A DNA stretch of 64,000 nt from Mytilus galloprovincialis (Eukaryota > Mollusca > Bivalvia > Mytilida > Mytilidae): contig NC_134847.1 of assembly GCF_965363235.1 (NCBI RefSeq), forward strand, positions 58,932,439 through 58,996,438, read 5' to 3'. Shown here piece after piece: positions 1 to 64,000 of the stretch; position 1 is the stretch's first letter, and the number at the start of each line of letters is the position of its first letter. Both the position numbers and the translations under genes were made by a program. Below the pieces are notes generated by a model. That model was not told the origin of the DNA and searched no databases. It saw only the letters and a program-made list of their open reading frames with translations.

Positions 1-2553
1 ACCACCTTAAGTAATTTATTCCTGGAATAAGAATATCCTTAGTTTTTCCTTACTTCAGGCAGTTTTTTGGTCGACAATATAACTGTTGATAATGGGTTTT
101 TTTTCTAAATTGATTTTGCACAATCTTTTGCATATGTAAGTGATAAATATCTTTTTTATGGAAAAGTGTTTAACAAGCTTTACTTGTTTAAACCTCGTCA
201 TCATTTTTCTTATATATTGATAATTTATGTCTTTTTGTCGAATAATGAAGTTCACCTGTCCTTTGTTTTCTCAGTTTGGAGCTAAACAACCTAGTATATA
301 TTAACTTGACTGTTCTTGAGGAATCAAATTGTTTTGTGTTTTATCTGTAATCTCGAACATGAAATATTTCATCAATTCAACCGTATAAAATTGGAAAGAG
401 ATCTTTTGAACAAAACAAAAAGGAGTGATACCAAGTGCAAATGTCATTTTTGAATATACAAATATATTTTGTTGCGCTACATCAGCTTTTTTTTCTGGAA
501 TTAAATCAACAGGTATACTCAAGACGTTTGTATAAACTCACAGAATATGTTTAAATATTCATTATGACGAAACCAATATCAAAACTAATAACTAGTAAAC
601 AGAACAGCAACAATCATCTGTTAACTTTGCTAACTGAAATCGCAATCCTATGTTTACTTGAGTTGCAACATTTTAGGTTTAAGAACAGGTATGTAAATCG
701 TGAACTAAAATTATGTAATGGGAACTTGCACTGATGCACCAAGTCAGTGGGCGGATTTTATATTTGTAAAGTAAAAGATAATAGTTTTATCAAAACTTGG
801 TTAGATATTTGATTACTAAAACATGCTTAACATGCTTAAGTCGGCAGATTACTTAAAATATCATTAATATAATTTGTAATCATTCTACAGAAATAAGAGT
901 AAATATTTATTTTTCTCTTTTCAGTCTCAATATTGTTGCTGTATTCCGTCTCTGGTGGCGTAACAGGTAAACACAAAGAAACATAACTATAAATAAGAAG
1001 ATGTGGTATGAGTGTCAATGTGACATTTCTCCATCCTAACCACAATGTATAAAAAGTTAACAATTATAGGTCAAAGCATGTCCTTTATCACGTATCATTG
1101 GCTTACAAATAACATCACGCCATAAAGAGCCCCAAAATAACAGGTGTAAACCGAATCAAACAGGAAAAACCAACGATCTAATCTATATTAAAAACTAAAT
1201 ATACGTTTCACTAAATAATAAATATATGTGTAATAATTATCAAAGATACCTGGATTATAATTTAATACGCCCTACGCGTATTTCGTCTACATAAGACTCA
1301 CCAGTGACGCACAGATCAAAATAGTTATAAAGTCAAACAAGTACAGAATGGAAGAGCACTGAGGACCCAAAATTCCAAACAGTTGTGCCAAATACGGTCA
1401 AGGTAATCTATGCCTAGGATAAGAAAATCTTTAAGTTTTCGAAAAAAAAATATAAAAGAGGTATATGGGGTACCCATCTATGCCACAAAATAAGTTTGTG
1501 CATAGCGAAAAAAATACAAAAGCAATCGAACATCTCTTTTATTGCTGTTCTACAAAGTCACAGTGAAGTCTTCAACAAGAAGCAACACCACCAAAAATAC
1601 GCTTACCTCACTGCAAGTTTAAGACGGCCCCTTGCACCATTTTGATTGCAATTCATTGCAAACTAACAAGTATATTACAACTGTGAACTAAGTTGGCATA
1701 TGTCACATGATATACCTAATTATCTTTGTGACCTTACGAAACCATTACAAAGGAATCTATTACAAAAACAAACAAAACATTTTTGCTGTATTTCATATTT
1801 ATCATTCAAATTAAAGTTCAACTTCGTATGTTTGGCTTGATAAATATTTTTGATATGAGCGTCACTGATGAGTTTTATGTAGACGATACGCGTGTCTGGC
1901 GTACTAAATTATAATCCTGGTACCTTTGATAACTACAATCAAATGGGGTTATGGAAGTAAACAAAACCTTAAAAATGAGAATAACTCTATTAACTTGTAA
2001 AGTCGTATTTTCTATGGAATATAGTAATAAATATTCTTATACATTAAAACCGAAAACAGTGACCCTAAGATATAAGAGGGTTTGGATGGATGGAATCCTA
2101 TTTCTGTATACCTAAATTGTTGTCTATTTCATTTTATAGGTTAGCTCATTATTCTGTATTCTTTTATAAATGTTGCACCCCATTATTTCTTTATTCTTAC
2201 TTTTTTAAATCCAATTTCTGTTGATTTGGTCTATTTTGAAAATTTTATATTCTGTAAACCTCACACAGACTCTAGTTTGTCTGCATGTAGCAAAAAACAT
2301 AACTTTTAAGGAAACCTTTGGAACGTTTGTTGACAACTATAATTTAAAACAATGTCACTCACGTTTTTTACATATTGCACGAACATTCTAATTAAATTTA
2401 CATCAATTCTAATTACATTATGGATATTATATCATATGCATGCAATATTTTATCTCCTCTGGTATTGGCAACTTCTACTAAAAATCTGTTAAATAGATAT
2501 ACGAAACTAATAATGAATGTGACTTGGAGTGATTTTTTTTTATTTTACCTTAG
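1..2553. other. Left flank, no exon recognised
   Basis: AT-rich DNA upstream of the first recognised exon of the plus-strand Ly6/lectin gene. The signal-peptide exon of that gene should lie here or beyond the window edge, but I could not identify it. The stretch does hold degenerate mussel repeats: a copy around 985-1200 of the family that begins near GATGTGGTATGAGTG, and copies at about 1235-1320 (minus) and 1845-1925 (plus) of the family with the GTAGACGA..CGCG core. Confidence 0.5.
985..1200 (+). repeat. Mussel interspersed repeat, family with terminal GATGTGGTATGAGTG
   Basis: Shares words with better-preserved copies at 22196-22510 and 10625-10840: a GATGTGGTATGAGTG start, then a CTCCATCC block, a TATAAAAAGT block, and text about CAGGAAAAACCAACG. 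Probably a non-autonomous element; its class cannot be decided here. Confidence 0.55.
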
Positions 2554-5500
2554 GTTTAAAATGCTACAGTTGTGATGATGTTTACCAGCCTTCTCTATGT
2601 AATGTATCACAAGAATGTTCCCAGCCAGGTCAGGTAGGAAAATACTTTCAGATCTATTAGATAGTATAAAATACTGAACGATAACAGGAGTAAATTCAGA
2701 GAAATATAATTTTAATGTTGACCAACAAAACATAATATCCTTATGTATCTGCATTTGTTCTCAGACTTGTTTAATTGAAAACAAAACTTTATAATTTTCT
2801 TGTGTCCAAAGATCGTTACAGGGTTTACTTTCATCAGGAACACAAAAAACGAATATGTGAAATCCAATTATGTATAAAAAGAAAAAATTATCAGGAGTCA
2901 AATGGCTAAACAGACCTAGTTTATAAAAATTAGATGATGCAGTATGATATCAAATGAGACAACTATCTACCATATAGATATAGAAGTTAATAACTATAGG
3001 TCACTGTACGGCCTTTCACAATAAGCAAAACTCACACCGCATAGTCAGCTATAAAATGACAAACGTAAAACGATTCATACGGGAAAACTAACGGCCTAAT
3101 TTGTGTACAAAAAAACCCAAAGAAAAACAGTAACAAACAAAGTCTACAAAGTCTACTGAATAACAAATTCTTTATAGTTAAGAGTATCATTATCAGTACG
3201 CCGCGGATTGATCGTTTCCAGAACATTGTATTATTTTTTTTAAGTTAAGAACTAAAAATCTGTTTGCATATTGATTGCCTCACTGAATAGAGTAAATGAA
3301 ATATTGCAATCATTTTTTATTGTATTGCTTTTTTTGCATTCCGGTCATTCGCCATATAACATTTTGTTTTTCTTTGTTGACATTTAATGTTGACTGATTT
3401 ACCTAAATGTTTGATATCTTTAACCTATAATTATTGGCTGTTTTGCTCAGACATTGTTGTCAATATAATTTAATTCTATTCGATTGTCGTATAAGTGAGA
3501 GGTTTTTATATTTATAAAACAAGGTTTGAACCACCATTTTCTTCTTTAGACAATGCCTGTATCCAATCAGGTGTAAGACAGTTGTTTCAATTCGTTTGAA
3601 TTGTTTGAGCTTTTGATTTTACCATTTGACTTTCTGTTTTGAATTTACCTAGGTGTTCGGTTTTTATGTTATTTTACAGAACCCTTTGATGCTTTCTATA
3701 TAAAAACAAAATTAATAAATATCCTCAGTGTTTGAAAAAAAAGATTTTTTTTTTGAAAATTTTCATTCGATCTTTTAATCATATACCTTTTTGGTAATAA
3801 GTTACTCTTATAGGTCAATGATTATTGAGGTTCATATACAAACAATAAACTGATGCACAACTTTGTACTGCACATTTACTTCTTTTCGAGTCAATAAGAT
3901 TTATCCAGCATCATTGCACAAAACTGTCATCAGTTTCCAACAACATGCTTTATCCAAATAAATAAGTATTTTGCTGTTGCCAATAAATGGTTAACTCCAT
4001 CACCCAAAAATAGGAATTTTTGTTTCAAAATTTAACATGATGTTAATGCATATTTAATTAAATATTTTTTGTTAATTTTTGGTTGCTTAATAAACATCAG
4101 ATTTCTAGCAAGATACAAGTTATTTACAAGGAAGACAAATTTCAATATAATTGCTCTTTTGTGTGAAAAACCCCATTTAAGATGTGTATGTAATGTAAGG
4201 GATTTTAACCTTTCGCAATCATTCAATTTTGCAAACATGTGTATATGTTCATATGAAAATGTTGTATTTGATGATAGTGCAATGTCTGGCCTTTATTTCA
4301 ATAAAAATAACTCACTAACTTACTTAATTACTCACTTACTCTAGTTTATTTTTTGGGTGTTTAAATTAGATATAAAATAAAATTGTAATTGCTTTGTTTT
4401 TAACAAATCAAACATTAAACCTCGACAGTATTGAATTACTCTGCATTGATCTATTTTCACAGGTATGTATACAAGCAGAAAATGTGAATGACGATTTCCG
4501 TTTTTCCTACAAGTTAGGCTGTGGTGGCGTTCAGGTATTTACTATTTCATACTTTGATTGATTGTTTGTTATTTTGATTATGTCACTGCCATTTATTGCA
4601 TAATCTATCTTTATTTATCAAGAAACTATATAATCTCATTTGGTTAGATGTTATATTATCTTTAGCTACTGTTCTTTTGTTATTCGTTTTTTGTCTATTC
4701 TGGCATTAATTGTATTTAATTTGTCTTCATATGTTAATCATATGTGGCGTCTCAGTCTGAATAAAGAATTGATTAGCGTTCAGCGAATAAGTGTTTCGTG
4801 AATATTCAGGACAAACAAGACAGCTACACATAGAATTTGTTCTTGGCTTTCCATACTTAACATCAGTATTTGAGGAACGTTTGGTCCTCAATGCTCTTTA
4901 ACTTCGTTCATTTATTGGCCCTTTTCACTTGTTTGGCAAAATTTTAATTCTGATATCAATGATGAGTTTATTTACGACCACTTAGTCGAAGCTACTGTTG
5001 TCGGAATTTTTAATCCCCGATGGTATCACCAGCCAAGTAGTCAGCACTTCTTTTAAGACATGAATTATCATTAAGATGATCATAATTATAAATTAAGAGT
5101 TTACAAAACTATACATTTTTGAAATAGTAAGGCTTTTTTACCTCAGGTATTAAACATCATTTTAGCTGTAAAATATTTAGGAAGTTTGGTCCTCAATGCA
5201 CTTCAACTTCGTTATTTTTTAATTTTGTTTTATTCGAACGTCTCTGATGAGTCTTTTGTAGACGAAACGCGCGTCTGGTGCAGAGGAACATTTTTGTACT
5301 TTGTGCATATGACCCAAAAGCCTTGTTCTGTCTGTTTTACGGGACAAATGAAAGGACAATCATCATCATTCCCATTTTTGATAATAATTTGAATCTTACA
5401 TATGAAAAAATAAGAAAAATGGAAAATGGAAAGGTTTAACAAAGTTTTTCCTAGGGTTTCCTTAAGCACTGAAATCCATTGTTAAGACTATCTCGCGGTG

Positions 5501-8500
5501 TCTTTTGTTTATACAAAATTTAATTTCTAAATCGACTCATCATATTATTAGATTCTTAGATTGAACTTTGTCATTTGTGCGAGACGCGCGTTTTGTCTAC
5601 AAAAGAATCATCAGTGACGATTAATAAAAGGTTAAATATTGTAAAACCATTTTAAGAATTGAACGCTTCTTTTCGTAACTTCATTGGGGTGTAAAAGCGT
5701 TGACCGAAGTACATTTTATATGAAGCGCGAAAGCGATTCATTCTAAAAATGTGCGCAAGGTCAACGCTTTTACAACTCTATGAAATTACAAAAAAAAGCA
5801 TTCAATACTTATAATTACATTTTTAGCTAGGATCATGAAAACATGATTTTTAGATTCTTAGATTGAACTTTGTCTTTTTGAGAAATTGAGATAAGACGTG
5901 GCACGGTACTTGTCTATCCCAAATTCATGTATTTGGTTTTCATGTTATATTTGTTATTCTCGTGGTGTTTTGTCTGATGCTTGGTCCGTTTCTGTGTGTG
6001 TTACGTTTCGGTGTTATGTCGTTGTTCTCCTCTTATATTTAATGCGTTTCCCTCGGTTTTAGTTTGTTACCCCGATTTTGTTTTTTGTCCATGGATTTAT
6101 GAGTTTTGAACAGCGGTATACTACTGTTGCCTTTATTTATCAAGTTTTTATTTAATTCACCTGTGCACTTTATTGTGGGATCTCGTGTCATTATGAATGA
6201 AATATTTTATTGTGAAATGCAATTAATTAAGGAATAACGCGAGATGTGCAGTTGGCCAATCAGAATAAAGTATTATAATGAAGCATACATCTAATGTAAT
6301 TATTAAGATATAAAATACTATCATATCATTTTTTTTGTATTCCAGTACTGTCATGGTACGAAGAAGAGAAATTTAAGACATTTTTGCTGTTCTACTGACC
6401 TGTGCAACACATATGACATTTCAAGTTCTACGATACAGTCAACAACAACTGTATCTCCTACAACATTACGTACAACTCACACAAAAACAACTGTATCTCC
6501 TACAGCAAGACGTACAACTCAAACAACACTGACGTCACAACAAACAACAACACGTGCTACTGCTGCTCCGCCACAATGTAAGTATGAGATGACAATTTTA
6601 CCTAATCTGTCTGTTTTGTTCACGCATCATTGTAAATATAATGGAATGTGATTGCGACGGCCATACAAGTGAGAGGTTTAGCGATATAACACCAGGTTCA
6701 ATCCATCATTTTCTACATTTGAAAATGCCTGTACCAAGTCAGGAATATGACAGTTGTTACCCATTCCTTTGATGTGTTTTATCCTTTGATCTTGCCATTT
6801 GATAAGGGACTTTCCGTTTTGAATTTCCCTCGGAGTTCAGTATTTTTGTGAATCAACTTTTTGATTTAATAATCAATAATCAACAGTTCAGTAGTCAGTG
6901 CTTTGGTACTGACATGCATTTTTTAATATTATTTCTTTATTCTGCTTTGATTACGAAAATGATGAAAACTAAGGTTCGTACACTATCACTTATCAGACAT
7001 AGTTAACATTTGACGGATTCTATATTTACTTTATGGCTCTTATGATCATTCATGGCTTTTAAATGTTTTTAAGGTTTGGGCGTGTTACTTAGTCTTTAGT
7101 TTTCTATGTTGTGTTTTGTGTATTATTACTTGTCTGTTTGTCTTTTACCTTTTTAGCCATAGTGTTGTCAGTTTATTTTTAATCTATGATTTTGGCTGTC
7201 CTGTTCCTTTGGTATTTTCGCCCCTCCCCTTAAAGAAAGTTAATCCAGGAAAGCATTAAGAGGCACGAAATTTACAAAGTTATTTTTCAATCACTAGCAC
7301 TTGGTCGATACAACTGCTAGTACACTGTTAATCCCTTGATGTTTAATCAGCTAAGTGGTCATTGGTTCGGTACTAACATAATATATTTTCTTCTAAAATT
7401 CGCTGATAGATTAAAAAATTATTATGAAAATATGGTTCAAACTCCTAAGAAAAAATTACTGTTAATTGAAATTACCAGTTGTTTTTACCTCTTTCTTTCT
7501 TATTTGTATTGAAACACCACTATCCCAGGTTAGGGATTGATGCATCACACACATGTTTAACCCCTCAACATTCTTTATGAGCCTGTCCCAATTCAGGAGC
7601 TATTAGTTCAGTGTTTGTCGTTGATATTGTCATATTTGTTTTTCCGTAATAATGCTTTAATTTAGGCTAAAGTTTTCTCGTTCGAATTGTTTCACAATTT
7701 TCACAATTTTTTTATTATTTTATTAGTATAATCACTTAAATTGTGTGTAGCTTTTTAGATCTTTCTAAATGTATAGTATTAATATATAAAGGGTGTCATT
7801 CGATATTTCAGTTGAACATGATTGCAGAGGGCATGAGTATTATCTATGGAATCACAAATGTTATTATTTGACTACACATAAAACATCGTGGGATAAAACG
7901 AGACATGGTCACCATGGTGTAAGTTATTAATATATTTTCCGTTCAGTGTCAGTATTTGTATGTTGTCTGTGCCATGTAATACTTTCTGTAATTTTTTTGA
8001 AACAAATAGGTGCAATAAAGCTGCTTTCGGGTTATTGTACGCTCACTTTCAGGAGGAATTTATAAGTAATTAGATTGAATCTGAAATGTACGGTTGCTAG
8101 TTCAATTGTCTAATTGTACAAATTTGGCAATGCAATATTTCCTGTTGATAGATTTAAAAAAAATCTGGTCAACTGACGTTCTAATGTTGTCATTAACCGC
8201 ATTTATTTTTCTTTACAGTCTCTTTTGGTCATACAGCCATAGATTGCATTTCTGTTATTACAGACAATGCAATTTCCCAGAGGAACTCCCTTTGGGGCTT
8301 AAACTGTGACACTTTTACTATGAAGTTTCGTGAAATATTATATCCTAGAATAGAAAGTTGATATGCACTACTATTCTATTCAAATGTCACAACATACGGC
8401 ATTTTTTCAACATTAAATGCCCAGAACTTGTAAGTGTTTAAACTTACACTAAAATTGTGAACCACCCCTTCCTTTACTTTTTGCCTACTTACTCACCGCA

Positions 8501-11500
8501 ATAGTATGTTTTTATACTGGTAACTGTCCCAAGTTATGTTTCTATGAGATGAAACAAAGAGATCATATATGGGAACCAGTATGTCAACAATTCAAATTAT
8601 CATTAAATATTGTATATCTCCCCAAAAGATGCGTGGCTTGAGAAACAGCTGTATTTGCAAAGTGCAACCTATTAAGGAAACTATGGAAACTGGTGTAATT
8701 ATCAACAAATATATAATATAAATAACATTCCCTTAAGCAAGGTCAACTATCAAAGGCCCCATATGATAAAATGAGACACATTTTCAACGAACAATCGACG
8801 TCCTGATTTACGTGAAATTAAACGAAAACCAGATATATCAGACCCGAACCAAGAAATACAGACTTCTTACTTGAGAGAGGCACATATATAATTATGTGGA
8901 GTTAAACCTTTTTGTGCTGGCTCGGGCATCATCTAACCGCAGATAATGATGACACAGTACAACATGAGAAGAAACTTCAGAAATAATTAAAAAATGGTTT
9001 GACTCACCAGTTTGACACTAAGCAAAAAAAAAATTGGTTCAAAACCAATTACAAATAATAAACACATGCCATTGTTAAGTATTTATATATCGTGGGAAGT
9101 TAAATATTTGTGTGTGAGTGCTTAAAGCCTGCTGAAGGTAAATCCAGAAAAGAGATTCAGACGCATGAAATGTGTAGAAAATGTTTTATATACTAGTATT
9201 GTGTCGATACCACTTGTATTGCTAGTGCACTTCTTGTCTCGAAGTGTATCGTAAGCTCAGTTGACAGTGCTATCATGCATGGTTTATAATATATGTTATT
9301 TTGAATATATTTGTTGAAAATTATTAAATAACTTAATAACAAGATTCAAAATCTCTTGGGCAAAGTTTACCGGGGCCGCTATTTCTTTAAGCCCCTTCAG
9401 GTCGTTTAGCCCCTATTAATGTTATGGGTTCATACATTCCACGCTTTCAAATGTTCAGGTTTGAACGACCGTGATTAAGAATTCGAAGTCAATCAAGAAA
9501 ATCGTTTAGGACGCTCGAAATTATTAAAGTGTTTCTATTTACTTCTTTGTTTTCATTTTTTTCATTATTAAAAGTTACAGATGACACGGATATTTTCAAT
9601 CTTTTCTCTTTCATAACAAAATCTGTTTCTGTCTTCTTTTATTGCGACTCTTAGTCTGATTTTGGCTAGCAGTCAACTACCCACTGATTGTCTCAAATGG
9701 GTTCACACCCTGTTTTCTTTGAACTGAACTGTTTGGTTTTTTGGGGACTATTGTTTATCCATTCATCTTTTATAACCATGGTGTTATCTTATTCTTTGTA
9801 TGGTTTTCTTAGTGTTACCTTGGTATATGCATTCCTTTTTAATAATACAACAAGATATGAGAAGACGGCATCTTCACACCACTTACAAAATTCCTGGCTT
9901 TGAACAAGTAAATTGAATTTGGCGATTTAGTACTCAACGCTTGATTTATAGGACAAAGCAAGAACAACATACAATCAAAATTAAACCAATTGACGCATTG
10001 AATTAAAAAAAATCGGTATTACAGACAAAACCTAAGAATATACTATTTTATTTAATTTTTGATTGACTATTATATTTAATATGTTTTTATGGTATTTATT
10101 GTGATATATATTTCCCCTTTCAATGCTCTTAATTTACATCATTATTATGCCCCACCTACGATATTAGAGGGGCATTATGTTATCTGGTCTGTGCGTCCGT
10201 TCGTCCGTTCGTTCGTCCGTCCGTCCGTCTGTTCGTTCATTCGTCTGTCCCGCTTCAGGTTAAAGTTTTTGGTCGAGGTATTTTTTTATGAAGTTGAAGT
10301 CCAATCAACCTGAAACTCAGTATACATGTTCCTTAAGATATGGTCTGTCTAATTTTAATGCCAAATTCACGGTCCACTGAACATAGAAAATGATAGTGCG
10401 AGTGGGGCATCCGTGTACTGGGGACACATTCTTGTTCTATTTAATTTCTGTTTTATTCTTATGTTCATATATATATATATAATTGCTATTATTGTATGCA
10501 TTGTGATATATGTTTTCCTTCAATTTTATATGTTAAGCGCTTAGAGTAGTATGTTTATTAGATAGGCGCTATATCAAAGCTATGTAATATATAAATAGAT
10601 AAATAAATGCTATATATAATTAATATAAATAAGAAGATGTGATATAAGTGCCATTGAGACAACTCTCTATCCAAGTCACATATATAAAAAGTTGACAATT
10701 ATAACTCAGAGTACGACCTTTGACAAGGAGTCTTGGCACACACCGAAAAATCAATCTATAAATGGTTTCAAATTGACTTGTGTTTTAAACAATTGAAACA
10801 GGAAAAACCAACGAAATACAAGAAACAAAAGTTTACTTCAGTTAATTTATTGATAAATACTTCATTTTGTACATTCCTTTACAATGTGCATCTAAAATCT
10901 ATACAGAACAAAATAACGTTATATTTTTATTTCAGGATCCGTGTAAAGAACACCATATGCATATGGCTGTCTTTAGTTCCGACGCAGAACATGTAGCCCT
11001 TGTTAAATTTCTTCGGAACATCTACAAATGTAAGATTTTTATTTTTATTTTGAGCAGTAGTCTATTGTACGTTGCGATGATTACTCTTAACTTGATATTG
11101 ATAACTATAAAATTGTTTCCTGAAATAGCCGCTGATGGACGATGTATGAATACAAAGGATATTAATACAATAAGAAACATGTTCCTTTAGTACCCGTTAA
11201 ACAATTTTCTTAACTCAATAAAAATATAATTCCACGAAAGTGAAACACCAACAGCTTCTTATAGATTATAACAATCAATATGTGGCCGGATTACAGAATT
11301 CAGTATCAGTAAACGTTTTGTGTAATAAGATACATTTTTTCAACAATATTTTTTTTTGTAATTAAATGGCTGAAAACAGGGTAGTTACGGCAAATCAGTG
11401 TATGTCAACCCAAACCAGAAGAAGTAGCATACGTTATAAATATATGGAAAAAAAGGAATGAGATATGATTGTCAATGAGATAACTATCTACCACCAAAGT

Positions 11501-12103
11501 TCAAATCCAGCTATAATTTGCCCCGACATGTAAAATATGAATCAATTCAATTAAGGACACTGACAACATCACCGTAAAATTTAGAATGTCCTATTCCGTT
11601 TTAAGTACATTTTCTACAGATACTAAATATTTGTTTAAATATTTAAATCAGGGAGGACTAAAAATTGTTTCTCTAAAAATCTGTTAAAATTTACTGTTAT
11701 ATTCCATGAAAGTTGATGAAACTAAAGATTAGTCCGCATCACGGTGATATTCCTAAATTTTTTTTATTTGAATAGAAAACCTTTTGAAGTTAAAATCAGA
11801 ACTTGAGTAATTATGTAAACGAAATACGAATACATTGAATGATTAAGATACATTAATTTATAAATACATGAATTATATTTTGAAGACCATGATGCTGTTT
11901 GGCTTGGTGGGTCTTACATCCAGGGTCAACATGAATGGCAATGGATTACCGACAGCCACGGGCATATACATAGAGATGACTCTCATTGGCATTCGCATTC
12001 GGAACCCAATTACCATCAATGTATGGCTCTTATCGACGACAAATGGAGAAGTAGACCTTGTAGTACTGAGTACAAACATCTATGTGAAACATGGAGTCAT
12101 TGA
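2554..12103 (+). CDS. Gene A: Ly6/uPAR (three-finger) domain fused to a C-type lectin domain, six exons, 5' exon missing
   Basis: Exons read as 2554-2633, 4463-4534, 6346-6577, 7812-7918, 10936-11029 and 11886-12103 (TGA). Codon phases agree at every junction (0, 0, 1, 0, 1), and all have AG acceptors and GT donors. The first three exons form a three-finger LU domain: it starts LKCYSCDD, has Cys in all three exons, and ends CCSTDLCN, the CC-x(3-4)-CN signature. A Thr/Ser-rich mucin-like linker follows in exon 3. The last three exons form a C-type lectin fold, with a WNHKCYYL start, an MHMAVFSSDAEH helix, and then WLGG, WQWITD, an EPN tripeptide, CMAL and a YKHLCE end. EPN is present, but the usual WND is KWRS, so calcium/sugar binding is uncertain. 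About 267 residues are seen; the signal peptide exon was not found. The product is probably a secreted or surface recognition protein, which is inference. Two overlapping AATAAA words follow the stop directly. Confidence 0.82.
2955..3130 (+). repeat. Degenerate copy of the GATGTGGTATGAGTG family
   Basis: Contains the decayed words TATGATATCAAATGAGACAA, TTAATAACTATAGGTCACTG and CGGCCTTTCACAATAAG, then GGGAAAACTAACGGCCTAAT. These follow the order of the repeat seen at 22196 and 10625. It lies in the first intron of gene A. Confidence 0.5.
3495..3665 (+). repeat. Interspersed repeat with GTGAGAGGTTT start
   Basis: A diverged copy of a family also seen at 6660-6850, 25550-25690 and 38510-38830: AGTGAGAGGTTT, then an accaccatttt block, AATGCCTGTA, GACAGTTGTT, a TTGATTTTACCATTTGA block and TTTCTGTTTTGAATTT. 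It looks like the 3' end of a retroelement or a SINE, but no autonomous partner is visible here. Confidence 0.5.
4855..5300 (+). repeat. Mussel repeat with GACGAAACGCGCGTCTGG core
   Basis: Two adjacent partial copies of the family that reads TTTGGTCCTCAATGC, TCAACTTCGTT, then CGTC-CTGATGAG, and TTTTGTAGACGAAACGCGCG. The internal block GGTATCACCAGCC..AGTAGTCAGCAC matches the copy at 25015-25555. It lies in the intron between the second and third exons of gene A. Confidence 0.6.
5570..5645 (-). repeat. Inverted partial copy of the GACGAAACGCGCG family
   Basis: Reads GAGACGCGCGTTTTGTCTAC followed by AAGAATCATCAGTGACG, the reverse complement of the core of the family seen at 4855 and 25015. Confidence 0.55.
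5657..5808. repeat. Short foldback (palindromic) element
   Basis: The left arm has TTGAACGCTTCTTTTCGTAA and GTAAAAGCGTTGACC. The right arm has GGTCAACGCTTTTAC and ends in AAAGCATTCAA, the inverted counterparts. Arms are about 55-60 bp with a GC-richer centre, like a small palindromic MITE in an intron of gene A. Confidence 0.6.
5940..6145 (+). repeat. Repeat ending TTTTGAACAGCGGTATA..TGTTGCCTTTATTTA
   Basis: The 3' block (TTCCCTCGG, CATGGATTTATGAG, GAACAGCGGTATACTACTG, TTGCCTTTATTTA) recurs in diverged form at 16425-16605. It is probably the 3' untranslated end of a retroelement family, which is inference. Confidence 0.5.
6655..6855 (+). repeat. Interspersed repeat, GTGAGAGGTTTAGCG family
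   Basis: A clear copy: GTGAGAGGTTTAGCGATATA, AACACCAGGTTCAATCCA, ATTTTCTACATTTGAAAATG, CCTGTACCAAGTCAGGAATA, a GACTTTCCGTTTTGAATTT block, and a GAGTTCAGTATTTTTGTGA end. Compare the tandem copies at 38510-38830. Confidence 0.6.
7070..7240 (+). mobile_element. 3' end fragment of a YIDD-type RT element
   Basis: Contains CTTTAGTTTTCTATGTTGTG, TTTTTAGCCATAGTGTTGTC and CCTTTGGTATTTTCGCCCCTC. This matches the 3' tail that follows the coding fragment at 27958-28278 and the inverted copy at 12846-13300. Only the 3' tail is present. Confidence 0.55.
10145..10440 (+). repeat. GGGGCAT-terminated repeat with (CGTC)n microsatellite
   Basis: Begins ATGCCCCACCTACGATATTA and then GAGGGGCATTATG, a small terminal hairpin. 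A CGTC/CGTT-rich microsatellite follows at 10195-10245, then words about TTAAAGTTTTTGGTC and CAAATTCACGGTCCACTGAA, ending near GAGTGGGGCATCCG. The same family is found inverted at 56635-57055. It lies in an intron of gene A. Confidence 0.6.
10625..10840 (+). repeat. GATGTGGTATGAGTG-family repeat
   Basis: Starts AAGAAGATGTGATATAAGTG, with CATTGAGACAACTCTCTATC, AAAGTTGACAATTATAACTC and AAACAGGAAAAACCAACG. A diverged copy just upstream of the second lectin exon of gene A. A further short piece lies at 11455-11545. Confidence 0.6.
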
Positions 12104-12845
12104 ATAAAAATAAAGAAAGTACATTTTTTTTAATTTCTTTTCATATTTGTGATTTTGATTTAAATAGAATTCGGTGTTTGCGCACGTAGCTTCGTTTTAT
12201 TAGTGGTTTACATTTTTTCAGTTGGTTTTTCGGAGGCATCCGGGCAAATTTAATACAGGTCTATCGAAGCAGTTTCGAAACAAACTTGTGTGTATGCTTT
12301 TACTCATCCTTCTTTTTTTCTATATTTTTTTGTTATGTTCGTTTGGGATTTTTTTTCATCTTTTTCTTATCATGGTGTTTTATTGTACTTATGATTTTTG
12401 ATAACCACTTTTGTATCTTCTCCCAATGTTGTATGCCAGCGAACGGACGCCACTTTCCATTTAAATCATTTTGCTGCTGTACAATCTCCCATTACTTTTT
12501 ATGTCGTATTTTCTACTGAATGATCTGTGAATAGTTTTAGATCTACTAGATATACTCCTACATTGCCTTGAATAATTTCCAGTGTGTTGCATTTGAAGCA
12601 TTTCGTCGATGCGCTGCCTAACAGTAGTTACTAAACTTATTTTACAAGAAAAGCTCGAAAACAGACTTTAAAAATTTGAATGAAATAGTTGCTTCCCAAA
12701 TGTCTTATGTGAACTTTAACAATGACTGGGAAATAAAAACGTGAACAATTCTGCATAACTCAAAACAAACCTTGTTTTAAAAGAAATAAAGAAATGTTTA
12801 AGTTTTAATTATGGACGCCATTCAACAACAATTTCAAAATTAGCA

Positions 12846-13305
12846 TTCAACATTTTGTGAAGAAACTTAAGATTGTCAATTTTGTCACATGCTTTATTTC
12901 AAATATTCCGATCGGTGTAAAAGAGGGGCGAAAGATACCAAAGTTCATAGATCGAAAATAAACTGAAAACGCCAAGAAGAAAAAGACAAACAGACAAATA
13001 ATAGTACACAAGACATAACATAGAAAACTAAACACTAAGCAACACAAACCCCACCAAAAACTGGGGGTGATCTCAGGTGCTCCGGAAGGGTAAGCATATC
13101 CTGCTCCACGTGTGGCATCCGTCGTGTTGCTCATTTTATTACAAATCCGGTAAATAGTCAAATTCGGTAGGTCACATTCGTGAAAAGGGAAGGGAATTTT
13201 AGTGTCGACACAAGGAACATATCCGATATAATCTGTGAAACGGTTATTCCATAACAGTCAACTAAATTGTGATGGCGTTCGTAAAATTCACGAAGGGATG
13301 ATTTC
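12846..13305 (-). mobile_element. 3' end of a YIDD-type RT element (coding C-terminus plus tail)
   Basis: On the minus strand the piece encodes a run with CYGITVSQIISDMF, matching RYGITVSQMISDMF in the plus-strand fragment at 27958-28278. The same tail follows, with ACACGTGGAGCAGGATATGC, CACCCCCAGTTTTTGGTGGG and CTTAGTGTTTAGTTTTCTAT. From memory this C-terminus belongs to RT proteins with a YIDD box that are very common in molluscs and cnidarians, perhaps Penelope/Neptune-like; the family name is uncertain. It is truncated at its 5' side. Confidence 0.6.
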
Positions 13306-14045
13306 AACTTCACCAATTGGAACAAAATCATCAACAACTGGATTTTTTTGTATTTGAATATAGAATAGACTCCATTGTTTCATTGAAAAGAGCGTGTTTT
13401 ACAAACATTGTAAACTTAGCTACTAGTATACATTTTTTTAATTGTTGGTCATGAAAAATCTTATTTTGTGAAGAATCGTATTGATTTAAAAAAAAACAAA
13501 AAAACAAAAAAACATATACACCGGAACTAAAATCAACACAATTGACGTTTTGCTCTACAACATATTCATTAAGTTTGATAAATGTATTGTCTAGCAAACG
13601 TTGATGTTCCAATTGGTTTATTATTGTGTATCAAAATTGTCTATAAACTATGCAACTTTAACATATTATGCATTTAGTACAAGTCTCAAGTTAAGTTAGA
13701 CTTGGAAATCGGTATTGCTGGACATTCAATATACTAACTGACAAGTCTACATCGACACATTGAACACGCAACCAACTTGTGTTCTAATCACAATCATCAG
13801 TCTGACAAAAAAAAGTAAATGAATAATTCAAGAAAACCAAATGCAAATGCTCAGTCGAGACCAACCAATTTATGAATAAGATTATTTAAAATGCATGCAT
13901 GGTCATTTTTTAGATGAAACCACAAAAATGCTAGTGCATTTGGATAAAGATAAGACTTTTTAATATATATTTTGGCATTTCGAACTCTTTTCTGTGCGGA
14001 TAAAAAAAGTACAACTCATTTCAACTTTCTAATTCTGCAAAGACC

Positions 14046-14779
14046 ATCTTAAGGTTCCAGTAAAGTCAAAATATAAGACACTTCATAAACATCTAAACGT
14101 TGTCTGTATCTGTCAACCTATAATGAATAGAGTCATAAACTATGAGAACATATGTTCATTTAAACATACCTTACATATACACACTGTGTAAATTGTAAAT
14201 AAACTTGAAATTGTTATGTTGTGGCCAAACCGGTTCTTGGGGTGAACACCAAATTTTCAAAAAAATCTGGAGGCCTACGAGACGAATTAATTTGCTTAAA
14301 ATTGGTATGGACGAATACTGTTACATGTAATGCTGGGCAAGCTCATGTTGATTTGTCACATACATATGTTTTAAAGGCATATCTGTCCAATTTCTGTATT
14401 GTACCTTCGATATTCGTTCACTTAGATACATGAAATTAACTGAAACTCGATAATCAATACATTTTATAAAAAATCAACATGAGCTTGCCCTGTATTAGAT
14501 ATAACAGTATTCGTCCATACCAATTCTAAACAAAATAAGTCGTCTTGCAGGCCTCCAGATTTTTTTGAAAATTTAGTGTTCACCCCAAGAACCGGTTTGG
14601 CCACAACATAACAATTGCAAGTTTATTTACAGTTTACAAAGTGTGTATATGTTAAGTATGTTTAAATGAACATATGTTCTCATAGTTTATGACTTTATTC
14701 GTTATAGGTTGAAAAATACAGGCAAAGTTTAGCTGTTTATGAGGTGTCCTATATTTTGACTTTAATGGAACCTTAAGAT
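14046..14779. repeat. 734-bp foldback element with two 309-bp arms
   Basis: The left arm 14046-14354 begins ATCTTAAGGTTCCA and ends GGGCAAGCTCATGTTGATTT. The right arm 14471-14779 is its reverse complement, from AAATCAACATGAGCTTGCCC to TGGAACCTTAAGAT, with few mismatches. The loop is 116 bp. No ORF or transposase is present, and no convincing target-site duplication was seen. It fits a MITE/foldback element or an inverted duplication between gene A and the orphan lectin exon. Confidence 0.85.
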
Positions 14780-15181
14780 ATGAATAAACTCATCATAGAT
14801 TTTGAAACTATTTTTCCCACAGAATACGCCAAGTTTTGAAAATATATCCAATTTCGGAGACATTATCGGTCCGACTTTTACGCTTTCGCGCATGCTCAGT
14901 CGACGTACTGTCCGTGAAATTTAAAACTCTTTATATTAACACTTGCCCAATTGTACCGCGATTTCGCGTTCATCTTCTAGTCATGATGTCTTAAGCTGAC
15001 AAAGCAGTCATTCGAAAAACAATGAAAATAATGATAAGAGTTAATTAACTAATAATCAACTAATTTTGATATTTTTTAGATCAAAATTGAAATATTGCAT
15101 AGAGTGATATGTCAATAAAAACATTGCATTGAACAATGAATTCTGCTTATGTTATACGTTAATGTATTATGGTTTTTGAAG

Positions 15182-15390
15182 GGTCTGAACGTGTTTGGCT
15201 GGGTGCACATTTCAATGTTAACTTCCATCATTGGCGCTGGATAAACGATGCTTCTATAAAGCTTGATGACAACCGTGGGAGGTCATTTGCTGTGAAACAT
15301 GAAAAACGATGCCTTGATCTACGTAACCGGAAATGGAATAGCAGTGTGTGTGAATCTCGTTATAAACTTTTATGTGAAGCACCAATGTAA
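15182..15390 (+). CDS. Orphan terminal exon of a C-type lectin domain
   Basis: A single exon after the acceptor TTTTTGAAG. It opens in the same codon phase (two bases completing a split codon) as the last exons of genes A and B and ends at a TAA. It encodes ERVWLGAHF, HHWRWINDAS, KRCLDLRNRKWNSS and YKLLCEAPM, the WLG / W-W-ND / C-L / W-C / LCE pattern of the C-terminal half of a C-type lectin domain. WINDAS sits at the second beta-strand position, not at the calcium site. No matching upstream lectin exons were found between 12.1 and 15.2 kb. It could be an alternative last exon of gene A or the remnant of a third gene copy. Confidence 0.7.
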
Positions 15391-16424
15391 AAAATTAATA
15401 AAATGAGTTTAAGAAATAATTGTACGTTTTGTTAAGACTTGTATGAATATGATAACATGCTATATGTCAATCAAGTACCTTACTATATAAACAACACGAG
15501 GTGAGTAGTAAATGTTAACAAGATAGTAATCCAACAATTATACACGTATATGTAGCATAATCTTAAGATGTCTACAAAGTGTTTTGCGAATTGTGCACTA
15601 TTTGTTCTGTTTTTGTCTTGTCTGGTTGCCTTTGATTCATGGGCTTTATTTTCCCGTTTGTAACTTGCATCGGGGAGGTCAGTTTGAAAAAATTAACAGA
15701 GAATAACTTAGATCGATTATCAACTTCAAGATATTTAAATGATCTGGAATTAACAACATTTATTTCCAAAAGCAAATGGGATTACAAAATGTAAGATATT
15801 TTTTTCTTAGACAACACCGTTTGACCTTATTTGTTAATTTTGGCAGTTAATTTCCAAATGAGATCTGACCATGACAATGATAAACAATCACACTTTGATT
15901 ATCAGAGAGAAATTTATAAAGTTATTTCATTTGATCATGTTTATTGTTCTAGCTAGGTCGTAGTTTTTGTTGATTAACAACCTATGAACAAACGGAAGAT
16001 GCATGTTTTCGCTAATGGTAAGTCGATTTTTATCCTGTTATTCTACATTTGGGCTGATCTTTCCATGTTCATAAATAAATACAGATAAAATGTAAATATT
16101 CCAAATATTTCTTTAATATATTCAATATGTAATAGATTGAAGGTCTAGCAAGTATATCTCTTTTAATAAAAAAAAATAGAGGATCATATTTGCTCTGGTC
16201 AAATTCATGGTTGTGATTAACTAATTACTGTCGAGGTGACCTCCGACGACTACCGACGGTCATATTACCCGATATAAACATAAACATAGAAATGAATTGA
16301 TAGCGAACTCGTGTAATTGAATTTTTCTAGGTCTGTTTGATTTCATAATATAGGTTAAAATATATGTTAAATAAAAATTTTCCTGTATAGAAATGAGTTT
16401 TTGTGGATCAATTCAGACAATCAA

Positions 16425-16605
16425 ATAGTTTCTGTGTGTGTGTTTCTTTGTGTTACATTGTCGTTTGTTTTTTTGTTGTACTTTAATGTTTCTGTTCTTT
16501 CGTTCTTTTCCTCTTATAGTTGATGTGTTTCCATGGATTTGTTTTCTCTCAATCGATTTGTGACTTTCGAACAGCGGTATAATATTGTTGCCTTTATTTA
16601 CCCTT
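16425..16605 (+). repeat. Diverged copy of the GAACAGCGGTATA repeat
   Basis: Contains TTCCATGGATTTGTTTTC, GTGACTTTCGAACAGCGGTA and TAATATTGTTGCCTTTATTT, parallel to the copy at 5940-6145. Confidence 0.5.
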
Positions 16606-17474
16606 GTTTCACCTTCAATGTTGACAATATCTTCCTTATAATAACGGAAACAAGCATAACTCATGCGTAATCTATCACTAGCTTAGGGGTGGAATTGAGG
16701 GATACATGAATACGGATTCAAGGAGGTTGAATAATTCACTTACAAGTGAATAATTCATAAGCGATGTTTCTTGACTGTTTGAGACAAAACTGAATCTTAC
16801 TGGCTGTAAAAAGTGAATTATTATTTCACTATTTCACTTTCATTGATGATTGAACAAACAAAATCATATATCATTTTTATAACCTCATTGTTAATAAACC
16901 TTTAAGAAAGTATTGACAATCATCATCATATTACCCCAATTTCACCAGGTTTCGTAGAGCAGACTATTTTGTGTACAATTGCATGGATGATAAATTATCT
17001 ATATGTTTTTAACCACAATTATGAAATGGCATTGAATGCGTATCAATTTTTTGTTATTTTTTATTAAAATGATTCAAACTTGAAATTGTAAATTATTTTA
17101 AAAAAAATAACAGCAGGATATCTAAAGAAAAAAAAGAAAAACAATATGAAAACTAAGAACATTGCACAAACTTTTTTTTTTTAATTTGGACAAAGCATTT
17201 TTATCCATATAGGCAGTGTTAATATTTGATTTGATATCTTGATTACGATCAAATGAGATTATACCCTTGTTATCATTCATACAAAGTGACTTACAACATG
17301 AAAAAAAGATGTTTGAACGTTGAAACTTGGACGGCAATTTTAATCCATTTGACTGGTCGAGAAGTTGTAAATTGTATTTAAAAAATATTACCTGTACAGC
17401 TGTACATTGTCATGGGAGATCAATGATATGCATATTTTGATATAAGTAGATTCAATTCTGAAGAGAATACAGAA

Positions 17475-17541
17475 ATGTCGGAGGCGATTCTGACATATGT
17501 TAGGGGGCAGTTCCCAGCTGTTGAAGAGGGTGTGATCAGGA
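17475..17541 (+). CDS. Possible first coding exon, unassigned
   Basis: An ATG opens a short reading frame beginning MSEAILTYVRGQFPAVEEG. It runs into a strong splice donor, GGAGTAAGTA. Upstream sequence is AT-rich and could hold a promoter, but no continuing exon was recognised downstream on the plus strand. It might be a real first exon or a chance ORF. Confidence 0.25.
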
Positions 17542-19314
17542 GTAAGTACATTTATACTCAGGATTAAAATGGTATTATTTATATAAAATGTTGTCCATAC
17601 GTTTTATTACTATTGATCTCTTGAACTACTGTTTTTGAAATGAATTTGGAATTACATATTTTTTTAATCTTATACCAAACCCTCTCCACTTGCGGGATGC
17701 TTGAACTAGAAAAAGTCTTGGCGCAAAACAATGCTCTTCTTTCCACACGGGAATGTGGAAATACTAAAACAAGTGCGACAGAACAATATGAGATACATGC
17801 TAAATATACCCCCCTTTTATTAACTTGCAAGCAAGAACTACAATTAAAGTATTCCAAATTGTCACTCCAAAGGTATTCTTCAAGGAGCTCTAGCCCTTCA
17901 TCGTTCATTTAATATCTACATAACCAAAATATGTTCTAAAATTTTAATATTAAAACCCTGTTGTAGAGTAGAAACATTATTTTGTTTCGATCCGATACGT
18001 CCACACATTTACCCGTTCCTACTGGTTCCTATATATTTACGCTAGGTTTTGACAGGGAGTACACCATTTGAAGTTTGATTACGTTTTCTTTGGATTGAAT
18101 AATATTTTACAAAGTTATTTTCTGTTTCTGCAGGTGGAATTGAGACACATTTTAATTGTGGTAAACAGAATCTGCAGGGAAAAGGGAAGACCACAACAGA
18201 AAAATGGTTCTCTATGGCAGAAAACACAGGGTATGCACTTATGAACTAAGGTCGAATTTACACTTGAGAATTTGTTATCCATCTTAAATAATTTACAGAG
18301 GTTATAAATTTTTTATCCACCCCAATTAATTATTCATCGATTATAATATTTTTATCCATCTAAATTATTGTGCATACTAGGTTATAACTTAAATTAACAT
18401 TTATTTTATAACACAGGAATTTCAATAAAGATTGATTTAAAACTCACCAATTCTCAAACTTTGTAAAATATCATTCCATGAATTTATTGAAAGTGTACAA
18501 ATATATGTCATTGGTTTATCAAATAAAAAACGTGACCAAACCGTGGTATATTCGAAATTAGTGACTTTGCAGGTCCTTGTCCTTTTTTATGAAATTTCCA
18601 TCTTTCATTATCTTTTATTATCTTACATAACACAGCTGCCAAGCTATTATCTAATTTTATGCCTTGTATTTTTGTATGACTTTTTATAACACCTGCAGAT
18701 AGGGGTGTTGTCATTGATTGTGGACATTACATCTCCAACGCTATCATCTGCCTTCAACATTCGTATATTAACATGAAATATCACTATTAAAGTTATTTTC
18801 TTTAAACGTGTCTTATATGAAAGTTTTATATACATAAGCATCGATGGCATTCGACAGATTTGTCACAACCATTATTAGTAAATCAATTTGTCGTTTCTTT
18901 ACTTTACTGTATAGTACTGTGAGAAAATAGCTCAATATCAGTAAGATTTTGTTAGAAGTAATGAGTCTGTAGAATTAAAATAGCGAGTTAATGGTAATAA
19001 AGTTATCGCTTGTGCTACAGAGTTAGCGTAGATAAATGGTACTCATTTGTGGAGTACCATTTATAACGAATCTAATGGAATGGTGAAAGATTTAACTATT
19101 TTAGATGAATCTATGACGATTTAGAGACAAAGGCCTGCCTCTCCAAAACTGAATAGGAAGTTTCTTGGTTTTCTATACAGAGTGCGCTCCAAAGTTCCAT
19201 AGCCCAAGTGAGTCATAAAAAGCTATTATACGTCAAATCAATCTAAAGAACGTTATATAAACTTATCTTCAATCATGAGGAACAACATACGAACTCAATT
19301 TAAAAATTGTTTAT

Positions 19315-22300
19315 TTATTGCACCAATTTTATGACTTTTTCACACAAAGTCTTGTATTTCTCATTGCAGTGATGGGTAACCCATTGATTTCCATGTAAAG
19401 CAAGACAATGTAGATGCTGGTGTCCTCGTTTCCAATGTTTGTCATGGACGTCTATGGTTTCTTCACTATTTTTCCACATCCAAGTGTTTTGATGATATGA
19501 ACCTCCCAACCAAACGTCATATTGGTCTAATTAAATTATATAAATACAGATTATAATAAGCAGCAGACTATTTTTTAAGTGTATATACTTAAGTAAGATA
19601 TAGTGTTGTATATATATATATATAACGTAGTTTTCAATTTAGACTCGTTTATATATATATAACGTAGTTTTCAATTTAGACTCGTTTATATATATATATA
19701 ATTATTTTCTGTGACTGTATATTACATTAATTTGTAGGATCCTTTACTATAGATAATTTAGCTGATCTGTAACAATAACATCTTCATGCCTTATATATCA
19801 TGTACTGCAGTACGCCGCCAGATTAAAACTGACGAGGAAAGGTAACACGCGGCCAGCGAAAGCTCTTTTTTTGAGAGCCCAGGTGGTCGTGTGGTCTAGC
19901 GGGACGGCTGCAGTGCAGGCGATTTGATGTCACGATATCACAGTAGCATGGGTTCGAATCCCGGCGAGGGAAGAACCAAAAATTTGCGAGAGCAAATTTA
20001 CAGATCTAACATTGTTGGGTTGATGTTTAGACGAGTTGTATATACATTATGTACACAGCCATGTATCACCATCATTGATGGCGATCCGATGGATACATCT
20101 GTTGTAGAGTTGTCACTGACTCAGACGTACTTATAAATATAATTATTTTCTGTGACTGTATATTACATTAATTTGTAGGATCCTTTACTATAGATAATTT
20201 AGCTGATCTGTAACAATAACATCTTCATGCCTTATATATCATGTACTGCAGTACGCCGCTAGATTAAAACTGACGAGGAAAGGTAACACGCGGCCAGCGA
20301 AAGCTCTTTTTTTGAGAGCCCAGGTGGTCGTGTGGTCTAGCGGGACGGCTGCAGTGCAGGCGATTTGGTGTCACGATATCACAGTAGCATGGGTTCGAAT
20401 CCCGGCGAGGGAAGAACCAAAAATTTGCGAGAGCAAATTTACAGATCTAACATTGTTGGGTTGATGTTTAGACGAGTTGTATATACATTATGTACACAGC
20501 CATGTATCACCATCATTGATGGTGATCCGATGGATACATCTGTTGTAGAGTTGTCACTGACTCAGACGTACTTATAAATATAATTATTTTCTGTGACTGT
20601 ATATTACATTAATTTGTAGGATCCTTTACTATAGATAATTTAGCTGATCTGTAACAATAACATCTTCATGCCTTATATATCATGTACTGCAGTACGCCGC
20701 TAGATTAAAACTGACGAGGAAAGGTAACACGCGGCCAGCGAAAGCTCTTTTTTTGAGAGTCCAGGGCTTCATAAAAATGAAGCTTTCGCTGGCCATATGT
20801 TACCTTTCCACGTCAGTTTTATCTAGCGTCGTACTACAGTACATGATATATAAGGCATGGAGATGTTATTTTTACAGATCAGCTAAATTATCTATAGTAA
20901 AGGATCCTACAAATATATATATTAAACAAATGACGACCAAAAACAAACAAGTCCACAAAACAATGTATTTAAAACTAACGACTGAACAACATATACAAAA
21001 TCAGGTTTTGGTTGTTTTCTTTTCGGCTACCTTTAATGTTGGGACATGTCATTAATGCATCCTAAGACATACCATAATCCGTTGACAACAATATGAGTGG
21101 CCATTTATGTCATTTGCCTGTTAATATACGGGAAATAATAATATACGCGTACGCAGCTAATGTCCTTAGCATTGTTAATGATAGGAAATTGCACTGAAGT
21201 CTTCATTAACTTAAGTGGTAAATGCCTTCCATGTAAATATTTCCTCGACATGCAAACCTTCAAATTGAGAACAACATCTCTATTCATCATTATAAGTGCC
21301 AACTCGACAATTTAATATTAAAGTGTTTACTAGACCGTGGTTTGAATGACTTTTTGTGGTCTCGTGACTCCATTGTTGAGGGTAATTTGTGATAGTACCT
21401 TTGACTATTTTCAAAACCAGTCGCCATACGGTTGTATCATTTTATAGTTATTGAAAATCTGATAATTTGAATAAAATAAATTTAACAGATTTGTAGTCCC
21501 TACTTCTACTGTTTCCCTTAATTATCAGTTACGGACACCTCGTAGAGATGTAACAATAGTACTCTAACGTGCAGACCTTCAACACCAGTCGCGAGAAATT
21601 TTAAAAATGGTTAAAATCATATTTTTTTGCATGTTGAAGCTAAATCTAGAAAAGCGCTTCGGACGTATGATATTTCAGCGTGTTGTTATTGATTTTTTTT
21701 AATATACATATCAAGACTAAATAATTTGTATAAACTAAATAGTCAGTACTTCATCATTTTGTTTTATCTGATGTCTTTAATGATATCTTACAATTATATA
21801 TGTTCCTAACAAAATTGACAATCACATTATGCTCGCTGTCTGTGTTTATTTTCACCATATGCATGTTAAGGGCTTGGCAAGGATCCTGAAATGTAGTGCG
21901 TATAAGTGGTTACAATTTTACTTACAAAGAACACATCGTTCTAAATACTTACAAAATTAAGATACACTGTATTTAGAGAAGTCCCAAACAAAAAGTGTAA
22001 TCCATTTGAAATAATATCATTTTCAATTGATTCATATTTATTTAAGCAATTATTATGTCTTTGAATCGTTTGAATTTATCAATTTGTTTGATCTGTGTTA
22101 TTGTGAACTAATCGATACGACCGACAACACAAATTAAGGTTAAAAACATAAAAAGAGCTGGCTGTATTTACATGCTATATAGACACATTTGTATTAAAAA
22201 GATGTGGTATGAGTGCCAATGAAACAACTCTCCATCCAAGTCAAAATTTGTATAAAAAGTAAACTATTACAGGTCACAGTATGGTCTTCAAAACGGAGCA

Positions 22301-25300
22301 TTGACTCATACCGAATAGCAAGCTATAAAGGTCCCAAAAGATGACTAGTATAAAACCATTCAAATGAAAAAAAACAACGGTATAATCTATATAAAAAATG
22401 AGAAATGAAGCACATCAACAAATGACAATTACTGATCATCAGATTCCTGACTTATGATAGGTGCAAACAAATACAGCAGGTTTAAAAGTTTTAATATGTA
22501 CCAACCTTCACCCCTTATCTGAAACAATAGTGTAACATCACAACATAGAATGACACACTATAAAATATCAATTGAAATGGTTTACTTATGATAACAATTA
22601 ACTCAAAAAAAAGACATATTAACACTAGTGAACATACCATTAAAACGTTTAATCCCGCTGCAAAAGTCAGGACTCTGATGTACAGTAGTTGTCGTTTGTT
22701 TATGTAATTTATACATGTTTCTCGTTTCTCGTTTTTTTTATATAGATTAAACTGTTGGTTTTCCCGTTTGAATGGTTTTTCACTTGTTATTTTGGGGCCC
22801 TTTATAGCTTGTTGTTTGGTGTGAGTCAAGGCTCCGTGTTGAAGGCCGTACCTTGTCCTATAATTGTTTACCTTCATAAATTGCTATTTGGATGGAGAGT
22901 TGTCTCATTGGCACTCATACCACATCTTCCTATACCTATACACTGAATGAACAAATTTGAAACAATGCAAATATAAAATCAATAAAGTAAGGGATGAATA
23001 AATAAAAAAAACAGTAGTTGTGAGATTTTAAACAATTTAAAATATATGTATATATGTTAGTCATACTTACTGGGTGGTGATTTCCTACATTCCCTCCTGC
23101 CCAAATTTCAGGGATATCAATTATGAAATAACAGTGAACTCTCCAAAGATGGTAACCATACCCAGCGCATTGATTATTTGCTAAAATGACATAAATCATC
23201 GTTATTCATATAATGTTGGTGGTATTTTTTGCCGAGTTTAAAGCCATGGATATGGCAGTTGTTTTGCAGTCGCTCCGTTAGTTGGTTTTCTCAAACTTTT
23301 GAAATTGTCAGGTTTATTGTATCCCTCCTTGTTTAATTCAGTATTTTGATAGTATTTTTTCACCGATACTTGTTAAACTTTAAGGTACTCGTAAGTATTC
23401 ATTCCTAAAAGTTGTGCATGAAAATTAAAAAAATAAGATAATGATTTAAGATATATCAAAAACAAGACAATTCATGAATAAAGCTTGAATAACACAAACG
23501 ATCCCAATTTTAATGCACCAGTGCCAAGATGCTCAGTTCGGCAATTAATGTTTCTTCAGTAATGTTCGAGGTCAACATCTTTAAATATCCAAAATATATA
23601 CTTATGTTTCAGACGGGATAAAACAGAAAAAAAACATAACTATTACCGAATCCGGACAATGAATAAGAGCTTTACATGAAGGAGACATATTCATTAATTA
23701 AAATTAATTTCCGAATTCTTATGTTTTGAGCATACGTGATGTTTGCTGTAACCTTGCTGTAATTGGTAGGGCTGTAGTAGTTAATTATGTAGTGGTTGGA
23801 GCTTGTGTTATCTGCGTCGTCGCTGGTTGTTTTGTGATCTGGAAAGTAGTGGTATACTGTGGTTTCGTAACCATGGTGGTTGACTGTGTTGTACTTAAAT
23901 TGTATTTGTTACAAAGATTTGTGGTACAACAGATGTGTCTTAGATTTCTCTTCTTTTGTCCGCAATACTAAAAAAAAGAAAGACATCTTTTCACATTCTA
24001 CATAGACCACTACAATTTTGGGAATAATTATTATCATTTATTTTCCTTTTACAGTCCGAATACTTAAAATAATCTGGGATATTCATCAAACATATATTTT
24101 ACGGTTGTACAAGTTTTGTCTTCACAAAAAAGTTTTGTCTTGACAAAGTGATTTTTGGATTTTTGAACACAAAGGCGTTTCTACCCCAGGAATGAATAAC
24201 ATTGGTCCTCACTGCTCATCAACTTTGTACTTTATTTTGGACTTTTTAACTGTTTTTGATTCGAGCGTCACTGGTGGGTCTTTTGTAGACGAAATGCGCG
24301 AGTTTCAATTCTTGTATCTATGATCAGTGTTTAAATATTCATATATTTATTTCAGAGCATGCCAATATTTGAATTTATGTAATGTTCAATAAGTGTATTA
24401 TTTTTGTAAAAGGAGACAGATTTGTAAAAGCAAATTACTTGTTTCTGAATCCTTAATATTAATTCATTTGTATGATATCGTTTAATGTTGATTTATCTTA
24501 ATAAACATTGATTAAACTAACTGTTTACAAAACTTTGAATTTTTGAAATACTGAGGCTTTTCTTCCCAGGTACAGATTACCTTAACAGTATTTAGCAAAA
24601 CTTTTTGGAGTGTTGGTCCTCACTGATTTTCAACTTCGTTCTTTATTTGACCTTTTTTAACTTTTTTTATTCGAGCGTCACTGATGAGTCTTTTCATATG
24701 TTCGTATACGTTTGCTCCCAGTCTTCTTATTTCCTAATATCACATCCTCTTAAAAAAATTCATATAAAATGTAATACTACTTATATCATTTTTTATTTTT
24801 TTTGTACAGAGGAAGTACAGTGTCAATTGAGGTAAGAAATAACATTTAATACTAACCCAGCTATATCAGTAAAATATATTGAGAACGAAAGGGGTGATTC
24901 ACAACAATGGCACCTAATCTCATTTGAGTTCACTACACCTGATGCGACTGTCATACAAGTGAGAGGTTTAGCTAGCTATCAAACAAGGTTCAAGCCATAA
25001 TTTGATCTTTGGCAATACGTTTAGGAATGTTTGGTCCTCCATGCTCTTCAACTTCGTACTTTATTTGGCCTTTTAAAATTTCTTGATTCGAGCGTCACTG
25101 ATGAGTCTTTTGTAGGCGAAACGCGCGTCTGGCGTTAATATAAAATTTCAATCCTGGTATCTATGATGAGTTTATTTACAACCACTGGGTCGATGCCACT
25201 GCTGGTGGAGATTTATTTCCCCGAGGGTATCACCAGCCCAGTAGTCAGCACTTCGGTGTTGACTTGAGTTATCATTAATATGTTCAAAATAATAAATAAA

Positions 25301-26250
25301 CTGTTAACAAGATTTTAATTTTTTGAAATACTAAGACTTTTCTACCTCAGTAGTAGATTACCTTAGCTGTGTTTGGCAAAACTTTTAGGAATTTTTGGTC
25401 CTCCATGCTCTTCAACTTCGTACTTTATTTGGCCTTTTACCATTTCTCGATTCGAGCGTCACTGATGAGTCTTTTGTAGGCGAAACGCGCGTCTGGCGTT
25501 AATATAAAATTTCAATCCTGGTATATATGATGAATTTATTTACTGCATAAGGGAATGGGTGTACCAAGTCAGGAATATGACAGTTGTTATTCATTCGTTT
25601 GATGTGCTTGACCTTTTGATTTTGCCATTTGATTGCGGACTTTCCGTTTTGAATTTTTTTCAAAGTTCAGTAGTTTTGTGATTTTATTTTTGATAAGGTC
25701 TGGATTATCAAAAATAAATATTTGGCCTCGATCATCACTGAAGACAACTCTATTGTCAAAATACGAATTTGATGAAGTCAATATTTGTATTATAAATGTC
25801 TCTATTTAATTTGGATTCAGAAAAGTATCAGGTACATATAAATGTTAACACAGATTTGTCCTCTGCTCTTTATGAATAGTCTATTTTGAAGATCCTAAGT
25901 TGACCTTTCTATTGTATTTCCTTTATACCACATTTAAGATGATTCTTCTTTGACGAATGTCAACATTTCAATTATATTTATATATATATATACGCGTAAA
26001 AGTATACTTTTTTTGCATGCAACCATGCGGGAACTTTCTAAACGAACGTTTTTGTCGGGTTAAGAGGAGTTGATTTTGATAAGTCATATTTCTAATCATA
26101 ATAAATCAAGCTGTAAGTCAAATAAGGGTCAATAATTACTATTTATAATGTTAATCAGAAAGTATATTACCTGGTCGCTCTGATCGCATACTTTGGATAC
26201 TTTGCATTCAGAAATTTGATGAACATCGTCACAACTATAACATTCTAACC
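19315..26250 (-). CDS. Gene B: inverted paralogue of gene A (Ly6/uPAR plus C-type lectin), possibly broken
   Basis: Minus-strand exons: 26250-26171 (starts LECYSCDDVHQ, 80 nt as in gene A); an LU exon from 23967 (YCGQKKRNLRHICC, then TTNLCN); 23180-23071 (lectin start, CAGYGYHLWRVHCYF); 21885-21792 (94 nt as in gene A, DPCQALNMHMV); and 19526-19315 (VWLGGSYH, WMWKNSEE, CLALHGNQW, KTLCEK, TAA). All found junctions share splice phases with gene A. The counterpart of gene A's second LU exon was not found. After the Thr-rich linker the LU exon meets an in-frame TAA at 23785-23787. Either the gene is a pseudogene, or a weak donor upstream is used, or the product ends as a short three-finger protein. 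No EPN tripeptide is seen in the lectin part. Confidence 0.72.
19605..19700. repeat. AT microsatellite with duplicated 36-40-bp unit
   Basis: Two copies of a unit made of a TATATATA run plus ACGTAGTTTTCAATTTAGAC and TCGTTTA, directly before the 441-bp array. Confidence 0.7.
19880..20140 (+). repeat. tRNA-derived SINE, first copy
   Basis: It has a pol III A-box-like GTGGTCTAGCGG and a B-box GGTTCGAATCCC at 19951, spaced as in a tRNA gene, followed by a non-tRNA body ending GACTCAGACGTACTTATAAA. The flanking arms do not pair into a 7-bp acceptor stem, so this is a SINE head, not a working tRNA. A second copy lies at 20321-20581. Confidence 0.65.
20321..20581 (+). repeat. tRNA-derived SINE, second copy
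   Basis: Same A-box and B-box arrangement (B-box at 20392), one array period after the first copy. It differs from the first by only a few substitutions. Confidence 0.65.
22196..22930. repeat. Two inverted copies of the GATGTGGTATGAGTG repeat
   Basis: A plus copy (about 22196-22510) starts AAGATGTGGTATGAGTGCCA. A minus copy (about 22640-22930) ends CATTGGCACTCATACCACAT. Both include the CTCCATCCAA, CATTCAAA/CATTCAAAC and GTGCAAACA blocks. They are tail to tail with a spacer of about 130 bp, inside the lectin intron of gene B. Their divergence from each other suggests old or independent insertions. Confidence 0.7.
24165..24310 (+). repeat. GACGAAACGCGCG-family copy
   Basis: Has TTGGTCCTCACTGCTCATC, GAGCGTCACTGGTGGGTC and TTTTGTAGACGAAATGCGCG. 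A second partial copy follows at 24545-24700. Confidence 0.6.
25015..25555 (+). repeat. Tandem duplication (about 364 bp) of the GACGAAACGCGCG repeat
   Basis: The block TTGGTCCTCCATGCTCTTCA occurs at 25031 and 25395. Each is followed by GAGCGTCACTGATGAGTC, TTTTGTAGGCGAAACGCGCG and AATATAAAATTTCAATCCTG. The first unit is complete, with GTCGATGCCACTGCTGGTGG and GGGTATCACCAGCCCAGTAG; the second is cut short at about 25545 and runs into the next repeat. Confidence 0.7.
25555..25690 (+). repeat. GTGAGAGG-family 3' fragment
   Basis: Contains GTACCAAGTCAGGAATATGA, CAGTTGTTATTCATTCG, GACTTTCCGTTTTGAATTT and AGTTCAGTAGTTTTGTGA. It lacks the GTGAGAGG start and abuts the truncated tandem repeat. Confidence 0.55.
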
Positions 26251-26639
26251 CTGCAACATTTTAAAACTAGTGTGATGTACATTGTCACCATCGTTAACAT
26301 AATGTTAAAATATTTTCCAAAAAAAAATTCATATCTATTACCATGTTTTTATAAATCATTTGAGAATGTTTGTCTTAGTCAGGATCTTTTTCATTCTTTG
26401 TAACATCTGTTTTCTACGTTATAGCCTGAGACATTTATGCGATTAAAACAAGAAAAGACATTAATGTGAACTAGGACATGGTGCAAGACAGGATTTGCAT
26501 ACCTTGTTAATCATCTGATACCACACTTTTAAAGGAATTTGCTTATAGTCTGTTGTTGATTTTACAGGCCTTGTAGTGTCAAATACAATGTCCATCTTTA
26601 CTTGTACCTTAGAATTGTCATAAAGCTAACTATGCGGTA

Positions 26640-26720
26640 TGGGCTTTGCTCATTGTTGAAGGCCGTACGGTGACCTATAGTTGTTAATGTCCGTGTCATT
26701 TTGGTCTTTTTTGAAGGCAA
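26640..26720 (-). repeat. Short piece of the CATACCACAT repeat family
   Basis: Contains TTGTTGAAGGCCGTACGGTG, ACCTATAGTTGTTAATGTCC and GTGTCATTTTGGTC, the internal part of the family also seen at 58540-58745 and 61880-62060. Confidence 0.5.
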
Positions 26721-27957
26721 CAGACTAATATGGCCTAAACAGAACACATTAACTGCATTGGTTCTATAATGTCACAGGTTGTTGCAAAGTGAGATTTAAT
26801 ACAATTACGGAATCTATTTACTTGCAATTTACAGTAAAATAACTATTCGGAAACCCTAGCTACTTAACACATAATACCTTAGTGAATAGTTAACGAATCT
26901 ATTTACAATGAAATAAGTAATAACTTATGTCACTTATATTTCAATATCAATATTCTTTAGTTTTATAAGAAAAAGAAAAAAGATTAACATCAATCTCGGT
27001 CATAGAGACAATTGTTTGATTTCTTACCTATTAAACTAGGTTGCATTATGCATGTTATGTGTGGAGACCTCGTCTATTAAACTGTGTTATCGTCCCTTAT
27101 AATAGATTACTTTATGAACTAGCCATGATAATAAGCTTGATTTTATAACTTCTTCACATTTTGTTTCGATTTTGATACTGAAGAAAAAAAAATAAACCTT
27201 AATATTCGGGTATTCACACAGATGCAGCATGTGAAGCAGGAAATGCTTACCGATAGACATTTTTGTTTGTTCTATGCTTAATTTGTATTCTTTTGTTTGA
27301 GTTCAAGAGACACATGTTTACACACTTGAAATAGATGCACATATAGTAAGCATTCAAATATTTAAGCGAAAATTGATATAGTATATAAGGTTTATGTTTA
27401 AATTTATAAGGTGAATTATTCTTATTTTACAGATCGAAAGGCCTGATATCACAGAACTCAAAACTTAAACTTTTCAAGAAAAATGAAATGAGGTTATTGT
27501 GGAAATTGAGATTTTTCATTTTTTTTTTACGGCTTCAGTTTATTCAAAAACAGGAAATCAAGTGTATTCATTCCCTTTTTATATTTTCAAAAATTGATAT
27601 ATTGTCAAACGAAAATAGTATATGAATATAAAATGTACTTAAGAATACTTGACGACCTTGATAATACATGATAATTTGCATGACACAAATTTCAGTGCAT
27701 TAGACATGTGCTGTTGATAAAAACTTTCCCATGCATATAATAAGACATTTACTTACAAGTGGGAATATTCACCTACACATAACAGTCAAAATATTATGGT
27801 CAACTATGACAGAGGGAGCTTGAAACTTAGTTTTCCAACATTACATCTGATTACAATATAAATGTATTAACTCACTCAGTTCAACAAAAATTTAACAATA
27901 ATTTCAAAGTCGGCCTCATATCTTGACTTACATCTAGAAATTGACAATGAGGGTCGG

Positions 27958-28590
27958 TTGAAAACAAAACTTTACGACAAAAGAGATGATTTCAGCTTTC
28001 CAATTGTGAACTTTCCATTTCTAAGTAGCAACATTCCAGCAGCACCTGCATACGGGATATATATCTCCCAATTGATACCATATTCCCGTGCTTGCATTTC
28101 CTATCATGATTTTCTTGATAGAGGGTTGCTGCTCACAAGGAAGCTATTAAACCAAGAGTTCCAAATGGTGAAGTTGAAATTATCCCTTCGTAAATTTTAC
28201 GGACGCCATCACGAGTTGGTTAACCGTTATGGAATAACCGTTTCACAAATGATATCGGATATGTTCCTTACGTCGTAACTACAATCCCCTTCCCTTTCAT
28301 GAATGTGACTTACCGAATTAGACCATTTACCGGATTTGTTATCACATAAGCAACACGACGGGTGCCGCATGTGGAGCAGGATCTGCTTACCCTTTCGGAT
28401 CACCTGATATCACCCCTAGTTTTTTGGTGGGGTTCGTGTTGTTTATTCTTTAGTTTTCTATGTTGTGTCGTGTGTGCTGTTGTTTGTTTGACTTTTTCAT
28501 TTTTTAGCCATGGCGTTGTCAGTTTGTTTTAGATTTATGAGTTTGACTGTCTCTTTGGTATCTTTCGTCCCTCTTTTTCAATTATGTTGG
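27958..28590 (+). mobile_element. YIDD-type RT element fragment, C-terminal coding part and 3' tail
   Basis: An open stretch begins TKLYDKRDDFSFPIVNFPF and continues NIPAAPAYGIYISQL, SRACISYHDFLDRGLLLTRK and SLRKFYGRHHELVNRYG, ending SQMISDMF. From memory this is the conserved region just after the RT palm of a widespread mollusc/cnidarian retroelement. The tail has TGTGGAGCAGGATCTGC, GTTTTTTGGTGGGGTTCG and TTAGCCATGGCGTTGTCAG. The RT core that should precede it is absent, so it is 5' truncated. A scrap of the same tail (CAGCATGTGAAGCAGGAAAT) lies at 27222-27255. Confidence 0.65.
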
Positions 28591-28689
28591 TATGTCAAAT
28601 ATGTACCCCATGTAACATGTTACTTGGTGACGTAACTGCCAGTCGACCAATTATTAATGGCACAAACCTTGCGCTTGTAGCATAAAAAG

Positions 28690-28755
28690 TTAAATCACAA
28701 AAATACTGAACTCCGAGGAAAATTAAGAACGGAAAGTCCCTAGTCATATCGATAA
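28690..28755 (-). repeat. GTGAGAGG-family 3' fragment, inverted
   Basis: Reads CACAAAAATACTGAACTCCG and GGAAAGTCCCTAGTC, the reverse complement of the end of the repeat at 6655-6855. Confidence 0.5.
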
Positions 28756-29154
28756 ATCATTGTCAACATGTGTCTGAATGCGTTTCTGTAATCTGTATCT
28801 ATAATAACAGGTGCGATAATGAAGCCGATTGCAAAACTATCAGAGAACCGGCTAAACATCGAAATGTAAGCTTTGTATGAGAGAATTGGGCAGTTAATTA
28901 GATGCAGAAAAAAATTTATAAATTATGTAATCCCTGTACCAAATTAATTGATACTGAGTTAAAGGTTACCTAAAGACTGCCCTTTACACAGAAATGATTC
29001 ACAATCATAGGTGTATTATAACGATGTCAGTATTATATCTTAACTACTATCGGAATACCAATCTACCAAAATCAAATAATTAATATGTTATCGATAAAAA
29101 AAAGTCCAGCATTTTGATGATATAATCTTCGGTGTATTTTGAATTGAGTTAAAA

Positions 29155-29290
29155 GACTGATGTTTCAACAGACCGGCAATGTTCCTATCGCTGTTGATTG
29201 TGCATCACTTCTGGGCGACTTGTTTTTGTACAAGTATGAAGCAGAATTCATACCCAATGCAAAATTGGGAGGAAAAGTTCTGATCTCTAA
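29155..29290 (+). mobile_element. RT-core scrap of the YIDD-type element
   Basis: Encodes DCASLLGDLFLYKYEAEFI, resembling the NCAPLLADLFLYSYEAEFI block that I recall lying just upstream of the catalytic YIDD box in this family. The YIDD box is not reached before the frame closes. It lies 3' of the fragment at 27958, the opposite of its order in an intact element, so the two are separate insertions or a rearranged copy. Confidence 0.55.
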
Positions 29291-29399
29291 TTTTACATAT
29301 TTTGTTCTATTTCTGATTATTTCTGATTATGATATCTGGTGCAATAAAACTAGTACCGTTTATGTTATATGAACGATTGTTGACTCACATGGTTGGTGC

Positions 29400-31240
29400 T
29401 ATTTGAATAGCTATTGATGGAACTGTTTTTGCTTCTTTTGTAATGAGATTCCCTCAGCTGTATTTTTTTTGTAACCTTGAAATGTATATTCTTGAAAAAT
29501 TTTGAGACTTGAACATCGGTAAACAACTGTTGTCTCTAAATCACCTCTGAGTCACTGTTGCTGCATTGTTGTTAGTATAAATCTACTACAGGGTAACAGT
29601 GATAGTCTGTTGACTGGTGACAAAACCCTTCAAATGTGTGCTTAGATTCACAGAACTTTTATTATCAATATCAGAATCTAGGAGCAATCTTGAAATTGCA
29701 GTGAGGTGTGCAATTTTGCTCCTTCTGATTTTAAAATAAAGAACAGAAATAAAAGAGCTGTTATATACTTCACTGTATGTGTTGTCAATTCCATTTGATG
29801 TAAATAAATACAATTCATTTTTTATTTTCATTTATTTGAAAACATAAGTGTTTATGCAAAATTAACATTGAATAAAAAATACTGAAAGACAATCATAATA
29901 AAAAAAATATAACATGGCATAACAAAATTATTGTACCTTTTTTGACTTATGACTACAAATCAAGTTTATACTGTATGATATGTAATCACATCCAGTAAAT
30001 AAATGTAAGCATCTAGTGAAATATGGATTTAAAATATATATATATTTTTTTTCTTTCAATAAGTGTATAATATCGGACGAAGATGAATAGCGCATAAAGA
30101 GTATTTTGGCATTATACATTGTGGACTTAAATGTGAATACCTGCTAAATTATCCAATTGAAAGTGGCATTAAAAATAAGATTGCAGATAAATGCTACGTA
30201 AGAAACATGTAAGTAATGTCATGTACCTTCTAAATTGTAACTGAAACTTAACTTTTAGTCTAGTCAAGTGAAGACTTTCACATCTTTTCTATAGTATCAC
30301 TAATGTTAAATTGAAAGGGCAAATGAAATTTCTGCTTTTATGATTAATAACCCTATTTATCATTAGATTTAAGCATTATTGTGAATAAATTATTTTTATC
30401 CTTTTTCCAATAAGAGAGAGACACAAAATATAAACACCTTCCTGTAATATATTCAACTCAACAAGTATTTATTCTTTTGTAAAATCATGAATATCACAAT
30501 ATTTATCAAATAAAAACAAAAATATATACCATTACTTTTCAAACAAAACAATTCAATATGATAACATAGAGAAAAGACTTAAAGTATAAGTAACCCAAAA
30601 CTGAAATTAAAAGACAGCTGTTAAAAATGCATAAAATATACCCTTCCTATTCAATTCTCACTTAAATTTAATAACACAATTATCTATATTTTGGCTGTGA
30701 TAATATATTGGTCTGATTAGAGCAAACTCAAGAATATTTATTTGGATGGTAAATTCAACATCGAAAGGATTTCAATTGTATTTCAGTCAAAACAAACTAG
30801 AACTGAGAGTGAACGCATAAAAGAATACCTTTTATACTACTTAATACAATATTCTAATGCAAATAGTTTGTAACAATAACTTTCATTGGACGTAGAGAAA
30901 TATTTTAAAGGGTTAGATTCCATGTTCTACCAGTCCATAACTAAGAAAGCCACCATTTTGAATTCCGATTTATTTTGGGGCATGTAATTTCTCAAAAAAA
31001 AACCAAGTAGTCACATTTGAGCCTCAAAATGTTCTTTTTGTCAACATTGAAACTATTCTGAAGGGTACGAAAAGTAAACATACATATGGTATTCATGTTT
31101 TACATCCAGAATATACATATGACATCACATTATTTAGATATCAAAGACGATGCAACAGTTTCGCAGACTTTTTTCATTTATGCCATTTTTTTAGCCAAAA
31201 TATTTATTAAATGACATTTATTTTAATATGTAGCATTAAA
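29400..31240. other. AT-rich stretch downstream of FAM221A, no gene recognised
   Basis: No splice-bounded coding exon was recognised on either strand. Part of the minus-strand side nearest 31862 is probably the 3' untranslated region of FAM221A. Confidence 0.45.
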
Positions 31241-31241
31241 A

Positions 31242-31400
31242 TGGAGATAACTGTATTGTGTTGTAAGCTTGGCCTTCAGAAAACGTAGATTTTACTGTCG
31301 CAAATATCCGTTTACAAATCTCTGCTCCGCATTGCTAGGTAAACTCAGCAAAATCTATGTCTTACAAAGTTCAAGCTTAAAATACAATACAGTTATCTCC
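31242..31400. repeat. 159-bp palindromic element
   Basis: Starts GGAGATAACTGTATTGTGTT with TAAGCTTGG, and ends CAAGCTTAAAATACAATACA then GTTATCTCC, the inverted counterpart. AAACGTAGATTTTACTG pairs with CAGCAAAATCTATGT inside. It is probably a short foldback MITE in the FAM221A 3' flank. Confidence 0.65.
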
Positions 31401-31861
31401 TAATTATTGGAAGCAAATCTGAGTAACTCCCCTGGTCAGATGTAGGACCAGGAAGATATATCATACTTTTGTAGTGGTGTATAACTGTGAACAGTTTCAT
31501 CAATATCTGCATAGCCATATAGGAGAAGCCCTTTAAAGGCAAATGAACAATAGATAGATGGAGGCAGGGTGGTTCCTATTTTGGGTAAAATAATATATTT
31601 AAGTATATATACACATTTTACATCTTAACAAGTCACCCTAAACATGCTAAACTAATAAAGTGATAACTTTTTTAAAGGTTGTTTCCACAAGTGACAAAAC
31701 CAAACACATAGTGCCAAAAATTGACATGCTAAAAATTTTACTACTTGGTGATTAAAACTGCTAAAATATCCCTTCCCCATAATATTTCAATTTTAGGTAT
31801 GTCTTAGAATATCACAGTCTTGAATTTGATTCAGATTAAATTAATTGAGTATAACTTCAGT

Positions 31862-34800
31862 TTACTTCGACTTAGAATTAGTTGCTGGATTTGTCCTTCT
31901 TCCAATGGCTGGTTTTGACCTTGCTGCTACAACTCTGGCACGAGATCTTTCCCTTTCAGCCTTTTGCTACAAAAATATTGTTTTTAAATATTTTATTTAC
32001 CAGATCTTATACTCATGCAAATATCACATTTTTAACAAGCAGATATTATTCATTGGGAAAAAAACCTTGATTCTTTTCTTTTATTTTATTCATTTTTTTT
32101 GGTAAATAACTCAAGTCACCATAAACTAATAAAGTGATAAAATTAGTAAATAAGTAATTTAGATTTGAAACACAACTTTTAAATTCCAAGTAAAGAACAT
32201 CTGTTCTAATAAAGTCAATTTGTTATTATGATATTGGGTTTTTACAAAATTGTTGACATTGCAAATAAAAAAGAGGAGACATGCTGTCAAAAATAGTATT
32301 ATAATTAATGTTAATAATCTATATATATTTTTTTTCTTTCAATGCTACATGTTTGTAGTGTTTAATGTCTATCGTTTTGTAATTAATATGCCTGTCTGGT
32401 TTTTTTTTCTACTTATTTTATAGAACTTACTCTCTCTTGATAACGACGCTCAAAATAATCCATGTCTGATTCATCTGGTCGTCTCATGGCAGACATTCTC
32501 TCTGCTAAATCTTCATCTATCTCTGGCTCTGTACCACCTAATAAAAATTAAAACTTAATTTGTTAATATCTACTTTAGAAAATAAAACAAAATTTTTATT
32601 GATGTAATTTGCCTCCCCTCTCCCCTTTTTCCAAAAAAAAAAAACAACTTCAAAAAAAAGAAAAGAAAAGTTACTGCAAATAATGCTAAACAAGGAAAAT
32701 AGACATTAAACAATTTTGGATTTACTAGCATATTGATTTTTATTAGAATGTTTCTTCTGAAATGAGAAGTTTTTGCTCTATAATACTGATATTCCCTTGA
32801 CTGACTGTTCATTAGCTTTAACATACCTTTAATGGCTCTTTGATTCATCCTATGTGTCTTGATGGATTGTACATTAGCTCTCAGGAAAGGATGGTCATGT
32901 GAGGTTATAGGTTGTTCTAAAAATTCTTTTGATGGTGCACCTATTAAAACAATATAATGCTCAATATGTTTTCCCTTGTAGGTTACACAAATAGACTTAA
33001 CCTTTCGAAAATTTCTTTTGTTAATTTTTAATTAATAATTTGTATTTCAGTTTTCTTTTTAAATCATTCAAGTGATATTAGATGGTATTTGATCTTTTGT
33101 TTTGTATGATACCAAACTAGCGTCTCCTTTTATTCACAATAAAATAATAATGAACAGTGAAAATATTGCTCTGAGAAATTTTATTACATTTCTTCTAGAG
33201 AAGACAGAAATTTGAAAAAAAAATAATTGAAAAATTAATTACTAAATGGTGTTAAAAAATTACAGCTTATCGCATAGTGATACCTATTCCACTTGGATCC
33301 AACCTCATATATCCATCCATCAATGATGAGAACCCTGTTAGACCACCCATGGCCTGGTATGGAACATCTTGACCTACAGGATGACCTCTAGCTAACCTTT
33401 CATCTTTAGTTTCAGCTATCATATGATGTGAATGATAAGGTTCACCACATCCGCATGTGTAGGAGCTCCTAAATTCTGGGCATTTACAGCCTCCTGTTCA
33501 TAAAAAAGTAGGATAATTTTACTTTTACAAGTCACTATTGAAATAAAAATATTGAAGTCAGATTGTTTTATTTTATTCTTTACTAAAAAATTATTTCTAT
33601 TATATTCAATTTTTTGGTTGTTAAAACAATAAAATAAAATAATGTACATACAAACAAAAGGATGGTAGATAATTTAGGGAAAAAACTTACCTGATACACT
33701 TAATTTACATTTGTGAGGTTTTTTAACTGAATGTTCATCTGTAAAATGTTTACAAGAACATCTGATTGGTTGTGTGCCATTCTGTGGAACGTAATGGTAA
33801 CTAACACAGCCACATCCTTTAACTTTACATGGTAACATTATAGGTCTCTCTGTCGGAATAGTAGTGAAGTCTGTTTTATGTTGTCTAAATCTGAAATAGA
33901 ATTGAAATCAAATACAGTGTTTGTATAGTTTTATTTGGCTCTGTAAATTTCTAGGAATTATTTAATATACAAAAAAAAATTATTCCACTCTTATAACACC
34001 TACATTATAAATCTATCTGAGAGCATGCATTTTTTTTGGAGAAAACAAATATAGAAATCTCTATACATGCAGTCCTAAACTGTATTTCATGTGCATGAGA
34101 GTCTTTTCATAATATTAAAGCATCATAAAAATTGTACCCAACAAAAATGCAAATATGTACATTATATACATTAAATTAGTATAAAAGTCAAGTATAATGA
34201 TAATGAACATTACAACTGCATAAAAGTTACACCTGATGAAATAAAATACAAATGCACATGGTTAAAAACAATTTCTTGTCATTTTTTTTCAATCAACTTA
34301 GTGAATCCTTTCTTACCTATGTTGACAAAAGCACAATGTTTCTGGTCCAATCATCTTACAGTCCATACCAGTGGAATTACTAAAGGATACAAACACCCGG
34401 TTCTCCATTCTCTGAAGAAAATAGGATATAATATTAAACATTAATTAAAATAAATTTATTCCTGGTTGTGCCATTTTAAAAATTGTGCACATGCATGCAT
34501 CATATGTTATTTCTGTTGTTTATTTCAGATATCTGAGATTAAACAGTCCCTTTATAATCAATAATACATGCTGTTTTCCTCGTCTCCTTTTATCTTATAG
34601 GTTTAAGTCTCAGCCTAACCTGTATTTTCTTCATCCCTAAAATAAAACCTAATTTTTTAAGATGAGCTTGAATAAAAGGCAGTATGTAGTTACAATTTTA
34701 TTAACTGTAAATGTTTTGCTTTGAATCCCAATGAACATTTTGAGAATTTTTTTAAAGAATATACCATTTAATTTCTACCAAAAATCTTGCATATTTAGAA

Positions 34801-37800
34801 GTTTATTTAAATAAATGTACATGACAATGTAAATTTGTGCTTACAATGTAATTACTTCTCAAAATAATAATAATTTGGGTTGACATTAAATCATTATTAA
34901 AACACTGAGTAAAACCAATAAGTTACAATGATATGTAGCTGACCAAGAACATATATGGAAAATAAAAACAAATAATATGTATGAAGTTTTTTATAGTGAT
35001 CAATTCACATGGCAGGACACATTTCCATTATATATGTATTAAACCCTAAATGGTTTGAAGTCTTAGACACATTGCTGACTCTACAGATGTGTATTTTACA
35101 ATGGCTTATAATGTTGGTGGATCTGAAGCAGAAGTTACAATTCCCGCCACAGATTGAAGTAACAAACCAGAGACCTGACATCGTCATTTGGTCCACCTCA
35201 ACAAAACAGTCAATCCTGCTGGAACTAACTGTGTCATGGGAAGAAAGAATAGAAGATGCCAACGAAAGAAAGAGATTGAAGTACCAAGACCTACTTGCAG
35301 AATGTAGAGACAATGGATGGAGGGTTTGGTTATTTCCAGTGGAAGAGGGAAGCAGAGGGTTTGTTGGAAAGTCTATGTGGCGAGCACTTGGTATTGTTGG
35401 AGGGGAAAGAAGTAAGCTGATTGGTAACTTGTGTAAAGAGGCAGAGACAGCATAAATGTGGTTATGGAGAAAAAGGTCAGAACAGTGGAAGCAGTAAAGT
35501 GTAGAGGCAGGGATGGATAGCCATGTTGTTTCGGGCTGGGACTTGATCACCCCAGTCGGCGCACCTCTGGAGATTGTAGTGGACAGCGCCGAAACAAGCT
35601 AAGGAAGGAGGATTCACCTGAAGACGGAACCATGCATCTTTCCAACAGGATGCATTAAGGTAATTCATACTGATCAGGTGTAAACATAAACTATTCTTAC
35701 CATTGGGAGAACTCTCTGCTTATAATCTTCATACTGATCAAGTGTAAACATAAACTATTCTTACCATTGGGAGAACTCTCTGCTTATAATCTTCATACTG
35801 ATCAGGTGTAAACATAAACTATTCTTACCATTGGGAGAACTCTCTGCTTATAATCTTCATACTGATCAGGTGTAAACATAAACTATTCTTACCATTGGGA
35901 GAACTCTCTGCTTATAATCTTCATACTGATCAGGTGTAAACATAAACTATTCTTACCATTGGGAGAACTCTCTGCTTATAATCTTCATACTGATCAGGTG
36001 TAAACATAAACTATTCTTACCATTGGGAGAACTCTCTGCTTATAATCTTCATACTGATCAGGTGTAAACATAAACTATTCTTACCATTGGAAGAACTCTC
36101 TTCTTATAATCTTCATACTGATCAGGTGTAAACATAACCCCTCCATCATCATCACCCACAATTCTAAATAAAACATGGAGGATATTTTATTAATTTTGAC
36201 TACATAACAGGTAATCTTCAAAATAAATTCAATCAATATCTTTTAAAGATTAAAAAAAGATTTGTGACTACTAGTCTTGTTGCATTATATTAGACTCAAG
36301 CTATTCAGATGCTTTTGTTTTTTTGTTCACAATATTTCTTAACAAAGATATTTTTAGGTTATATCATTTGAACCCTGTTTTTTGCCTTTCACTAGCTTTT
36401 TATTGTTTGATGTGTATTTAAATCGTAGGACACAATATACAATGTAGGGTCAATGTCAGAAAAATATAAACTTTTTTGTATGAGTCCCAGAAACTGGGGA
36501 AGGGAGAGGTTTTATAGAGCATGTGCAAAATACATAAGAGATTATATTTTTCTGACATTGAACTAATATTGTTTTTATACTGCTACTTTTAATTATTACA
36601 TTGATAGCTATTCAAATTGTAACACAAATTCTTAATTTTTTTTTTTTTTTTATAGAAGCTGATTTAATTTGGAAAATCAATACATTTACAAAAAATACAA
36701 AAAGACATACTTTGAACATATAATTACATTCCAATATATTTATTAATCATAGTTTTGTTTTTTTTAAAGTTTTTTTAGTCTCTATCATTTAATATTATTT
36801 GTGTAATGACATCATACAGATTCCATTCAAAACACAACATCATAATATATGACATAACATGAATGTTATATAACCCATCAATCAAGTCAAAAGTACAGGC
36901 ATTTTCATGCATGTCTGCAATTTTAATGCCCTGGTGTCTTTTTCATAATCTTAATCATGTGCCAAAATATTTTAGAGCCTTTTGTTTTTTTTGGTTTTTT
37001 TTAACGATAACAAATATTTTATTCAATCATTTCCTGATATATAAATACCTAAGTAGCCCAGGTTGCATACTTAGGGACAAATTCTTAACTTACTTTCCTC
37101 ACTTCATGAACCCCTGATTGTGGAAAAGGGTGTTCACTGATGAAATTGATATTGTACAAAAATCTAGTTGTGTTACTATATTTATGGAATAAACACAACT
37201 TGTTGCAGTAAAATTATTATGGATAGTCAACCATTCCATCACAGGCACTTGTCTCAGAATTTTTTTTATTATATAACTTTATAATAAGGGGACGAAGTCT
37301 CCTATTATACAGTAGAAAAATTTAAAAAAAAAAAAAAAGTCGGGAAATTTTCCTTGTACTAATGAACTCAAAATCGTTAACTTATTTTTGTCACTTTTTT
37401 TAATTCCCGCATTTGCGCAGAAATCTACTTCCTTTATCGAGTCTCGTTGTCAGGAGACTTACTCAACGGATATATTTATCAGTCTGGTAAAATATAAGAA
37501 GGAACAAAATACCAAATTCATTTTTAATAATTCTTTGATATTAAAAAACATTACCTGATGATAGCGTTTCTTAGTTTACAATGAATATGACGTCATAACA
37601 TAAATAACGTCACAACTAAAATCCCTAACAACAGAACCAAAATCGTAACATTACAGTATTGCCGTGTTTTTTAAACCATTTTGAAGTGTTTTTTTAACCC
37701 TGTATGCTAACATTGCCCATGTGAAATTTTAAAATTGTTTGTATAAACACTGAACGACAAAAATATGTGACGTATAAAATTTTCTGAAGCATATATATAT

Positions 37801-38963
37801 TTACCATATTATGTGTTAGTATTGTCTTTATGTATCGTATATATTGTGTATTGTAATTATAAATATGCTTGATATTTTATTGAATAAAATATTATTATTA
37901 TTATTAAGCAATGAATGTGTTTGTAGATAGATGTTTTTGTGTTCTGTTAAATTGTTCCTTTTAAAATTGTTACACTATGATGACTGCTGTACCCATATTT
38001 TGCGGTACCTCGAATGACCGAATAACACTTGTAATGACCGAATAACACTTGAAATTTTAATATTGGTGACTTTTAAACTTTGATTAGTGAATTATTATAT
38101 ATTATCGATGCATTTTATAACTTTAAAATGATTTACAAAAAGCAGATAAGTTCATAAAAAACTTTTAAATTTAGCGTGCACATCGAAAATGGGCGCGAAC
38201 GGACCTGATACCAGAAATCACAATGGCCACCATGTTCGATGTACACACTAAATTTAAAATGATCTTTATGAAATTATCTGCTATCTGTAAAGCATTTTTA
38301 AGTTATAAAATACATCCATTATATTATATTTTTATTAAATAATCAATGTTTTAAAGTCACCAATTTGTACTAATATTAAAATTTCAAGTGTTATTCGGTC
38401 ATTACAAGTGTTATTCGGTCATTCGTGTTACCCCATATTTTGACTATTTTATTGATTATGTCTTTTTAGTTCACGCATCATGGTAAATATAACGGAATTT
38501 GATGAGTCTGTCAACAAAGTGAGAGGTTTAGCGCTATAAAACCAGGTTTAATCCACCATTTTCTACATTTGAAAATGCCTGTACCAAGTCAGTAATATGA
38601 CAGTTCTTGTCCATTTGTTTTTGATGAGACTGTCAACAAAGTGAGAGATTTAGCGCTATAAAACCAGGTTTAATCCACCATTTTCTACATTTGAAAATGC
38701 CTGTACCAAGTCAGGAATATGACAGTTCTTGTCCATTCGTTTTTGATGTGTTTTGTCATTTGATTTTGCCATGTGATTAGGGACTTTCCGAATTGATTTT
38801 CCTCTGAGTTCAGTATTTTTGTGATTTTTCTTTTTACATTAACCATGTTAACCAACTTTAATCAATTATTTTTGCTCGTGTAACACCTTTTATACTCAGC
38901 ATATGCATCCACAGCAGATGCTGCAGATTTGTCAAATTTTAAATGATATTGTCTAGCTGCCAT
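31862..38963 (-). CDS. FAM221A: FAM221A homologue, eight exons, complete
   Basis: Minus-strand exons: 38963-38887 (ATG), 36163-36085, 34411-34317, 33890-33691, 33493-33284, 32940-32827, 32537-32431 and 31966-31862 (TAA). All have GT/AG borders and agreeing phases, giving 328 residues (human FAM221A is about 298). Matches recalled from the family run through the length: AEYKR-IVGDDDGG, FTPDQYEDYKKRVLPM, STGMDCKMIGPETLCFCQHR, QHKTDF, Cys-rich CKVKGCGCVSYHYVP and QPIRCSCKHFTDEHS, CGCGEPYHSHH, PVGQDVPYQAMGGLTGFSS, GYMRLDPSGIG and FERRYQER. The Cys/His pattern suggests metal binding. The biochemical role of FAM221A is poorly known and I assign none. The start was chosen because MAARQYHLKFDKSAAS-AVDAY precedes the conserved EYKR and ends in a donor. 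Confidence 0.92.
34995..35660 (+). mobile_element. Retroelement C-terminal fragment with PD-(D/E)-like motif, antisense in FAM221A
   Basis: An open frame (about 35009-35455) encodes RPDIVIWSTSTKQSILLELT followed by VSWEERIEDANERK, YQDLLAECRDNGW and GSRGFVGKSMWRALG. From memory, RPD-x-W-S-T and VELTVPWE blocks end many RT proteins in cnidarians and molluscs. The D..E-L-T layout resembles a restriction-enzyme-like nuclease core, which is a weak inference. The downstream tail to about 35660 contains CAGCGCCGAAACAAGC. No RT domain is attached, so it is 5' truncated. It lies in FAM221A intron 2, opposite to the gene. Confidence 0.6.
35672..36135. repeat. 64-bp minisatellite made from the end of FAM221A exon 2
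   Basis: Units start at 35672, 35736, 35800, 35864, 35928, 35992 and 36056, with a partial one at 36120, each 64 bp and nearly identical. On the minus strand each unit carries the last 33 nt of exon 2 (YEDYKQRVLPM in the intronic units), its donor GTAAGAATAG and a TTTACACCTGATCAG stretch. The unit overlapping the real exon differs slightly (KKRVLPM). Six extra donors therefore follow the authentic one at 36085. Confidence 0.95.
36164..37990. other. FAM221A intron 1, outer part
   Basis: AT-rich intronic sequence with poly-T runs and a short ATT array near 37890-37910. No ORF or recognised element. Confidence 0.5.
38003..38431. repeat. Foldback element flanked by an 11-bp direct repeat
   Basis: The left arm carries GAATGACCGAATAACACTTG twice in part, then AAATTTTAATATTGGTGACT. 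The right arm carries AGTCACCAATTTGTAC and AAATTTCAAGTGTTATTCGG, also doubled at the end. CCCATATTTTG occurs directly at 37992-38002 and again at 38432-38442, just outside the arms, and is a candidate target-site duplication. No coding capacity. It lies in FAM221A intron 1. Confidence 0.75.
38505..38830 (+). repeat. Tandem pair of the GTGAGAGGTTTAGCG repeat
   Basis: GTGAGAGGTTTAGCGCTATA at about 38520 and GTGAGAGATTTAGCGCTATA at about 38641 head two units. Both contain AAAACCAGGTTTAATCCACC and ATTTTCTACATTTGAAAATG. The second unit continues to the full 3' end (GAGTTCAGTATTTTTGTGAT). The duplication is about 121 bp. Confidence 0.7.
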
Positions 38964-39753
38964 TTTGGTACAAATCTTTATCGTGTGATAGTTCAAATTC
39001 CTACGACTCTAGTCGCCATTCGTAAACGTGACTAAGGAACTTCGGTGTTTTCTAGACTCTTCGATCTTTTCTGTAAAAAAGGCCAATCGACATACAATGT
39101 TCTCGCCAGAACATTCCTTTACCATACCTTAAAGAGGTAAAAATAAAGACCAATTTAAACTTTAAACAATAGAGAACCAGAAAGGACTGGAACTGTCTGA
39201 CAAAACTTCATTCAACTTATTGAAAAATTCAAAGTATCTGAAAACAGGAAGCAGGTGTCTGAACTTTGAAAGAGAAGTCCACACACATTACAACTCACCA
39301 TAGTCCAGCTGCTTCCGGTCAATTTTTCGGTAAAAAAGCATATTTAAATTTATTATGTTTCTGTTACCTGTTACCTAATCTGTAAGTTCCGCCTCTGTCA
39401 GGCGCACCACCATACGGTGTAACTTGGGAGTTGCTATATACAGGGGCTCAATCACACCTTAACTACATGATTTATAATGGGTTTCATCATGAATTTTATG
39501 TTAACCAGGTATATACAAATAGTAACCATAAATGGGAAGTTAATATATACTTTAATGGGAAGTTAATATATATTTTAATGGGAATTTAAATTTACTTTAA
39601 ATCATGGGAAATTTAATATATAAACTTTAAGGTAAATATGTACATGACTCCACTCCTGGCTTATTCATACTTCTACTTGCACAGTTCAAAACAGTTCTTC
39701 ACATGGAATTAATCACAGTTTCAAGATTATTGTCAATTGAATAATGATGATAA

Positions 39754-42555
39754 TTAGGTTATTTGAAGTAGCGAAGCTCTTCTTTGATGTAGTCTATAAC
39801 AATAACCTCTAGATACACATTCAATATTAGAGATGTTGGATTCGTCTAGGAATTCAAAGGATGAACAGTCAATAATAACTTTGAGTTGTAAGTCTTCTGA
39901 TGATAATATTTCATTATACACTTCCATATCAACACAGTCATATAACTTTACTAGTATAATATTTAGGAAATGTTCCTGTATGTCTCTCAATTTTTCACAA
40001 TATAGAAGGAAATGTTTAATGTCCTCACTTCCTTTGCCACATAATTTACATGCTGAATTAGTTCCACCAGATCTGTCGAACTTAGCTCTGTCATGCTGTA
40101 AGGTATAAGTTCCACACATGATTTTTGCTTTTATGCTGGCCATAGTTGAAGTAAACGGCTCTGTTCCACAGCTATCCCAGACATTGTGGGTTTTTCCTTG
40201 AGTGATATTATTGACATTTAAAAACTTTAGAGATGACTTTGATTTTACATCAGATTTTAGAAGATCAATCCAATACGAAGAGATAGATTTTCTTACAATA
40301 TTTTTCCACTCGATTTTCCCCGGAGGCACATTAATAAGATCATGTGGTGATGGTAAGCCATACTGTTCTGTTAAGTCAATAATTTTGACAAACCAACTAT
40401 TTGAATCCCTTGGCATTACAGCCAGTTGTCTTATAGCAACATCACGCTCGACAGAACCATGGTTTCTGATGATATTACCGAAAAAATTCAGCATACGCTT
40501 ATGCAATTCAGCCTCAACTGGAATTTGACCGAGAAGTAAGTAGACAGCACTAGTGGAAGTGCGCTCTGGCAAATGCTGGATCTGCTTTAAAAGCTTGGTG
40601 TAATATACGGAGAGTAATTTCATATCGGAGACAGAAAGTATTATGGAGTCTAATCCATACAAAAGTCTGGGTAGCACATAAATTTTCACCAGGTGCATAG
40701 AGACTTTAGGGTTAAGTCCATTCAAACCATGGAGCCCAGCTCCCATGAGGGCATACACTGTTTTCCTAGCTGTCTGAATTCTATTAGGTACACAATCTTT
40801 CACACCATATTTAGAATTGACATCATGATCTATACCAAGATGAGTCGCTTTAGCAGAATTTTGAAGCGGTTGACCATTCAGTGTAAATAAATGTTCAGTT
40901 TTACTTCCATATTGTAGAGTACATGACTTCTGGCTACTAATTATGTAGCGATGTTTATTTGCATAATCAGACAAGACATTTAACATTGTTTGCATCTCAT
41001 ACGGGTTGTTGGAAATCAGGGTAACATCGTCGGCAACAGTGGGTACTCCACAGTAAATAGAACCCAAGTGAGCACCAAGACCATTCATTTCAAATGTTTT
41101 CAGTAGTGTGTTTATGAAGACCTTATAGGCAGTCGGGGACCAAACTCCACCCTGGCGAACACCCTGGAATTCGTGAACTGGTTTTGATTTGATACTTTGC
41201 CACATTACAGAGGACTCCAAGTTCTTATACCACTCATTGAATAATAACCAATTGTCACCGGTCATTCCACCTTTATACATCTCTCTCATTAGCCCAGAGT
41301 GCCACACAATATCAAAAGCTTTTTGAGCATCACTAAACGTTATAATTAATTGTTTTTTTAATTTCTTAGCTTCAGCCTTGAGTTCAGTTAAGATTAATGC
41401 TGCTACCGAAGGACATTCCCCAACTGTGAAGCCTTTTTGCAACCGACTTTGTTTATCTTTAATAATGTTCACATTTTTTGATAGATGAAGTTTTTCCACA
41501 ACTTTTCCAATAGTACTTGTTACGGTAATTTTACGATAAGAGTTAGGCATTTCTCTAGGTTTGCCCCCGTTTTTGAATACTGGATAACATATACCACTTT
41601 TTAAATTAGATGGGAGGTTAATATGTTGAAATATAAAGTTTACTAATTTCACTATAATTTTAATAACAGGTTGACCACCATATTTTAAATGTTCAATGGT
41701 AATACCTTGTTCATCAGCTGCTTTTCCATTTTTGAAAGACATTATACACTTTCCCACATCATCCTCAGATAAAAATTCTAGGGGTTCTTTATTAGTGTTA
41801 AAAAGATCCTGTAGTATTTTTACATCATCTTCGACCAATTGTTTATAGCTGTTATCAAAAAATTCATTATCAAAAGGGGTAGACAGCTCTTGAAAATAGT
41901 CAGCCCATGTTTCACAAATGGCTATAGAGTCACTAAAAATCTTGTCATTATATCTAAGAACAGATGTTGATATATAGTTTTGGTCCCGTTGGCGTTTGAT
42001 AAGTTTATAAAATTGTTTTTGATCAGTTTCACGAAGTTCCATTATATTGATAAGGTTGTCTTGACGTTTAGATGCTTCAAGCTGTCGCTGAGCAGACCTG
42101 AGATCTTTTTTCGTTTGTTTCAATTCATTAAAATATTTGTTATCTTTGCTTTTTGGTTGACCAGCTTGTTTCCATTTCCAAAAACAATGTTTCTCTTTCC
42201 TAATAATATCCACAATATGTGGAGGCCAAACTCTGCCTTTCCTACGAGTACGTGATCCAGAATTTTGTTTAGATGGGACAAGCTCCCTGGCTGTGTCAGT
42301 AACAATTTCACACAGATTATCTATAAAATTATCAAGCGATTCCAAATCTAAATTTTGGAGTTCAGAGTCTAGTTTATGGCTCAATTTTCTTTCATATTCA
42401 TTAGTGTCAATTTTATTCCAGTCAATTTTCCGCACACACTTGTTATCTGAGTTAGTCGACTCATCAATAGACTTTTCCATTGGAACAGTTATAGTAATTG
42501 GATCATGTGTAGAGGTGTTACACAGCTCTCTTGTCAGTACGTTATAGGATGTCAC
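39754..42555 (-). CDS. Reverse transcriptase part of LINE 1
   Basis: A long open frame with no ATG at its start; it continues from the endonuclease through a frameshift, so the first residues are the end of the EEP domain. RT blocks in order: GKAADEQGITIEHLKYGG; SYRKITVTSTIGKV; SDAQKAFDIVWH (palm A, catalytic Asp); GVRQGGVWSPTAYKVFINTL (B); and VPTVADDVTLIS (C) with VADD at about residues 507-510. A connection/thumb region follows, then a C-terminal C-x2-C-x(8)-H-x4-C zinc-like motif (CKLCGKGSEDIKHFLLYC). The RT frame itself is intact to its TAA, but the upstream domain is not in frame with it. Confidence 0.85.
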   Translation of the reverse strand: MTSYNVLTRELCNTSTHDPITITVPMEKSIDESTNSDNKCVRKIDWNKIDTNEYERKLSHKLDSELQNLDLESLDNFIDNLCEIVTDTARELVPSKQNSGSRTRRKGRVWPPHIVDIIRKEKHCFWKWKQAGQPKSKDNKYFNELKQTKKDLRSAQRQLEASKRQDNLINIMELRETDQKQFYKLIKRQRDQNYISTSVLRYNDKIFSDSIAICETWADYFQELSTPFDNEFFDNSYKQLVEDDVKILQDLFNTNKEPLEFLSEDDVGKCIMSFKNGKAADEQGITIEHLKYGGQPVIKIIVKLVNFIFQHINLPSNLKSGICYPVFKNGGKPREMPNSYRKITVTSTIGKVVEKLHLSKNVNIIKDKQSRLQKGFTVGECPSVAALILTELKAEAKKLKKQLIITFSDAQKAFDIVWHSGLMREMYKGGMTGDNWLLFNEWYKNLESSVMWQSIKSKPVHEFQGVRQGGVWSPTAYKVFINTLLKTFEMNGLGAHLGSIYCGVPTVADDVTLISNNPYEMQTMLNVLSDYANKHRYIISSQKSCTLQYGSKTEHLFTLNGQPLQNSAKATHLGIDHDVNSKYGVKDCVPNRIQTARKTVYALMGAGLHGLNGLNPKVSMHLVKIYVLPRLLYGLDSIILSVSDMKLLSVYYTKLLKQIQHLPERTSTSAVYLLLGQIPVEAELHKRMLNFFGNIIRNHGSVERDVAIRQLAVMPRDSNSWFVKIIDLTEQYGLPSPHDLINVPPGKIEWKNIVRKSISSYWIDLLKSDVKSKSSLKFLNVNNITQGKTHNVWDSCGTEPFTSTMASIKAKIMCGTYTLQHDRAKFDRSGGTNSACKLCGKGSEDIKHFLLYCEKLRDIQEHFLNIILVKLYDCVDMEVYNEILSSEDLQLKVIIDCSSFEFLDESNISNIECVSRGYCYRLHQRRASLLQIT

Positions 42556-43290
42556 AATATCAGTATTAAGAATAAAGTAATCAATTTGTGAAGAGTCTTT
42601 CCCATTAAAATGAAAAAAGTATCTTGTTCTTTACAAAGTTTAGGTAAAGAGAGATTATGTTCATTGGCAAATAGTTTAAAGTCAATATCTCTAGTGTTAC
42701 TACTGTTACGATGAAACGAGGCGTTCATATCTCCTCCAAGAATAATTGTATATGAGTCATTATATTTTTGAATAATTTCCGAGAGTTCATCCAATATCGC
42801 TTGGTAGTCATCACGGGAATATCCATTTCCTCTTGTTGGAAGGTATACACATAACAGAAGTATTGGTTTTGCTAGTTTTATTAAAACCCCAATAATTCTG
42901 TTTCCACCATCCGGAATTTCTTTAATAATTGTTGTGCAATGTTTTTCTATACATAATTGAAACACCAGCATGACCCCGACTTCTTTGAATAGGAATATCG
43001 AATTTATCATCATCAAAGCATTTAGTATATGAATTAAAAAGGTTAAAATCATCATGAATTCTATATTTATCTCTAGAATGCAGCCAATGCTCTTGAAGCA
43101 TAATAATGTCAAAATGTTCACTAAGATTTTGAAGATATACATTGTTGCTTAAAAATCCTTCAATGTTAAAAGATAAAATACGTAAACTATCTACACCATC
43201 AGCTTCATCTAACAAGTCCTGACCTGACCTAGACTTATCTCTTCCCAGTCGGAGGGGTGCATGCACGGGGTGCTCGGATAAGATTGACAC
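42552..43290 (-). pseudogene. EEP endonuclease part of LINE 1, split by two frameshifts
   Basis: The domain begins SLRILSFNIEGF and IMLQEHWLHS (catalytic Glu) in one frame to about 42922. It passes to a second frame with KEIPDGGNR, VYLPTRGNG and GGDMNASF (the GDMN site), and then to a third carrying SQIDYFIL and the end. The shifts lie near 42930 and near the A/T run at about 42605. The terminal SDH motif reads STH, losing the usual Asp. The endonuclease is therefore dead in this copy, if the assembly is right. Confidence 0.8.
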
Positions 43291-44252
43291 ACCTTTCGCT
43301 GTTGGTTTATCATTTCCCTGTTCGGTTGTGTATTTGCACAGATCGGCACTTTTGGAGATAATGTTATATTTTGTACAGACTTTTTCCTGCCTCTTGGGCG
43401 ATTGCGCATGTCTAAAAAAGTACTATCGATACTACCTGAAGTTGCCTTTTCAGGGGTTTGCATTAAATAATTATCCATTTCATTTTCAAGGGGATCATTT
43501 ATTATTACAACAGATTCATCCCGTCTGGCTGGCGTACAGAAATCATTATAATTATCATTGCAAAAATTGTGTAGAGAACTATTTTCCACATTTTCAGTTA
43601 TGTCAGATGGCATATTATTAGCCTGTTTATGTGTTCTATGGCGATTGTTATTGTTGTTACCATTGCGCTTTCGTCTACCCCTTTGTTTCTCAGGGTTATG
43701 TTTGTTGTATATATGATGAATATGCATTTCATTAACTTTATCTTGTACGTTTGCCATTTTATTATCTTGCTTGATTATATCAAATTCAAGAGTCTTAATT
43801 CTTTGTTCCAAAACCCAGACTTTTATGGAATCTTGCTCGGCACTATGATGACAATGAGATTGAACATTGTGTTTTTGTGAATTTTTAACTGATGGATAAT
43901 CCTCATTTTGGGATAATTCATTGGCAAGCTTCTGCTTATGTATACGGAGAGAATGCTCTAAGTCTAATTTATCACTTTCTAGAGTTATAATATATGACCT
44001 ACTAGTAGTTAATTCTTTTTGTAGGCTAGAAATATCAGTTTGTAACTTATAAATTGTGGAGTCTTTAGCTCTTAATAACTTTTCTTTCTTACACAGGCAA
44101 TCTTTAAGATGCGCAATTTCTTGTTCATAAAAATATCTTTTACCAGTGTCATCAGGGTTGTTTGTACTTTTTCCAATTTCAGAATGTGCATCTGGAACAT
44201 GTGGAATATTCAGTTCATTTGGTACTACTCTTATGTCATGAATATCACCCAA
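43209..44252 (-). CDS. LINE 1 ORF1: coiled-coil, basic nucleocapsid-like protein
   Basis: The frame has no ATG near its 5' end: the first residue at 44252 is a TTG codon. The frame is open up to a TAG near 44305. An upstream in-phase-looking segment lies in another frame across an A8 run, so the true N-terminus was probably lost to an indel. Residues 40-130 form heptad-rich coiled coil. A basic stretch (RGRRKRNGNNNNN) follows and could bind RNA. No PHD finger or RRM was seen. Near its end, at 43419-43413, lies an in-phase T TTT TTA heptamer from which the -1 frame runs openly into the endonuclease. Confidence 0.7.
   Translation of the reverse strand: MGDIHDIRVVPNELNIPHVPDAHSEIGKSTNNPDDTGKRYFYEQEIAHLKDCLCKKEKLLRAKDSTIYKLQTDISSLQKELTTSRSYIITLESDKLDLEHSLRIHKQKLANELSQNEDYPSVKNSQKHNVQSHCHHSAEQDSIKVWVLEQRIKTLEFDIIKQDNKMANVQDKVNEMHIHHIYNKHNPEKQRGRRKRNGNNNNNRHRTHKQANNMPSDITENVENSSLHNFCNDNYNDFCTPARRDESVVIINDPLENEMDNYLMQTPEKATSGSIDSTFLDMRNRPRGRKKSVQNITLSPKVPICANTQPNREMINQQRKVCQSYPSTPCMHPSDWEEISLGQVRTC
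43413..43419 (-). promoter_or_regulatory. Candidate -1 ribosomal frameshift site of LINE 1
   Basis: Minus strand reads T TTT TTA with ORF1 codons ACT TTT TTA. The -1 frame has a TAG one codon upstream of the heptamer and is then open without interruption through SLRILSFNIEGF of the endonuclease. No strong downstream stem was evident by eye, only a small GCC..GGC pairing. Confidence 0.6.
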
Positions 44253-44499
44253 GTTAGTTGATACAATTGACCTTTGTTTAGAGACGCTAGGTTTTTTTTG
44301 GTTGGATTTCTACCCGTTGTTTTACTACATTAATAGGCGATTGATTGACACCATAAGGTGTTCCGAATGGACGTTGTATAGCAGAACGAAGTTTTTGCAC
44401 AGATCACAGATCCAAATACGGAGAGTTTATAAGTCTTTATTTGCACTTGTTTCCTCACAATTTAATCTTATAGGTCACTATACCTTGTTTAGATAATTA

Positions 44500-44927
44500 T
44501 TTGAGGCATTTTTGTATATTGCACGGTGTTTTGAACCAATCTATTTTGCTGGCCTTGCCGGACGGCCATCAAAATTTTCAGCGCCATTTTTGAATTCTAA
44601 AATTTTGATAAATAATTTTTATTTTTCATACAGTAAGTCTAAGTATTTCTGTGACTTATAAATAATTAGAATAAATAAATTCATACTTTTGGTTAATAAT
44701 TTTGATCAACTAAATAAATTTTTCTATACCAATAGTTGACTTTAAAATATTTGACCATATATAGTCTTTTGTTTAGACCCCTTCCCCTTTTATTTTCCAA
44801 ATAATTTTTTTACTGCATAGATAAATAGTTAAATTTAACCTTTAAACACACTGTACTTGTGTTTCAACTAATATCCTGTGTTGGACTGATAGAAAACCTA
44901 GTATTCTGTTCCTCAAAAGATTGATAC
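44500..44927. other. Head-to-head junction of the two LINEs
   Basis: AT-rich; should contain the 5' untranslated ends of both elements. A short GGCCTTGCCGGACGGCC hairpin lies near 44552. No ORF is supported. Confidence 0.45.
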
Positions 44928-45674
44928 ATGTCTGAGAATAAAATTATAAAGTCAAGCAGATACTTCAGAGTAAATAAGAGAGATATTCAGGATAAAACAG
45001 CCCAAAGCCAACCCATTATTATATCTGATAGTAAAGGAAACTACACAAAGAGAGCTATAACAACTGAAGATTTCCTAAACATAAAATTCATCACCAAAAA
45101 AGGACAAAAAGTACAGCAAGCTATTGATTGGGCCGAAAAAGAATTACCATCAATCTGTCATCAACACAAAAACATCACATTTTATATTTGGCTAGGAACT
45201 TGTAATTTAACTGAACTTAACAGAACTACCAGATACATCTCTCTTGTGAACCAAAACGACTCAAACGTCAGATATCTAAGAAGAAAATTCATCGAACTTA
45301 AGGAACTCATCACTAAAATAAAACCAAAATCAAAAATCATCTTCTTAGAAATACCGCCATACTCTATTCAGCGTTGGAACAGATCTCAAGGCCACAAAAA
45401 CCCGGACATTTTCAGTGAAGACGACCAAACACTTCAAAACCAGTTATACCTTTTAAATACCTTCATCCAAGAAATAAATCAATCAGCAGAAAAATCACCA
45501 AAATTTGATCTTGACATTCGAAAAACATCTAAAAGAAAAGGCGGTACTGACGAATACTACAACTTTAATCTATACAGAACTGACGGCGTACATCCAAATT
45601 TATTACTAGCAAAGCTCTGGATGAGAAGAATAGCAACCAAAATTCTCCATCAATGTTATAGATCTATAGAGTAG
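44928..45674 (+). CDS. LINE 2 ORF1: SGNH/GDSL esterase-like protein
   Basis: 248 residues from an ATG. Block I is IIISDSKGNY with the nucleophile candidate Ser35 (SDS in place of GDS). Block III is WLGTCN at residues 88-93 (G-x-N). Block V is DGVHPN with Asp219 and His222. These are the SGNH hydrolase catalytic positions in order, at a length typical of a single domain. Such esterase domains are found in ORF1 of CR1-like retrotransposons, where they may act on lipids or membranes. The ORF is intact. No signal peptide or membrane segment was seen. Confidence 0.75.
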   Translation: MSENKIIKSSRYFRVNKRDIQDKTAQSQPIIISDSKGNYTKRAITTEDFLNIKFITKKGQKVQQAIDWAEKELPSICHQHKNITFYIWLGTCNLTELNRTTRYISLVNQNDSNVRYLRRKFIELKELITKIKPKSKIIFLEIPPYSIQRWNRSQGHKNPDIFSEDDQTLQNQLYLLNTFIQEINQSAEKSPKFDLDIRKTSKRKGGTDEYYNFNLYRTDGVHPNLLLAKLWMRRIATKILHQCYRSIE

Positions 45675-45887
45675 AATAGTATACTATATATATATAAACT
45701 TTATACCAACCATATTTATCCATTCCATATACAATAACATTCATATATAGAAATATTAACATCTTTTATATAACATTAGTCTATATTGTATAACCTGCAA
45801 ATATAGAGATATATATCTACATACTCATTAAACCCTGATATCGGAAGATATAAAAGTTAACTGGAAAATTCTAATCAAAGCTAGCTT

Positions 45888-45908
45888 TCAGTGGGGACGC
45901 CCCGCTGA
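45888..45908 (+). promoter_or_regulatory. GC-rich hairpin, copy 1
   Basis: A 9-bp stem with the triloop ACG: TCAGTGGGG pairs with CCCCGCTGA, including one G-T pair. It lies 63 nt upstream of the ORF2 ATG in very AT-rich DNA. Its core AGTGGGGACGCCCCGCTG is identical to an 18-nt word at 48300-48317. Confidence 0.6.
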
Positions 45909-45971
45909 TTGCACATTAGCCTACATAGAACTTCCTTGCTAAAAGAAAACAACAATGTCTAAAGTGAAAAA

Positions 45972-47537
45972 ATGAGTATCCAGACTAGAACATCAGCAAG
46001 AACCAAGAGCAAACCTCAGCCCTATACACCAGCTAAATATGAAAACTTTAGTATGAATAAAACCAGGGCCTTGGACAAAAAACTAGAAGCATGTAATAGA
46101 GCAATGGACATAAAAATTGAGCAGAAACATCAAAACTACATCCTAGAGCTATCAGCAGCTGCTTATGAAGTTTTAAAAGGGGAAATAGACATATACTTTG
46201 AACAACACTCTACTTACAAGCTCTTGCCCAAACACCAGCATGATAATCAAGGGCTATGCATCAGAACTTCACATTCGGTCAGAAATAGAAGTAATAACAG
46301 ACAACTCTATCGTATCAATCTATTCCATACTACATCAAAGGTAGAGGTTAATGGCCAAGGTATGGAACTCTTCCTGACACACATTGAAGATATAAAAGAA
46401 AGAATGAAATCAAGAGGAAACTATAAGATTTACAACAAACAGATAGAGGAACAGATAAACATAATCAAGAGAAATGAAGCTGATATAGAAATAAGTGGAA
46501 AACAGGATGAATCACTTGCAACAAATAATCAACCTAAAACCAACCACATAAATAGAATACTTGTATTCAAAGGGGCAGAATGTATACAAAATACAGACAA
46601 AGAATTATTAAGTAACTGGAATAGAGCCATTGAATGGTCAGAAGATGAACCAACACCCAGTCAGGACACAAGTGCAGTCAACATGTCTACTATACATAAC
46701 TACTGCGCCATATGTAATCAGACAGCACAACCAGAAACATCCATAGATTGTATTGCATGCAGTCAACTGTTTCATTATACATGTGAAAACATTGATCCTG
46801 TAAGGATAAGCCAAACTGAAGAAGAACAATATTCATGTAGGAGTTGCTCTATTATGGACATGGACGTGGTAAATATATCAATGAGAAGCAATAACTCAAT
46901 TATAGATACAGAAGAAACAATACCAAAAGTACTTCTAGAAGAACAAGACTCGACAGAGGATTATAGCGAAATAGGCCATATAGTTAAAAATATGCCAGAC
47001 AATACATCTAAAGACAGTCCAACTAGAACACAGATCACGGAAGAAGAAACAGGAAATTCTAACACAGAAGTACTAGACATGCTAGAAATGAACAAAACGG
47101 CTTCATACAAACAGCATAACCAAATGGTACAGAACAGCAGGAATGTACAAATAGAAAATGTAGATGAGCCAAAAAACATCAAGGCAAAACCGAAAAGGCA
47201 ATATAAGTGCAAAAATATAAATGAAACTACTCAACAGCTTGAAGATCAATTAGCACAATGCAGAGCAAGACTAGTCATAATGGAAGATACCAATAGAGAC
47301 TATAGAAATACAATCAATCTACTTAGGATGCAATCAGAAGAAAGCACTATTGACAAAAGTAACTTAAAAACCTACCAGCCAAATTGTGGCTGTAGCAACA
47401 ATTCGCAGGAACAGACTATAAACAAAGTCGATATGATGCTGAACAACTTCCGACTAGAAATGGAAAATAGAGACCTAAGAATAAAACATCAAATGGAGAT
47501 GAATGAATTAAGACACAAACTGCAAATAATGGAATGA
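45972..47537 (+). CDS. LINE 2 ORF2: PHD finger and coiled-coil protein
   Basis: 521 residues from ATG. A complete C4HC3 PHD finger spans about residues 245-292: CAIC, then CIAC, FHYTC and CRSC at PHD spacing. PHD fingers read histone tails in chromatin proteins and occur in ORF1 of CR1-like elements. Heptad-rich coiled coil lies about residues 415-460 (TQQLEDQLAQCRARL) and at the C-terminus (LRIKHQMEMNELRHKLQIM), suggesting oligomerisation. The reading frame is the same as ORF3 downstream; only two TGA codons (47535 and 47556) separate them. Confidence 0.82.
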   Translation: MSIQTRTSARTKSKPQPYTPAKYENFSMNKTRALDKKLEACNRAMDIKIEQKHQNYILELSAAAYEVLKGEIDIYFEQHSTYKLLPKHQHDNQGLCIRTSHSVRNRSNNRQLYRINLFHTTSKVEVNGQGMELFLTHIEDIKERMKSRGNYKIYNKQIEEQINIIKRNEADIEISGKQDESLATNNQPKTNHINRILVFKGAECIQNTDKELLSNWNRAIEWSEDEPTPSQDTSAVNMSTIHNYCAICNQTAQPETSIDCIACSQLFHYTCENIDPVRISQTEEEQYSCRSCSIMDMDVVNISMRSNNSIIDTEETIPKVLLEEQDSTEDYSEIGHIVKNMPDNTSKDSPTRTQITEEETGNSNTEVLDMLEMNKTASYKQHNQMVQNSRNVQIENVDEPKNIKAKPKRQYKCKNINETTQQLEDQLAQCRARLVIMEDTNRDYRNTINLLRMQSEESTIDKSNLKTYQPNCGCSNNSQEQTINKVDMMLNNFRLEMENRDLRIKHQMEMNELRHKLQIME

Positions 47538-47600
47538 CAGAAAGAAGTAAGAATGTGACAAAGACCAGGAAGTCATGAATATTATCCTTATAATCAGAAT

Positions 47601-48500
47601 ATGGACAATACTAGGAACTCAAACCAACACCAAATGAGTGATCAGCATACTGGTGTACAGCTTATAAACCAGCAATCCAGGATTCCTAACCAAGCCAATC
47701 CACCATTCATGACACCTATGGCACCTCAACACTATAGCCAAATACCAACAGAGCAGAGCAGAATAAATCCTGGCCATATTCAAGCGCCAATGTACCACAA
47801 TAGCAGAATACAGGCTATACCTGTAAATAGTCAAAGTAGCCACCATTACCCTGGCCATAGAAGTATACATGTACCAACTGGCAGTATCAACACTAACATG
47901 ATACAAAATGCACATTTATACAGACAACAATATAGGATGACTGCACAACCTATACCACAAAATATAAATCACCACCAAGGATATAGTCAACAACAGACAA
48001 GCAGAAAGGAACAAAGTCAAAGAAACATCAATAAAAGATTTTATGACCAAAGAACAAGCATGCCAGTTATAGCTAAACAAAGTCATGCAGAAGAAATTGA
48101 AAGACAAAAACAATTGCAACAGCTAACAAATCAGGCTGATAATATTAACCAAATAGACAAAGAACCAACAGAAGAAGCTAGACTGACCATCAATCTGACA
48201 AATTCAGCTGCCGCAAAAAATGATGAAGTCAAAGCACATACAGAAGTAAGCCATCAAGTAGATGTCACGCCCAGAACTGGTCTTATAACAACGGCTTCTA
48301 GTGGGGACGCCCCGCTGGAAGCGGTCTGCCATCAGAAGTTCCCCTCTCAAAGGGGGGCCAATGTTGGTGGTCCTAAGCATCTAAAGGGACTAGTTCAGGC
48401 TGACAATCTAGAAGCAAAAGAAGATGGGAATAGAAAGAAACCAAATCATTTTTTAGGCAGCGGTCGATCAAACAAGATAAAAGGGAGGATATCATTATAG
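47601..48500 (+). CDS. LINE 2 ORF3: Q/N/H-rich protein, 0-frame of the frameshift
   Basis: 299 residues from an ATG. The first 160 are rich in Gln, Asn, His, Tyr and Pro with QQ, HH and YSQ runs, as in low-complexity RNA-binding or condensate-forming proteins. The second part is more charged (EARLTINLTNSAAA). No domain was recognised. It ends at TAG 48498-48500, overlapping the open -1 frame of ORF4 by 67 nt. A GC hairpin and the T TTT TTA heptamer lie inside its last 70 codons. It may be the C-terminal half of ORF2 rather than a separate gene (see ORF2). Confidence 0.65.
   Translation: MDNTRNSNQHQMSDQHTGVQLINQQSRIPNQANPPFMTPMAPQHYSQIPTEQSRINPGHIQAPMYHNSRIQAIPVNSQSSHHYPGHRSIHVPTGSINTNMIQNAHLYRQQYRMTAQPIPQNINHHQGYSQQQTSRKEQSQRNINKRFYDQRTSMPVIAKQSHAEEIERQKQLQQLTNQADNINQIDKEPTEEARLTINLTNSAAAKNDEVKAHTEVSHQVDVTPRTGLITTASSGDAPLEAVCHQKFPSQRGANVGGPKHLKGLVQADNLEAKEDGNRKKPNHFLGSGRSNKIKGRISL
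48294..48322 (+). promoter_or_regulatory. GC-rich hairpin, copy 2
   Basis: A 13-bp stem with triloop ACG: GCTTCTAGTGGGG pairs with CCCCGCTGGAAGC, including two G-T pairs. It shares the 18-nt core with copy 1, and its flanks differ but still pair. It sits 126 nt upstream of the T TTT TTA site inside ORF3. A second small hairpin (CCCCTCTCAAAGGGG) follows near 48341. Confidence 0.6.
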
Positions 48501-51334
48501 GTACACTCAATGTACAAAATGTGAAATCAAACGCCCTCTATATCAAAAACTTGTTAAGGGATGTACATGTGTTATGCATTCAAGAACACTGGCTTTTTAA
48601 TGCGGAAAAGAAAATCATAGCTGAAATTACTGAAAATAGCGGATACATAGCTAAAAGTGTTGATGATAATGACGACCCAGATTTCAACGTATCAATGAAA
48701 AGGGGATATGGTGGAGTAGCCATAATCTGGAAAAAAGAAATTAATGAAAATATAAAGGAACAGATAGACGGTGGAAATAGAATACAAGCCATACATATTC
48801 AACAAGGAGACAAACCAATATGTCTTATAAATGTATATATGCCATCAGATAGCAAAAATGCAGACATCGAATACAAAGACACATTGGCTCAAATTGATGA
48901 AATGATAGAGAAATATAAAGACACACACGAAATTATAGTATGTGGAGACATGAACGGGTCACTTGATAGAAGCTCGACACCTCATGATAAAATCCTAAAG
49001 ACATTCTGCAAGGAAAAATGTATAGGAAATACTGAGAAATGCCCAGTAAAAGAGACATTTTATCACCAGAATGGTATGTCGAAAGGACAAATTGATTACT
49101 TCCTCTTCAAAAGTAACTCAGAAATCATTAACAAAATCAGACAAATTCATGTCCTTGATACTGACCCAGAGAATACCTCGGACCATGTACCTGTTATCTT
49201 GACACTGAATAGTCAACTGAAAAAAGTCAGGGAAAAAGCAACAACTATCATAGCAAAACCTAAATGGACTGACTGCGACCATCAAATTTATAAGGAAGTC
49301 ATCAATAAAGATCTACCAAAACTCATGCAAAAATCAAAAGGAATCATTGAGCAAGATATAAGAAATCTAGAAAAATTGCTACATAAAGCCGGAGAAGCAG
49401 CAATCCCAAAGTATAGAAGAAAAATCAAAATCAAATCAAAGGGAAAGGCGATATGGAACGAACAAATAGATAAGGCATCAAAGCAATCAAAAAATGCATA
49501 TAAAGTATGGAGGCAACATGGAGCACTTCAAGAAGGAAGTAATGAGCTCAAAATCAAAATGACAGCTGCAAAGAGAATACTTCGAAAAGCACAAAGACAA
49601 GCCTATGCCTCGCAGAGAGAATCAACAGCGGGAAAAATTATGAAAGCTTCAAGTGCAGATACAAAACTTTTTTACAAGCTTATCAACATGCAAAGAAAAA
49701 CACCACTTACTAATACCAAGATACTGAAACTAAATGAAAAGACTGCAGAAGATGGACCAAGCATAATGAACATCTGGCAAGAACATTTCCAACAACTAGC
49801 TACACCAACAATAGAGGAAAATTTTGACACTGACAAATTAGAGCTAGTAGAAATACAAAACAATATAATAGAATCCATAGAAAGGGAAAAAGGTCAAGGC
49901 ATAGAACTTGTTAATGTAAAGGAAGTAAATAAAGCTATAGAAAAACTTAAAGCAGGAAAAGCACCCGATGAAGATGGAATTTCGGCAGAACACTACAAAC
50001 ATGGGATGGAAGAGTTAACTCCCTTTATAGTACATCTGCTAAATTTAATCTTAACATATTTGGATGTACCAATCTTCCTAAAGACAGGGATTCTAACACC
50101 AATCCTAAAGAAAGAAAAAGACAAAACATTACCATCTAGCTACAGAGGAATAACTGTAACTAAAACCTTTGCAAAAATATTACAAAGTATATTGAAGGAT
50201 AGAGTTGACTCTGTATTTAACAACATACAAAACTCCCTGCAAAGAGGCTTTACAGAAGGAGTATCATCACTATGTGCAGCATTCCTCACATCAGAAGCAA
50301 TCGAAGAAAGTAAGAAATTAAAGATACTGCTGATCTTAATAACTCTTGATGCAGAAAAGGCATTTGACAAGCTAAACCATGAAATACTATTCAACAAACT
50401 GTACCATTATGGAATAAAAGGAAAACTCTGGATATTACTGAGAAACTTGTATAAAGGAATGAGCATTAAGGTTAAATGGGAAGGGCAATGTACAGAAGAT
50501 GTAATGGTGCTACAAGGAATTCAACAAGGTGCAAAACTATCTACAACGCTATATAAATGCTACAACAACGTCATACTAGATAGCATATTAAAAAGTGGAC
50601 TTGGAGCATGTATTGGTGATATACAAGTCCCTGCGCCAACATGTGCCGATGACATTGCTGTTCTGGCAAATAGTACTGCAGATGCGCAAGGAATATTAGA
50701 CATAGTGCAACACCATACAAGCAGAGATCTAGTCAAAATCAATCCAACTAAATCTGAAGCTGTTCTATACAATGCAAAAGGCTCAAACATATCAACATTG
50801 CAATTTGAAGACAATGACATCAATATAACCAATGAAACCAAACATCTAGGTATCAAAAGAAACGAGCAAAACCGTGCAAATATCTCAGAAAGAATAAGAA
50901 CCGGTAGGGCAACAATATACAGCCTTCTTGGAGCTGGGTTACATGTCAGAAGGGGATTCTCACCAATGGTCGCATACAAGCTATGGAGAACATATGCAGT
51001 ACCAAGAAGCATATACGGACTTGAGGTGATGAACCTACTTGCAAAAGAAAAGGATATGCTAGAACTGGCAGAGAGAAAAATCCTCCGACAAATTCAAGGG
51101 CTTCCAAATAATACAGCAAATATGGCTGTCTATACCCTGGTAGGAGCAGAACCTATTGCCATCACATTAGACAAAAATGTACTTACCTTCTTCATGAATA
51201 TTGTTCGAAATTCAGGAACCATAGAATGTGAAATTCTGCGCCGACAAATAGCATTTTCAGACCTAAGAGGAAAAGACTTTATCAACAGAGTAGAAAAAAG
51301 AAAAAACTCTATCAAAATACAATTTGAAATCTAG
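48434..51334 (+). CDS. LINE 2 ORF4: EEP endonuclease and reverse transcriptase
   Basis: The frame is open from 48434 with no usable ATG; translation probably enters from ORF3. EEP motifs: GTLNVQNVKSN, CIQEHW (catalytic Glu), GGVAIIWK, CGDMNGSL (GDMN), GQIDYFLF and TSDHVPV (SDH), all intact. RT blocks: AGKAPDEDGISAEHYKHG, SYRGITVTKTFAKIL, QRGFTEG, LDAEKAFDKLNHEIL (A), GIQQGAKLSTTLYK (B) and APTCADDIAVLA (C), with CADD at about residues 708-711 counted from the GTG at 48521. The C-terminal zinc-like part lies in the next piece after TAG 51332 and TAA 51362. Confidence 0.88.
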   Translation, partial: KETKSFFRQRSIKQDKREDIIIGTLNVQNVKSNALYIKNLLRDVHVLCIQEHWLFNAEKKIIAEITENSGYIAKSVDDNDDPDFNVSMKRGYGGVAIIWKKEINENIKEQIDGGNRIQAIHIQQGDKPICLINVYMPSDSKNADIEYKDTLAQIDEMIEKYKDTHEIIVCGDMNGSLDRSSTPHDKILKTFCKEKCIGNTEKCPVKETFYHQNGMSKGQIDYFLFKSNSEIINKIRQIHVLDTDPENTSDHVPVILTLNSQLKKVREKATTIIAKPKWTDCDHQIYKEVINKDLPKLMQKSKGIIEQDIRNLEKLLHKAGEAAIPKYRRKIKIKSKGKAIWNEQIDKASKQSKNAYKVWRQHGALQEGSNELKIKMTAAKRILRKAQRQAYASQRESTAGKIMKASSADTKLFYKLINMQRKTPLTNTKILKLNEKTAEDGPSIMNIWQEHFQQLATPTIEENFDTDKLELVEIQNNIIESIEREKGQGIELVNVKEVNKAIEKLKAGKAPDEDGISAEHYKHGMEELTPFIVHLLNLILTYLDVPIFLKTGILTPILKKEKDKTLPSSYRGITVTKTFAKILQSILKDRVDSVFNNIQNSLQRGFTEGVSSLCAAFLTSEAIEESKKLKILLILITLDAEKAFDKLNHEILFNKLYHYGIKGKLWILLRNLYKGMSIKVKWEGQCTEDVMVLQGIQQGAKLSTTLYKCYNNVILDSILKSGLGACIGDIQVPAPTCADDIAVLANSTADAQGILDIVQHHTSRDLVKINPTKSEAVLYNAKGSNISTLQFEDNDINITNETKHLGIKRNEQNRANISERIRTGRATIYSLLGAGLHVRRGFSPMVAYKLWRTYAVPRSIYGLEVMNLLAKEKDMLELAERKILRQIQGLPNNTANMAVYTLVGAEPIAITLDKNVLTFFMNIVRNSGTIECEILRRQIAFSDLRGKDFINRVEKRKNSIKIQFEI
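48449..48455 (+). promoter_or_regulatory. Candidate -1 ribosomal frameshift site of LINE 2
   Basis: Reads T TTT TTA with ORF3 codons CAT TTT TTA, the X XXY YYZ arrangement. The -1 frame is closed by TAG at 48431-48433 and open from 48434 through the endonuclease start (IIIGTLNVQNVKSN). ORF4 has no ATG before its conserved endonuclease start, so entry from ORF3 by -1 slippage is the simplest route. No obvious strong stem follows within 10 nt. Confidence 0.65.
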
Positions 51335-51370
51335 CAGCTACTACATAGAAAATCCACTGAATAAAATCGA

Positions 51371-51934
51371 ATGGAAAAGACTAGTAGAATAAAGATCAAG
51401 GAATACTGGAAAAATGAATGTCATAATGAAAAAATGGAAAAAACATCACTTAAATACATAGAGATACAGAACAATCCATTAAATGAAGCTCACAATATAT
51501 GGAAAAGTGTAAAAAACAATAGTAAAGATGTAAAGGCAGGAGAAATAAAAGCAAGAATAAGTACTCAAACGTACATATTCCAAGCCAAACGAGCTAAGTT
51601 CGATCCGAAAGTTAACCCGATGTGTACAATCTGTGAACAGGGAAATGAAGATCTAGAACATTTTATTCTACACTGCAAAGAATTAGAGCAAATAAGATCT
51701 AAATACTGCTCAAAAATTGAACTGACAATGGATGAAATTGATACCTCAACATACAAGAAGATCATACAACAAGGGAATTTACTGCAGCTCATAATGGACT
51801 GTACTAGCAAAGACATAAACTGTTACTCAACTGTGTATGAAAGCATTGAAACTCTGGCTAGAAATATGTGTTATGAGATGCACTTGCTGCGCACAAAAAG
51901 GATAAAAAACTTGATCACAAGTACAGTATAAGCA
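51371..51934 (+). pseudogene. C-terminal part of LINE 2 ORF4, split off by a local frame excursion
   Basis: In the same frame as ORF4, with a motif CTICEQGNEDLEHFILHC (C-x2-C..H-x4-C) and the RAKFDPK block shared with LINE 1. Between 51310 and 51390 the +1 frame, not this one, carries the homologous SYYIENPLNKIEWKRLVE. Two compensating single-base indels near the A6 runs at about 51295-51310 and near 51388 therefore explain the stops. A sequencing or assembly homopolymer error is as likely as a true lesion. Confidence 0.7.
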
Positions 51935-52929
51935 AACTTTTTAAAATAAAACAGTTCATTACTAATAGTATATCATCTTACTATTTTATGACTTATAAGT
52001 ACATGTATTTAAAATAAATCTTCTCTTTTTAAAATTGTAAGATATCAGTTATAATTTAAAGAATAATGACAAGATCCCCATATAGTAAAATAAACTGTGA
52101 AGAAAATTTATGTATATATATTAGCTCAAATTTTTCCAAACCCCTACCATTTTACATAAGTCTTATAAAATATAATTTTCATTATAGTTCCTGATGTATT
52201 TATAGCACTCTTAACTAATAATTATAAGTAATTTTAATTTGAGACCATTTTAATTCTTATTTGTAAATATATGCAGTTGTCTCTTAAAATTTTCTTACAA
52301 CCCAGCACATATGAATTATTATATATCTTTTAAAACTTTATGATGACAATCCATTGAATTAATTATGATATTTATCATTTAATGATTATTATAACCAAAT
52401 TCAGTCATCTGTATATAATTATTTGTTTCCTTATGTTTTAAGGTGTACATAGTTGCTAAAACTATACCCTTTGGGTAGTGCTCCACAATTAATGGAGGAA
52501 TATACAAGAAACTGAACTGAACTGCTAACCAAGTATGAAGTCATTCTATTACATAATACCTGAGGGAAACATAACAGAAATATTAATTGAAGGGACTGAC
52601 AAATCTAAAAAAAGAACTGAAAAGTGAATTCATTATAGCGCCACTCTAGTGAAAGAATAGGATGTTAAAGCAGTTTCACACAAAGAAGATGCAAATGTGT
52701 CATCAAAAGCAAACTATGAAGATGTCATTTAATTTTTGCATGTTAAGCTTGAATGAAATGATTAAATTATGAGATACAGCTGAACATATGATCACATATG
52801 TTCATATGCTAATTTCCTATAAAGTAATATAAACAGAAATAAAGTTAGTTTCAAGATTTATCTTCTGCTAATGAGAAACATGAATCATCATGATGTCCAG
52901 TACATGAGCTTATGAAATAACAAGAGTGC

Positions 52930-53860
52930 ACACACTGAAATGTCTTGCCTTCTTTACTGAAATCATTGATATTATGTTGATAGTCCTAAATATAAAGCTT
53001 ACTACAACTATCACATCAACTTAACATGATCCAAGAAAATGAGGTCAAGGTCATATAAATCAAACAAGAAATACATGAACACTTTACAATCATTTAATAC
53101 ACTACATAAACTATAGTTGACCTATTGCCTATAGTTATTAAGAAATAGACTTAACCAAGAAAACTAAACATTGACCAATGAACCATGAAAATGAGGTCAA
53201 GGTCAGATTAACCATGCCAGGCAGACATGTACAGCATACAATTCTTCCATACAACAAATATATTTGAACTATTGCTTATAGTTAAAATAAACAGACCAAA
53301 ATACAAAACTTAACACTGAGCAATGAACTGTGAAAATGAGGTCAAGGTCAAAGAAAACCTGTGAGACTGACATGTCCATCACAAAATATTTCCATTCACC
53401 CAAATATAGTAAACCTATAGCATATAGTATTAGAAAAAAAAGACCAACACTCAAAAACTTAACTTTAAATCATGAAAATGAGGTCAAGGTCAGATGACCC
53501 CTGCGAAGTGGACATGTACACCTTACAATCATTCCATACACCAAATATAATATACCTATTGCATCCAGTATAAGAAAAAAAATAACCAAAACACAAATCT
53601 TTTAACTCTAACCACTAATCCATGAAAATGAGGTCACGGTCATTTGACACCTGCCAGTTGGACATGTACACCTTACAGTCCTTCTATACAACGAATATAC
53701 TAGACCTATTGCTTATAATATCTGAGAAATGGACTTGAGGTCAAGGACAATGGACATGTGACAGATGGAAACTTCGTAACATGAGTCATCTATTTACAAA
53801 GTATGAAGCATCCAGGTCTTCCACCTTCTAAAATATAAAGGTTTTAAGATGTGATCTAAA
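52930..53860 (+). repeat. Tandem array (five units, 142-152 bp) with AGGTCAAGGTCA
   Basis: The word GAGGTCAAGGTCA begins at 53041, 53193, 53338 and 53480, and as GAGGTCACGGTCA at 53630. Shared blocks are GACATGTACACCTTACA, CATACACCAAATATA and CCTATTGC. The array ends near AGTCGCAAGCTCGACAAAAA. Core tandem repeats of this size are known from bivalve pearl/Helitron-like non-autonomous elements. That link is by analogy only, as no Helitron end was verified. Confidence 0.7.
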
Positions 53861-54187
53861 GCCACCGTGGACGCTGCCGCCGAATCACCATCTGTATGTT
53901 GAAACAAAAGTCGCAAGCTCGACAAAAACAAAGATTTTTTTTTGAAAAGGCTAAGGCTTTCATGAATTTAATCAGCTTTTGGATTGAAGCAGAATTGTGC
54001 CTTAAGTTTCTGTTTAACTGTTTTATTTTCATTGGTAACAATTCCATGGATTTATTTTTCATTGGAAAATTTTGTACCTGAATTTAGTTTAAAAAATTCT
54101 GTAATGAAGAATAAATTAATTTGTACTTGGTTCAACACTAAAATGTGTTATTAATCTATACTAAGGAATCCAAATAAAATTAACATC

Positions 54188-54529
54188 CTACAAATAACAA
54201 TGAAACCACTGCAAGTTAAAAATAATATAAAGGTAGAAGAATTGCATGATACTTGTTTCATACAATTCTATGGGACTACATTTTACTATATTTTCTCTAA
54301 CAACCACTGTTCTCCTTGTAATCAAACTTGCAGAATAGAGAATGAAATACAAATCCCTTAATACTTTTCTAAACTTGCCCTGCTCATTAACAAAAGTGTG
54401 TGTCAATAAATTTACAGCTCCACAGTTTGCAATGTTATCTCTGTTTAGCAAATGGTAATAAAATGCTTTCCTGAGCGCAACCTGATCCGAATCCTGAACA
54501 GTTGGGGCCAATTTGGAAACAATATTCAT
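54188..54529 (-). CDS. Unassigned 113-codon ORF
   Basis: Starts at an ATG (MNIVSKLAPTVQDSDQVALR) and continues KAFYYHLLNRDNIANCGAVN. I do not recognise it. No introns, signal peptide or domain are evident; the C-terminal 25 residues are hydrophobic. It could be a chance ORF inside a repeat next to the tandem array. Confidence 0.25.
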   Translation of the reverse strand: MNIVSKLAPTVQDSDQVALRKAFYYHLLNRDNIANCGAVNLLTHTFVNEQGKFRKVLRDLYFILYSASLITRRTVVVRENIVKCSPIELYETSIMQFFYLYIIFNLQWFHCYL

Positions 54530-54684
54530 GCTGTCTTAATTTGGATTGTGATGAAATTTTTTAAATGATAAAGGTTTCTGACACAAAATAAATGTTGTCA
54601 ATACCAATCTATTGTTCAATATTGTCCAATTCAATTGAAGATTTCTTATTTAAACTTTTCAAAAATTTGAAATTTGAAAAATTT

Positions 54685-55135
54685 TGAAAAAAAAATATGA
54701 ACCCTCAAAAACACCCCCCCCCGACTTTTTGAACCCTCACCTTGGAGCAATTACCCCCAAACTCAATCCCAGCCTTTCCTTTATAGTATGGAACCTTGCA
54801 GTATAATTTTAGAGAGATCCATATACTTAAACACAAGTTATTGTCTGGAAACTACAAACATGCTTGTCTTGGCCCTTTTTTGGCCCTTTATTCCTGCATG
54901 TTTGGGACAATTACCCCAAAACTCAATCATAGCTTCCCTTTGTGATATGCAACCTTGGGGTATATTGTCAGAGAGATTCATACACCTTCACACAAGTTAT
55001 TGTCTGGAAACTACAAAAATGCTTGTTTTTGGCCCCGTTTTGGCCCCTAATTCAAAATAGGTTGGGACCATCATCCCCAACATCAATCCCAACCTTCCTT
55101 TTGTGGTTTGGAACCATCTAAAAGCAAATTCATAG
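54685..55135 (+). repeat. Three tandem units (about 140-180 bp) of a mollusc repeat
   Basis: Each unit has a CAATTACCCC/CATCATCCCC block, AACTCAATC/ACATCAATCC, a GGAACC/CAACCTT block, AGAGAGAT.CAT and ACACAAGTTATTGTCTGGAA. The first two units are the closest match. No coding potential. Confidence 0.65.
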
Positions 55136-55322
55136 AGATTCATTTGCTTAAATTTAAATTATTGTCAGGAAACCAAATGACCCAGAATTGACACCATATC
55201 ATTATACAAACCCAAAAATGTTTTTGCGGTCGTATAAAAAAGAATAAATAGACAACAAATGTTTCATTCTTTAATGATGAAACATAACCTCCTCCATACA
55301 AACTAATGTGTACATTTAAAAG

Positions 55323-55455
55323 AAATAAAAGCATTGTGTCACAAAATCATTAAATGAAATAAAAGCATTGTGTCACAAAATCATAAAATGAAATAAAAGC
55401 ATTGTGTCAAGAAATCATAAAAAGAAATTAAAGTATTGTGTCAAGAAATCATTTG
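55323..55455 (+). repeat. 34-bp minisatellite, four units
   Basis: AAATAAAAGCATTGTGTCAC and AAAATCAT recur four times in a row with small changes (CACAAA to CAAGAA, AAAAGC to AAAGTA). Confidence 0.85.
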
Positions 55456-56634
55456 CATGGTGAGGAAAACTCACCTCTTTTTAATTAGATTTTTTGCAAT
55501 AACCAAAAACTGACATCTTTTTATCATCAAATTGAAAAAAAAATATATCTGTGAGAAAGAAAGTTGAAAAAAAATAACTTCTATTTTTTATTTAAGTTCT
55601 AAAATCTGTATGCAAATCATGGTCATTTGCATGACTGCCTTGGTATACATACATATTTTTTTTATCTAATAAAGAATACTTTACTAAGATTTTCACTCTA
55701 AAAAAATATGTTACAATAGGTAGTATTGTATTGGGTGTGATAACTATAAATACATTAAGACAAGGACCATTAAATCCTAATCTTTTTTACACATTTTCAG
55801 TTAAGCTGAAAATAAAGCTTAATTTTATCAAAAATATAATCTATAATAAACAAACTAAACATATCAATAAAAATAATTAAAAAAATACAGTGCTTTGTTG
55901 ACAACAACAAAAACTGAATTTTATTTCAGTGTACAGAAAATAAAAATAAAGTTCAATATTCTGTTTTGATCTCCATCTTTTCCTCCGTAAATGGATTCAA
56001 TGAATTATGGCCATCAATTGATAAAGACATAACAAAAACAGATCTTTTAAATTTGTTCAGATCTCTCTCTATATATATGTGTGTGTGTAAAAAAACATTA
56101 TGAATTGATCGATTCCAGTAAAAAAAAATCAGATTTGAGAAGTACATGTGAATTGATGTGCAAAACAAATGACCATTCATACAGAAAAAATTGACAGTAT
56201 AGCAGATTCAAAAATCTTTATTTGTCCTTTCGCTTAATCTTCATACAAATAAATTACAAGCAAAATTAAAAAATGTTTCAATCATAATAAAAACGTAAGA
56301 ACAAATAGGATGGTATTAATACAATATTTCTAAATAAGGTTCCAACAAATTTGAACATTGCTGGTGTAAAAGAGAGGATAAAATAAAAGAAGATTGTATT
56401 TGGTCTTGCTTTTAAAGCTTATACAAGTTAAATCAATATATTAATACAATGCAAAAATCTATAAATTTTCAAAAATAATTCTTTGTTAAGAATTTTGTGC
56501 AGGCAAAACTAAACAAACAGCAACCATGTGCAAATATCAAATAATATATATTTTACATTCAACTCTGTAATCTATTACAATAGAAAATAAAAATAATTTA
56601 AAACATCTGAAAACAAAAATGTGTCCAAAGTACA
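55456..56634. other. No feature recognised
   Basis: AT-rich sequence with a (TG)n run near 56080. No splice-bounded exon or known repeat seen. Confidence 0.5.
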
Positions 56635-57055
56635 TGGATGCCCCACTGGCACTATCCTTTTCCATGTTCCATGGACCGTGAAATTGGGTAATAATCTAAT
56701 TTGGTATTAAAATTAGAAAGATTATACTATAGGGAACATATGTACTAAGTTTTAAGTTGATTGGACTTCAATTTTATCAAAAACTACCTTGACCAAAAAC
56801 TTTAACCTGAAACTCCCACTTTCATTTTCTATGTTTAGTGGACCGTGAAATTGGGGTCAAAAGTCTAATTTGGCTTCAAAATTAAAAAGATTATATCATA
56901 AGCAACAAGTTTACTAAGTTTAAAGTTGATTGGACTTCAGCGTCACCAAAAACTTTAACCTGAATGGACGGACGCACAGACGGACGCACAGACGAACGGA
57001 GCCACAGACCAGAAAACATAATGCCCCTCTACTATCGTAGGTGGGGCATAAAAAG
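56635..57055 (-). repeat. GGGGCAT-terminated repeat with internal duplication and (GGAC)n
   Basis: The inverted form of the family at 10145-10440. CATGGACCGTGAAATTGGG near 56669 and GTGGACCGTGAAATTGGGG near 56838 start two parallel units, each ending in CAAAAACTTTAACCTGAA. The second continues into GGACGGACGCACAGACGGAC and the end TCGTAGGTGGGGCATAA. Confidence 0.65.
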
Positions 57056-58269
57056 GAAAACTTCATCATAAAGAACAAATATTTCAGCACTAAATGTTTG
57101 TGGTTCTGTTTGTTTATCACAACAAATTCAAAGACATATTTAATTTTGAACTATTACCAAACATATAAAATCTATTACTATGTTTAACTTTTATCTATTT
57201 TTCTAAACAGTGAATGAAAAAATCAGAACTTATATAACATAACTACTATTTTTACAGCAGAGTTTGAGCAAAGGTTTTTCTTTACATTATCTCAGAAGCA
57301 TTCCATGTTGCTAATTGTTCATTAACTGAAATCACAAGCTTGAGGTTTAAATGAATGTCATGGTATTTTTCTTTAATATTACCATTTTATCAAGTTCTAA
57401 TGCTAACTGGAGAAAAAGACCATCTATCATTTATTTTATTTATTACTTATATGACAAACATGCAATGAAACTGTATTGGCCTCAAGTGGATTTTTTTTTT
57501 TTTTTTTTTACAAATTATTGTGTATATAAAGTTGTTAAATTTGGATTTCCCTAATTAAAGCTTAGGACAATGACTTAAATGTATATGACATACGCAACAA
57601 AACTCAAAAGAAAAAAGTTTATATATTCTAAACTTCTCCAATTATATAAGACAATATATATTGCACAGGTGGTTTTATAAACAGTATTGGCAAGCAAAGT
57701 TTTTTATCTACATGCTATACAGTAGTCTTCCATGTAAAATTGGTGGTGATTTATTGCTAGAAACTCTTAATTATCTATGCATAAACTGAATTGTACGTCC
57801 CCAAAAAATGTTATACATGTTGTAATTGAGATCTTTTTAAAGAATAAGATCGTATAATTGAATTCATACATAGATAGTTACCTGAGTTTAACTTAAAACA
57901 TAACAGACATACTTTATTAGAAAAAAAAAGAGAAAAAAATCTATTGTATTTGATGAAATAGTAATGTAAAATAGGGAGATGTGTATTGATTGCCAATGAG
58001 ACAAAATTCTATTTATCAGAAGACATTCACCCTTTTACAGAATATATTTTACAAAAATTTAAGGGAATTTGATTCTCATTGTTGATTTATCTTATTTTCT
58101 ATTGTCCATTTGGTTTCGGTAAGAAAAACATACAATTGTTTAAAAAAAAAAAAAAAAAAAAAAAATTCAACAAAAAGCTTCAAAAAATGTAATACATCAT
58201 TTAAAACAAATAAAAAGCAGATCAATTAAAACTGGTTAAGTATTATGCATTGATTATAACTGAATAGTT
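57055..58269. other. Probable 3' untranslated/flanking region of DPY19L3
   Basis: AT-rich, lying downstream of the DPY19L3 stop on the minus strand, with a T19 run near 57490 and an A24 run near 58141. A scrap of the GATGTG repeat (AGGGAGATGTGTATTGATTG) lies near 57973. No ORF supported. Confidence 0.45.
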
Positions 58270-61200
58270 TCACAATACTTTATGAACTCTAAATGTTCGG
58301 TTTGTAAAAACTTTTTTGAAATAACGAGTAAAATCCGATCCATCATGTCTTATAACATCGCAGAATCTTGGCACACTACTACGAACTAGATTTGGTTCAG
58401 GCTTCACCAATTCTGGAAGCTGAAATACAAACAAAACAAGAATATATTACTAATACAAACCTTTGACATAAATTTCATCAACATAAGAGTAGTTGTTGGT
58501 TGTTGATGTATATCATATATATTTTTGTCATTATTTAAAACATAAATCGGGCTGTCAGTTTTCTTGACTTGTTTGAATTGTTTTACATTTGCCATTTAGA
58601 AGCCTTTTAAAGTGGACTATGCAGTATGGATTTTACTCATTGTTGAAGGCTAAAGGGTGACCTATTGTTGTTAATTTATGTGTCCTTTGGTCTCTTGCAG
58701 AGAGTTGTCTCATTGGCAATCATACCCCATCTTCTTATTTTCCATATTCAAAAGGCATATCTCCCGCCCAAAAATTATTCAGAAGTATTATTCAAATTTG
58801 TTTGAGATAATATTGGTGTCAATCTCGGACATAAATTTTATTGAACTATCACGAGAAATATTAGTGTGACATAGCTTACAATTTGAATTTTCATAATATT
58901 TACATATCCAAGTGACAGTCTGACTGATGAAAATAACAAGATTTTTCCACAAAATTTCCAAGTAGTATTATAATGACTGTAGCTTTATCTCTTACATAGT
59001 CAGCCTGAACATGCATGAAATATTTGCCACTGGACATTAAACAACCAACAATCAAATCAGTCAATCTCTTACATACAAAAACAAGTCTTGAAAGTAGGAG
59101 CTTTATACATAGTTTTTTTAGTGAGGCATAATAACCCAAATTTGTCAGGACAATTTGAAAGATAATTAATCAAAATTTGTAAAAATAACCTCAGTTTGTC
59201 AGGTCTCAGCAAGTGTACTTTTCATACATTTTCAGGTTGAACATGATCTCTTTGTTTGATTCCTAGAATTGTTCTTATTATGAACAGAGAAATGCTGGTC
59301 ATCTCAATCAACCAATGTAAGTATAAACATTGATATTATTTTGATATTTCAACTTATTACATTGTTTGCAATAAATTACATTGATTTCCCAGTTAGATAA
59401 AAACCGATAATTTCACATGTGAAATAAATGTGGTTATTTCACTCTCTGACGTCATACAACAATAGGCGTTGTCAAGACGTCGATAACGTCGGATCAAAAC
59501 AAATTGTGAATGCATAGGAAAAACATATAGTTCCTTACATTTTCTACATTAATTTCATAAAAAAAAGCCATTAGCCAATGTAATAAAAAGTATAACTAAT
59601 CGCCGTATTTGAATATCAAAAATAAGACAACTTGTGACCGAACGCCGCTATGGACTCGCACTCGTTTAATCCATGCGTCGTTCGGTCACGCGGTGTCTTA
59701 TTTTTGATATTCAAATACGGCGATTAGTTATACTATAAATATTAGTGATAATATGGTGCCTAAGTGGCTGAGTGGTCTGAGTAGTTACTACTGTAATCAC
59801 TAGCCAGTCAACTATGAGGTTGTGAGTCGAATCCCACTCGTGTGGGTGCACTCAACTCCAATCTTAATTGACTAGGATTGTCAGTTTTCTTATTGAAGGT
59901 CAGTGGTTTTCTCCAGGCACTCTGGCTTCCTCAACCAATAAAAACCGTCAGCCACGAAATAGCCCAAAATTGGTGCTAAAAAGTGACATTAAAACACAGA
60001 AATCAAATCAAATCAAGTTAGTAATAATGTATTTGATATGAGTGTAAACTTACCACACCATTATCAAAGTCTATTATATCTGGTAAACGACAGCCATCTT
60101 CTGTATGAGCCAGACAGATACTGTCCTCTAAAATCATATAATTTGCTTGGTTTTTCTTCATTATTTCATGTATGTCTTTGGGGGTTCTTCTCCCATAAAT
60201 CTGCATTAACTGCAAAAAAAAATACAATTAAACAAAATCTAAAAGCTATGGTGTTTTTTTTCAAATTAAGTTTAATCCTAAAAATCAGCTTAGTCAGAAA
60301 GAATGTCATGTGAATAACCTGTAAATTAAAAAAAAGTAAAAAAAAAGTCAATCTGCTTTTTCATGTGATGTGCAAAAAATAACCAAAGTTGTTCAATTTG
60401 GTCAGTAGTATCTCAAATGAATAAAGACCATTGCAAGTCTAAAAACATCTATATTTTTAAAACCTACGTCTTTGGTTTTAAGTCTGAGTTTCTTGTCTTC
60501 GTAATGAGGATGGTTTGTGATTGGTCGACCAGTACACAGTTTAACGCCTGCCAGTAGCTGCATACTCCCTGTGAATGAAGCATCCTGTGGTGTATCTTTA
60601 TTGATCCACTCCATCAGAGCTACTGTATCTGGATCCCAGAACTCCTTTAATTCTTCCAATTCTTTTAAAGCTGGTGGTAAAGCCTGGAAATTATTTTTAA
60701 TAAATATTGTTAAGATATATAACTTAGGTATGACACTATATATGTGTGTGTCATTTATTCATATTCCTCATCACACATCAATCCATTAAAAACTTCATAA
60801 AAATTAACACAAATGTGAAGATTAACATGATTTATTAACACAATTGTGAAAATTAACATGATTTATATCTCTGGATGAATTAACATTCCTTCAATTCTTA
60901 GCATATTTATCCATTTTCTGACCTAACGATTATTTCTATGTAATCAACTGGGACTTGTTTGATTTCAATTCTTCATTGTTCGAAATCAATTATTTTCTAG
61001 CTTTTTTTCTGAATTTCTTATTGTGTAGTCTAAAAAAAGGCAACCATGCCCAATGACTTTACATAGAAAGAAAACATTTTTTTTGGAGAATCAAGTTTGT
61101 CTGCATATTGTCTATAAATCATTTGAGAAACAGATTCTACCACCAAATCTTGAGCAATACAATATTTCTCCACTTTCAAAATTTCAATTCTTTAAATATT

Positions 61201-62260
61201 TGAAATGCTCGCAATGCCTTACATCTTAAATTTGAAAATTTAACAATCTCAAATTTAGAAATATTGAATCACTTTCAGTGCAAGGGTAGAATCTTTAAAT
61301 TTTCACTTTTGCTGATTTAGCTATATGATTAATCCACTGATATCTGTAACTTCAAATTTAATGGATAAAGCTTTCAAGTTTTTATAACATTTCTAAGCTG
61401 ATAAACACTGTACTTTTGTAGATCACTAAGTATTCTAGTTCTAGATATATAGTTTAACTGTCTACTTACCACTGTTAATAATGCAACTAATGTCAGCAGA
61501 GTACTAAAATGTCTTACTATTTGTACCTGAAAGTTAAATTTACAATATATTATACTTAAAATGAAAAATGTATAGCAATCCTTATTTCATGGTAATGGTC
61601 ATAGGAAAATAATTATTTACACATATAAACCAGTTTTTCATTATCAAAAGTATGATCTTCTACCAAATAGTTCAATGAACATTTTCGAAATCTTAGATCT
61701 GAGCATATATTTTAGTGCATATCATCGGAATTATAACATGAGACATTTTTTTATGTGCAAACCCAACCTTACAAAGACAAACTCAGCATTAAGTCCTCTT
61801 TCTTTTATTCATAACCATCAAATAACCTTTGTTGTTGTTTGTTTATGTACATGTGTTACATATTTGTTTTTTGTTCATTTTTTGTACATAAATAAGGCCG
61901 TTAGTTTTCTCGATTGAATTGTTTTACATTGTCATTTCAGTGCCTCTTTTAGCTGACTATGTTGAAGGCCGTATGGTGACCTATAGTTGTTAATTTCTGT
62001 GTCATTATAGTCTCTTGTGGAGAGTTGTCTCATTGGTAATCATACCACATCTTCTTTTTTATATTTATTATTAAAAAAAATGTATAATATCTCTTTAAAT
62101 TTACAAACCATTGTTCCTTGTGTTTTGAGTTGAGTTAGGACAGCCTTCCACATTTTGAGATCGCTGACACCAAAACTCGCAAGTATACACATGTACGGTG
62201 TCCATAAATACTTCATTCTTAATGTTGACATGGCTAAAGCACCAAAAAATACTCCACAAA
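58270..62260 (-). CDS. DPY19L3: DPY19L3 homologue (C-mannosyltransferase), last five coding exons
   Basis: Minus-strand exons 62260-62109, 61526-61470, 60683-60468, 60209-60054 and 58419-58270 (TGA), all with GT/AG borders and matching phases, 242 residues in total. Recalled family matches: CGVFFGALAMSTLRMKYLWT (membrane region); VQIVRHFSTLLTLVALLTV (a transmembrane helix); and in the lumenal C-terminal part EFWDPDTVALMEWINKDTP, GSMQLLAGVKLCTGRPITNH-PHYED, QIYGRRTP, YMILEDSIC, GCRLPDIIDF and RYFKKVF-NRTF. The EFWDPDTV and LLAGVKLCTGR wording fits DPY19L3 better than L1/L2. DPY19 proteins are ER multi-pass enzymes that attach mannose to Trp of WxxW motifs in thrombospondin repeats, using dolichol-phosphate-mannose. 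The N-terminal two thirds were not found between 62261 and 64000 and probably lie beyond the window. Confidence 0.9.
58540..58745 (-). repeat. CATACCACAT-family repeat in the last DPY19L3 intron
   Basis: Contains CTCATTGTTGAAGGC, GACCTATTGTTGTTAATTTA and AGAGTTGTCTCATTGGCAAT, the inverted end of the family at 22640-22930. Confidence 0.6.
59590..59733. repeat. 144-bp palindrome in the last DPY19L3 intron
   Basis: GTATAACTAATCGCCGTATT, GAATATCAAAAATAAGACA and GTGACCGAACG on the left are mirrored by CGTTCGGTCAC, TGTCTTATTTTTGATATTC and AATACGGCGATTAGTTATAC on the right, with a loop of about 25-30 bp. It is a strong hairpin with GC-rich arms near the loop. Confidence 0.8.
59748..60016 (+). repeat. 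tRNA-derived SINE with (ATCAA)n tail
   Basis: The head GGTGCCTAAGTGGCTGAGTG has an A-box (TGGCTGAGTGG), with a B-box GAGTCGAATCC about 55 nt later. The body has TTGTCAGTTTTCTTATTGAA and GTGGTTTTCTCCAGGCACTC, then TGGCTTCCTCAACCAATAAA. The tail is AAATCAAATCAAATCAA. I remember this body as a conserved SINE domain in molluscs. It ends only about 40 bp before a DPY19L3 exon (60054). Confidence 0.75.
61880..62060 (-). repeat. CATACCACAT-family repeat beside a DPY19L3 exon
   Basis: Has GAAGGCCGTATGGTGACCTA, TAGTTGTTAATTTCTGTGTC and GTTGTCTCATTGGTAATCAT, then ACCACATCTTC. It ends about 50 bp from the exon at 62109-62260. Confidence 0.6.
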
Positions 62261-64000
62261 CTAAACAGGAAAATAAAAAAAGGTTTATTTCGACAAACAA
62301 AAAATTGCTTACTATTTATATGTAAGTGATGCATAAATAAAAGATGAATGTGTGCATAGATGTCCCAGATTGTAAATATGCAAGAGTCAATGAATGTACC
62401 AATTCAAAACTTCTGACAATTTGATTTCTTTAAAACTTAAGGACATTTGTTTCTGTATGTTAAGTGCAGAAAACAGCAAATTTGCCAGTTTTCCATTAAT
62501 AAAGGTCCTATCACATGAATGGTGAAAGTGTAGCCACCAAAATTCAAACTATATATTAGCTTGGTAATAAGCAAAATGTATTTGAAATTCAGAACAATTG
62601 GTTGAGGCAAAGTAATGTTAGAGTGCAGAAATTAAAATGTCAGCACTTTTTCATTTATTAACAGGAATAATCTGAATAGCCGTAAAAGTGACACCACCCA
62701 AATTAAACTTGATATATATGGTGGTGTAAAGCAATGCTTATAAGATTCATAATATTTGGTTGAGGCAAAGTTAAGTTAAAGAGAAAAACAGCAAACTAGT
62801 ATTTTTTTTCCATTTATAAGGGGACATAACTCGAAAACAGTAAATAGTCACCCAACACAAATTCAATCTTGATCTGTGTTTGGTGGTAATGTGGATAACT
62901 TTCATAACATTTGTTTGAGTCAAATTTAAGTCTGAGAACTGAAACCAATTTGAGACCCTATGAAAGGTCAGACAAGGGTAAACCCTGTAGCCCATTTTGT
63001 CTAGCAGCAGAGGCATACAAATGTAATTTGTATATTGAATGAACAAATCTTGAAAACGCAGTGTTCTCCTTTGAAAACTTTTTGTGTCCATTCTTAGATT
63101 TAGATGGAGTTCATGGATTGAAGTATAACTCACAAATAAACCTGATCTTCTCTGACATTTTTGAAAGGTTTATATGCTTCTGACCAATTTAACAAGATCA
63201 TAATTCTCTCTGAGTTACAAATACCAAATAATTGTCTGGCTACCTGTATTTTTCAATCTTAATAATAAATTACTTTAGATTGATTTGTTTTGCTTGCTAC
63301 CAATTTTTGGAGATTAAGGAAAACATGAATTTTCGTGGATATTTAATTATATAAGTAATAAATTCCCAGGGCTTTCCATTGAAGCCGGTAGCTGGCGGAT
63401 TTCCGCCGCTTACGGTGGCTTCAAGTGCCGGCTACTTCACTGACAAAAATATAAATTCAAAAAGAATTTTTTTTTTTTTTTAAATGTTTACAGGCAGCCG
63501 AGAGACGTATTGTCGCAAAGTCGCGGTCACGATAAACAAGGGTTTACCTTGGGCTAAATATAGTTCACATGAATTCAGGTCACTGATTGGTTGTTTATTT
63601 AAAGTCAGAGTGCATCGTTTCTTTTCAAAGATAACAAGAGAGACGTTCCGGTGGTCATTGAACGATAACAATAGAGACGTTCCGATGGTCATTAACTCGT
63701 TGGCTTTTTTTGGCTTTTGAAACGTGAAGACAGTCAGATAGAATGACAATCTTATGTTATGGAATATTATTAGTCAAATTAAAGAAAGTGTAGTAGATCA
63801 TATTGTTCAGAATCTGGAAAACAGTATCTTTTGAAGTTTATTTTTCAAAGCCCACATGGTGTTCAGAGAATCAAGGTAAAAAACGAAAGTAGAATATTGT
63901 CGACTCGACCTCAAATGAATAACATTTCCTAATGATTTATGTATCCTACTTATTGAACAGTTTACAAAAAAAAAAGAGAAAATCAGAGGATATATAAATT
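62261..64000. other. Right flank, probably DPY19L3 intron
   Basis: No upstream DPY19L3 exon was recognised. A GC-richer stretch at 63380-63440 and two 36-bp direct repeats (AGAGACGTTCCG then TGGTCATT) at about 63628-63698 stand out. Plus and minus ORFs at 63480-63750 overlap and match nothing known. Confidence 0.45.

Follow-up and report, generated by a model that had tools for sequence, protein, structure and literature searches.

The two LINE copies in a 64,000-nucleotide stretch of Mytilus galloprovincialis DNA (hereafter the window) raise the question of how an endonuclease-reverse transcriptase (EN-RT) ORF without a start codon of its own is translated. Translation of the second ORF of LINEs is an old open question, usually ascribed to unconventional initiation (PMC2881922, PMC5009743). 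The first-pass annotation of the window had instead proposed programmed −1 frameshifting at a T TTT TTA heptamer common to both copies. Conservation of the heptamer and its phase across mussel copies supports that proposal, and on this sequence evidence it is very probable that this large mussel LINE clade makes its EN-RT by programmed −1 ribosomal frameshifting, as an ORF1-ORF2 fusion.

In the plus-strand copy, LINE2, ORF1 runs in the 0 frame (45963..48500), carrying a PHD finger (Pfam, 1.8e-5, above the cut-off) and a coiled coil, and is broken by in-frame TGA codons at 47535 and 47556. Its heptamer lies in the ORF1 phase at 48449..48455 (context AAT CAT TTT TTA GGC) and is followed at −1 by an ORF (48434..51334) that combines an APE-like endonuclease and a reverse transcriptase in that order (Exo_endo_phos 5e-12, RVT_1 1.6e-24). 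As read, this copy has frame breaks near 51335 and 51400, which split off the C-terminal zinc-finger part (51365..51931, plus strand; zf-RVT 1.3e-4, below the curated cut-off), and the ORF2 frame continues to 1163 aa in other genomic copies. The Pfam search of ORF2 returned endonuclease, reverse transcriptase and a weak zinc finger, with no protease or integrase domain, and human L1 ORF2p is a PDB match of profile A1 (1.3e-54). An extra ORF 5′ of these (44928..45674, plus strand) is weakly SGNH/GDSL-like, with a Lipase_GDSL match short of the curated cut-off (E=0.038); in L051, another copy, a 246-aa version of it precedes ORF1 on the 5′ side.

The minus-strand copy, LINE1, carries its heptamer in the ORF1 phase at 43413..43419 (context AGT ACT TTT TTA GAC), within a 0-frame upstream ORF (43209..44309) that corresponds to the coiled-coil part. 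No Pfam domain above cut-off and no PHD part were seen in this ORF, and the element is probably 5′-truncated; by tblastn, protein P0148 aligns to 44126-43719 and P0141 to 44153-43755 in it. The EN-RT ORF starts in the −1 frame (42922..43422, minus strand), where no ATG precedes the endonuclease. That domain begins near 43180 and narrowly misses the Pfam cut-off of 24.5 bits (Exo_endo_phos 2.9e-5, 24.4 bits). LINE1 is decayed, with two further breaks placing its endonuclease in three frames where P0066 is continuous, and the remaining EN-RT ORF follows beyond them (39754..42630, minus strand; RVT_1 2.5e-22).

The geometry described by the first-pass annotation holds exactly, both in the coordinates and phase of the two heptamers and in the position of the EN-RT frame at −1 without a starting ATG. 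The first −1 ATGs stand 106 (LINE1) and 82 (LINE2) codons past the heptamer, within the endonuclease domain, and the 0-frame stops 69 and 16 codons past it, so that an ORF2 AUG near the ORF1 stop, of the kind expected under the SART1/L1 reinitiation model, is found in neither copy. The −1 frame is closed just upstream, with one open codon before the heptamer in LINE1 and five in LINE2, and is open afterwards. The string TTTTTTA is frequent in the window (107 matches against 86 expected). By codon shuffling of both ORFs, the per-codon probability of an in-phase T TTT TTA is 1.2e-4 for LINE1 and 3.4e-5 for LINE2, and each tested ORF (44309-43209 and 47559-48500) holds exactly one, where the −1 frame opens. 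Both window copies are decayed, and two copies alone are insufficient to settle the frameshift question, which falls to a survey of the genome.

This survey covered the window's own Mytilus genome (1.385 Gb) and added 66 junctions to the two of the window, giving 68. Twenty-seven of the 66 are all the non-window matches of one search that start within the first 16 query residues; the other 39 were taken from 150 entries of a second search, the remaining 111 entries, some duplicating places of the first search, being left out. The first 20 of these 39 were picked unseen, with preference for long open frames, for diversity and for copies of LINE1. The last 19, again picked for diversity, are not a blind sample: the first 20 were by then known, and the choice included likely relatives of the exceptions L070 and L067. 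To be counted, a site needed a 0 frame open over 20 or more upstream codons, or as far as the stretch extends, which excluded L088 (an in-phase T TTT TTA with 12 open codons only), and clusters were formed by single linkage at 70% nucleotide identity. Twenty-one 10-kb stretches sampled blindly from the genome held three weak RT-like matches and not one junction, the bacterial contig collection gave two contigs (L001, L002), neither with a readable junction, and the viral contig and plasmid collections gave no relative.

Comparison of these related elements revealed T TTT TTA in phase at 56 of the 68 junctions (54 of the 66 outside the window), copies with intact ORFs included, and the sites are spread over 21 of 27 sequence clusters. 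Of the 15 other genomic copies in the LINE2 cluster, 14 carry its heptamer, and the LINE1 site is common to the three LINE1-type copies L052-L054 and the decayed L055. ORF2 is open at −1 into the endonuclease at 53 of the 56 sites (exceptions L041, L055 and L081). At all 56 a −1 stop lies 1-17 codons upstream, and entry into the frame is therefore possible only near the heptamer; in L056, L059, L069 and L072, with their relatives, that stop directly adjoins it. The 0-frame stop follows 9-128 codons downstream. Three copies whose ORF2 frame runs uninterrupted for 1163 aa have six Ts and the −1 arrangement, and the one of them read upstream has an uninterrupted ORF1 of 843 aa; as intact genomic copies keep the heptamer, the site is not a product of decay in two old copies.

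The observation is further strengthened at the level of single bases. Among 22 representatives the seven heptamer columns are invariant (22/22) while the flanks vary widely; the next base is G in 20 of the 22 (54 of all 56 sites), and the remaining columns between −12 and +23 reach 17/22 at most. Six families share only 25-62% pairwise identity outside the site, and TTTTTTAG accounts for 8 of the 11 invariant columns among 120. The T run is exactly six at all 56 sites and seven at none. Nor are the heptamer codons habitual for ORF1: in one intact ORF1, TTT encodes 3 of 10 Phe and TTA 12 of 45 Leu, with T in the third position of 211 of 843 codons. The data show the heptamer in its phase, the −1 geometry, an ORF2 without AUG in most families, and conservation across deeply diverged families.

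Six clusters do not have the heptamer, and in three of them the stretch read shows no clear ORF upstream; L060, L065 and L067 lack a site and look 5′-truncated. Three clusters have ORF1 but no T TTT TTA. The cluster of L070, L083, L084 and L086 has T TTT CTA with an in-frame ORF2 ATG in 4 of 4 copies; L073 and L076 have no pattern-fitting heptamer, with three ATGs in L073 and none in L076; and L077 has C CCT TTT, another pattern-fitting heptamer, and no ATG. Among proteins, the reading of P0143 gives CLD instead of FLD at the site and counts as a miss. At the protein level, each of the pairs P0180/P0039, P0190/P0192 and P0148/P0081 is best fitted to one DNA with an offset of −1, leaving 0, 2 and 0 violations. 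Protein data taken by themselves looked worse than reality because gene finders keep long fused frames.

Two observations that could have spoken against a frameshift were ORF3 and ORF4, as the first-pass annotation numbered the two frames, lying in one frame, or a conserved ATG for ORF4. A single frame is seen at one of the 56 sites, that of L041, where one additional A downstream of the heptamer fuses the two (its relative L046 is clean at −1), and in the M. edulis protein models P0001 and P0012, which read as fused and imply a seventh T. As to a conserved ATG, 43 of the 53 open sites have no −1 ATG ahead of the endonuclease; all open members of six of the 21 heptamer clusters have one, as does the L070 cluster; the LINE1-type copy L054 has a private one.

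A stimulatory RNA structure a few nucleotides downstream is usual at −1 sites, although not universal. Nested folding of the 22 representatives against shuffles detected no shared stable structure at +12..+62 (mean z 0.11). LINE2 shows a modest folding signal in the same kind of model, to which pseudoknots and long-range pairing are external (z −2.73 at +10..+100 in the window copy and −1.97 in L025), and this signal was not seen in the other families.

Several other routes to ORF2 were weighed against these data. Reinitiation or internal entry at an AUG or near-cognate codon, with the heptamer as a coding relic, would follow the review account of the two-ORF LINEs SART1 and human L1, in which translation of ORF2 is said to depend on that of ORF1 (PMC2881922). 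The six clusters with an ORF2 ATG are consistent with this route, as are near-cognate codons in both window copies, but the first −1 ATGs of LINE1 and LINE2 inside the endonuclease, and the many open sites with none before it, argue against it, and it offers no reason for seven invariant bases where the −1 frame opens; we consider it highly improbable. Equally slight is the chance that TTTTTTAG is a conserved 3′ splice site, with spliced RNA joining upstream coding sequence to ORF2 at UUUUUUAG and no frameshift involved. The near-constant G after the heptamer would suit a splice site, and the M. edulis gene model P0192 appears to be joined at TTTTTTAG; yet two families keep the heptamer without AG (L072 TTTTTTATACC, L080 TTTTTTATGCC), and the L070 family has a pyrimidine-AG (CCTTTTCTAG) with an ATG in place of the heptamer. 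Moreover, the joins in P0192, P0137, P0148 and P0180 seem differently placed, as expected of predictors bridging two frames.

The remaining explanations concern the length of the T run. RNA polymerase slippage on T6 would yield some U7 transcripts with ORF1 and ORF2 in one frame, and the genomic T7 implied by P0001 and P0012 is what reverse-transcribed slipped RNA would leave. None of the in-phase sites has T7, however, and the run is exactly six with A always next, neither of which slippage needs; six Ts are also short for polymerase slippage, which we regard as very unlikely here. There is next to no chance that the two frames are artefactual, with active elements being single-ORF (T7) and the T6 copies having lost a base. 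Database proteins with both ORFs fused (P0001, P0012, P0038, P0039 and P0141) point that way, but the three copies with intact ORF2, and in one case intact ORF1, combine T6 with the −1 arrangement, and L061 and L062, which are related to P0141, lie at −1 in the genome. For P0039 the −1 fit already starts ahead of the site, which probably places its fusing change there too.

Under programmed −1 frameshifting, ribosomes would translate ORF1, with its PHD finger and coiled coil where these are seen, and a minority would slip back one base at U UUU UUA, which lies shortly before the ORF1 stop, with the tRNAs paired to UUU and UUA re-pairing to UUU and UUU. Shifted ribosomes would read on in the −1 frame to give an ORF1-EN-RT fusion, and unshifted ones would terminate at the 0-frame stop to give the ORF1 protein. 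Frameshifting, the rate at which it occurs, the fused product and a role for this product in retrotransposition are inferred.

A precedent comes from Dictyostelium, where the APE-RT-zinc-finger ORF2 of TRE5-A and TRE3-A is said to need a −1 frameshift after ORF1 (PMC5911963). Frameshifting of this type has already been proposed for those LINEs, and the mussel clade would be a variant of that kind; the host differs, and the part of the account consulted names no heptamer and no conservation across families (PMC5911963). SART1 and L1 differ in that LINE1 and LINE2 combine an ORF2 frame without an AUG before the endonuclease with a conserved putative shift site. A PHD finger in ORF1 is a feature in common with CR1/L2-lineage LINEs, and the excerpted account of that lineage makes no mention of "frameshift" (PMC4120745).

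The arrangement also recalls retroviral gag-pol. HIV-1 has the same U UUU UUA heptamer followed by G, and its RT ORF likewise lies at −1 after an upstream ORF, without its own AUG. Unlike HIV-1, the mussel elements are LINEs with an APE endonuclease and RT, no shared downstream structure was found in them, and their product would be joined to a PHD-finger protein. On even terms for and against, we propose an ancient animal LINE clade with a retrovirus-like Gag-Pol logic, in which EN-RT would be made only as a PHD-ORF1 fusion at one invariant U UUU UUA with no shared local RNA stimulator, a reader of histone marks would be covalently linked to a DNA-cutting enzyme, coupling chromatin targeting to insertion, and the heptamer-less family with an ORF2 AUG would represent a natural switch of mechanism.

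A whole clade within one animal genome here offers a candidate answer to how ORF2 is translated, with 21 clusters sharing the putative shift site and a few losses serving as natural controls. If the frameshift is real, mussel gene catalogues, whose models fuse or bridge both frames, mis-describe these LINEs. The ORF2 protein would be joined to the ORF1 protein, and the dose of EN-RT would be set by the shift rate.

LINE1 and LINE2 are arranged head to head in the window, LINE1 on the minus strand as a coiled-coil ORF1 remnant (44309-43209) followed by an endonuclease-RT (EN-RT) ORF, and LINE2 on the plus strand as an extra 5' ORF (44928-45674), a PHD/coiled-coil ORF1 (45963-48500), and an EN-RT ORF from 48434. 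Re-reading of the sequence bore out the first-pass annotation, which had placed T TTT TTA in the phase of ORF1 (the 0 frame) in both elements, at the opening of an EN-RT frame (ORF2) that lies at -1 and has no ATG at its start. The nearest -1 stop upstream is 2 codons from the heptamer in LINE1 and 6 in LINE2, ORF1 stops 69 and 16 codons downstream of it, respectively, and the first -1-frame ATG is found 106 and 82 codons past it, with none ahead of the endonuclease. The aligned parts of the window's LINE proteins share 95-99% identity with M. edulis or M. galloprovincialis proteins, and both copies show decay, the endonuclease of LINE1 being split over three frames and ORF1 of LINE2 carrying two in-frame TGAs. 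The LINE2 5' ORF (plus strand) weakly resembles GDSL/SGNH esterases (E=0.038, which does not reach the cut-off), and copy L051 has a counterpart 5' of its ORF1; esterase ORF1s are limited to two exclusively vertebrate groups according to the abstract of an ORF1 survey (PMC4120745). A short run of GAACT repeats follows LINE2 at about 52505-52525 (plus strand) and may be its 3' end. Elsewhere, an open frame at 35000-35455 (plus strand; RPDIVIWS...LTVSWEERIEDANERK) resembles, as an impression only, the C-terminal portion of a protein linked to retroelements.

The set of junctions examined comprised all 27 other matches of a first search of the genome holding the window that start near the junction, 39 of the 150 rows listed by a second search, and the window's own two, and a site was counted where the 0 frame was open for at least 20 codons upstream or to the edge of the stretch read. 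T TTT TTA stands in phase at 56 of these 68 junctions: 26 of 27 in the first batch (the single miss, L034, has five Ts), both in the window, 16 of the 20 chosen unseen, and 12 of 19 chosen afterwards, which included likely relatives of exceptions and were not blind. ORF2 is open at -1 from the heptamer through to the endonuclease at 53 of the 56 sites; in L041, the frames are fused by one extra A downstream that its relative L046 lacks, and L055 and L081 are decayed copies in which stops or a frame change break the -1 run into the endonuclease. Clustering at 70% nucleotide identity gave 27 clusters, with the site present in 21; three of the six without it (L060, L065, and L088) are single-locus clusters with no clear ORF1 in the stretch read. 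Copies of LINE1 and LINE2 share about 30% identity across the endonuclease start, EN-RT identity to LINE2 is 44-47% for families B-D and 39-40% for family E, and identity among six families around the site, heptamer excluded, is 25-62%. Eleven of 120 columns are invariant among these families, eight of which spell TTTTTTAG; across 22 representatives, all seven heptamer columns are conserved (22/22) and G follows the heptamer in 20; agreement in the remaining columns from -12 to +23 reaches 17 at most.

At each of the 56 sites, a stop lying 1-17 codons upstream closes the -1 frame and directly abuts the heptamer in L056, L059, L069, and L072, and 43 of the 53 open sites have no -1-frame ATG ahead of the endonuclease. 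Because the frame is closed upstream and has no ATG, ribosomes would enter ORF2 of the ATG-free families only around the heptamer, unless a non-AUG start is used. Ten open sites do have an ATG: that of L054, the sole such case of the LINE1 type, and those of every open member in six clusters (L056-L058; L063/L082; L068; L072; L080; L087). In L080, the ORF2-frame ATG overlaps the heptamer end (TTTTTTATG), and in both L072 and L080 a T follows the kept heptamer, so that the AG is lost. One family without the site (L070, L083, L084, and L086) has T TTT CTA in its place, at which the second tRNA would be unable to re-pair, and all four copies read carry an ATG a few codons upstream, at the beginning of the ORF2 frame. 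Both ORFs are also present in L077, which has no ATG and an in-phase C CCT TTT, another X XXY YYZ heptamer; in L076, which has neither heptamer nor ATG; and in L073, which has no heptamer and three ATGs within a longer open frame.

Since both window copies are decayed and the LINE2-family models P0001 and P0012 from M. edulis run unbroken through ...KKPNHFFRQ..., requiring a seventh T, the possibility that each window copy had lost a single T was a live alternative to programmed frameshifting. In three other copies, a frame of 1163 aa is unbroken and shares 97-98% identity with LINE2 ORF2 across residues 1-959, and L051, taken with L025 (one of these copies), gives an unbroken 843-aa ORF1 stopping 16 codons past the heptamer and a 246-aa 5' ORF. 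L025, L026, and L032, each on a different chromosome, show no difference in the 400 bases read, indicating that the LINE2 family moved recently. Given these unbroken ORFs, the TGAs of the window copy represent decay and six Ts with a -1 frame the intact state. No T precedes the six-T run in any of the 56 in-phase sites, and seven Ts were never seen. A conserved 3' splice acceptor at the site is argued against from both directions, as the L070 family retains the pyrimidine-AG and has lost the heptamer, whereas L072 and L080 retain the heptamer and have lost the AG.

Database proteins provide independent evidence. In three pairs of 0-frame and ORF2 proteins (P0180/P0039, P0190/P0192, and P0148/P0081), one DNA encodes both best at the -1 offset, with 0, 2, and 0 violations against shuffle minima of 4-7, 4-7, and 1-4 (100, 100, and 60 shuffles, respectively); P0143, which reads CLD at the site, is a miss. 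Nineteen of 71 proteins with the endonuclease motif (found by a loose pattern that also admitted a few false hits) begin inside its first strand, as expected of a gene finder where ORF2 lacks an upstream ATG. Mussel gene models P0001, P0010, P0011, P0012, and P0192 (M. edulis) appear to fuse LINE ORFs through an implied T7 or predicted introns and are a trap when frames are judged from proteins. LINE DNA was additionally present in L001 and L002, two contigs from assemblies assigned to gill symbionts of Bathymodiolus, most likely as host contamination.

No stable downstream structure common to the 22 representatives was found (mean z of 0.11 for +12..+62 and -0.05 for +12..+82), and folding z at the window sites ranged from -1.68 to 0.42 in a first analysis. 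Over +10..+100, LINE2 gave z of -2.73 in the window copy and -1.97 in L025, a modest signal absent from the other families compared. The heptamer may act alone at a low rate tolerable to a LINE, or the stimulator may be a pseudoknot or long-range pairing.

U_UUU_UUA is given as the HIV shift site in the accessible part of a recoding review (PMC5009743), where HeT-A frameshifting, TART, and mammalian LINEs are mentioned under non-LTR elements. From partial texts, a -1 frameshift is said to be required in Dictyostelium TRE5-A and TRE3-A (PMC5911963), and +1 frameshifting, reinitiation, or read-through has been suggested for Paramecium LINEs (PMC5405496). The word "frameshift" was not found in the accessible text of a bivalve LINE survey (PMC10294476) or of the ORF1 survey (PMC4120745), nor was any account of a T TTT TTA site in animal LINEs found among literature titles and abstract openings, a coverage that mostly leaves out subscription papers. 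The programmed -1 frameshifting to which the first-pass annotation had pointed is well supported by the comparison of junctions, and these mussel LINEs would use it at T TTT TTA to produce an ORF1-EN-RT fusion.
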